Shown here: positions 1-33,600 of the stretch, one piece after another
Numbering within the stretch: position 1 is the stretch's first letter
How the letters are laid out: each line of letters opens with the position of its first letter
Assembly (NCBI GenBank): GCA_903917345.1
Contig: CAIXAE010000018.1
Coordinates: 1-33,600 of the forward strand
Source of the DNA: an uncultured Methylococcaceae bacterium
Lineage (GTDB): Bacteria > Pseudomonadota > Gammaproteobacteria > Methylococcales > Methylomonadaceae
Direction of reading: 5' to 3'
DNA length: 33,600 bases
Program-made: the position numbers and the translations under genes
The notes under the pieces: generated by a model
What the model saw: only the letters and a program-made list of their open reading frames with translations
Told to the model about the DNA's origin: nothing
The model's database searches: none

Positions 1-141
1 CAATGCCCAAACAACCAATGCTACCAATGGTATTAGTGGATCCGTCGGAGGAAATTCATCTTTTGGTAATCTTACTGTAGAAGGTGCACCAAGCCCCGGA
101 ACCGGAGGCACTACTACAAATTCTACTAATAACTCAACAAA
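1..141. repeat. Terminal direct repeat, left copy
   Basis: The first 141 bases are identical to the last 141. They lie inside a gene whose reading frame continues without interruption across the junction, so this is the overlap of a circular or circularly permuted genome. The length equals a k-mer size commonly used as the largest k in short-read assembly, so it is most likely an assembly overlap and not a packaged terminal repeat. Confidence 0.95.
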
Positions 142-661
142 CGCTGCACGAATTTCTTATCTAGCAATTGATTCTCCTTGCAACCCTTATCCCAATAGCA
201 ATACTAGCGGGTCGGGAGGAAATGGTACTGCAACGAATGGTAACGCAGGTGCTTCAGTTCCACAACCAACTACCGTACCTATGTGGTTCACCCCAGGTGG
301 TGGAGGCGGCGGCGGGGGTGCCCAAGCAGCTGCTGATGGTCTTGGTGGCAATGGAGCAACCATTTATAATGATACCCTTTTTGGATTCGCTCTTGTTGCT
401 GGCGGCACTGGGGGCACTAATACTCAGGGTGGCAATGGAAATCCGGGTATTTATGGTGTAGCTGCAGGAAGACTGGCTGCAGGTAGTGGTGCGGCGGGCG
501 GAGGATACGCATTCGGGACGGCGACCGCGAGCGCTGGAGGCACTGGTGGCTTACCCGGTGGCGGCGGCGGTGGCGGCAGTGGTGGTATCAGTGCTGTATC
601 TAATTCTGGCGCCGGTGGACAAGGTGGTGCGGGCCTAGTAATCGTAACTGAATACTTTTAA
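1..661 (+). CDS. Glycine-rich adhesin-like protein, copy 2 (3' part)
   Basis: This is the C-terminal 219 residues of a gene that starts at 33191; joined over the circle it is 309 residues, the same length as copy 1 (32252-33181). Position 1 is the third base of codon 90. The protein has long Gly runs separated by Ala/Ser/Asn/Thr and ends in VIVTEYF, as copy 1 does. Proteins of this type are annotated as glycine-rich tail-fibre or adhesin domains; in T-even-like gp38 adhesins such Gly-rich motifs form polyglycine-II helix packs that carry receptor-binding loops. A receptor-binding role is inferred. Bases 299-348 are identical to 32825-32874, and 481-549 match 33001-33069 with four differences. 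The next copy starts 8 bases after the stop, behind an AAGGAG site. Confidence 0.85.
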   Translation, partial: NAQTTNATNGISGSVGGNSSFGNLTVEGAPSPGTGGTTTNSTNNSTNAARISYLAIDSPCNPYPNSNTSGSGGNGTATNGNAGASVPQPTTVPMWFTPGGGGGGGGAQAAADGLGGNGATIYNDTLFGFALVAGGTGGTNTQGGNGNPGIYGVAAGRLAAGSGAAGGGYAFGTATASAGGTGGLPGGGGGGGSGGISAVSNSGAGGQGGAGLVIVTEYF

Positions 662-669
662 GGAGATGT

Positions 670-1581
670 ATGGCAACAAATAATGCAATTAATAATGGTG
701 GCGTTATAACAACAACATTTACCAATAGTGGTACATGGACAAAAAATAATAGAACTCGCGTTGTCAGTATCGCTTTATGGTCTGGCGGCGGCGGTGGGGG
801 GTCGGGCCGTAAGGGAACTCTGAATGCTGCGAGCGGAGGCGGTGGTGGCAATGGCGGTTCCTTTTATGCAGTCAGCTTTCCGGCAACATTTTTTCATTCT
901 TCAGAAACGGTAACTATTGGAGCCGGGGGGAATGGTGGTGCAGCCCAATCTACTGATGCAACTAACGGCATAAATGGAAGCCCAGGCGGCAATACATCTG
1001 TAGGAAATATTGTTGTTCTTGGTGGCGGTGCTGGTAGTGGCGGCGGAACAACTTCAGGAAATACTTCATCACTTTTTCCCTTACATTCATTTCTTGGTCT
1101 TGATGCCCCGGTCAGTCCGATAAATCAAGGAACATCAGGAATAGGCGGCACAGGAAGCAATCTTACCGGTACCGCTGGATCAAACAATGTTTCAAGTTCA
1201 TTTGTTGGTCTCGCTATAGCTGGTGGGGGTGGTGGTGGTGGTGGAGCAGCTACGGCAGCTGATTCAATCGGTGGTGCCGGTGGTGCAATAGTTTTTGACA
1301 TTAATGGCTACGTTGTAGCAGCTGGAGGTGCCGGATCTAATACCACCGGCGGCAACGGAAATGCGGGTCTTTATACCGTACCAAGTAACGTATTATTTGG
1401 TGGTTCTGGCGGCGCGGGCGGTGGATTTATTCATACTGCCAACACCGCTTCAAATGGCGGAAATGGAGGCTACCCGGGAGGGGCAGGCGGAGCCGGATCT
1501 GGCGGTGTAACGGCTATTGTCAGTTCTGGCGCCGGCGGAAACGGGGCAAATGGTTTGGTTTTAATTACAGAATATTTTTAA
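670..1581 (+). CDS. Glycine-rich adhesin-like protein, copy 3
   Basis: A 303-residue paralogue of the genes at 32252 and 33191. It shares the N-terminal block (NNGGVITTTF, then TWTKN, then an RxRVV strand and the first Gly run with SGRKGT) and the C-terminal TEYF. The middle is more diverged than between copies 1 and 2. AAGGAG at 660-665 precedes the ATG. The N-terminal third looks like a short beta-sandwich anchor and the rest like a polyglycine array. It is the last gene of the rightward arm, followed by a strong terminator at 1635-1660. Likely a virion-surface receptor-binding or fibre-tip protein; the function is inferred from composition and position. Confidence 0.85.
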   Translation: MATNNAINNGGVITTTFTNSGTWTKNNRTRVVSIALWSGGGGGGSGRKGTLNAASGGGGGNGGSFYAVSFPATFFHSSETVTIGAGGNGGAAQSTDATNGINGSPGGNTSVGNIVVLGGGAGSGGGTTSGNTSSLFPLHSFLGLDAPVSPINQGTSGIGGTGSNLTGTAGSNNVSSSFVGLAIAGGGGGGGGAATAADSIGGAGGAIVFDINGYVVAAGGAGSNTTGGNGNAGLYTVPSNVLFGGSGGAGGGFIHTANTASNGGNGGYPGGAGGAGSGGVTAIVSSGAGGNGANGLVLITEYF

Positions 1582-1634
1582 TACGTGTATTCTGGTAGTG
1601 AGATCTTATGCACTACACTTTTCTTCTCTTTTGT

Positions 1635-1660
1635 ACGTCGTCCTTCGGGGCGACGTTTTT
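1635..1660 (+). terminator. Intrinsic terminator of the rightward arm
   Basis: A 9-bp stem (1635-1643 with 1648-1656, one G-U pair) closed by a TTCG tetraloop and followed directly by a T run. It lies 53 bases after the last rightward gene and before the convergent leftward gene that ends at 1709. Confidence 0.9.
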
Positions 1661-1698
1661 ACATCATAAGAGGGGGTAAGGCCTCCTATGATGTAAAA
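1657..1698. repeat. Long inverted repeat between the convergent arms
   Basis: TTTTACATCATA (1657-1668) and TATGATGTAAAA (1687-1698) are perfect 12-bp arms around an 18-base centre that contains a small GAGG/CCTC pairing. The left arm begins in the T run of the preceding terminator. Neither strand has a U-rich tail after it, so it is not a canonical terminator; it may protect or process 3' ends of both arm transcripts, or be a protein-binding or recombination site. Confidence 0.75.
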
Positions 1699-1708
1699 GA
1701 GAGAGTAA

Positions 1709-3904
1709 TTAAAAGTTGTTTGCTTGTGATGTATTAAATAACATGGCGTTAAGCTGAAAATCGGCAAATGCAGCATCAGTACTCATCATTTGAGCTTGGC
1801 TCAATGACAATCTCAACTGTACCGTTTCACCATATGAATTGAAGTATAGATTGTGCCAGAACTTATCCTGATCAACTTCATAGGCAATGTTTGCATACGG
1901 GGTCGTTTCAAGAACATAGCCCTCATTAGTCTGGCTTGAGGACGAAGAATAATCAGTCACCATTATTTGGCCAGTTGTGGTTCTATCAACAAAAAAGCTT
2001 ACTTTATTAAGAGATATTATCGCACCAACGGTCGCATAGAAATTATACTGCTTCGTATCAATAACTATCTGAGACACGCGAGATATCGTTCCACCGCCCA
2101 AATAATTACCACGAACTGCTACAATTCCAACATCGATAGTAAACGTGGTGTAAGAGGTTGCAGTAACCTGCCATATTAATCCATTAATAACTCCTGGGGC
2201 TCCCATATTATCGTCACTCACAATATTATCTATAAAGATATAGCTATCGTCAGCTAGATTATGATCGATGCAGGTTATAGTAACAATGTTACCAGCGACA
2301 ACAATGTTAGTAATATAAAGAGAAAAACAGTTAGTAGACTCGTCCCTATTAACAACAGAAGTCCAACCTTGTTGATTACCGGTGATAACTGATCTAAATT
2401 TATTTTGAATGGAGCCATCCTTCCAGGTTATCTGAGAGTTCTGCCACGTTACATCTAAATCATCCCATGTAAAATCTTGCTGCAAGAAAAAGAGCCCAAA
2501 AGCAGTAAACGAATCATCATTATATGCCCATGTTTTATTCACATAATCGAATACTAAAACCCGGTTGGGATAAACATCATTAAAACTGGTCTGAGCATCA
2601 ATAGAATTGTAGGCCCAATAGGCAACTTCAGTAAAATAATCCCTTATGCCAGCGACCCTTTGCGGGCCATTACTGTCATTAGAGACTTCAAATATTGTGT
2701 CAGGTATTGCACCATCAACACGTTGCACATTAAGACCATTACAAGAATGTATTCCGGTAGATCCAAATCCTAGAGCTGATCTATCAAACCCAATAATAGA
2801 ATTGGAAGACTCTACTCCAAGCTCATCGTTTAATTTCTGAAAGGTAAAAGGTAAGGCGGTGTTACCGGTATATACTAATTCCCAGGTAGAAAGCTCAAAG
2901 AAAACAATGAGTCGATCTTTCATAAAGGCACATGATATTATAGCTTGCTTGGTAGGTGCTTCAAGAAAACCACCTTTTCCGGTAACAGGGAACTGGAGCC
3001 ATGCATCTGCTGATACGGGCGATCCATTCTGGGACCAACGGATACGATTAGCAATATTAATATTCTGGCCACCAACATTCTCGGTAACATTCATCAAGAT
3101 TAATCTATTCTTGAAGGGAACAATTATCTTTGCGGTAACTATAAAATTAGGCACTGTATCAAAGGGAGTTGTAGCAGCAGTACCCAATTGGGTAAAATTA
3201 GCACCATCCCAATACCTAAACCCATCTGCTATTATGTTATTCGTTATAAAAAGTAAAAAATCAGAAGAATCTGCACCGCGATAATTAGTTGTCCAGAAAA
3301 AGTCGGAATCAGATCCTGTCCATTGATTATTACCCGCACCACCAGTAACTTGGTTCCAACCAGTATTATAGTCGAACATATAAGCAAAAGCAGTATCAAA
3401 TCCAAATAAAAGCTCATCAGATACATCTGAAACTTCATAAGAGCCAAAGCCCATTACCGGCAACGCAGGATAGAAAAAGATATCTTCATTGGGAATAGAT
3501 CCTCTAATGGTAAGAATTCCCATCGTAGTATCAAATGTTGATACCGACAATCCTGTTGTCAGCAAAGGTGCCGGTACTCCCAGTTGGTTCACCGTGAGAA
3601 CTTCATTGTCCACAGAAAACATCTGCCCAGGTATAAAAGTTATAACCGGTGTAATAACCGCAGGCCCAAAATTGCCTGCTCCATCAGTCATCCCTATATT
3701 AATCCGAAACCTACTAAATAATTGATCAAACGGAGCTGCTTTGCTTTCATTCATCAAATTGGTACCAAAGCGCTTTCTCACCGTGCCACGCCAAGTATAC
3801 GCATTCTGCAAGTTCTCAAAAGCATCATCCATAATAAGCCACGGCTTAACATTTGTTTGCTGCCCAGACTTTATAGGAGCTATAAGAAATTTATCAATTT
3901 TCAT
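1709..3904 (-). CDS. Tail nozzle / packaged-DNA stabilisation protein
   Basis: A 731-residue protein, last gene of the leftward arm. The N-terminus (around residues 25-50) has the pattern DDAFENLQNAY then RGT then RKRFG, characteristic of phage stabilisation or nozzle proteins such as P22 gp10 and podovirus tail tubular protein B, where it precedes a beta-propeller. The remainder is beta-rich with many Trp/Tyr/Asn, consistent with a propeller. These proteins extend the tail below the adaptor and plug or guide DNA exit. The order adaptor (5161-6216), two tail proteins, then this gene fits a podovirus tail module. AGGATAACC precedes the ATG. The assignment rests on the N-terminal motif, length and context. 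Confidence 0.72.
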   Translation of the reverse strand: MKIDKFLIAPIKSGQQTNVKPWLIMDDAFENLQNAYTWRGTVRKRFGTNLMNESKAAPFDQLFSRFRINIGMTDGAGNFGPAVITPVITFIPGQMFSVDNEVLTVNQLGVPAPLLTTGLSVSTFDTTMGILTIRGSIPNEDIFFYPALPVMGFGSYEVSDVSDELLFGFDTAFAYMFDYNTGWNQVTGGAGNNQWTGSDSDFFWTTNYRGADSSDFLLFITNNIIADGFRYWDGANFTQLGTAATTPFDTVPNFIVTAKIIVPFKNRLILMNVTENVGGQNINIANRIRWSQNGSPVSADAWLQFPVTGKGGFLEAPTKQAIISCAFMKDRLIVFFELSTWELVYTGNTALPFTFQKLNDELGVESSNSIIGFDRSALGFGSTGIHSCNGLNVQRVDGAIPDTIFEVSNDSNGPQRVAGIRDYFTEVAYWAYNSIDAQTSFNDVYPNRVLVFDYVNKTWAYNDDSFTAFGLFFLQQDFTWDDLDVTWQNSQITWKDGSIQNKFRSVITGNQQGWTSVVNRDESTNCFSLYITNIVVAGNIVTITCIDHNLADDSYIFIDNIVSDDNMGAPGVINGLIWQVTATSYTTFTIDVGIVAVRGNYLGGGTISRVSQIVIDTKQYNFYATVGAIISLNKVSFFVDRTTTGQIMVTDYSSSSSQTNEGYVLETTPYANIAYEVDQDKFWHNLYFNSYGETVQLRLSLSQAQMMSTDAAFADFQLNAMLFNTSQANNF

Positions 3905-3908
3905 ATGG

Positions 3909-4562
3909 TTATCCTAATGTTCCTATGGCTAAATAAGATAAGTTAAATGCAGCAAGAGGGGTATCAAATAATTTAAAAATTTGAAAATCAACATTAGTGG
4001 AAATAGCTGTAGTTTGAAAATATACTACTTCAATATCGGCCGCATATGCGGGATCAAAATAATAAGATAAAAATATTAAAGGGGATGATCCCGCTAGAAA
4101 TTGAACCGTAATTGGTGAACCAGGAGGATTATAAGGCACTGTATAAGTCCCAGCATTCTGTCCAACACCACCAATACTGCCCCATTTTACTAATATATTC
4201 GCACCAATTATAAAAACCCCTTCACTAAACTGAGCACCGGGATTATCAATAAAACTATCGGTAAGCACGTTTCCTTTTCCAGAAGGATGATTGTTTCTCA
4301 TCACCGGAAAAGGAACTAGGTTCAAATTAACTGGTCCTGCATGGTAATATAATAAAGCCTCTGTAGGATTAACAACTGCGGGTAAATTAGCAGGATCGGC
4401 CAAAGCTTGAACAACATTATGTTTACCCGAATCGGCTCCATTATTAAAACCAACATGATTCACTGTTAGCCAATCACTTATCGGACCAAAGTTGTTCAGA
4501 AATCCCTGTTGTGATATCGATAATTTATCATCTATCCGTGGAATATTAGGGTTATAGGGCAT
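3909..4562 (-). CDS. Tail protein with N-terminal NF...NH...GKH motif, copy B
   Basis: A 217-residue protein paralogous to its upstream neighbour (4564-5148). Both begin MxYxPxIP, then D(K/R)(L/I) with a Ser-containing helix, an NNF/ENF pair, an NH about residue 36, GKH about residue 47, and both end in LAIGT. This N-terminal module is frequent in phage tail-fibre-like proteins, where it is thought to join a fibre or decoration subunit to the tail. The middle contains ILVKWGS, matching VLIKWGE of the other copy. Rich in Pro, Gly, Asn and aromatic residues, so mostly beta. The stop is 4 bases before the nozzle ATG. Probable tail appendage; exact position unknown. Confidence 0.65.
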   Translation of the reverse strand: MPYNPNIPRIDDKLSISQQGFLNNFGPISDWLTVNHVGFNNGADSGKHNVVQALADPANLPAVVNPTEALLYYHAGPVNLNLVPFPVMRNNHPSGKGNVLTDSFIDNPGAQFSEGVFIIGANILVKWGSIGGVGQNAGTYTVPYNPPGSPITVQFLAGSSPLIFLSYYFDPAYAADIEVVYFQTTAISTNVDFQIFKLFDTPLAAFNLSYLAIGTLG

Positions 4563-4563
4563 A

Positions 4564-5148
4564 TTATGTTCCTATTGCTAGGAAAGGTACAAAATATGGG
4601 GCTCCCGTATTAACTTTGGTAATAGGAAATCCTACAGTTGTTGGTACTCCCGACATTATGAAAAATTGTTGAATAACACCACCTATCTGCTGAGTAAAAA
4701 CTATAGGAACAGTAGCAAAAACTGGTATATTACCTGCTACAGGGAAATCAACATTATAAACACCTGCGGCAGGATCTGCCGCACTTGATTCTCCCCATTT
4801 AATTAAAACGGGGCCAACATAGCAATATCCGGGAGATACATTATCAGGATTAGCCAAGCTTTGGGTAAGATTTAATACAGCGCCATTATTTTGTCTCTGA
4901 AAAAAAAGTTCTACGAGTCCTGAAAAATTACCAGCTTTCGTATAAAGCGCTCCTTCAGCTGCTCCAGTTCCTGGGTCCCCAGGTTGTGCAACCAACTGCA
5001 AAAAAATATGCTTTCCTGCATCTGCTGCATTTAATGTTGCATGATTATTACCAAATACGGTAGATATCTCAAAAAAGTTTTCTTGAATAGCCGGTGCAGA
5101 TACACGTATTCTATCGGTGCCTTGTGGTATAAGTGGATCATATGCCAT
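4564..5148 (-). CDS. Tail protein with N-terminal NF...NH...GKH motif, copy A
   Basis: A 194-residue protein starting MAYDPLIPQGTD, with ENFFEI, NNHATL and AGKHIFLQL blocks, then a beta-rich body with LIKWGES and a C-terminal LAIGT. It is an evident paralogue of 3909-4562, which begins one base after its stop and has its ribosome site in this gene's last codons (AGGAAC). The start has AAAGGA upstream. It lies between the adaptor and nozzle genes, so a tail or fibre component is likely. The family motif is known from many podophage and siphophage tail genes, but receptor specificity cannot be read from the sequence. Confidence 0.65.
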   Translation of the reverse strand: MAYDPLIPQGTDRIRVSAPAIQENFFEISTVFGNNHATLNAADAGKHIFLQLVAQPGDPGTGAAEGALYTKAGNFSGLVELFFQRQNNGAVLNLTQSLANPDNVSPGYCYVGPVLIKWGESSAADPAAGVYNVDFPVAGNIPVFATVPIVFTQQIGGVIQQFFIMSGVPTTVGFPITKVNTGAPYFVPFLAIGT

Positions 5149-5160
5149 ATTAGTCCTTTT

Positions 5161-6216
5161 TTAATAGTTACCATACCACCAACCGAATGGATTCGCACCC
5201 AAGCCAGATTGGTCCGTATATATTGTGCTCGCTCTTTGATCACCTTGTTGAGCCAAGGTCCTTCTTAACACTAATTGCTGCTGCTTCATAAACTCAGGCA
5301 TTAATAATTGTACCGTTTCCATATCCGTTCTATCTTCCAGTACCTTCTTAGCAGCACCATAGGCAATATATTGCCACCATTGCTCCAAATCTGGCGATTG
5401 GTCGAATGCTAAAATCTCAGTGGGTTGAACATTACATTCAATGGTAACGTCGTACATCATGTCAGGAATAGGCCTTAAAAAGAATGTATCATTGTAGTAG
5501 AGAACGGTGATAGGCCGCGCTGCAGCATAAGAAGCATACTGGGCATTTATAGCAACGCCAGCTGCAGGAGGGGTAACAAAGAAAAGTTGAAACTGCCCAG
5601 TTATAAGATTAACAAAATTCTGTACTGGAGCGTATGGGGTTATAACTGGCTGAGGAATTGCTGGTATCGGACCGTTAGAACCGTAGAGGTTTTCTATAGT
5701 TAATTGAGTTCCTGTAACCGAATCAACCACCGAGCGAGAAATCCGTCCTTCCCCCTGCCCAAGAGAATTTGTTGTTGTAAAAATAGTGGAGTTAGGCATC
5801 AAGGGAAGATTGGGCAAAGTACCAGCAAACATTGTTGTTGCACCATCTCCTGTACCAACCTGAAACAGTGCTTTAATCATTGGCCATTTATTAAAGAAAT
5901 CTTCTCGAGATTGAGTGAAGTTAGTTTTATAACCTGCTATGTAAACAGGGTCAGATGAGGTTAGAATAGCATTCTTAAAATTATAAAGCGGTTGATCCAT
6001 GTCAATAATGTTCGTCGAATAGCTATCAATATTTGGTTGAGTATAAAAAGTGAATGTTTTACGCAGACTAAATAAACTCACATGCGATGGAAAGTCATAG
6101 AATACAAAAGTATTAATATACTGATCAATAGTAACATCAGACATTTGCAAGGGAGATGGAGTTCTGGTAAGATTCCTAACTTTCAAACGGATCGCGGTTA
6201 ATGTTGAATCTGGCAT
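5161..6216 (-). CDS. Head-to-tail adaptor / tail tubular protein A-like
   Basis: A 351-residue protein. The N-terminus is helical and acidic-basic mixed; the middle (about 110-245) is beta-rich with many Pro and aromatic residues; the C-terminal 90 residues return to helix with DLEQWWQYIAYGAAKK then EDRTDMETV and a Gln/Arg-rich helix. That arrangement, a helical-bundle adaptor with an inserted beta domain, resembles podovirus adaptors (T7 gp11-like, P22 gp4-like) that dock under the portal. It sits between head genes and tail genes. AAAGGAATG precedes the start. It could alternatively be another tail accessory factor; no enzymatic motif is visible. Confidence 0.6.
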   Translation of the reverse strand: MPDSTLTAIRLKVRNLTRTPSPLQMSDVTIDQYINTFVFYDFPSHVSLFSLRKTFTFYTQPNIDSYSTNIIDMDQPLYNFKNAILTSSDPVYIAGYKTNFTQSREDFFNKWPMIKALFQVGTGDGATTMFAGTLPNLPLMPNSTIFTTTNSLGQGEGRISRSVVDSVTGTQLTIENLYGSNGPIPAIPQPVITPYAPVQNFVNLITGQFQLFFVTPPAAGVAINAQYASYAAARPITVLYYNDTFFLRPIPDMMYDVTIECNVQPTEILAFDQSPDLEQWWQYIAYGAAKKVLEDRTDMETVQLLMPEFMKQQQLVLRRTLAQQGDQRASTIYTDQSGLGANPFGWWYGNY

Positions 6217-6233
6217 AACATTCCTTTAAGTAA

Positions 6234-6659
6234 TTATACTCGTTCTACGGTAATTATTCTGGAAGGTTCTATATCCTCAGAAACAAAATCCAATGGAACA
6301 AAGCTAAAGCGTTGAATCTTAGAACCAATGCGAGACTGTGTCTTGTTTTCATCGTTACGATAATATTCATGAACCGGATAAGCACAATTAGTGTTTATGT
6401 GTTCTGCAACCATATAGGGTATGGTATACACTTCACCATCAGTAAAATCATAATTACCAACCGGCACTTCTTTGTATTTCTTGAAAAAGAACTTAACATT
6501 CCCGCCTTGAATCTCATGGTTCTTAAACATGCCTTTTACCATCTTAGTATCTTTTTTAATAAGCGCTTCAAGTTTCGTTTTTATCTTGGCAGCAGCAGTT
6601 ACTTTTGATGATTCTTCTTTCTTTGGAGCAGATTCTGTTTTAGTTAATTCTGTAGTCAT
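6234..6659 (-). CDS. Small head or connector-associated protein
   Basis: 141 residues using the ATG at 6659, which has AAAGAGAG 5 bases upstream; a longer in-frame start at 6701 lacks a usable ribosome site. The first 45 residues are Lys/Glu/Ser/Ala-rich and likely disordered; the rest has a compact region with KFFFKKYKEVPVG and a basic C-terminus ending IITVERV. It is encoded between the 347-residue virion protein and the adaptor. In podophages this slot often holds a head completion or internal protein, but I do not recognise the family. Confidence 0.6.
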   Translation of the reverse strand: MTTELTKTESAPKKEESSKVTAAAKIKTKLEALIKKDTKMVKGMFKNHEIQGGNVKFFFKKYKEVPVGNYDFTDGEVYTIPYMVAEHINTNCAYPVHEYYRNDENKTQSRIGSKIQRFSFVPLDFVSEDIEPSRIITVERV

Positions 6660-6725
6660 TTTTTCTCTCTTTATGGTTGCAAGGGGAACGGAGTGACCCA
6701 TTCCCCTGATAATTAAACTATCTTA

Positions 6726-7769
6726 TTAAGAAGATACAATGTTGCTATATGAAGCACCAGCAGTCCAAGAAAGCACGTCACCAATTTGCCCACCAGGAGA
6801 GTTAATCCCAGCTGCAAGAATGACACCTTGTTGTCCTGTATTGGTCACTGCATCAGATAATATATTGATAGGAGCTAATGTTGTACTATTAGTTACCGCA
6901 TACGCAGTATCCATACCAACAGGAACCACGATTGCAGGGCTATAATCACCCAATGCATTACCAAGAGGCCATGTAAATGGAGTGAATGCTGTGCTATCAA
7001 TGTTTAAAGTTATAGTTTGAGTTGCCAAAGTATCATTAACAGCAACAATAGTACCTTGCAGGCCATTTATTTCTGGCATTCCAAAAAATTCAGGAGATGT
7101 ATTGTAAACACGTACTGCTTGTCCAACAGCATATCCTGATGGTACCGTCAATCCTATTACCGTTGTAGCACCTTGAGCAACACCGCTGATAAATCTATGA
7201 GGTGGATAAAACAATGGAGCAAAGTTAACAATTCTATAGAACCCAGCTGTTGCAGCAGCACCAGGAGCATTCTGCAATAAAGCGGCTATTCTAAATGAAG
7301 TATTCGCTATCAATGTATCAATAGCCCAATCATAACCGGACATATCCAATTGACCAGTAGTTCCCGACAATCTCACGATAGAACCGTTAGCTAAACCCGC
7401 AGTATTTGCGGTAGAATAAACAGGTCGAGTAGCATTGGTACCTGCAGTAATAGCTACTGGAGCGCTTAATGTGCTGCTACCTTGAACAAATGGAGTAAAC
7501 CCAGAGTTGGCTGCTATTTGTTGTTCACGAGTAGGATCATTCGCTTGAGTTCCCAATTTGACAGCTACAAATCCTTGGCCAACTGGCATACCTTGCTGCC
7601 AATAAAAATCATAACCAAGATCGGCGGCATTTTGTATCGCGGCTGTTTCATTAAAAACACGAACCCAGCTGAAACCAGATGGAATGGGTAAGAATTGCGC
7701 AACACCGGTAGAAACAAATCTACCCTGCGTTATGATAGTATCACCTTGTCCTAAAAACTGTGTAGGCAT
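6726..7769 (-). CDS. Virion structural protein, beta-rich
   Basis: A 347-residue protein directly downstream of the capsid gene. It is rich in Ala, Gly, Thr, Val and Asn with alternating hydrophobic residues and almost no Lys, the composition of a secreted or surface beta protein. About residues 190-255 contain a PPHRFISGV then TTVIGLTVPSGYAVGQAVRV segment like the beta-sandwich modules of phage decoration or fibre proteins. AAAGG precedes the ATG. Position argues for an abundant head decoration, stabilisation or fibre protein translated with the capsid protein. No specific family recognised. Confidence 0.6.
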   Translation of the reverse strand: MPTQFLGQGDTIITQGRFVSTGVAQFLPIPSGFSWVRVFNETAAIQNAADLGYDFYWQQGMPVGQGFVAVKLGTQANDPTREQQIAANSGFTPFVQGSSTLSAPVAITAGTNATRPVYSTANTAGLANGSIVRLSGTTGQLDMSGYDWAIDTLIANTSFRIAALLQNAPGAAATAGFYRIVNFAPLFYPPHRFISGVAQGATTVIGLTVPSGYAVGQAVRVYNTSPEFFGMPEINGLQGTIVAVNDTLATQTITLNIDSTAFTPFTWPLGNALGDYSPAIVVPVGMDTAYAVTNSTTLAPINILSDAVTNTGQQGVILAAGINSPGGQIGDVLSWTAGASYSNIVSS

Positions 7770-7797
7770 ATGTATACCTTTCTCTATTTAATTTTTA

Positions 7798-8751
7798 TTA
7801 AGCTGTTGGTAAAGTACTTCTCATATTTACAAGCCATTGATCGTTCAATATTCGAGAAGCTTGAGCAAACTTGTACCCGATGGTAACGTTTTGCGCTAAT
7901 GGGTCAGAATATTGCGCTGGGCGGTAAATAAATTGAGCAGTCGCACCGTCTTGACTGATGATTCCGTACGATTCACGTCCTACCACAAAAGTAGAGTATA
8001 CGTTCGCACCAAGCATTGAAGTATTAAGACTTATTGCACCAATAGAAGAAACAAGGAAGCGAACGTTTCCAACCGCACCCCATTCAGAATCCAATACATT
8101 TTGTTGAGACGGATATTGGCTTTGGTGAACAAAAGATGCTATATCTGACAATACTGACGTTAAGTCCGTGTGAGATAATCCAAAATAGGCATTTCTTACA
8201 GGGGCTGTACCAAATTTATCCTTGCCTTCAATCCCGCTTAAGAACATATAAGCGTTCTGCCCCAGCAATAATTGTGTTACTGCAGCAACGTCTGATGCTG
8301 ACAATTGTGTTGGAACGTCGGCAGAGTTACCACCAGTACAATTATAAACGCTGGTAGTTGTCAATAACATCGCTTTGGTTAATTCATCTTCAGTTTGACG
8401 GAGCGATACGCCAAGACGTAAAGCTGCTTCATTGAGCACTTGGTCTTGGTTTTGCAATACAACTTGCTCGTTAAGGGCAATGTATGTACCATACCAATTT
8501 ACTACCGCATCGATGTCTGTCGCAACGAGGTTTTGTGCTGGTGGTGTGACCCCAGAATTGCCAAGTGGAATTAAAGCTGTGTTGAGCGGAGAATATCTTC
8601 TGAAGCGCATAGTCGTACCACCGTTGCGTGGCATGCGATATTTTTCAGATGGAATATTCATAATCATGTTGGGAGTAGGAACTGAAAGTAGCTTAGCGTT
8701 AAACGTCTGTTGGACGGGCGCCGACAGTATACTCGTTGTAGTTATAGCCAT
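7798..8751 (-). CDS. Major capsid protein, N4-gp56-like (HK97 fold)
   Basis: 317 residues from the ATG at 8751, which has GAAGG five bases upstream; a longer reading would need a TTG at 8763. The N-terminal region has a basic stretch (EKYRMPRNGGTTMRFRRY) followed by a PLGNSGVTPP loop, then a long helix about residues 95-125 with LNEAALRLGVSLRQTEDE, the pattern of the N4-gp56 family of capsid proteins. The C-terminus (VGRESYGI, then a VTIGYKFAQASRIL strand-helix and NDQWLVNM) fits the family's A-domain end. Order scaffold-capsid is standard for podophages. It should be the most abundant virion protein. Confidence 0.8.
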   Translation of the reverse strand: MAITTTSILSAPVQQTFNAKLLSVPTPNMIMNIPSEKYRMPRNGGTTMRFRRYSPLNTALIPLGNSGVTPPAQNLVATDIDAVVNWYGTYIALNEQVVLQNQDQVLNEAALRLGVSLRQTEDELTKAMLLTTTSVYNCTGGNSADVPTQLSASDVAAVTQLLLGQNAYMFLSGIEGKDKFGTAPVRNAYFGLSHTDLTSVLSDIASFVHQSQYPSQQNVLDSEWGAVGNVRFLVSSIGAISLNTSMLGANVYSTFVVGRESYGIISQDGATAQFIYRPAQYSDPLAQNVTIGYKFAQASRILNDQWLVNMRSTLPTA

Positions 8752-8842
8752 ATTAGCCTTCAATATTTGATAAATAATATTTAAAGTTTGACTACAAGCC
8801 GGACGAGTTCTTGAACTGGGCTTTTGCGTCCATAGAAATAGA

Positions 8843-8878
8843 TTAAGGTAGACGAAGCCTTAGTTGCGTCTACCTTAA
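8843..8878. other. Strong intergenic hairpin between scaffold and capsid genes
   Basis: TTAAGGTAGACG (8843-8854) and CGTCTACCTTAA (8867-8878) form a perfect 12-bp stem with a 12-base loop. It lies in the 163-base gap upstream of the capsid start and has no T run on the coding (minus) strand side, so it is more likely an RNA processing or stabilising element that lets capsid mRNA accumulate than a terminator. No gene was seen in the gap. Confidence 0.75.
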
Positions 8879-8914
8879 GAATAGTCTAAAAAAAAGTTTT
8901 AGTTCAAGATAATT

Positions 8915-9694
8915 TTATCCACCAGACTTCTCGAGCATTTCTTGATACAACTTATCTTTTAATTCTTTAGTCAGTCCATTAGCGAACATATTAGCACTAT
9001 TAAGGGGACTATTACCCTTCTGTGGGTTAATACTGTTCGTTGAACGAGGCTTTGCCGTATTTCTCTGAACTACTTCATGATCACTTTGATTACTCTGAGG
9101 AGCACTAGCACCATAAATGCCCAGGTCTTTGATAGCTTGATAGGTTTCAATCGCCTTCTCTTTCAAGTCAGGATTATAGTGTAAAGATCTGGCCAATCCA
9201 GGACGTAACTCATTCAACTTTTTTATGTTATCGGCATTGAGAACATCATAGAAGTCATTGTACTTACGAGTCAGTTCGTTTTCTATCGCTTTTTCATGGG
9301 TAAAGCGCTCATTCTGCTGTAACTTTTGTTCAAGCTTATTGATACGGCTCTGTTCCTTCTTCCAAACATTCTTAAGTTCTTTACCGGTTAGCAGATCGTC
9401 ATCATCAAGGGAGGAAACATCAAACTCTGGCTCTTGGGGCTGTTGGGGTTGCTGTACTTGATAGTTATTTTGTATTTCTATAAGCATACGTGAGTATTCA
9501 TCACGCTCGCGTTGGTACTGATCAGCCAAATCTGCCTTCTGGCGCAACTTCTTCCAACTTTCCTGGGGAGAGTTCGGTTCAGGTGTTTTCTGTGCTTCCT
9601 GGGCCGGTTCTGTTTGCTCTTCAATTTGCTCAACTTGTTCTATTGGTTGCTCAACAATCAATTGTTCTTGTTCATTGTCTGTATATTGTTCCAT
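8915..9694 (-). CDS. Capsid scaffolding protein
   Basis: 259 residues. It starts with an acidic Glu/Gln-rich stretch (1-45), continues as a predicted coiled coil with heptad-like charged residues (about 45-85 and 105-160), and ends with a short amphipathic helix after a Ser/Asn/Pro linker (LTKELKDKLYQEML). High charge, high helix content, Gln repeats, and position immediately upstream of the capsid gene match podophage scaffolds, which assemble inside the procapsid and leave before DNA packaging. Its ATG overlaps the preceding stop as TAATG, so it is probably translationally coupled. Sequence similarity within scaffolds is low; context carries the call. Confidence 0.75.
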   Translation of the reverse strand: MEQYTDNEQEQLIVEQPIEQVEQIEEQTEPAQEAQKTPEPNSPQESWKKLRQKADLADQYQRERDEYSRMLIEIQNNYQVQQPQQPQEPEFDVSSLDDDDLLTGKELKNVWKKEQSRINKLEQKLQQNERFTHEKAIENELTRKYNDFYDVLNADNIKKLNELRPGLARSLHYNPDLKEKAIETYQAIKDLGIYGASAPQSNQSDHEVVQRNTAKPRSTNSINPQKGNSPLNSANMFANGLTKELKDKLYQEMLEKSGG

Positions 9695-10269
9695 TAAATT
9701 ACCTCTTTAAGTATTTGCATTATCACACCACCTTCTAAAACATCTTCTCTATTAAGCTTTTTAGCAAGAACTCCCAAAGTCCCGTCATTAAAATCCAAAA
9801 CAAGCTTGGCAAGTTCTCTATATTCTTCATCAAGAGTCAGGATATTATCAACAATATGAAAGCAGAAATCCCTATTGGGAATGACCCATAAAAATACGAG
9901 CTCATCATCCTGTTTTTTATAATGATAAACTGCTTGGTCATAGTCAGGCGTTGGGCAACTTGCGCGATAAAAGAAATAGTTCCTAAGTACATTAATCATA
10001 GTTGGTTCTTGCTTGGTGATAACGACTATAAAGAAGTCACCAGAATAATGCTTTTGGCCAGCTTCCAATGTCTTCAGAACCTCCGTAACATAATTATCAG
10101 TCATCTGAGCGCCTTGCTCCTGAGCAGTAACCACGTACGTATCTTCAGCGCGGGCTTTGGCAGCCAAATGACCCAACAGGTCCCGTTTCTCTGGAACGTA
10201 ATCAGGTTTATGCGCTTCGGGAACATGATTCATTTCATGAGGGGTTAGATCTTTAGATTCTTCGTTCAT
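9694..10269 (-). CDS. Conserved-looking hypothetical protein in the head operon
   Basis: 191 residues, soluble. It begins with a polar region rich in Asp/Glu/Pro (MNEESKDLTPHEMNHVPEAH) and continues with an alpha/beta part containing DFFIVVITKQEPT, NYFFYRASCPTPDYDQ and FLWVIPNRDFCF. The last 55 residues are acidic helices. It overlaps the upstream gene as ATGA and the scaffold gene as TAATG, so the three are translated in register. Genes in this slot of podophages may be head assembly factors, but I do not recognise the family and assign no function. Confidence 0.65.
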   Translation of the reverse strand: MNEESKDLTPHEMNHVPEAHKPDYVPEKRDLLGHLAAKARAEDTYVVTAQEQGAQMTDNYVTEVLKTLEAGQKHYSGDFFIVVITKQEPTMINVLRNYFFYRASCPTPDYDQAVYHYKKQDDELVFLWVIPNRDFCFHIVDNILTLDEEYRELAKLVLDFNDGTLGVLAKKLNREDVLEGGVIMQILKEVI

Positions 10270-10715
10270 AGAGTGATTACCTCAATGCAAGTACCCCATA
10301 AATAATCTGCACAAAACTCAGCTACTTTCTGAACAGGAAAAGTAGTATCAGCGATAAACTCTAAGGTTATGATCTCTCTAACTTTGTCCCGGCTTACAAA
10401 CATATATATTGGCTCACGTGCATAAATAAACTGAAACATGTCAGGCCCTTGGTCTACCAAGTGGCCATAGTCAATAACATCGACCATCCTGAAGTGGTTC
10501 GTACATAATCCCATTTGCTCACGGGCATAGAGTAAGGTAGCGTAAACGAAAACAAACATGATCTCTCTGTCTTTGAATATACACGAGGGATAATACTGAA
10601 TAGTAACAAAGGTATGAGAGTATTTCTTAGATTCTCCATTCTCAATCTTAGTATTAATAGAATGGGCAACAGAGGTATGTAATAATAATGCGAGGAACAA
10701 TTTTTTAAAATTCAT
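10266..10715 (-). CDS. Predicted secreted protein with four cysteines
   Basis: 149 residues. The N-terminus MNFKKLFLALLLHTSVAHS is a typical Sec signal peptide: two Lys, a hydrophobic core of about 10, and a small-residue cleavage region near residue 18-19. The mature part is about 130 residues with four Cys that could form disulfides outside the cytoplasm. GAAGAGAAG lies upstream of the ATG, and its stop overlaps the next gene (ATGA). A signal peptide gene inside the head-assembly operon is unexpected; candidates are a superinfection or envelope-modifying function or a lysis accessory. No catalytic motif is recognised. Confidence 0.65.
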   Translation of the reverse strand: MNFKKLFLALLLHTSVAHSINTKIENGESKKYSHTFVTIQYYPSCIFKDREIMFVFVYATLLYAREQMGLCTNHFRMVDVIDYGHLVDQGPDMFQFIYAREPIYMFVSRDKVREIITLEFIADTTFPVQKVAEFCADYLWGTCIEVITL

Positions 10716-10739
10716 TTTCTTCTCTTCTGTAAGGGATAA

Positions 10740-11066
10740 CTATTTCTTTTTCTTTTTACCACTAGCAGCTTTTCTTGCTTCACTTAAAGCAATAGCAACC
10801 GCTTGTTTTCTATTCGTAACTACTGGTCCATGCTTAGAACCAGAATGCAACTTGCCTTCCTTTTCTTCTTTCATGACCTTTTCCATCTTGTGCTCAAACT
10901 TCTTTTTCTTCTCACCAGACTTAGGCATCTTAGTCTTTTTATGTTCTTTCTTTTCTTTCATCGCATAATCACATTTCTTAGGATCATGGCTTTTATGCTC
11001 GCCTTTCATCATATGCTCCTTCTTTTTAGGCATCTCAATCTCCATTTCCATTTCATATTTTTTCAT
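10740..11066 (-). CDS. Lys-rich protein with a DUF6496-like C-terminus
   Basis: 108 residues from the ATG at 11066, whose ATGA overlaps the stop of the upstream gene; the ATG at 11078 has no ribosome site. About one third of the residues are Lys, with many Glu, Met and His. The C-terminal 40 residues (GKLHSGSKHGPVV, then RKQAVAIALSEARKA, then a Lys tail) match the small domain often found in phage and bacterial basic proteins and labelled DUF6496. Likely a nucleic-acid- or condensate-associated small virion or assembly protein. The call of the domain is from memory of its motif. Confidence 0.7.
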   Translation of the reverse strand: MKKYEMEMEIEMPKKKEHMMKGEHKSHDPKKCDYAMKEKKEHKKTKMPKSGEKKKKFEHKMEKVMKEEKEGKLHSGSKHGPVVTNRKQAVAIALSEARKAASGKKKKK

Positions 11067-11251
11067 AAATAATCCCATTGGCTGAAGTCTGAATATTGCG
11101 GTGATATTGAATTCGTTACTTTCTCTAGCTTGTCTTTTGGTTCCTTATTTTGGTTAGGAAGCTTATAGATTCCCCGCAAGGGAACCGGAACCCCAATAAT
11201 AGTAAAGGCTATCTTCGTTGCCTTACCACGTGACCGTATTGCTGTTGGCAT
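11063..11251 (-). CDS. Small hypothetical protein
   Basis: 62 residues, basic N-terminal half (MPTAIRSRGKATKIAF) with a short hydrophobic stretch IIGVPVPL, polar C-terminal half. AAGGATAT sits just upstream of the ATG and its stop codon overlaps the next gene's ATG, both typical of a real gene in this operon. No known family. It is in the block between portal and scaffold where podophages often encode small head proteins. Confidence 0.55.
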   Translation of the reverse strand: MPTAIRSRGKATKIAFTIIGVPVPLRGIYKLPNQNKEPKDKLEKVTNSISPQYSDFSQWDYL

Positions 11252-11304
11252 AGATATCCTTGGTATCCCTCCGGCTTATACGACCGGAGGGTAAATATTA
11301 GTTC

Positions 11305-11508
11305 TTAATATTTTTTCTTAGCAAGTTGCGCCTTAGCAGTACGAACCGCATTGTCGATCTGCATATCAATGCCTGCCATGTCATCAGACACCGGGGCGTT
11401 GATATAGTCATACGTTGGGTACTCAGTATTCATGTACTCCATCGGAAGATTAGAAGGCTTGCTTCTATCTTCGCGGATCATACCGCCCATGCCGTGTTTC
11501 TTTGCCAT
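11305..11508 (-). CDS. Small hypothetical head-operon protein
   Basis: 67 residues: a Gly/Met N-terminus (MAKKHGMGGMI), a Pro/Tyr-rich middle, and a C-terminal helix with alternating Ala/Lys ending AQLAKKKY. AAAGGAG is 6 bases before the ATG. First gene after the portal on the leftward transcript. Short proteins of this style with basic tails are common near podophage portal genes, but no function is assigned. Confidence 0.6.
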   Translation of the reverse strand: MAKKHGMGGMIREDRSKPSNLPMEYMNTEYPTYDYINAPVSDDMAGIDMQIDNAVRTAKAQLAKKKY

Positions 11509-11578
11509 TCTGGCTCCTTTATTTGAACAATAATAATATATATATTAATATTAAATCTGTGCGTTTCATGTCTGTCGG

Positions 11579-11614
11579 GGACCAAACGAGCTCCCATTTG
11601 TTTGGTCCTTTTTT
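11579..11614 (+). terminator. Hairpin with T run oriented against the head operon
   Basis: GGACCAAAC (11579-11587) pairs perfectly with GTTTGGTCC (11600-11608), followed on the plus strand by six T. Genes on both sides are on the minus strand, so this would stop plus-strand (antisense) transcription; read leftward it is only a hairpin after the portal stop preceded by an A run. Confidence 0.65.
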
Positions 11615-11627
11615 GCTAGCATACTCT

Positions 11628-13811
11628 TTACATCATACCATTTTGCGGTGGCTGTTGCATTGCCATTTGATCCATTGGTGGTTGCTGCTGTTGTTGTTGC
11701 ATCTGCGCCATCATTGCCTGCTCTTGTTGTTGCTTCATAGCCATCTGTTGCTGCTGCTGTTGAGTTTGTCTTTCCATCATAGCTTCTTGCTCAGCTTGCT
11801 TACGCGCCATATCCTGTTCATATTCTTGTTTAATACTTTGCTGCAAGGACATGAGCTCTTTCAATTGTCTCAGATCAATATCTCCCAACTCTTTCAGCAT
11901 CTTAACCTTATTGAGCAATGCTTCTTCTTCTTTGTTATTAGCTTCGGCAACATTCTGGATAGCCTGAGATCGGCGCTCTACTGCCATCTGCTCATTCTCA
12001 CTAATACGGCTCATACGTTCATGCGCAAGACCCATATCAGCCGCAGCACGTGCTTGAGCCATCTGCATAGTAGCCTGCTCTTGCTGCTGCGCCATCTGTG
12101 CTTGTTGTTGCTGCATTTGCTGACCTTGTTGTTCTTTCTGCTTGATAGCCTGGATAAGCTTTTCTTTGTTTTGCAGAGTAGCCGCATCAATCAATACGTC
12201 GGCAGGTATATCAACACCAATTTCCCGCAAGTGTAATAACTGAGCAAACTGCATCTGCTTTTGTGTTGCTGTGTCGAAACCTTCTTCTATTGCTGCGTCA
12301 TACGACCCAAAGTTCTTCGAATAGAATCTATCAGATGGTTGCCCTTCAACAATGCGCCCCACTTTACCAGGAACAAAGTTGTTCTGAATAACTTTAATCA
12401 TAATCTTGCCCAGAAGCTTTTGTGAAAGATCAAGCTGATCAAACAACCGCTGCAAGGTAACCAATCCAGCACCCTGTCTGAGCATAGAAAGTATACCTGC
12501 CTTGTCGTCAGTCGCAGCACCAAGAAGTTCTTCATTCACCCCTGATATCTGCATTATCTCTTCAGACATCTGTCGAGAGATCTCCAACATAGATGGAGGA
12601 ATCTGTGACGCCTGGATAGGTATTAGATCGCCCATCTGCGCTTCCTCTTTAACCCATATAACTTGGCCCTGGCCAGTCTTATAAAGAGACTTGGGATCAA
12701 CGACACTGTTTTCTTTCGCCATGTAACCAGAATTAACCTGAGACTCAAGAATATCAAGCTCTATAATACGACGACGATTCATCAAGAACTGAGCATCCCG
12801 AAGTCCGCGAACCATTCCCTGCACCCGCCAACGAAAGTCGGTAATCTCAGGAGTATAATAACCAAGAACTGGCACAAAGGGGTAACAATCTATCCCCAGG
12901 GGATTGGGTCCATCATACATAACCTGGCCTTCAACAACAATAGCCAAGTTAACGGTTGGGATAGATTGCTCAATCATTGTTACTTGTGGGTAAGCTCTGA
13001 GATAGTCGGCAAGACCCGTGTCAGTTCCGGTCCATTCCATTGTCTCACCGGTTGTGGTATCAACAATCATCTTCTGCATGCGATAGTCACGGTAGAAGAA
13101 CTCATCATAGGTCAGGAGATTCTTCTGCCCATAATCAAATGACTCAGGCATATAATTGAACTTACCGTCACGGCCACCGTTGATTGGCATATCTTTTATC
13201 TGGTCAGCCTTGTCGGGAATAAGGCTTATTGCTTCTTGTCTGGTTATAAAACTTCTCTTCCAGATTGCATTGCAGTCAGAAAGATCTTGGCGTTTAAAAA
13301 AGGGATCTATCAAAAAGGTGTTGTAAGAACAGTTGCTCACTCTAATATTACCTGAAACGGGATCATGCTGATAATCCATCCAGACTTGCAGAAGATTCAT
13401 ACCGGTAATCATAGCGCCGGTAAAAGCTTCCGAGATCGTCTCAGGGATAGAGTCTTGGCGATTACACCACATTAAGACTTTCGTAAACTGGTCAGCGGTC
13501 ATCTGGTCCGCATTCTCAACAGGAACCACTATGGTAGACTTTCTATTCTTCCGCTGATAACCACAAGGCATCTCAACGATTCGTCGAATGTGGTTGAAAT
13601 TATACTGCCTGCGGCCAAAGGCCATACCATTACCATAAATATCATTCCATATGGTTTGATCACCCGCATAGAACCGGGTGTCTACGTCCGCCTCTGCTTG
13701 ATATTGCTGGTTGATAGAAAGACTATTAAGTCGAAAATCTTCCATGCGAGAAAGAATCTCACGATCCTTATTCGTATAAAAGATTTGATTGGCGCTATTA
13801 AAAAACGACAT
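11628..13811 (-). CDS. Portal protein (P22 gp1-like)
   Basis: 727 residues, in the size range of podovirus portals. The core (about 1-560) has family features: an early FYAGDQTIWND, a CGYQRKNRKS basic segment, AFTGAMITGMNLLQVW, a stem region with QGMVRGLRDAQFLMNRRR, and SGVNEELLGAA then AGILSMLRQGAG near residues 435-465. The last 170 residues are coiled coil extremely rich in Gln and Met, ending NGMM; an extended Q-rich barrel tail is known for P22 portals. It forms the dodecameric ring through which DNA is packaged and docks terminase and the adaptor. Located right after large terminase. Confidence 0.88.
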   Translation of the reverse strand: MSFFNSANQIFYTNKDREILSRMEDFRLNSLSINQQYQAEADVDTRFYAGDQTIWNDIYGNGMAFGRRQYNFNHIRRIVEMPCGYQRKNRKSTIVVPVENADQMTADQFTKVLMWCNRQDSIPETISEAFTGAMITGMNLLQVWMDYQHDPVSGNIRVSNCSYNTFLIDPFFKRQDLSDCNAIWKRSFITRQEAISLIPDKADQIKDMPINGGRDGKFNYMPESFDYGQKNLLTYDEFFYRDYRMQKMIVDTTTGETMEWTGTDTGLADYLRAYPQVTMIEQSIPTVNLAIVVEGQVMYDGPNPLGIDCYPFVPVLGYYTPEITDFRWRVQGMVRGLRDAQFLMNRRRIIELDILESQVNSGYMAKENSVVDPKSLYKTGQGQVIWVKEEAQMGDLIPIQASQIPPSMLEISRQMSEEIMQISGVNEELLGAATDDKAGILSMLRQGAGLVTLQRLFDQLDLSQKLLGKIMIKVIQNNFVPGKVGRIVEGQPSDRFYSKNFGSYDAAIEEGFDTATQKQMQFAQLLHLREIGVDIPADVLIDAATLQNKEKLIQAIKQKEQQGQQMQQQQAQMAQQQEQATMQMAQARAAADMGLAHERMSRISENEQMAVERRSQAIQNVAEANNKEEEALLNKVKMLKELGDIDLRQLKELMSLQQSIKQEYEQDMARKQAEQEAMMERQTQQQQQQMAMKQQQEQAMMAQMQQQQQQPPMDQMAMQQPPQNGMM

Positions 13812-13889
13812 TAAACTTCCTTCATTTTAATTATCACTTAAAGTTATTACCAGAATAGTATATAACTTCCAGGGAATTTAGTACCACTA

Positions 13890-15215
13890 CTACCGAAAGA
13901 ACGTGGGAAGGTTAGTCGCTGGACCACTTAATGCCTCAGATTTAATCTTATCAATGTCAGCCGCTGTCATGCGTTCAGAGGTTCGTGGCAACGAGATACA
14001 AAGATACCTGAGAGCATCACAAGCATGTGAGAATTCATTATGCAGCGGGTTCTTACTATAGACTTTCTTCTTATGGTCAAACTCCTGCCGATAGTTCTCA
14101 ATCGCACGGATAAGCTGCTTGCACCGCACAGAATCAATATAAATATGCCCTAAAGTGGAACGGACCACTTCAATTCCATCCATGACAGGTATATTGCGTG
14201 CAACGGTAAAGTTAATACCAAGATGCCGTGCCTTATCTATCCGAGCCATACCAGAAGTAAACTCACGCACAGCAATGTCATGGGGAGCCACGTGTTTTCC
14301 ATAAGAGTATGATTTGTCGTTTATGATCTTAATGTAATGCTCGAGTCCCTCTTTGGACTTCTCATAGAAGTCTATAATACGTACTGAAACACCAACCTGC
14401 TGAAAGAATATAATAGAGGTAGAATCTCTCACGCCAATATCCCATGCAGTATGAACCTTATGGGAAGGATCCCAGGCAACATTACCAATCTGGTTATTTA
14501 AATGCATCTTGTCAATATATTTATTATAAAATGAGCCTTCTACTCCAAGGGTAAAGTCGCAGAAGTACTCTTGTTGTATCATATCTTCTGAGGCATCGAT
14601 ACGCTCCTGTTCAAGTGCCTCAGGAGTAATATGCTTCGTGTCATCAATGGTAAGTTTAGTAGCAAACCAAATTGATGGATTATCTAATGCTATGTTGTAG
14701 AGATCATAGAGATTGTTCTTGCCACGGGGAGTAGACAGGAAGCAGGCCCAACCGTCATTGGCTGCAAGAATCGGTCTTGCAAACGTATACGCATTGGGAT
14801 CTTGTAGCGCATATTCTGAGTAGATAATACCCACCGGGTTAGTTCCCACAATAGAGTTATCAAAGTTATCACTCCCAATAACCTGTATCACTGAACCATT
14901 TATCATACGAATCCGCATTAGCTGCTCATTGCGATCCTCAACCAGTTCCCTCGGGAGATAGTCTAATACCTTCATGCCGTCATTATTAATCGCATCCCAG
15001 AGTATTCTGCGCCCTGAAGAGAAAGTAGGGAACACGTAGAAGTATGTTCCCACTTTGCGTAGCGCTGCGCAAATCATCATATTAAAGCCAACAATATCTT
15101 TACCAGATCGTCGGGGCCAAATGGCTATCAATCTCTTGAAGCCTTTATTCTCAAATGCATCAAGCAAAGGTTTCTGGTAATCGCGTGGCTTGAACTTATC
15201 TAAAACTATACGCAT
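13890..15215 (-). CDS. terL: Terminase large subunit
   Basis: 441 residues. ATPase: P-loop WPRRSGKD at 33-40, Walker B VGIIYSEYA at 128-136 with catalytic Glu134, and coupling motif STPRG at 161-165. Nuclease (RNase H fold): WDIGVRDST with Asp259 and Asp264, PHD at 311-313, and HACDALRY with Asp400. All key residues of both domains are present, so the motor should be active. It translocates DNA into the procapsid through the portal and cuts the concatemer. AAGAGAT lies before the ATG. The lack of a fixed terminal repeat suggests headful packaging, which is inferred. Followed by the portal gene. Confidence 0.92.
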   Translation of the reverse strand: MRIVLDKFKPRDYQKPLLDAFENKGFKRLIAIWPRRSGKDIVGFNMMICAALRKVGTYFYVFPTFSSGRRILWDAINNDGMKVLDYLPRELVEDRNEQLMRIRMINGSVIQVIGSDNFDNSIVGTNPVGIIYSEYALQDPNAYTFARPILAANDGWACFLSTPRGKNNLYDLYNIALDNPSIWFATKLTIDDTKHITPEALEQERIDASEDMIQQEYFCDFTLGVEGSFYNKYIDKMHLNNQIGNVAWDPSHKVHTAWDIGVRDSTSIIFFQQVGVSVRIIDFYEKSKEGLEHYIKIINDKSYSYGKHVAPHDIAVREFTSGMARIDKARHLGINFTVARNIPVMDGIEVVRSTLGHIYIDSVRCKQLIRAIENYRQEFDHKKKVYSKNPLHNEFSHACDALRYLCISLPRTSERMTAADIDKIKSEALSGPATNLPTFFR

Positions 15216-15246
15216 AGATTATCTCTTAAAATAGACTAAGAAAATC

Positions 15247-15576
15247 TTAGTGTCTTGCACTCAACTTTAATATAACAAATATTAATGAAGCAACTAGAAT
15301 CGCCACTGAAATATTTTTCATTTTACGTTGTATTTCAACGCCATCTTTTGTTCTTGTATACTCTAAATAATGCTTAACGCTTTCAGCAATTAACTCATTA
15401 TAATAATAAGGCTTCTCGTCTGGAGAATAAAAACGTCCCTTAAAGGCGCTCAATATATGAAGATTGTTAATAGTATTACCACCAATGTGACATGTTAATT
15501 CATCAGGCCTTATCTTACATATACACGAAATATAAAATGGATTAGTTACATGGTCTTGGTTTGTTTTATCTTCCAA
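15247..15576 (-). CDS. C-tail-anchored membrane protein
   Basis: 109 residues. Residues 1-88 are soluble and polar with Cys at 18, 20 and 29; residues about 89-105 (NISVAILVASLIFVILK) form one transmembrane helix near the C-terminus. It overlaps the upstream gene by 11 bases. The partner upstream is also a single-span protein. Such pairs next to packaging genes can be holin-like or exclusion proteins, but there is no family match and the function is open. Confidence 0.6.
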   Translation of the reverse strand: MEDKTNQDHVTNPFYISCICKIRPDELTCHIGGNTINNLHILSAFKGRFYSPDEKPYYYNELIAESVKHYLEYTRTKDGVEIQRKMKNISVAILVASLIFVILKLSARH

Positions 15577-15844
15577 TGTAAACCTTTATTGCTAAAAGTA
15601 TGAACCAGAGAGCAACTAAGGCCAATATATAAAGCCGCCTAATTACATCCCAATTATATTTTTGCTCTTCATGTACCTTGAAAGCAAATAACATACCAAT
15701 AAAGGGAATACGTCTCAAATACTTTCTTTTGATTTGATACCATCTCCAGTCATTGTAGTCCCCATTAAGCATCACTTGTACAGCTTCAAGATCTTTGATA
15801 CTTTTTTTCTCAAGCAAACTTTCTTCTTTTCTCTTTTGTTCCAT
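15566..15844 (-). CDS. Small membrane protein, possible holin-type
   Basis: 92 residues: a charged N-terminal helix (1-22), a basic segment around RWYQIKRKYLRRI, a short hydrophobic FIGMLFAF (48-55), and a clear transmembrane helix 71-90 (LYILALVALWFILLAI). The start has AAAGAG inside the last codons of the upstream gene. Size and topology would allow a holin or antiholin, but the length of the cytoplasmic part and absence of a neighbouring lysin make this weak. Confidence 0.55.
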   Translation of the reverse strand: MEQKRKEESLLEKKSIKDLEAVQVMLNGDYNDWRWYQIKRKYLRRIPFIGMLFAFKVHEEQKYNWDVIRRLYILALVALWFILLAIKVYIGR

Positions 15845-15846
15845 AA

Positions 15847-16095
15847 TTAATCTCTTTGAGGTTCAAAGTCACATTCTATCTCTCGTATTCTAAGAAAAAT
15901 AGCCTCAGAAGCAAACTTATATATCCCTAACTCAGATCTGTCGGTCTTTTCATTGCTGCATTGTGCAATCTGGACAATGTTTATCTCAATGCTGCCGCCG
16001 TCAGGCATTATCATAACAGTTGTGTAAGTAGGGTTATGAATTTCTGGATATACAACATAAGAATAGAATTTGCTCTTCTTAATTTCATCAGACAT
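15847..16095 (-). CDS. Small hypothetical protein
   Basis: 82 residues, soluble, beta-strand pattern in the middle (YTTVMIMPDGGSIEINIVQ). It ends FEPQRD with the codons for QRD and the stop forming the AAAGAG ribosome site of the next gene. AAGGAATAATT precedes its ATG. Member of the chain of short genes between the small and large terminase genes. Unknown function. Confidence 0.6.
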   Translation of the reverse strand: MSDEIKKSKFYSYVVYPEIHNPTYTTVMIMPDGGSIEINIVQIAQCSNEKTDRSELGIYKFASEAIFLRIREIECDFEPQRD

Positions 16096-16097
16096 AA

Positions 16098-16304
16098 TTA
16101 TTCCTTTTTACAAAAAGCATCAATCTCTTTCTCATAATCATCTAATGCAGCTTTAATCATGGCACCAGCATGTAAGAACATCTGCTTCCTGGATACTTCT
16201 GTTTCACAATTATGCAACACAACGTTGACCATTATAAGATGATCATCAGCACCAGATATTAGTGTCTGAGCTTGAACTCTTTGAGTAATATCAATCTTTT
16301 CCAT
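16098..16304 (-). CDS. Small hypothetical protein
   Basis: 68 residues from the ATG at 16304; a TTG six bases further upstream is less likely because AAAGAGG is spaced correctly for this ATG. Polar, with a beta-like centre (HLIMVNVVLHNCETE) and a C-terminal helix rich in Ala, Asp and Glu (MIKAALDDYEKEIDAF). Unknown family. Confidence 0.55.
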   Translation of the reverse strand: MEKIDITQRVQAQTLISGADDHLIMVNVVLHNCETEVSRKQMFLHAGAMIKAALDDYEKEIDAFCKKE

Positions 16305-16306
16305 AA

Positions 16307-16513
16307 TCAATCCTCTTTATTTTCTTCTTTAATGTTATTTAATATTCTCCTGTAGAAAATATCTATAACTCTCTTACATAAATCTTTCTCATTAACGATA
16401 TCCTCAAACCCTATCAGAACAATTTCATAAGAAATAGGATTGCGTTCATCATCAAAATATTCACCATCAATGGTTAAAGATCTCTTTTTTCTCTGGATTG
16501 GCTTATTTTCCAT
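16307..16513 (-). CDS. Small hypothetical protein
   Basis: 68 residues starting MENKPIQRKKRS from the ATG at 16513, 2 bases after the upstream stop. A basic start, then a strand pair (SYEIVLIGF) and a helix with CKRVIDIFYRR. The last codons (KED stop) supply the AAAGAGG ribosome site for the next gene. No known family. Confidence 0.55.
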   Translation of the reverse strand: MENKPIQRKKRSLTIDGEYFDDERNPISYEIVLIGFEDIVNEKDLCKRVIDIFYRRILNNIKEENKED

Positions 16514-16515
16514 AA

Positions 16516-17025
16516 TCAATCTCTTTCAAACTTAATAGATATCGGTTCTCTTACACCTTTATCCGCTAACTCTTTTCTATTATCCCTATCTTCATCATAA
16601 ACCTTCTTCCAGTCTTCGTTATAAACTCTGAGAGTAGATAGCAGTGTCTTCTCATTACATTCGTTGTATTTGAATATAGCCATCTTCTCGCGTCGAGAAC
16701 CAATACGTTGTTTCGCTCTATGATGTAACTCAAACAGCTCAGCATCTCTATTAAGAATGTCATAGTAGGTCTGCTCTGGTATCCCATACTCATCTAAGAA
16801 ATCAAAGAAGGCTATAGAGGTCTGTAACTTAGACCAAGCATCAAGCTTCTCCATAATCCAGTTCTTTCTATCACCAATCTCTTGAAAGTGGCCTAAGATG
16901 TCACGAGCTTCAACATAAGGGCTCCGCGTTCCTTTGTCGTTTTTAGTGGTATAGTTAGAGTATTTAACTTTCTTTTTTCGTGGCACAGCAGGTTTCTTAC
17001 GAGGCTTTGGCACAAATTCTTTCAT
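16516..17025 (-). CDS. Probable terminase small subunit
   Basis: 169 residues. The N-terminus is strongly basic (PKPRKKPAVPRKKK), followed by a helical region with a helix-turn-helix-like element around residues 75-100 (FFDFLDEYGIPEQTYYDIL), then an oligomerisation-type helix (HHRAKQRIGSRREKMAIFKY) and a C-terminal strand with PISIKFERD. This order, including a beta C-terminus after DEDRDNRKEL, matches small terminase proteins that recognise the packaging site and form rings. It lies upstream of the large subunit, separated by five small genes. Confidence is moderate because small terminases diverge widely. Confidence 0.6.
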   Translation of the reverse strand: MKEFVPKPRKKPAVPRKKKVKYSNYTTKNDKGTRSPYVEARDILGHFQEIGDRKNWIMEKLDAWSKLQTSIAFFDFLDEYGIPEQTYYDILNRDAELFELHHRAKQRIGSRREKMAIFKYNECNEKTLLSTLRVYNEDWKKVYDEDRDNRKELADKGVREPISIKFERD

Positions 17026-17034
17026 ATTCTCTCT

Positions 17035-17511
17035 CTAGATTTTAGTGATAATAAATTCAGTTCTTGGATTACCTTCAACACAATAGATCTTCTGTGAGCA
17101 GAGTGAGCTAATAAGACAATCGTCTTGTATAATACCGCTATCAACGCAGACATCTTCAACCATCTTAATCAAGTTGGAGAGGTCTGGCTTATAGTTGTGA
17201 TACATCTGCTTAGTAAGAAGAGTCTTTTTACTCTTATTTATGGGAAGCATAAAAAAAAAGTTAATGTCGAAATGCAGCAGCCCCGTGAGTGGATCTTGTT
17301 GATACATATCATGCTGGTTACGCAATGATATTCCCATTATAAGCTTTTGGCTCTTTTGAGAATCATAAACACGGCTTCCAGATACACGGGGCCTCTTCAA
17401 TGGGATCGGTGGCTGACTAATAACATAATTAAACGAGTTGCCCGCTTTCTGCTTCAAAAAACAAGGGCTTGGTATAAACATTCCATTCTTAGGGACAGAA
17501 ATAACTCTCAT
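17035..17511 (-). CDS. RusA-like Holliday-junction resolvase
   Basis: 158 residues. The N-terminal PPIPLKRPR (34-42) matches the RusA family opening strand, and the catalytic block is present: KPD at 108-110, SNLIKMVED to 120, DD at 130-131 and Lys141. RusA enzymes are dimeric, Mg2+-dependent endonucleases that resolve four-way junctions and branched DNA; in phages they help clear branched DNA before packaging or process recombination intermediates. AAGGAAG precedes the ATG. Neighbours are the small terminase candidate and an unknown gene pair, so it probably acts at the recombination-packaging step with the ERF protein of the right arm. Confidence 0.85.
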   Translation of the reverse strand: MRVISVPKNGMFIPSPCFLKQKAGNSFNYVISQPPIPLKRPRVSGSRVYDSQKSQKLIMGISLRNQHDMYQQDPLTGLLHFDINFFFMLPINKSKKTLLTKQMYHNYKPDLSNLIKMVEDVCVDSGIIQDDCLISSLCSQKIYCVEGNPRTEFIITKI

Positions 17512-17539
17512 ATTCTTCCTTTTTTATGAAATTAATAAA

Positions 17540-17785
17540 TCAAAAATCTAAATCCGGTAATAGATCCTGAAGTGCAAAAAATATAACTCTTTTAGTTTTA
17601 TTGCCGGTACAAGCTATCATGGGAAAGTACCCATGGGCAGGATCAGGTATATGCATACTCTGGACTGTCGAAAAAAAGCCATAACATAGAGTCAATGTCT
17701 CATCATTGGCGCCTCTTGGAAGTGCATCAATAACCTTAACAAGGTCATCTCTAATATCCATAAAATTAATCACTGGCTTAGTCAT
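17540..17785 (-). CDS. Small hypothetical protein, paralogue of the next upstream gene
   Basis: 81 residues, similar over its length to 17785-18033: both start with a Thr and a short strand, have an acidic helix, a Leu-rich LTL/LLEGF segment, then PMIA, GNK, FAL and LPDL blocks. The C-terminal half PMIACTGNKTKRVIFFAL reads like a two-strand unit. Its ATG overlaps the upstream stop (TAATG). The pair lies upstream of the RusA gene. Function not recognised. Confidence 0.6.
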   Translation of the reverse strand: MTKPVINFMDIRDDLVKVIDALPRGANDETLTLCYGFFSTVQSMHIPDPAHGYFPMIACTGNKTKRVIFFALQDLLPDLDF

Positions 17786-18033
17786 TACTTCAACTCCAAA
17801 TCAGGCAAAACTGCTTTCAGTGCAAAGAGATGAATTCTACCAGACTTATTACCAAGCAGGGCAATCATTGGTATAGAAGGCCCATCATGTGGCCTTACTA
17901 AAGCTAGATCGCTGGCAAACGGAGTATTAACAAATCCTTCAAGCAATGTAAGTGATTCGTTAACATCAATTTCAATCTTGTTTAATGCAGCTAGTACGTC
18001 ATTCTTTATATTCTCAAACTTTAACTCTGTCAT
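17785..18033 (-). CDS. Small hypothetical protein, paralogue of the next downstream gene
   Basis: 82 residues with the same block order as 17540-17785 (PMIALLGNK, then HLFALKAVLPDLEL). AAAGGAGTGAG is an excellent ribosome site. The two genes probably arose by tandem duplication and have since diverged to roughly a third to 40 percent identity by eye. Without a family match the role is open; location suggests DNA metabolism or early-late transition. Confidence 0.6.
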   Translation of the reverse strand: MTELKFENIKNDVLAALNKIEIDVNESLTLLEGFVNTPFASDLALVRPHDGPSIPMIALLGNKSGRIHLFALKAVLPDLELK

Positions 18034-18069
18034 CTCACTCCTTTAAGTTATTAATCAGATCATACCACA

Positions 18070-18972
18070 TCAGTTCAAAGAGATCGCCTCTTCTTCCAAC
18101 TCAACATCATCTGCAGGGATTCTTATAATAAGATTCTTTATATGCTTCAACGCAACCTGCAAGGAACGATCCTGGGCAGTCGGTCCATCGGGCCCCTTGC
18201 CTATCTCTATCCGTAGCTTTTCCGCAACGGAGATGGCAAATCTACCCCATAAGTCAGGGTTCCAGTTATGATTCACCCAATCTATGAGATCTTTATCTTC
18301 ACGAGACCATGACTTTTTATGGGGAACATTCTTTCTATCTATAACCAGTTGCTGCTCTGAATTTTCAACTAAAAAATCAGGGGGCACCGGTACAACTTCC
18401 GTATCCATCCAGTTTCTTAAAGCCCTCCAATCATTACCATGAACTTCCCTCAAGTGGGGGAACCAACTAAACATCTTCTTCTTCTGGCCTGAAAGTAAGT
18501 AACGCCAATGGCTATTAATAACATTGTTCACGGGGTTGCGATTAGCCTCTAACTGGTATGCCCGTTTAAAGTTATCTGTTAAGAACTTGTCACGTTCTTC
18601 TGGGGTGGCTCGAGCATCCCAAGGAGGAGTTAAATCTTTCTCTGTCCAATTATTATCATTTGTCAGGTTTATTGGTGGAATTGCTGCATCGAAGGGCATC
18701 CAGTCATTCTCAACACCTAATTCTTTCTTCAAGCGAAACATACCATCGTAATCTATTGCCAAGCCATAGCTTTTTGCATAGTCCGTACATAAGCGTGTTA
18801 ACTCTTCCCACCTCTTTTGCGCAGTGAGATTCTCTTTTGTAATTCTCAATTGTAGAATGCCAACGCCGAATTTGAGCGTATCAGCATCAAATCCCATTAG
18901 CATGCATTTCCCCACAACAGAAAGGGGAATCAAGTTCATTTCATGTATATCTTTTCGTATCTTTTCTTGCAT
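18070..18972 (-). CDS. Hypothetical protein, first gene of the main leftward operon
   Basis: 300 residues, soluble, unusually rich in Trp (about ten, e.g. NDWMPF, NNWTEKDLTPPW, NSHWRY, NDWRAL, KKSWSRED). Predicted mainly helical with a central RYLLSGQKKKMFSWFPHLREV. No P-loop, nuclease or polymerase motif is visible. It follows a TTGACG/TAAAGT promoter (19014-19042) and has AGG upstream of ATG. In phages of this layout the first gene before resolvase and terminase is often a replication protein, but this is only context. No catalytic residues can be named. Confidence 0.7.
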   Translation of the reverse strand: MQEKIRKDIHEMNLIPLSVVGKCMLMGFDADTLKFGVGILQLRITKENLTAQKRWEELTRLCTDYAKSYGLAIDYDGMFRLKKELGVENDWMPFDAAIPPINLTNDNNWTEKDLTPPWDARATPEERDKFLTDNFKRAYQLEANRNPVNNVINSHWRYLLSGQKKKMFSWFPHLREVHGNDWRALRNWMDTEVVPVPPDFLVENSEQQLVIDRKNVPHKKSWSREDKDLIDWVNHNWNPDLWGRFAISVAEKLRIEIGKGPDGPTAQDRSLQVALKHIKNLIIRIPADDVELEEEAISLN

Positions 18973-19013
18973 TGTAACCTGTTAAAGTAAGTATGTATTA
19001 TGCTACCTACTTA

Positions 19014-19042
19014 ACTTTATCATTAGACTACGGGCTCGTCAA
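19014..19042 (-). promoter_or_regulatory. Promoter of the main leftward operon
   Basis: On the minus strand TTGACG (19042-19037), a 17-base spacer and TAAAGT (19019-19014), about 40 bases before the ATG at 18972. It shares TTGACRAGCCCSTA with the promoter at 19604-19632. A near-dyad overlaps its -10 region and could be an operator. Confidence 0.6.
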
Positions 19043-19519
19043 GCAAAAAGTAGTTAAAAGCCTTTTAAATTCAGGGTTTTTCGCAAGTGATATAATATTC
19101 ATGAGTAAAAAGCATCAAAGTAATAAATATGGGGTTTGGGATATATCTTTAATTCTTTATCTTGGTGCCAAATTTAAATTAAGAGAGAAGAAAATATAAA
19201 TTTAATAGAAAGACTCATTAGATACCAGAATCGTTCGTTGTATTGTAAATTTATTCGTATTTGGTTTTGGTGATTATATTCTTCCCGTTTAAGCTTCTTC
19301 CACAACGATATTGTCTTATTGTGCAACTTTATGCAGAAAAATCAGTGTTCCGAGAAACTCGTGTAGAAAAAGCATTTTTTTCTTTGCCTTTGAAATGCAA
19401 CTGCATTTGGCGTGCACCATACATGCCCTATGTGTGCATTATGCGTACGCGTATACGCGCCGCCATGACGCGCATTACTTACAAGTAAGAGTATATATAT
19501 ATTAATATTAATATTTTAA

Positions 19520-19597
19520 TAAAATAAAATGGCGTAAGGCACTTACGGCCCGCCATTTATTTTAGAGGAGCCCTCTCGCTCAGGTCACCCTCGCTCG
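19520..19597 (-). ncRNA. Candidate small RNA of about 78 nucleotides
   Basis: A leftward transcript starting about 7 bases after the TAAGAT box (19604-19609) would begin near 19597, form a first hairpin with CTCTCG/CGAGAG ends, and then a second, long hairpin (19527-19534 with 19551-19558, inner stem GTAAG/CTTAC) followed by a U-rich tail. No ribosome site with an open frame is seen within it. Promoter, compact structure and terminator together resemble a free-standing bacterial or phage small RNA. Transcription is not shown by sequence alone; the region could instead be a leader of the leftward operon. Confidence 0.45.
19527..19558. terminator. Bidirectional terminator-like hairpin
   Basis: AAATGGCG (19527-19534) pairs perfectly with CGCCATTT (19551-19558), with a second stem GTAAG/CTTAC inside. 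The minus strand continues T, A, TTTT; the plus strand continues TTTA-like T runs. It would close the small RNA transcript leftward and stop anything arriving from the left. Confidence 0.65.
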
Positions 19598-19603
19598 AGA
19601 GCT

Positions 19604-19632
19604 ATCTTATGGCGGTTTTAGGGGCTTGTCAA
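19604..19632 (-). promoter_or_regulatory. Near-consensus leftward promoter
   Basis: Minus strand TTGACA (19632-19627), a 17-base spacer and TAAGAT (19609-19604): perfect -35, ideal spacing, four of six -10 bases. It points at the structured stretch ending in the hairpin at 19527-19558 and not at a nearby gene. Confidence 0.65.
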
Positions 19633-19708
19633 GTTATTTTTTTAGAGGGTATATTTATAAAATTTATATTTCTTTACAGTCGAGATTAAATATAAAGAAA
19701 GCCATAAA

Positions 19709-19726
19709 CCCTCCAATAAAGGAGGG
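19709..19726. other. Small GC hairpin
   Basis: CCCTCC and GGAGGG form a 6-bp stem around AATAAA. Leftward it is followed by TTTATGG, so it may be a weak second terminator behind the stronger one at 19790-19821. Confidence 0.45.
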
Positions 19727-19789
19727 CTCATAACAAAATAAAAAAAATGAGAGTAATAAATGAGAATAATAAAAAGGAAAATAATCAAA

Positions 19790-19821
19790 CCTCTTACACA
19801 AGCAGGGCGGAGTGTAAGAGG
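19790..19821 (-). terminator. Terminator of the early leftward operon
   Basis: CCTCTTACAC (19790-19799) and GTGTAAGAGG (19812-19821) form a perfect 10-bp stem. On the minus strand it is followed by TTTGATTATTTT, 39 bases after the stop of the last early gene (19860-20195). Confidence 0.75.
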
Positions 19822-19859
19822 CCAAGTAAATAAACAGTTATATATTATATTAACTTTGC

Positions 19860-20195
19860 TTATAAAAATCCATAGATAATTCCCGTATTGTTTTTTACAA
19901 GACGCTCTATTTTATCAATATAATCTTCTGTGTTGCCTAATGGATTATCCAAGAACTCAGCAAAGTGTTTTCCAGTGCGAATAAGCTTATCCCAATCTAT
20001 TTTTGTAACAACAATAAAGGGCAATTTAGCAGCATAATGCATAAAAATACGATCTTTCTCAGCTGCACGTGCATTTTTTATAAAAGACTCTAATTCTTCT
20101 TCCATTGCTTCAAAAGCTATAACCCTATTCCTGGCTAGTAACTTTATTAACTTCACTCTCAGGGCAAGTCTTCTCTTTTTCTGCAGATCTGTCAT
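19860..20195 (-). CDS. Regulator-family paralogue, duplicated copy 1
   Basis: 111 residues, about half identical to 20207-20542, with which it shares MTDLQK start, AMEEEL, HYAAKLPF.VVT, FL.NP, EDY.D..ER and YGFL end. Mostly helical. The C-terminal part (VVTKIDWDK, then FAEFLDNP, then DYIDKIERL) lines up with the C-terminal domain of the 170-residue HTH protein at 21637-22149 (EQFIGFIVNPED, then FVIDKVKNYL). It may therefore be a derived Cro/antirepressor-like or partner-binding protein. The gene ends the early leftward operon; the terminator follows. The duplication is also visible in the DNA as matching ends 347 bases apart. Confidence 0.65.
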   Translation of the reverse strand: MTDLQKKRRLALRVKLIKLLARNRVIAFEAMEEELESFIKNARAAEKDRIFMHYAAKLPFIVVTKIDWDKLIRTGKHFAEFLDNPLGNTEDYIDKIERLVKNNTGIIYGFL

Positions 20196-20206
20196 TTTTG
20201 CTCCTC

Positions 20207-20542
20207 TTATAAAAATCCATACAATATTTCTTTCTTTTTCTTGAGAAAGCGCTCCATCCCATCAACATAATCTTCACTATAATCCGAAGGATTCTCCAAA
20301 AAATTAGCAAGGGCTGCTCTTGCACCCAAAATCCATGCCCAATTTATTCTGGTAACAACACCAAAAGGCAACTTAGCAGCATAATGTATAAAAAGCATAT
20401 CTTCTTTGGTACCACGTGCAACGCTTATGAAATCATCTAATTCTTCTTCCATAGCCCTAACAGTGATTACTCTATTACTGGCTAATAAATCTAAAATGTT
20501 TTCTCTCACGGCAAGCCTTCTTTCTTTCTGCAGATCTGTCAT
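20207..20542 (-). CDS. Regulator-family paralogue, duplicated copy 2
   Basis: 111 residues, paralogue of 19860-20195. Differences concentrate in the helix around residues 38-52 and around residues 64-76 (FGVVTRINWAWILGA here). An acidic EEELDD is followed by the C-terminal FLENPSDYSEDYVDGMERFL motif of the family. GGAG lies upstream of the ATG. It directly follows the 120-residue relative at 20545 in the same operon. Function inferred only as regulatory or host-interaction. Confidence 0.65.
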   Translation of the reverse strand: MTDLQKERRLAVRENILDLLASNRVITVRAMEEELDDFISVARGTKEDMLFIHYAAKLPFGVVTRINWAWILGARAALANFLENPSDYSEDYVDGMERFLKKKKEILYGFL

Positions 20543-20544
20543 TT

Positions 20545-20907
20545 TTACTCCTCTTTATCTTTTAAGTGAGCCTTAACAAGAAATAACTCGATCTTATCTA
20601 TAAAAGCTGTTGAGCAATCATTAGGATCTTTCAAGAAATCAATTAATTGTCCTAAGTCTGATTCTATTGCATTAAGATTCTCTTGCGCCCAGTCGCTATC
20701 AAAACATATAAAAGAAAAAGATGAGTCGCTGCCCTTTAACATCTTTAAAGCTTCTTCTTTTGCCAAAGCATTTAGATACACTATATGTGGCGATGTCTTT
20801 CCAATAAATTTCTTCATGAGCATCTGTAAAAATTTGAACTGAAGCTCTTCTCTTCTTTTTTTTTCAATTCTATTCTTTTCTAAACACTCTACTATATATT
20901 CTAACAT
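20545..20907 (-). CDS. Regulator-family paralogue, 120 residues
   Basis: Starts with a highly charged helical region (KNRIEKKRREELQFKF), then a middle with SFSFICFDSDWAQ and a C-terminal LIDFLKDPNDCSTAFIDKIELFL that matches the FL.NP....DKIE.FL signature of four other genes in this block. The match to the HTH protein is confined to the last 45 residues. The stop is 2 bases before the next ATG. Acidic C-terminal tail KDKEE. No DNA-binding motif is complete, so a protein-protein role, such as antagonist of the repressor, is possible. Confidence 0.6.
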   Translation of the reverse strand: MLEYIVECLEKNRIEKKRREELQFKFLQMLMKKFIGKTSPHIVYLNALAKEEALKMLKGSDSSFSFICFDSDWAQENLNAIESDLGQLIDFLKDPNDCSTAFIDKIELFLVKAHLKDKEE

Positions 20908-20910
20908 TTC

Positions 20911-21042
20911 TTATCCCTGATTACCGAAAAGCATAAAGAATATTATCACTGCTGTAACAAAAATAACCAAGTATGCTAAAAAGTTAAAAAACTTGCTTAT
21001 AGCACAAGGTTCTTCTGGTATTGGTTCCCAATGGTTATTCAT
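20911..21042 (-). CDS. 43-residue single-span membrane protein
   Basis: Reads MNNHWEPIPEEP, then a hydrophobic helix of about 22 residues (FFNFLAYLVIFVTAVIIFFM, residues 18-37) and a short LFGNQG tail. TTGGAGTGGAAC lies upstream, within the end of the 21035-21403 gene, and the 8-base overlap suggests translational coupling. Could be a small holin-like, antiholin or host-membrane effector; no family match. Confidence 0.6.
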   Translation of the reverse strand: MNNHWEPIPEEPCAISKFFNFLAYLVIFVTAVIIFFMLFGNQG

Positions 21043-21403
21043 AGTTCCACTCCAAATGACTCATTGATTCATCTATCTTAGAAAGAACATGGTCAGGTGC
21101 TGCTTCAGGTCTTAATAAAAATTGCTTCAACTCTTCAACTGTTACCTCACATTCTTCTGCACATTCTTTAAACCATTCTTCATCAACAGCTATGAAAGGT
21201 AAAGTATATTTTAATGTAACTGGGTCTTGAACGTGATATAAGTTTTTGCCTATCGCATCATGTTCTTCATTGTACATGCCACCATATTCACCTACTAATA
21301 AATCTCGCATACCCTTAAGATCGCCTCTGTCACACAAACTTAAAGGCTTGTAATCATAATCATTTTCCAAAGCTTTGCTAATGAAATCATTATCTATTGG
21401 CAT
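21035..21403 (-). CDS. Regulator-family paralogue, 122 residues
   Basis: N-terminal 70 residues are unique (acidic, Tyr/Gly-rich, DRGDLKGMRDLL). From about residue 66, YTLPFIAVDEEW, then CEVTVEELKQFLLRPEAA, then HVLSKIDESM aligns with LPF..V....W, .FL.NP and DKIE of the other family members, and with the second domain of the HTH protein (GITPEQFIGFIVNPED, FVIDKVK). A possible degenerate helix-turn-helix. It has its own promoter with operator repeats (21432-21490), so its expression is probably repressed by the HTH protein. Confidence 0.6.
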   Translation of the reverse strand: MPIDNDFISKALENDYDYKPLSLCDRGDLKGMRDLLVGEYGGMYNEEHDAIGKNLYHVQDPVTLKYTLPFIAVDEEWFKECAEECEVTVEELKQFLLRPEAAPDHVLSKIDESMSHLEWNYE

Positions 21404-21431
21404 TTCTTTTCTTTCTTTTGGTTTTTAAATC

Positions 21432-21451
21432 TCTATGTAAATCTATGTAAA
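21432..21451. promoter_or_regulatory. Operator: two tandem TCTATGTAAA boxes
   Basis: TCTATGTAAA at 21432-21441 and again at 21442-21451, head to tail with a 10-bp period, so both face the same side of the helix. The pair lies just downstream of the -10 box of the leftward promoter at 21462-21490. The same decamer occurs at 22220-22229 in the divergent control region. Confidence 0.75.
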
Positions 21452-21461
21452 TCACTTAATC

Positions 21462-21490
21462 AATATAGCGTATATAAAAGGCTTTTGCAA
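21462..21490 (-). promoter_or_regulatory. Leftward promoter for the 122-residue gene
   Basis: Minus strand TTGCAA (21490-21485), a 17-base spacer and TATATT (21467-21462), 59 bases before the ATG at 21403. The two operator boxes lie over the expected start of transcription, where a bound protein would block it. Confidence 0.6.
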
Positions 21491-21514
21491 GAAAATAAAT
21501 TAATTATTATTTCT

Positions 21515-21634
21515 TTACTGTTTTGATATTAAATCAATTATGAGCTCAACGGCCATAGCAGCAAATATAATGAACAATATCATATCCGGGTTGTGGTACG
21601 CGTAGATGCATAAAAGCACTTTAACTAATTTCAT
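21515..21634 (-). CDS. 39-residue single-span membrane protein
   Basis: Reads MKLVKVLLCIYAYHNPD then a hydrophobic stretch MILFIIFAAMAVELIIDLI. The ATG is 2 bases after the stop of the HTH gene (21637), so it would be translated by coupling; the upstream GGGATGA can serve as a ribosome site. A second tiny membrane protein of the early operon; function unknown. Confidence 0.5.
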   Translation of the reverse strand: MKLVKVLLCIYAYHNPDMILFIIFAAMAVELIIDLISKQ

Positions 21635-21636
21635 AA

Positions 21637-22149
21637 TTATTCATCCCATCCTTGATGGCTTTCTATCTTCTCTATCATTTGATTCACTGTTTTTATGCCA
21701 TACAAATAGTTCTTAACCTTATCTATAACAAAGTTCCCGCAATCTTCAGGGTTAACTATAAAGCCTATAAACTGCTCTGGTGTAATGCCAATATCTTCAG
21801 ACCATTCAGTATAAGATCTCTTAAACGTCACAAATACTTCTAACAACTCATTGCGCATATTCTCATATATCGACTTAGTGGCAACTGGCTGAATTATCTT
21901 TCTTTTATGAAGCTCTTCCTTTCTTTTATCTTCTATGACCTTCTTCTTATTGATCTTATATATATATTCAACAATCTTAACGGAGACTATCCGCGAAGGT
22001 ACATGGGTCCCATTTAAAAAGTTAATTAATGTATGCTGAGTAATCCCAATTCTCTTCGCATGCTTTATCAATGTAGCAGGTTCATTCTTTAACGCTTCAA
22101 TAAATGCAGCATGTAATTCTTTGTGGTCTTTGTAAAAATCATCTTGCAT
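21637..22149 (-). CDS. Two-domain HTH repressor-like protein
   Basis: 170 residues, first gene of the early leftward operon. Domain 1 (about 10-66): EALKNEPATLIKHAKRIGI then TQHTLINFLNGTHVPS then VSVKIVEYI, the helix pattern of Cro/CI-type DNA-binding domains (turn Gly at 35, recognition helix 37-45). A Lys/Arg-rich linker (67-95) leads to a second copy-like unit (about 98-152): RSYTEWSEDIGI, TPEQFIGFIVNPED, FVIDKVKNYL. The two halves are alignable, suggesting internal duplication. It probably binds the TCTATGTAAA/TTTACATA boxes in its own promoter region and at 21432-21451. GGAG precedes the ATG. The role as lysogeny-type repressor or early-gene switch is inferred; no integrase was found. 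Confidence 0.7.
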   Translation of the reverse strand: MQDDFYKDHKELHAAFIEALKNEPATLIKHAKRIGITQHTLINFLNGTHVPSRIVSVKIVEYIYKINKKKVIEDKRKEELHKRKIIQPVATKSIYENMRNELLEVFVTFKRSYTEWSEDIGITPEQFIGFIVNPEDCGNFVIDKVKNYLYGIKTVNQMIEKIESHQGWDE

Positions 22150-22176
22150 GGCTACTCCGCTGGTTTAATTTAACAT

Positions 22177-22231
22177 GTTTTACATAAATTTACATAATAA
22201 TGCTTGACATACAGCATAGTCTATGTAAAAC
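22177..22231. promoter_or_regulatory. Divergent control region with face-to-face promoters and operators
   Basis: Arms GTTTTACATA (22177-22186) and TATGTAAAAC (22222-22231) are a perfect 10-bp inverted repeat. TTTACATAA is directly repeated at 22179-22187 and 22189-22197, a 10-bp period. Leftward promoter: TAGACT (22223-22218), 18 bases, TATTAT (22199-22194). Rightward promoter: TTGACA (22204-22209), 16 bases, TAAAAC (22226-22231). The operator boxes cover the -10 of each promoter, as in lambdoid switches. Confidence 0.7.
22204..22231 (+). promoter_or_regulatory. Rightward early promoter
   Basis: A perfect TTGACA at 22204-22209 with a weak -10 (TAAAAC at 22226-22231), 40 bases before the ATG at 22271. 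The -10 overlaps a TCTATGTAAA operator box. Confidence 0.6.
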
Positions 22232-22270
22232 TAAAAGTGAATTAATTTTTTAACAATTTCGGGAGCTCAC

Positions 22271-22579
22271 ATGGAAAGAAAATTTCACTGCAATCAATGT
22301 AATAATGAATACACTGCTAAATACTATTTCTTAGCACCTTTCTGTTCTGAAAGATGTGAAGAACTGTTCTTAGATTATGCCCCAGCAGACCTTATAGAAA
22401 AGGTCTATAGCACGCACAAAGAAACCATAGATTCACAAGAAGAAATGCCGTACCATAATATCAATACTATCTATTGTGAATCATGTAGAAGTACGATAGA
22501 TTATGGTTATATAGATGATCGTGTTATCATTACATGCTCTGCTCTATGCTCAGATGTATTTTTAGACACCGTAAAATAG
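22271..22579 (+). CDS. Double zinc-knuckle protein
   Basis: 102 residues with two similar Cys clusters: C7-C10 with C25-C29, and C69-C72 with C89-C93, each CX2C...CX3C. Each half is about 25 residues with aromatic residues between the Cys pairs, typical of zinc ribbons or treble clefs used for nucleic-acid or protein binding. The middle (30-62) is acidic and helical. GGGAG precedes the ATG; it is the first gene of the rightward early operon and is followed by a terminator at 22592. It may modify host transcription, but that is conjecture. Confidence 0.75.
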   Translation: MERKFHCNQCNNEYTAKYYFLAPFCSERCEELFLDYAPADLIEKVYSTHKETIDSQEEMPYHNINTIYCESCRSTIDYGYIDDRVIITCSALCSDVFLDTVK

Positions 22580-22591
22580 AAGATGAAGTAT

Positions 22592-22628
22592 GGCGCTCCT
22601 AACTCCCTTTCAAGGGGCGCCTGCTTTT
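22592..22628 (+). terminator. Terminator after the zinc-knuckle gene
   Basis: GGCGCTCC (22592-22599) with GGGGCGCC (22614-22621), an 8-bp stem with one G-T pair, followed by TGCTTTT. It would separate or attenuate expression of the first rightward gene from the ERF genes. Confidence 0.7.
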
Positions 22629-22639
22629 AAAAGGAAAAT

Positions 22640-22714
22640 ATGGACGACATACTAAAAATAATGCTTTGCATAGTGTTTTATCATTGGTTACATGATTTAA
22701 TTAAAGGCGCATAA
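22640..22714 (+). CDS. 24-residue hydrophobic peptide
   Basis: ATG at 22640 with AAAAGGA upstream reads MDDILKIMLCIVFYHWLHDL then IKGA and stops at 22714, with an amphipathic to hydrophobic helix. The next gene's ribosome site overlaps its stop. It could be a leader peptide for the downstream membrane protein or a genuine small membrane peptide; no more can be said. Confidence 0.35.
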   Translation: MDDILKIMLCIVFYHWLHDLIKGA

Positions 22715-22724
22715 AAGGATGAAA

Positions 22725-22985
22725 ATGCAAGAAGATAAAAATATAAAAATAGACACGCTGCCAGAAAAGAAAATAATCAAAAAAGATAAGCCAGCTATAG
22801 CAGCCCCACCATCAAATAATAAAATAGAGACAATGCAGCCACGTATAGACTTCTCATTCGTTAGAGCAGAATCCCCCTTCCAATCAATAGTAGATATAAT
22901 TATATGTATCGGTGCTATTTATGGGTTTGCTAACGTATGCTATCTTGTGTGCCGCTTCATAATGACAATATTCTCACCATTTTAA
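22725..22985 (+). CDS. Small membrane protein with C-terminal span
   Basis: 86 residues from the ATG at 22725, which has AAAAGG at suitable distance; the ATG at 22719 would have none. The N-terminal 45 residues are Lys-rich and polar, followed by a C-terminal hydrophobic segment of about 25 residues (SIVDIIICIGAIYGFANVCYL) and a second short one. Cotranscribed with the ERF gene, which begins 9 bases after the stop. Function unknown. Confidence 0.55.
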   Translation: MQEDKNIKIDTLPEKKIIKKDKPAIAAPPSNNKIETMQPRIDFSFVRAESPFQSIVDIIICIGAIYGFANVCYLVCRFIMTIFSPF

Positions 22986-22994
22986 GGTGTTTAA

Positions 22995-23615
22995 ATGGAA
23001 ATCACTAAAAATCAACTATTCAATCTCTCGTATCAAGTTGATCTTCTTTTTACTGCTCTTGCAGCTGCTCAAGCAGAGTTCCCTGCAATTAAAAAAACTG
23101 ATCAAGCTCATAGACATAAATATGCGAATATCAATTCAGTTATAGAGTCAGTACGTCCTGTGTTAGCAAAGCATGGTCTCTCAATACAACAGCATCCTTC
23201 AAGTGATTCAGAGGGCAATCCAATACTCACTACTATGTTGTGTCACATATCAGGTCAAAACTCTCTATCAAGCATCAGGATCATCCATGATCCATTAGAT
23301 ATACAAAGCCTTGGCTCTGGTATTACCTATACCAGAAGGTACGCGCTCGTTTCAATTTTGGGGCTTGAACAAGAAGATGATGATGGTAATTATGATAAAA
23401 ATAAAAAACAGGAATATCCCAGGCCTGCCATACCATCAGCAGAAGACAAAATGTTAATAAACGAAGCTCAATTAACTCAATTGGTTGATAAGATTAAAAA
23501 AAGCGCCAAGCCAATCGAAACTATAGAAAAGATTAAGCATCACACGCGTTTGAGCGAAAGTACTTTCTGCAATATGACCGTAATGCAGTTCAAATGGGTC
23601 TTAAAAAATACATGA
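22995..23615 (+). CDS. erf: ERF-family single-strand annealing protein
   Basis: 206 residues. Contains the family core: KTDQAHRHKYANINSVIESV around 34-53, RPVLAKHGLSIQQ to 66, and the hallmark GSGITYTRRYALVSILGLE followed by the EDDDGN acidic cluster around 107-132. ERF proteins form rings, coat single-stranded DNA and anneal complementary strands. In phage P22 Erf circularises permuted genomes and supports recombination. The C-terminal 70 residues are a separate charged helix region. With the RusA-like gene on the left arm it makes a small recombination set. AAGGTG precedes the ATG. The gene ends at the 23644 terminator. Confidence 0.9.
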   Translation: MEITKNQLFNLSYQVDLLFTALAAAQAEFPAIKKTDQAHRHKYANINSVIESVRPVLAKHGLSIQQHPSSDSEGNPILTTMLCHISGQNSLSSIRIIHDPLDIQSLGSGITYTRRYALVSILGLEQEDDDGNYDKNKKQEYPRPAIPSAEDKMLINEAQLTQLVDKIKKSAKPIETIEKIKHHTRLSESTFCNMTVMQFKWVLKNT

Positions 23616-23643
23616 CAGAATTCCAGAGCTCCCCTTTGGAAAC

Positions 23644-23677
23644 CCCCAGTTATCTTGTTGATGGCTGGGGACTTTTT
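23644..23677 (+). terminator. Terminator after erf
   Basis: CCCCAG, then TTATC pairing with GATGG through two G-T pairs, and CTGGGG give an 11-bp stem closing a TTGTT loop (23644-23670), followed by ACTTTTT. The T run overlaps the stop codon of the convergent gene at 23676-24248. Confidence 0.85.
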
Positions 23678-24248
23678 ATTGCTTAATATATTCAAGAATA
23701 ACATAACAGAACGTATAATTGGTTCTATCGCTTCCTGTTGTTATATTAACATTCGTATTATCAACATTAATCTCTATATTATCCATAATATTTGCCACAG
23801 AAACATAGGGTATGGGTAGAAAGCTCACATTCACTTGGCTTGCAGTCGCATAAATTCGGGTGAAGGTGAATGAAGTGTCTGCAGTTATATTAATACCATG
23901 GGGAACACTTGTCGTTCCTGCATTGGGCAAACTCATCACGACAACACCATCACAAAAATTGATAACCGTTCTAAATATCTGCCTCATGGTCGGAAATTGA
24001 GCTGTTGTTGAAGAAAGTGTTGTGTCAGGAAATAATACTTGGGAATTAACGATCTCTTCAAGGCTATAAATACCATTATCTTTTTGGTTAACTGCTAAAG
24101 AAATAACATTAAGCGCTTGAGACAAACGAATCATGAATTCTCTAAACTCTAAAGAGCCTAGATCTTTCCCTTCAAGATCAGTCACATCAAAATTATAATT
24201 AGCCGGAATAAAATTACCGGGGTTAGTATTATCTGCATAACTTGGCAT
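23676..24248 (-). CDS. Lone leftward structural (fibre-type) protein
   Basis: 190 residues. N-terminal region with FIPANYNFDVTDLEGKDLGS, a helical middle (REFMIRLSQALNVISLAVNQKDNGIYSLEE), then beta strands with SVPHGI and TFTRIYATASQ, a combination common in phage fibre or virion attachment proteins. AAGGA precedes its ATG. It is oriented against both neighbours and is flanked by a terminator and a palindromic promoter, so it is an independent transcription unit. Which part of the virion it belongs to is not clear. Confidence 0.6.
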   Translation of the reverse strand: MPSYADNTNPGNFIPANYNFDVTDLEGKDLGSLEFREFMIRLSQALNVISLAVNQKDNGIYSLEEIVNSQVLFPDTTLSSTTAQFPTMRQIFRTVINFCDGVVVMSLPNAGTTSVPHGINITADTSFTFTRIYATASQVNVSFLPIPYVSVANIMDNIEINVDNTNVNITTGSDRTNYTFCYVILEYIKQ

Positions 24249-24282
24249 TATAATCCTTAAAATTATTATATGATAAATATGT

Positions 24283-24311
24283 ATTATACTAGTCTAGTAT
24301 ATTTATAACAG
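24283..24311 (-). promoter_or_regulatory. Palindromic control region of the structural gene at 23676
   Basis: TATACTAG (24285-24292) and CTAGTATA (24294-24301) are a perfect inverted repeat with one central base. On the minus strand TATAAT (24288-24283) is preceded by CTGTTA (24311-24306) at 17 bases. The palindrome covers the -10 and spacer, fitting an operator; a plus-strand promoter for 24329 may share it. Confidence 0.55.
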
Positions 24312-24328
24312 ATCATAGGAGTAATAGA

Positions 24329-25288
24329 ATGGAAAAAGTTTCTAAAGAGCGTTTGAAGCTTCTCAAAAAGCTACAGAAAATGAACTTATATCCCGACTTA
24401 CAAAAGAGGATTGAAGAAGACATAGACAAATCAGGTGTTGAAGGTATAAACGCTGATAAGAATAGGGAAAAAATACGTAAAAATAATCCCAATGTCTATG
24501 AATCTAATAGTGGCAAACCTATGAGCAAACAAGTGCGGCAAAGGGTTGAAGAAACAGCCGCAGGAGCCCCTGCAGTTGTTGAAGCAGCATTTGGTCCAGT
24601 CACCGGAATGCTTTATGATAAAGCACAGGGAACTGCTAAAATAGCATATGATCTTACAAAGGCATTTGCAAAATATAAAGCAAGAGTCAAAGAAGTTGGA
24701 CCAGAAGAAGCTCTAAAAGAATTTAAACAAGATTTATTTGAAGGCAAAGAAGCCACTTACAAACAACTCAATACTGAACGCCCAGAAGATATTCTTTATA
24801 GAGAGCAGCAACGCGAAAAGCTAGAACCATTCTTGCAAAGATCGCGTGAAAGATTAGAGCAACCGTTTCCTTCTGCGTATGGAAGCTTGGAAAATCTCTT
24901 TGGTGCATTAGGATTTGGGGGAGGACAATCAGGATCAAATAGCGGTCAAAGATTTAATTATTCAAGAGCCGCAACAAATCCAAGCAGAGAATCATTTTCT
25001 CAATTATATCCTCCTGATAGGGCAAGAGGCCTTGACTATACAAATTTAAGAGAAAAAATAGGAAAAGGCTTGGGCTCTGCAGGAAACGCTATTGGGAGAG
25101 GCCTTAATTATGCAGGAGAACAGTTCGGAAATGCTACTGATTATGCTAATCAAAAAGCTCATAATGGGTTATCAATGGGTAGAAGCGCAATGAATCAGGG
25201 ATATAATTATGCAAATCAAACTGCTCAAAATAATTTAGGTTTTGAGCTAAGCGATATTTTAGATTATTTAAATCAAACAAATAGATAA
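24329..25288 (+). CDS. Probable internal virion / ejection protein
   Basis: 319 residues: a Lys/Glu-rich helical N-terminus (1-60), an Ala-rich helix about 75-105 (GAPAVVEAAFGPVTGML), more charged helices to 200, then a Gly/Ser/Asn-rich disordered region and C-terminal repeats of G(L/R)N-type segments (GRGLNYAGEQF, GYNYANQTAQN). First of four consecutive large genes in tight succession (15, 22 and 10 base gaps) with strong AGGAG sites. In podophages such blocks encode proteins packed inside the capsid and injected with DNA. No enzymatic motif seen. Confidence 0.6.
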   Translation: MEKVSKERLKLLKKLQKMNLYPDLQKRIEEDIDKSGVEGINADKNREKIRKNNPNVYESNSGKPMSKQVRQRVEETAAGAPAVVEAAFGPVTGMLYDKAQGTAKIAYDLTKAFAKYKARVKEVGPEEALKEFKQDLFEGKEATYKQLNTERPEDILYREQQREKLEPFLQRSRERLEQPFPSAYGSLENLFGALGFGGGQSGSNSGQRFNYSRAATNPSRESFSQLYPPDRARGLDYTNLREKIGKGLGSAGNAIGRGLNYAGEQFGNATDYANQKAHNGLSMGRSAMNQGYNYANQTAQNNLGFELSDILDYLNQTNR

Positions 25289-25302
25289 TAAGGAGTAGTG
25301 AT

Positions 25303-26061
25303 ATGGCATCAGGACTAGAGATTTTAGGTGGATTAGGCGGAGGCGTTGCCGGAGCTTTTGCTGGAGGCCCTGTCGGAGCAGCAGCAGGATATGCGGCAGG
25401 ATCAGGATTGGGAAAAGGAGCTAATGATTATTTTTGGCCTCAACAGCCAGCTGCCCCAACTCAGGATCAACTACGAGGGCAAGAGCAAGCGCGCTGGGTT
25501 CAGGATCAGTTACGTCAACAAGCAATGAATGCTCAGGCAAATGGATATAACCAAAATGGATATCAGGCAAGAGAAGACTTGGCAAGGCGAAATTTCAGAG
25601 AACAAGGAATTCCCGATATTATGGAAAGATTTGCTGGTTTAAATGCTCAAAGATCAAGCGCATTTCCTGGGGCAATAGCAGGAGCCCGTGGTAATTTAGA
25701 AGCGCAATTAGATGCCATGCGAGAACAATACCATGAAAGACAACAGCAGCGTCTTGGGGCTGAAAATCTAGAAAGAATGGGTCTTCTTGGTGGCTTGGCT
25801 CAAAATCAAGCAAGGGGTGGTATAGAAGAACGATTAGCTAATTTAAGAGAGCGTCAGCAAGAGGGATTCGAGGGCCAAAATCATATAGGTAATATTTTTA
25901 ATTTATTGAATTTGCTTGGCGGATTGCAAAACGAACAAGGGCGACAACAACAAGGCAATGCTCAAGAAACTTATGCTGCTGATGTTGGAAGACAAAGAAA
26001 CTATAATCCACCTCAGGCCCAAGAAAATGTTGGCAGAGCTGGCACTAATCCTGTTTTTTAA
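25303..26061 (+). CDS. Ejection protein candidate with Gly-zipper membrane helix
   Basis: 252 residues. Residues 6-36 are a Gly/Ala zipper (LEILGGLGGGVAGAF, then GPVGAAAGYAAGSGLG), typical of helices that insert into membranes and oligomerise. Beyond residue 45 the protein is almost entirely Gln/Arg/Asn-rich helix with long REQ-type stretches. Podophage ejection proteins combine such features and form a DNA channel through the host envelope. GGAG precedes the start. The role is inferred from composition and cluster position. Confidence 0.65.
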   Translation: MASGLEILGGLGGGVAGAFAGGPVGAAAGYAAGSGLGKGANDYFWPQQPAAPTQDQLRGQEQARWVQDQLRQQAMNAQANGYNQNGYQAREDLARRNFREQGIPDIMERFAGLNAQRSSAFPGAIAGARGNLEAQLDAMREQYHERQQQRLGAENLERMGLLGGLAQNQARGGIEERLANLRERQQEGFEGQNHIGNIFNLLNLLGGLQNEQGRQQQGNAQETYAADVGRQRNYNPPQAQENVGRAGTNPVF

Positions 26062-26082
26062 TCTGAATATAAAAGGAAAAAC

Positions 26083-27420
26083 ATGGCTGTACATTACGAA
26101 CCACCAAGGCAAAATCGTGGCGGTAGCCTAAGAGAACTCTTGATGTCAGAGAATCAAGGACCCTCATTTGGCTCTCAACTTGGTAACGTATTATCGCAAG
26201 AATTCGCCCGTCAACAAGCCGCAAAAGACCAGCAAGCCCAAATGCTTGCTGAGCAGCAACAAAAAGCACAGCAGGGTGCTTTATTCGCCCAATTGCTCAG
26301 TGGCGGCATGGGTGGGGGAGGCGGTAATTTCAATGGTGGTGCTATGGGCCCTCAAGGGTCTATGAGTCCTGAGCAAATGAAATTATCTGCTGCTCGGTCG
26401 ATGCAACAAGCTGAAGCTCAACAACAAGCTGCTAAGCCAATTCCCTTCCATCAAATACCCTGGGAGGAAATAGCCCAAAAGGCAGTAGCGGGTAATCTTC
26501 CTAAAAGTGATATATTGGCACTCCATAAAGAGCATGAAGAAGCTATAGCAAGAGCTCAAAATCAAGAACTTCAAAAAGAAAATAATGAGATAAAGCGCGA
26601 GCGTAATGAAATATCAAGAGAAGCTCCTTCAAGAGCGGCATTAACAAAAAGACTTGGGGAAATAAAAGAAGAAGGTAAGCAAGCTAAAATAAACCACAAA
26701 AACTATAAAACATTGCTCGCATTATCAAAATCAGGAGAAGTTAGAGAAGGTGTTGCGGGAAGAATATCTAAGCTATTAAAAATAAATGATATTTTCTCAA
26801 CTCCTGCTACACAAGTTGCTGATAAAATGATATCTCAAATAAATACCATTAATCTTACAGGAACTGGGCAAAGAGGCATAGCGATCTATAAAGAATTAGA
26901 AAAAGGTCAACTTAGCACTAATATGGATAAAGAATCATTTGATTATATTGCTCAGGCAGGAAGCTCTATTGCTGAAGCGAATTCTCTATTTGCCGATGAG
27001 GTTGATAAAATTGCTGATAAATATCAAGCAGAAGGAAAGCAAATTCCCTTGAATATTGAAAGTATAGCAATGAAGAACCTTGAACCTCAATTAAAAAAAT
27101 TAGATAAAGAGGCAGATAAGTCTCTTGATGATTTCTTAGGTTCATTAAATAAGCAAAATAATGCCTCAAAAGGGAATGCTAAGTTTCCTATTCCTCAAGG
27201 AGCTAATTTTGGAAGCTTACTTATTAATCCCAACAATCTATCTCAAAAAGATGTTTATCTGGGAAATAATAACGTAATTTCTGAAGATATATTCAGGAAA
27301 GCTAGTGATATGCTTGAAAAACAAGCTCCTGCAACACAAAACAAAGGCAGAAAAGTCATTAATAGAGAACTGGGTTTTAATTTGGTAAGCGATGGTAAAA
27401 ATTGGAACATATCACAATAA
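26083..27420 (+). CDS. Large Gln-rich ejection protein candidate
   Basis: 445 residues: Gln/Ala-rich N-terminus with a Gly-rich patch (GGMGGGGGNFNGG, about 70-82), central coiled coil rich in Glu/Lys/Asn (about 155-220), and helical C-terminal part including QVADKMISQINTINLTG and SSIAEANSLFADEVDKI. Mostly alpha-helical and highly charged. Between the Gly-zipper gene and the 485-residue gene, so probably part of the same internal body. AAAGGAAAA precedes the ATG. No catalytic domain recognised. Confidence 0.6.
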   Translation: MAVHYEPPRQNRGGSLRELLMSENQGPSFGSQLGNVLSQEFARQQAAKDQQAQMLAEQQQKAQQGALFAQLLSGGMGGGGGNFNGGAMGPQGSMSPEQMKLSAARSMQQAEAQQQAAKPIPFHQIPWEEIAQKAVAGNLPKSDILALHKEHEEAIARAQNQELQKENNEIKRERNEISREAPSRAALTKRLGEIKEEGKQAKINHKNYKTLLALSKSGEVREGVAGRISKLLKINDIFSTPATQVADKMISQINTINLTGTGQRGIAIYKELEKGQLSTNMDKESFDYIAQAGSSIAEANSLFADEVDKIADKYQAEGKQIPLNIESIAMKNLEPQLKKLDKEADKSLDDFLGSLNKQNNASKGNAKFPIPQGANFGSLLINPNNLSQKDVYLGNNNVISEDIFRKASDMLEKQAPATQNKGRKVINRELGFNLVSDGKNWNISQ

Positions 27421-27429
27421 GGAGATATC

Positions 27430-28887
27430 ATGTCACTGGGATCATGGGAATTCGTTGATGATGGAACTCCAGTAAACAAAGAAAAGTCTAAAAAACTTAC
27501 CGGTGGATGGGAATTTGCAGATGAATCCGCACCAGTTGAATCCAAAGCACCACGTAATCCAAACTATGAACTTTCTGATATAGTTCGAGCACCCGTTAGC
27601 TTGGGTGCTTCTGCATTAGCGCGATTTGGTGCGGTTCCTAAAGACTTAGCCTATTTAGCGCAAAAAGGTATAGAAGCGGGAAGCTCAATACAAGATTATT
27701 TACAAGATATCGGCGAATCACCAGAGCAAATAGAACAAAATAAGCTTTCAAGAGAATCAATAGCTAAAACCACTGGTGCTCCTTTTCAAACATTAGCAAA
27801 AGAACTATATGAAGGGCTTCCAGATGAAAAAGAACTCAAGCAACGAATAGCTAAAAACTTGCCAGAGGGGTATCTAGAACCTAAAAGCACAGCAGAAAGA
27901 GTTGCCAATGAAGCAGCAAGCACTCTTGGTGGTCTTCTTTTCCCTTTGACTGGTGGCACTAAAGTAAAAGCAGGTAAGGCTTTAGCGGAAGCAGTGGGAG
28001 GCGATGTGGCTAAGTTTATGGGTCACTATTTGACTGGGTCAGAAGAAGTAGGTGAAAAAGCAAAAATTGGAACTATGCTTGCGGTTAGCCTTGGCCTTGG
28101 GTCTTCCTTAAAAAGTATAAGTCAGGGTATATATAATAAAATTGAAAAAGAAGGTACTCGAATATTGCCAGCGCAGAAACCACTTATAGATTCTTTCTAT
28201 CAATTGGAAAAAGATCTAACATCTTATGGAAGAGAGGCTATTAAAGAAAATAGCGATGTTGTTAAAAATGTTCTTCCTAAAATAGAAAAATTCTTTGATG
28301 GTAGCACAAAACTGTCTTTTTCTGATTGGGCTGAAGTTAATAAGACGGTAAATGCTGCTTATTCTAATATACCCAAAGGATCCCCAGCAGGAGTTAGATT
28401 TTTAAATTTCATGAAAAGAAATAAAGCCTATACAGAACAATTGGCTAAAGGAGGTGGGGAATTAGGTCATTTAGCAAGCGAGCTTCTGAGGGCTAATGAA
28501 ATTAATACCGGCGTTAAAGCAACAGAAAGAGCATGGAACTTCTTTAAAAACAATCCCAAAGTAGCCTCTGCCATTGGTGGGTATGCTGTTTTGCCATTAA
28601 TATTAGGCAATAAATCTCTTGAAGAACAATTGCCAACTTTGGCAGGAGTAGGAGCATTAGGTGGCGCCGTTATTCTTGGATCTCATATTAAGAATCTTTA
28701 TAAGCTTCCTATTGTTCGAAAAGAGATGGCCGGATTGTTTGCTGGTGCGATGAAAGAAAATGCGAACGAAGTCATAAAACATGCTCGAAAATTAGAAAAC
28801 TACTTCCAAAATAATCCAAAGAAGTTGGAATATATATTAGAGTCTAATCAACCAAAGCAACTTGAATATATATTGGATCAAGCATAG
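27430..28887 (+). CDS. Large ejection protein candidate with WEF repeats
   Basis: 485 residues, the largest of the block. The first 40 residues hold two short repeats, LGSWEFVDDGTPV and TGGWEFADESAPV, a motif seen at N-termini of phage internal virion proteins. Hydrophobic or Ala/Gly segments about 55-75, 155-175, 210-225 and 380-425 (VASAIGGYAVLPLILG, LAGVGALGGAVILGS) suggest membrane insertion upon ejection. The C-terminus repeats LEYIL. AAGGAGATATC precedes the ATG. It ends the ejection operon before the bidirectional hairpin at 28909. No lytic glycosylase motif was recognised. Confidence 0.65.
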   Translation: MSLGSWEFVDDGTPVNKEKSKKLTGGWEFADESAPVESKAPRNPNYELSDIVRAPVSLGASALARFGAVPKDLAYLAQKGIEAGSSIQDYLQDIGESPEQIEQNKLSRESIAKTTGAPFQTLAKELYEGLPDEKELKQRIAKNLPEGYLEPKSTAERVANEAASTLGGLLFPLTGGTKVKAGKALAEAVGGDVAKFMGHYLTGSEEVGEKAKIGTMLAVSLGLGSSLKSISQGIYNKIEKEGTRILPAQKPLIDSFYQLEKDLTSYGREAIKENSDVVKNVLPKIEKFFDGSTKLSFSDWAEVNKTVNAAYSNIPKGSPAGVRFLNFMKRNKAYTEQLAKGGGELGHLASELLRANEINTGVKATERAWNFFKNNPKVASAIGGYAVLPLILGNKSLEEQLPTLAGVGALGGAVILGSHIKNLYKLPIVRKEMAGLFAGAMKENANEVIKHARKLENYFQNNPKKLEYILESNQPKQLEYILDQA

Positions 28888-28908
28888 TATGAAATTATAA
28901 GATGGTTG

Positions 28909-28930
28909 AAAAAAGAGACTGCTTCTTTTT
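28909..28930. terminator. Weak bidirectional A/T hairpin
   Basis: AAAAAGA (28910-28916) pairs with TCTTTTT (28924-28930), loop about 5-7 bases. The A run and T run belong to the stem, so it can act on transcripts from either side: the ejection operon and the leftward RHH gene whose stop is at 28929-28931. Confidence 0.55.
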
Positions 28931-29084
28931 ACTTTAACTCCTTAATATCTCTATCCCTTATTAGTTTTTCGATTAAAGCCCGAAGAATTAAACGATTGAT
29001 AGAGATATTTCTTTTGGCACATACCTCAACAATAATATTATGTAGCGGCCGAGGAATACGTATCTCTACCCTTTTCTTTTCCAT
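28929..29084 (-). CDS. Ribbon-helix-helix (Arc/MetJ-type) DNA-binding protein
   Basis: 51 residues, hidden in the gap between two rightward operons. It reads EKKRVEIRIPRPLHN (beta strand then helix A), then VEVCAKRNISIN and a second helix LILRALIEKLIRDRD. This strand-helix-helix order with alternating hydrophobic residues in the strand, Pro at its end and Ser/Asn at the start of helix B is the RHH pattern. GGGAG lies before the ATG and a near-consensus promoter lies 41 bases upstream. RHH dimers bind palindromes and usually repress; likely targets are its own promoter and the adjacent rightward late promoter. Confidence 0.8.
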   Translation of the reverse strand: MEKKRVEIRIPRPLHNIIVEVCAKRNISINRLILRALIEKLIRDRDIKELK

Positions 29085-29124
29085 TAGTTTCTCCCTGTAA
29101 TTAATAGTGCCGTAATTTAAAATA

Positions 29125-29152
29125 ATTATATTGCTTCAAAAAAATCTATCAA
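29125..29152 (-). promoter_or_regulatory. Leftward promoter of the RHH gene
   Basis: Minus strand TTGATA (29152-29147), a 16-base spacer and a perfect TATAAT (29130-29125), 41 bases before the ATG at 29084. The divergent region up to 29199 also contains AT-rich TATATACTTATAT, which may hold the rightward promoter of the fibre operon. Confidence 0.7.
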
Positions 29153-29198
29153 TATATACTTATATAAAATAACAATTCTAAAATTCTTAGGAGATTCC

Positions 29199-30239
29199 AT
29201 GGCTAGTGGTAATAATATAGCAAAAGCGTATGGTATAGGTGGTCCATTTATTGCAGTTTTTCCCGCACCAATCGTTACAAGAAGAAACCCAACGGTAAAT
29301 GATACTGCAGAAATAGGTCAATTATGGGTCAATAGCGCTACTAATGCTTCATTCGTTCTGGCTGGATCCAATGGTGCAGGTTCTGTATGGACAGTCAATC
29401 CAGCTGGTGGTGGCGCTGGTGTATTTACTGATTTAAGCGCTACTGGTGTCATAGATTTAGATAGTGGCGCTATCGCTACCCCCTTAAATATTCAAACAAC
29501 AGATGGCGGTTCTAATATTACGGTACAATCTGCTGCAGCGGTTTCTATTACAGCGGTTGGTAATGCAACACTAACATCAGATGCATCTGCTACTTTAAGT
29601 AGCTCGCTTGCTGCTGATAATGCAGTACAGCTTACTACAACAGATCTTGCTGGCGGTGTAGAGATTACAGCAGGTACGGGCGGAGTAGTTTCTGCGACAA
29701 CTGGTCAAGCAATTTGGGGTTCTACGCGTAATGCGGCCGGAAACAGTGTCTTTATATCAGCAAATGGTAATGCGGGCGAAGTCGTCTTGATTAACTCTGC
29801 TCAAGGAACCTTAAATACAAGCGTTACCCTTAGTTCTACTTCAGGTGGTATAACTCTGTCTACAGCAACTGCTGCAAAGCAAATAATATTAGCAGCAGTA
29901 CTAGGTACGGTGAATATTTCTGCATCTCAAGCAGCAGCGAATGCTATTATTCTCAATGCTTCAAATGGTGCTGGGGGAATTACTGCTACGGCTGGTACTG
30001 GTAATTTTAATATAACTTCTAAATCTCTTGTTGTTAATGCTAACGCTGTAGCAATTGATACTGGTATTTTATTAACTCAAGGTGCTGCAACTGCTGCAGT
30101 TCAAGTTGGTAATGGTGTTCCTGTTCATAATGCTCCACAAGGCTCATTATATTTAAATACTTCTGGTGTTGCGCATCAAAGAGCTTATATCAATACTGAT
30201 GGCGCTGGTACTTGGACTTTAATAACTACTGCTGCTTAA
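29199..30239 (+). CDS. Beta-helical tail-fibre-like protein
   Basis: 346 residues, made almost entirely of Ala, Gly, Ser, Thr, Val, Asn. The N-terminal NPTVNDTAEIGQLWVN with SVWTVN about residues 30-67 is a frequent start of phage fibre and carbohydrate-binding domains. Residues 75-300 are a run of short Thr/Ser/Ala strands (ITVQS, VSITAVG, ATLTSDA, ATLSS) like the rungs of a parallel beta-helix or trimeric fibre. The C-terminus has a GSLYLNTSG and TWTLI module. GGAG before ATG. Likely a fibre shaft or receptor-binding protein; trimeric state inferred. Confidence 0.65.
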   Translation: MASGNNIAKAYGIGGPFIAVFPAPIVTRRNPTVNDTAEIGQLWVNSATNASFVLAGSNGAGSVWTVNPAGGGAGVFTDLSATGVIDLDSGAIATPLNIQTTDGGSNITVQSAAAVSITAVGNATLTSDASATLSSSLAADNAVQLTTTDLAGGVEITAGTGGVVSATTGQAIWGSTRNAAGNSVFISANGNAGEVVLINSAQGTLNTSVTLSSTSGGITLSTATAAKQIILAAVLGTVNISASQAAANAIILNASNGAGGITATAGTGNFNITSKSLVVNANAVAIDTGILLTQGAATAAVQVGNGVPVHNAPQGSLYLNTSGVAHQRAYINTDGAGTWTLITTAA

Positions 30240-30261
30240 TATTTCACCGCAAGGATATACT

Positions 30262-30600
30262 ATGGCATATTCGATAGCTTTAAGAGCAGATCCGGTAAGA
30301 ACATTAGCGTTTGGTGGTATTGGTGCTAGTTATGCACCAATTGGAACCCAACTAACAAAGGGCGGTCGTCAATTCTTCGTCCAAAACTTAACTGATGCAA
30401 CGCTCATGTTTAGTTTTGATGGAGTTAACGACCACTTTCCCTTATTGTCTAATACATATTTTGTATTTGATGTCACCACTAATAAAGTAACCAATGATGG
30501 TTGGTTCATTGATAAAAATACTATCATGAATGTTAAAGAAATTGGTACACCAACAACTGGTTCAGTTTATCTTTCGGTGTTTTATGGCCAAGGAGACTAA
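30262..30600 (+). CDS. Small virion protein of the fibre operon
   Basis: 112 residues: VRTLAFGGIGASYAPIGTQL, then VQNLTDATLMFSFDGVND, then VFDVTTNK and a C-terminal TGSVYLSVFYGQ. The order of strands and the S.DG motif are shared with a small beta-sandwich protein encoded next to fibre or decoration genes in many phages. It follows a 29199 gene and precedes 30603 with gaps of about 20 and 2 bases. Likely a minor structural or fibre-associated protein. Confidence 0.65.
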   Translation: MAYSIALRADPVRTLAFGGIGASYAPIGTQLTKGGRQFFVQNLTDATLMFSFDGVNDHFPLLSNTYFVFDVTTNKVTNDGWFIDKNTIMNVKEIGTPTTGSVYLSVFYGQGD

Positions 30601-30602
30601 TT

Positions 30603-31691
30603 ATGTCACAGGCGGGAACTAAAGTCACTGCATCCTCACTTGGATCAGTGACTACATTAACACCAGATTCTGGTGGCGCAATAGGGCCCAATGGTAGTGG
30701 AACGATATTTATCCATGGTGGCCCTAATATTGCAACCTCAGGAGCTGGTAATACCGTAACGGTAGGATTTACCGGAACATTACCCGTGGCCAATGGCGGT
30801 ACCGGCGATGTTACCTTGCCAATTCATACCGTATTGCTGGGTAATGGTACTTCTGCCATTAATGAAACAGCGGTGGGTACTAATGGCCAAGTATTAATAG
30901 GTTCTACTGCAGCTGATCCGGCATTCTCTACTTTAACAAGTACTGGCGGAACTATAGTATTTACTACCGGAGCCCATACATTAAACCTGGAAACATCAGG
31001 TTCAACCTCGAACTCTTTTGTTACTAACTCAGGTACGGCCACACCATCAGCAGGAGTATTAAATGTTGTTGGCGGTACTAACATTACAACATCTGGTTCA
31101 GGGAGCACGGTTACTATTAACCTAGCAGCTACTATACCGGTTTCGCTTGGTGGTACGGGAGATACATCGCTCACTGCACATGGTGTCTTAGTTGGTGAGG
31201 GAACTTCAGCGGTAGCAGTTACTGCAGTGGGATCAAATGGGCAAGTGCTTATAGGCGCTACCGCTGCTGACCCTGCATTTGCGACATTAACCAGTACTGG
31301 CGGCACGATAACCTTCACAGCTGGCGCTAACACCTTGAATCTAGAAGCTGACAGTGGCGGCCTTGTATGGACAGTAATAACGGGTGCATCACAAGCATTA
31401 GTAAAGACCAATGGGTACTTTGCTAATAATGCGGGCACTATATCATTCTCTTTACCAGGTATTGCAGCAGTTGGTGATACATTCACGGTAGCGGGGATGA
31501 ATAACGCCACAGGGTGGACAATCACACAAGCAGCCGGCCAGACGATGCATTTTGGAACTTACAATACAACGACAGGGGTAGGTGGTTCTCTTTCGTCTAC
31601 GGCGATCTATGACACGATTCGGTTTGTGTGCAATATAGCTAATACAGATTTTGTAGTGGTACAAAGTATTGGTAATATAACCGTTGTATAA
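30603..31691 (+). CDS. Tail-fibre-like protein with 118-residue repeats
   Basis: 362 residues, beta-rich. Two long repeats: residues about 39-131 and 157-249. Each has GG.NI.TSG.G.TVT, then GGTGD, then a GNGTSA/GEGTSA turn, NGQVLIG.TAADPAF.TLTSTGGTI and TLNLE. Such repeats are known from phage and viral fibres where each forms one segment of a trimeric shaft. The C-terminal 110 residues (VWTVITGASQALVKTNGYF and TWTITQAAG) form a separate head-like domain, plausibly the tip. GGAG lies before the ATG. Confidence 0.7.
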   Translation: MSQAGTKVTASSLGSVTTLTPDSGGAIGPNGSGTIFIHGGPNIATSGAGNTVTVGFTGTLPVANGGTGDVTLPIHTVLLGNGTSAINETAVGTNGQVLIGSTAADPAFSTLTSTGGTIVFTTGAHTLNLETSGSTSNSFVTNSGTATPSAGVLNVVGGTNITTSGSGSTVTINLAATIPVSLGGTGDTSLTAHGVLVGEGTSAVAVTAVGSNGQVLIGATAADPAFATLTSTGGTITFTAGANTLNLEADSGGLVWTVITGASQALVKTNGYFANNAGTISFSLPGIAAVGDTFTVAGMNNATGWTITQAAGQTMHFGTYNTTTGVGGSLSSTAIYDTIRFVCNIANTDFVVVQSIGNITVV

Positions 31692-31725
31692 AAAAGACTG
31701 GATAGAGTGATTATGCTATCCAGTC
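31690..31725 (-). terminator. Hairpin with T run oriented against the fibre operon
   Basis: GACTGGATAG (31696-31705) pairs perfectly with CTATCCAGTC (31716-31725); on the minus strand six T follow (31695-31690). Surrounding genes are on the plus strand, so it would stop leftward transcription. On the plus strand it is only a 3' hairpin after the 30603 gene. Confidence 0.65.
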
Positions 31726-31806
31726 CCCCAAAAGAAATTCGGAAATCTGTCCGATTCAATGTAATTATAAAAGAAGTAAGAGTTTTGTAAACCCAAAGGA
31801 GAGAAC

Positions 31807-32097
31807 ATGAAAATATTACTAGTAACAATTCCGTTATTTATATTTTCTTCATTAAGCTATTGCGAATACAGCTCCGTGCTTGAACAACATATTTTTGATA
31901 AAGAACGAACAACATCGCAAATGTACAGTCTCATCTATGATTTTGATTTTACTGATACCCAAATAAACAATAAAACTAAACTCGATAGTTGGAGTCTCAG
32001 TAGATATTCAAATCCGGTTGATAACTATATTATGCAAAATAAAGACACTATTAATTTGGATGAGCCAATATCAATTCAATCATTTTTTACTCAATAA
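31807..32097 (+). CDS. Small predicted secreted protein
   Basis: 96 residues with an N-terminal signal (MKILLVTIPLFIFSSLSYC), then about 78 polar residues rich in Asp, Ser, Asn and Thr without any recognised domain. The Cys at 19 follows SLSY, which is not a canonical lipobox, so lipid attachment is uncertain. CAAAGGAGAG is an excellent ribosome site. It is 8 bases before a small inner-membrane-type protein, so the two may act together in the envelope. Confidence 0.65.
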   Translation: MKILLVTIPLFIFSSLSYCEYSSVLEQHIFDKERTTSQMYSLIYDFDFTDTQINNKTKLDSWSLSRYSNPVDNYIMQNKDTINLDEPISIQSFFTQ

Positions 32098-32105
32098 AGG
32101 AGCGT

Positions 32106-32255
32106 ATGGACACGGGATCAATTATTAAGTTAGCTACTTTATGTGTTTTTATTATCGTCGGTATAGCTTCTCGCATTTGGTTGATACATGGTAGTAAGTT
32201 AGATCACATATCTGAGTCAGTAATCAAAGATGAAACTAGAATAGGAAAAATGTGA
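32106..32255 (+). CDS. 49-residue membrane protein
   Basis: M-D-T-G start, a hydrophobic span of about 20 residues (IIKLATLCVFIIVGIASRIW), then a polar C-terminal part with SKLDHISESVIKDE that may form a short coiled coil. Ribosome site AAAGGAGCG. Its stop codon overlaps the GTG start of the next gene. With its secreted neighbour it makes a two-gene envelope unit, possibly lysis- or exclusion-related; weak inference. Confidence 0.6.
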   Translation: MDTGSIIKLATLCVFIIVGIASRIWLIHGSKLDHISESVIKDETRIGKM

Positions 32256-33181
32256 GTACAATTAATGTTATAAATAATGGTGGTGTTATAACTACTGTTT
32301 TTTCCACACCGGGTACCACTTCATGGACTAAGAATTCTCGAACGAGAATAGTGAATGTCCAAATTTGGTCCGGTGGGGGAGGTGGTGGGTCGGGCAGAAA
32401 GGGAACAGCCAATTCGTCAGGAGGAGGAGGAGGCGGAGGTGGTGGTAATTTTATGTCAGCTATATTTCCTGCAATATACTTCAATTCTACAGAAACAGTA
32501 GTTGTTGGCTCTGGAGGGGCAGGTGGTAATGCTCAATCAACTGATGCTACCAATGGCAATCCAGGTTTAAATACGAACACAGGATCTTCTTTTAGTAATA
32601 TTAAAGTTTCTTTACCTGTTGTGGGATCCGCTGGAATAGCAGGAACATCTGCCGCCCAAACTCAATCTCCAACACTGAACTTTTTAGGCCTTACGGCACC
32701 TCCTGGCCTTTTCCCTACGAGTGGGGCTTCAGGACAAGGAGGGAATGGTACAACAACCACAGGAACTAATGGAAATAATAACGTTGATCCTGAAGGTCCT
32801 ACAACGCCATGGTTTATACCAACCGGTGGAGGCGGCGGCGGGGGTGCCCAAGCAGCTGCTGATGGTCTTGGTGGAAGTGGTGGCGCTATTTATTCTGATG
32901 CGAGCGTTTTAGTGGTTGCAGGTGGAATTGGGGGCACCAACACTCAAGGTGGCAATGGGCAACCGGGTATTTATGGGTCTACCGGTAATGGATTGTGGGC
33001 AGGCAGTGGTGCGGCGGGCGGAGGATACGCCTTTGGGACGACGACCGCGAGCGCTGGAGGCACTGGTGGTCAGCCGGGAGGTGGTGGCGGAGGCGGATCT
33101 GGCGGTGTCAGTGCTGTATCAAGCTCTGGCGCAGGTGGACAAGGCGGTGCAGGCCTGGTCATCGTAACAGAATATTTTTAA
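32252..33181 (+). CDS. Glycine-rich adhesin-like protein, copy 1
   Basis: 309 residues starting at GTG (32252), which overlaps the previous stop; TAGGAAAAAT is upstream. The start is supported by homology: copies 2 and 3 begin MSTNN and MATNN at the same point. N-terminal NNGGVITTVF, SWTKN, SRTRIVNVQIW, then SGRKGT and a first Gly run; C-terminal GLVIVTEYF. The middle contains repeated GG..G, SGG and NAQ segments. Likely a polyglycine-rich receptor-binding protein, cotranscribed with copies 2 and 3. GTG versus ATG in the paralogues may set a lower level for this copy. Confidence 0.85.
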   Translation: MSTINVINNGGVITTVFSTPGTTSWTKNSRTRIVNVQIWSGGGGGGSGRKGTANSSGGGGGGGGGNFMSAIFPAIYFNSTETVVVGSGGAGGNAQSTDATNGNPGLNTNTGSSFSNIKVSLPVVGSAGIAGTSAAQTQSPTLNFLGLTAPPGLFPTSGASGQGGNGTTTTGTNGNNNVDPEGPTTPWFIPTGGGGGGGAQAAADGLGGSGGAIYSDASVLVVAGGIGGTNTQGGNGQPGIYGSTGNGLWAGSGAAGGGYAFGTTTASAGGTGGQPGGGGGGGSGGVSAVSSSGAGGQGGAGLVIVTEYF

Positions 33182-33190
33182 GGAAAAACT

Positions 33191-33600
33191 ATGAGTACAA
33201 ATAATGCGATAAATAATGGCGGTGTAGTAATGACAGTTTACACCTCCAATAATACCTGGACTAAAAACCCTAGAACCAAAGTTGTTAATATTCAAATGTG
33301 GGGTGGCGGCGCGGGCGGCGGATCTGGTCGCAAAGGCACTGCAGGCTCATCAGGTGGTGGTGGTGGTGGTGGTGGTTCAGACTTCTTATGTGCAACGTTT
33401 CCCGCATCTTTTTTTGGATCTACTGTTGGAGTAGTTGTAGGTTCTGGTGGTGGTGGTGGCAATGCCCAAACAACCAATGCTACCAATGGTATTAGTGGAT
33501 CCGTCGGAGGAAATTCATCTTTTGGTAATCTTACTGTAGAAGGTGCACCAAGCCCCGGAACCGGAGGCACTACTACAAATTCTACTAATAACTCAACAAA
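33191..33600 (+). CDS. Glycine-rich adhesin-like protein, copy 2 (5' part)
   Basis: Starts at ATG 33191 after AAGGAAAAACT and runs off the contig end, continuing at position 1. Residues 1-90 are encoded before 33460, where the terminal repeat begins. It opens like the others (NNGGVVMTVY, TWTKN, PRTKVVNIQMW, then Gly run and SGRKGT). Together with 1-661 it is a complete 309-residue gene. Confidence 0.85.
   Translation, partial: MSTNNAINNGGVVMTVYTSNNTWTKNPRTKVVNIQMWGGGAGGGSGRKGTAGSSGGGGGGGGSDFLCATFPASFFGSTVGVVVGSGGGGGNAQTTNATNGISGSVGGNSSFGNLTVEGAPSPGTGGTTTNSTNNST
33460..33600. repeat. Terminal direct repeat, right copy
   Basis: Identical to 1-141; removing one copy yields a circle of 33,459 bp with the glycine-rich gene intact. 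Confidence 0.95.

What the first reader, a model, noticed from the sequence alone, without database searches (positions are those of the whole stretch)
19860..22149. Five-member regulator family expanded beside an HTH repressor
The 170-residue HTH protein has two alignable halves. The second half's signature (FI/FL.NPE, then DK(V/I)..(Y/F)L) recurs at the C-termini of four downstream genes (111, 111, 120 and 122 residues) that have lost or replaced the N-terminal DNA-binding part. A repressor surrounded by its own partial copies suggests antagonists or mixed oligomers tuning one switch, an arrangement I do not recognise from described phages.
Basis: partly seen in the sequence, partly recalled or inferred. 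Interest (0 to 1): 0.7.

Follow-up and report, generated by a model that had tools for sequence, protein, structure and literature searches.

The report
Phage regulator and its module paralogues
A small phage carries a DNA-binding control protein whose second half looks like an acidic copy of its own DNA-binding domain, and four neighbouring genes carry relatives of that second half without the first, so they are candidate modifiers of one genetic switch.

Summary
The observation largely holds. The window appears to be a complete circular phage. The 170-aa protein (E) is predicted to be two four-helix HTH-like domains: a basic N-terminal one (+7) and an acidic C-terminal one (-7). The C-terminal module recurs in the next four genes (D, C, B, A): strong evidence for C, good for D, weaker for A/B. 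C is colinear with E from residue 59, in effect E without its first HTH. A sister phage has E plus two such proteins. Three more distant phages with the same neighbourhood have one or two single-HTH genes there and no detected module proteins. A candidate operator, CATA-N6-CATA (direct repeat, one helical turn), lies in the divergent promoter region of 4 of 5 phages and again before gene D. Best reading: E is an autoregulated repressor, and the module proteins modulate it by binding E, with E also controlling D. DNA binding and protein contact are inferred, not shown. The closest precedent is FseA/QseM (antagonistic HTH-domain paralogues of a conjugative element). Ten open-access literature searches turned up no described phage case.

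The parts
21637..22149 (-). E, 170 aa: HTH1 (residues about 9-62, basic) + long linker helix (to 85) + HTH2-like module (94-163, acidic)
   Evidence: AlphaFold2 helices 9-22, 27-34, 38-46, 53-85, 94-109, 113-120, 124-132, 139-163, mean pLDDT 80.9, pTM 0.42; Foldseek to HipB and the SinR N-domain, TM by target 0.64-0.67 but E-values 0.12-0.23; charges
21035..21403 (-). D, 122 aa, net charge -17; C-terminal module, own N-terminus
   Evidence: held-out profile E=6.9e-4; charge; no equivalent in the sister phage, where the next gene overlaps the end of E
20545..20907 (-). C, 120 aa: linker helix + acidic module, colinear with E 59-149
   Evidence: score 89 vs null max 55, BLASTP 2e-8 for the single comparison, held-out 3.6e-6
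20207..20542 (-). B, 111 aa, paralogue of A; module with a shortened helix 2-3 region
   Evidence: 54% identical to A; held-out 2e-4; model mean pLDDT 75.3, no convincing PDB match
19860..20195 (-). A, 111 aa, paralogue of B
   Evidence: held-out 9.8e-4; DNA 77% identical to B over 218 nt
22178..22197 (+). candidate operator pair TTTTACATAA/ATTTACATAA, 10-bp spacing, in the divergent promoter region at the leftward (E) promoter
22221..22230 (-). third candidate operator half-site (TTTTACATAG), near the -10 region of the rightward promoter
   Evidence: promoter elements read by eye
21433..21452 (-). second candidate operator pair (ATTTACATAG twice, 10-bp spacing) upstream of D
19701..19734 (-). 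terminator-like hairpin beyond A (14 pairs), probable end of the E-A transcript
   Evidence: 4 terminator-like sites found in 18900-23100, 1.8 expected
22271..22579 (+). divergent zinc-ribbon-like gene, 102 aa, first gene of the rightward unit (followed by 22719-22985 and ERF at 22995-23615)
   Evidence: the order HTH / zinc-ribbon-like / small gene / ERF is also seen in L003, L018 and L019

Best explanation
E is the phage's early switch regulator. Its basic N-terminal HTH reads WACATARATT-like half-sites arranged as 10-bp direct repeats and represses its own promoter, the divergent zinc-ribbon/ERF promoter and the promoter of gene D. Its acidic C-terminal HTH-derived module is a protein-protein domain. 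C (E without HTH1), D and probably A/B carry that module and act on E by forming mixed complexes that cannot bind the operator properly, so they tune or relieve repression; E repressing D while D counters E would give a two-state switch. Shown by computation: the predicted two-domain E, the charge inversion, the family relation of E/C/D, the repeated operator-like sites. Inferred: DNA binding, repression, heteromers, antagonism, and A/B acting like C/D.
For: Two HTH-like domains in one chain (halves match as profiles). N-half +7, C-half -7 in E and +5/-5 in its sister; C-terminal parts of D -11 and C -9. C colinear with E from the linker helix on. The helix-3 motif (Q/E)HTLI is present in E, its sister, L018, L019 and G311; CATA-N6-CATA lies in the HTH/zinc-ribbon promoter region of 4 of 5 of these phages, where 2,000 shuffle sets gave at most 2 of 5 and 1,000 sets gave at most 3 of 5 for any 4-mer. 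All 5 exact WTTTACATAD sites of the 33.6-kb window lie at the E and D promoters. Precedent for antagonism by a charge-inverted HTH paralogue: FseA/QseM (PMC10359603).
Against: No interaction or DNA-binding data. A/B modules are neutral (0), whole A is basic (+5, pI 9.6), their helix 2-3 region is shortened, and in the B model helices 2 and 3 are merged with only one of five models above pLDDT 67 and no convincing PDB match. The sister phage lacks the 10-bp repeat and D although its HTH1 has the same helix-3 motif; in G311 the gene next to the promoter is a different 99-aa HTH and the QHTLI gene comes second. The motif was first picked by eye. With one mismatch allowed WTTTACATAD is no commoner than chance (32 vs 32.3 expected); TTTACATA occurs 6 times, one at 5938 elsewhere, 2.6 expected, 5 of 100 shuffles reaching 6; CATA-N6-CATA occurs 4 times in the window, 1.9 expected, 15 of 100 shuffles reaching 4. 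Taken alone, the 10-bp self-similarity of the L018 and L003 regions is not significant (P 0.156 and 0.505). Promoter-like hits are at chance level (20 vs 17.5). The promoter regions are related by descent, so shuffles overstate their independence.
Confidence: 0.42

Rival explanations
1. The module proteins are fast-turning accessory early proteins aimed at host targets (host takeover or counter-defence). They arose from the regulator by duplication but no longer touch the switch.
For: Gene content differs between the two sister phages (4 vs 2 module genes). A/B have dN 0.31/dS 0.70, a higher ratio than E/E', ERF, the 300-aa gene and RusA between the sisters, though A/B are paralogues and the others orthologues. 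The same early region holds another tandem pair (17540-18033, E=3e-14).
Against: C keeps E's linker helix as well as the module; D sits behind a copy of the E operator pair. No counter-defence library was searched; PADLOC (defence proteins) gave only B 0.029 and C 0.039 among the module proteins.
Confidence: 0.33
2. E is mainly an activator or a Cro/CII-like decision protein of a temperate or plasmid-like phage rather than a repressor; the module proteins are co-regulators.
For: 10-bp direct repeats resemble the kind of site that lambda CII reads (direct repeat: PMC9986795 passages; the 10-bp spacing is recalled). No integrase is named among the matches of the 33 window proteins scanned, so a classical lysogeny repressor is not established.
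Against: The sites overlap or follow the -10 elements as I read them by eye, a repressor position; the promoter reading itself is weak.
Confidence: 0.15
3. All five are DNA-binding regulators, each with its own operator.
For: The module derives from an HTH; a single-HTH protein of a related phage (L018) is the best non-family hit in 9 of 12 held-out runs. Whole A is basic.
Against: Acidic modules in E, C and D; the helix 2-3 spacing departs from E by +4 in C and D and -1 in A and B (counted by eye). I did not search systematically for further operators.
Confidence: 0.1
4. The downstream genes are decaying duplicates with no present role.
For: High divergence; gene number differs between the window and the sister.
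Against: Open frames of 111-122 codons; purine-rich leaders before C, B and A and A/B dN/dS below 1; intact equivalents in the sister.
Confidence: 0.08

Closest known systems
FseA / QseM (DUF2285) of ICEMlSymR7A, PMC10359603
   Same: An HTH-derived domain occurs both in a DNA-binding regulator (positive surface) and in a separate small paralogue with negative charge that lacks the regulator's other domain and antagonises it; an extended helix 2-3 turn there, and a longer helix 2-3 region in C and D here.
   Different: Not the same family by Pfam (no DUF2285 match at E<=1); conjugative element, not phage; there the antagonist mimics the regulator's DNA-binding domain, here the shared module is the regulator's second, acidic one; one antagonist there, up to four module genes here.
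Cro/CI-type (XRE) HTH regulators of phage divergent promoters
   Same: Predicted lambda-repressor-like fold, position at a divergent early promoter, operator-like repeats.
   Different: Two HTH-fold domains in tandem, the second acidic; sequence scores below Pfam cut-offs; direct repeats, where CI/Cro operators are inverted repeats (recalled).
Lambda CII
   Same: Direct-repeat sites (PMC9986795 passages; the 10-bp CII spacing is recalled).
   Different: No CII family among the Pfam and PHROG results for E; CII has a single HTH domain and is an activator (recalled).
phiCDKH01 XRE repressor with annotated antirepressors (PMC11172241, passages)
   Same: XRE regulator with two HTH domains that represses the promoter of neighbouring putative antirepressor genes.
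   Different: Its two annotated antirepressors carry a KilAC domain; nothing in the passages makes them paralogues of the repressor.

Membership tests
XRE / HTH_3, HTH_19 (Pfam) | profile match over the curated cut-off | tested here: not met
   E: HTH_19 16.5 of 30.2 bits, HTH_3 13.1 of 23
XRE / HTH_3, HTH_19 (Pfam) | four-helix lambda-repressor-like fold | tested here: met
   by prediction only: with HipB, SinR, HigA2 among the best PDB fold matches (no E-value below 0.001)
FseA/QseM DUF2285 | DUF2285 sequence family | tested here: not met
   no match at E<=1 for the five proteins
FseA/QseM DUF2285 | antagonist binds the regulator and blocks it | not testable with these tools
   no complex prediction or assay available
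FseA/QseM DUF2285 | charge inversion between the DNA-binding HTH and the paralogue's HTH-like domain | tested here: inconclusive
   net charge only: E HTH1 +7; modules of E -7, C -9, D -11; but A and B 0; no surface was computed
Lambda CII | CII sequence family | tested here: not met
   no CII family among the results for E
Lambda CII | operator is a direct repeat one helical turn apart | tested here: inconclusive
   CATA-N6-CATA in 4 of 5 phage promoter regions, absent in L003; that it is an operator is inferred
SinI-type anti-repressor | SinI profile | tested here: not met
   15.9 of 31.4 bits, in E and not in the small proteins

The most novel reading that the evidence does not exclude
A phage switch built from one regulator and a lineage-specific set of its own charge-inverted HTH modules: an HTH fused to an acidic second HTH, the second half then spread through four further genes as dedicated antagonists, one of which was placed under the regulator's own operator to close a mutual-repression loop.
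Probability: 0.28. Interest if true: 0.66.

Novelty: new variant of a known kind. Interest (0 to 1): 0.47.

Why it matters
If true, it is a phage counterpart of the FseA/QseM principle: a DNA-binding domain is duplicated, its charge reversed, and the copy reused as a ready-made partner domain, here multiplied to several genes. Relatives that look like stages (one HTH; two single-HTH genes; a two-HTH protein plus 2 module genes; the same plus 4) would make the stepwise origin of an antagonist family testable.

Tried and rejected
Recent truncation of E as the origin of all four: not borne out except that A and B are recent copies of each other; identities are 21-30% to C and 22-24% to B. Homology of N-termini (000 shuffles a pair): E-C P=0.001, the A/B/sister-126 group 0.000, C-A 0.021, sister linker-C 0.021, C-sister-135 0.038; all other pairs, bar the two E linkers with each other, 0.075 or more.

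Homologue searches for E: 1 contig of IMG/VR, none in genome contigs, no hit in phages at E<=1, 1 of 311 genomes of the order (its own), 4 of 101 relatives at E<=0.1 including its own, the other three at 0.02-0.04. B as a single query found no relative; C and D were not scanned for on their own. The 300-aa neighbour was found only in the sister, in its own genome of 201 of the family and not in phages. The ERF alignment found nothing in genome contigs; ERF led to L018, L019 and L027. L020-L025 are more distant ERF relatives; I took them only through an ORF listing (partly cut), the profile scans and, for one L020 protein, Pfam (HTH_3). The L019 69-aa HTH found only its own contig.

Literature: ten searches of an open-access library without subscription journals or preprints. 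Seen: PMC11172241 passages; PMC10359603 abstract, outline and sections 20 and 25; PMC9986795 passages; all other papers only in listings. That I found nothing like this described for phages rests on these searches alone.

Host: unnamed. DotI/IcmL and Rep3_N gave no match in the host genome, but the DotI/IcmL control rang in no genome, so that one says nothing.
Full report
What the window is. The window is the whole contig C18 of a 2.48-Mb, 45-contig genome. Its first and last 141 bases are identical, so it reads as one complete circular phage genome of about 33.46 kb. PHROG matches give terminase, portal, major head and tail proteins, RusA and ERF. Among the 33 window proteins put through Pfam or PHROGs no match is named integrase; lifestyle is open. 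ARAGORN found no tRNA.

The five genes. E (170 aa), D (122), C (120), B (111) and A (111) lie on the minus strand in this order, leftward from a divergent promoter region whose other arm carries a zinc-ribbon-like gene, a small gene and ERF. A terminator-like hairpin follows A (a weaker one of 5 pairs lies inside B). Two tiny hydrophobic ORFs (39 and 43 codons) lie between E and D and between D and C.

E is two HTH-like domains. AlphaFold2, with an alignment of five sequences, gives helices 9-22, 27-34, 38-46, 53-85 and then 94-109, 113-120, 124-132, 139-163, mean pLDDT 80.9; pTM is 0.42, so the relative placing of the halves is not known. Foldseek lists HipB, the SinR N-domain and similar proteins, without any E-value below 0.001; in BFVD the best value is 0.002. 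The halves match each other as profiles (E=1.3e-6). Single-sequence tests are uneven: the sister's C-half matches the single HTH of L018 at 10.8 standard deviations and E's C-half at 5.4, but the L019 HTHs at only 1.2-2.7.

The module in D, C, B, A. In a held-out test (train without the group, search 793 ORFs of at least 40 aa from ten sources), the C-terminal part finds E, C, D, B and A ahead of every non-family ORF; the sister's 135-aa protein also (0.014), its 126-aa protein not (0.13, rank 10). Profile comparison links E's C-half with C/D/sister-135 (3.8e-6, probability 87%) but only weakly with A/B/sister-126 (0.014, probability 3%); A/B/sister-126 with C/D/sister-135 is 0.0024, probability 12%, and with HTH1 0.11. 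The B model has helices 3-22, 28-44, 47-55, 60-65, 68-83, 90-102, 104-107, so helices 2 and 3 of the module appear merged; four of five models have a mean pLDDT below 67, and the best PDB match has E=1.1. I therefore call A/B probable, not certain, members.

Charge. E 1-85 is +7 and 94-170 is -7; the sister +5 and -5. C-terminal parts: D -11, C -9, sister-126 -8, sister-135 -2, A and B 0. Whole D is -17; whole A is +5. DNA contact by the modules of E, C and D is therefore unlikely, an inference from net charge and not from surfaces; for A it cannot be said.

Relatives. The sister phage (IMGVR_UViG_3300004092_000126) has E at 62%, then a 135-aa and a 126-aa module protein, the second beginning MTELQKERR like A and B. 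It has no D; there the next gene overlaps the end of E, so D with its operator pair and the two tiny ORFs is extra in the window phage or lost in the sister. Three further phage contigs have one (L018) or two (L019, G311) single-HTH genes in place of E. In L018 and L019 the zinc-ribbon-like gene, small gene and ERF stand beside it; in G311 (the record behind L027) the HTH genes lie at one contig end and ERF at the other, and the two ends share bases by eye, so the same order holds if it is circular. The profile of the eight family members found nothing in those three records; records may be fragments.

Operators. WTTTACATAD occurs exactly five times in the window, at 22178, 22188, 22221(-) and 21433(-), 21443(-). 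The motif was first seen by eye. Its core TTTACATA is the only non-low-complexity 8-mer with five copies within 900 bases in the window; 2 of 100 shuffles of a 7-kb segment had any such 8-mer. A sixth TTTACATA lies at 5938. With one mismatch the count is exactly chance (32 vs 32.3). CATA-N6-CATA lies in the HTH/zinc-ribbon promoter region of the window, L018, L019 and G311, not L003; 2,000 shuffle sets gave at most 2 of 5, and for any 4-mer 1,000 sets gave at most 3 of 5. By a plain 10-bp self-similarity test the two window regions and L019 stand out (P 0.002 or less) and L018 and L003 do not (0.156, 0.505). L003 has an inverted pair of one-mismatch sites at 7936 and 7972, but such sites are at chance level in that locus (19 vs 15.5). 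The helix-3 motif (Q/E)HTLI, shared by E, its sister, L018, L019 and the second HTH gene of G311, fits a shared site.

How it most likely works. E binds these repeats at its own, the divergent and the D promoter, and represses. Its acidic module serves oligomer contacts. C, D and perhaps A/B enter mixed complexes through the same module and weaken or tune E. E over D and D against E would make a two-state switch. The binding, the repression and the antagonism are inferred; only the anatomy is computed. The main rival is that the module genes are host-directed accessory proteins: their set differs between the sisters, and A/B have the highest dN/dS of the five pairs tested (0.31/0.70; E/E' 0.26/2.37; ERF 0.23/1.66; 300-aa gene 0.27/1.96; RusA 0.11/1.99; the last four are orthologue pairs with dS near or beyond saturation).

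Comparison. FseA/QseM (PMC10359603: abstract, outline and sections 20 and 25) shows that an HTH-derived, negatively charged paralogue lacking the partner domain can block its regulator. This works alike in outline; membership fails (no DUF2285 match). CII reads a direct repeat (PMC9986795 passages), but no CII family match was found. The phiCDKH01 repressor (PMC11172241 passages) also has two HTH domains and represses neighbouring antirepressor genes of another kind.

Verdict. Real and more structured than a motif coincidence; a new variant of a known kind, with the functional half unproved.

Noticed in passing
window 17540-18033 (-): Two adjacent 81/82-aa genes are paralogues of each other (35% identity, E=3e-14); the sister phage has longer, similar-looking genes at L003 11141-11864, so tandem duplication is common in this early region.
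   Followed up: partly
window 21515-21634 and 20911-21042 (-): Two tiny hydrophobic ORFs (39 and 43 aa) flank D; they lie in the stretch that the sister phage lacks.
   Followed up: no
window 1-1581 and 32252-33600: Several glycine-rich tail-fibre-like genes in tandem look like diverged copies of each other and run across the contig ends.
   Followed up: no
window 1-141 and 33460-33600: Identical 141-base ends, as an assembler leaves on a circular molecule.
   Followed up: yes
L003 13508-13732 and 14060-14284: Another pair of similar small genes in the sister phage (both hold the string RPIKSD), seen in the ORF list.
   Followed up: no
window 18070-18972 (-): 300-aa protein conserved in the sister (63%) with no Pfam or PHROG match at E<=1; L018 2586-3617 shares the string KKKMF. 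Role unknown.
   Followed up: partly
window 19433-19474: Overlapping imperfect palindrome beyond the terminator, in a long stretch without a large ORF between A and the 300-aa gene; the sister has a similar long gap.
   Followed up: no
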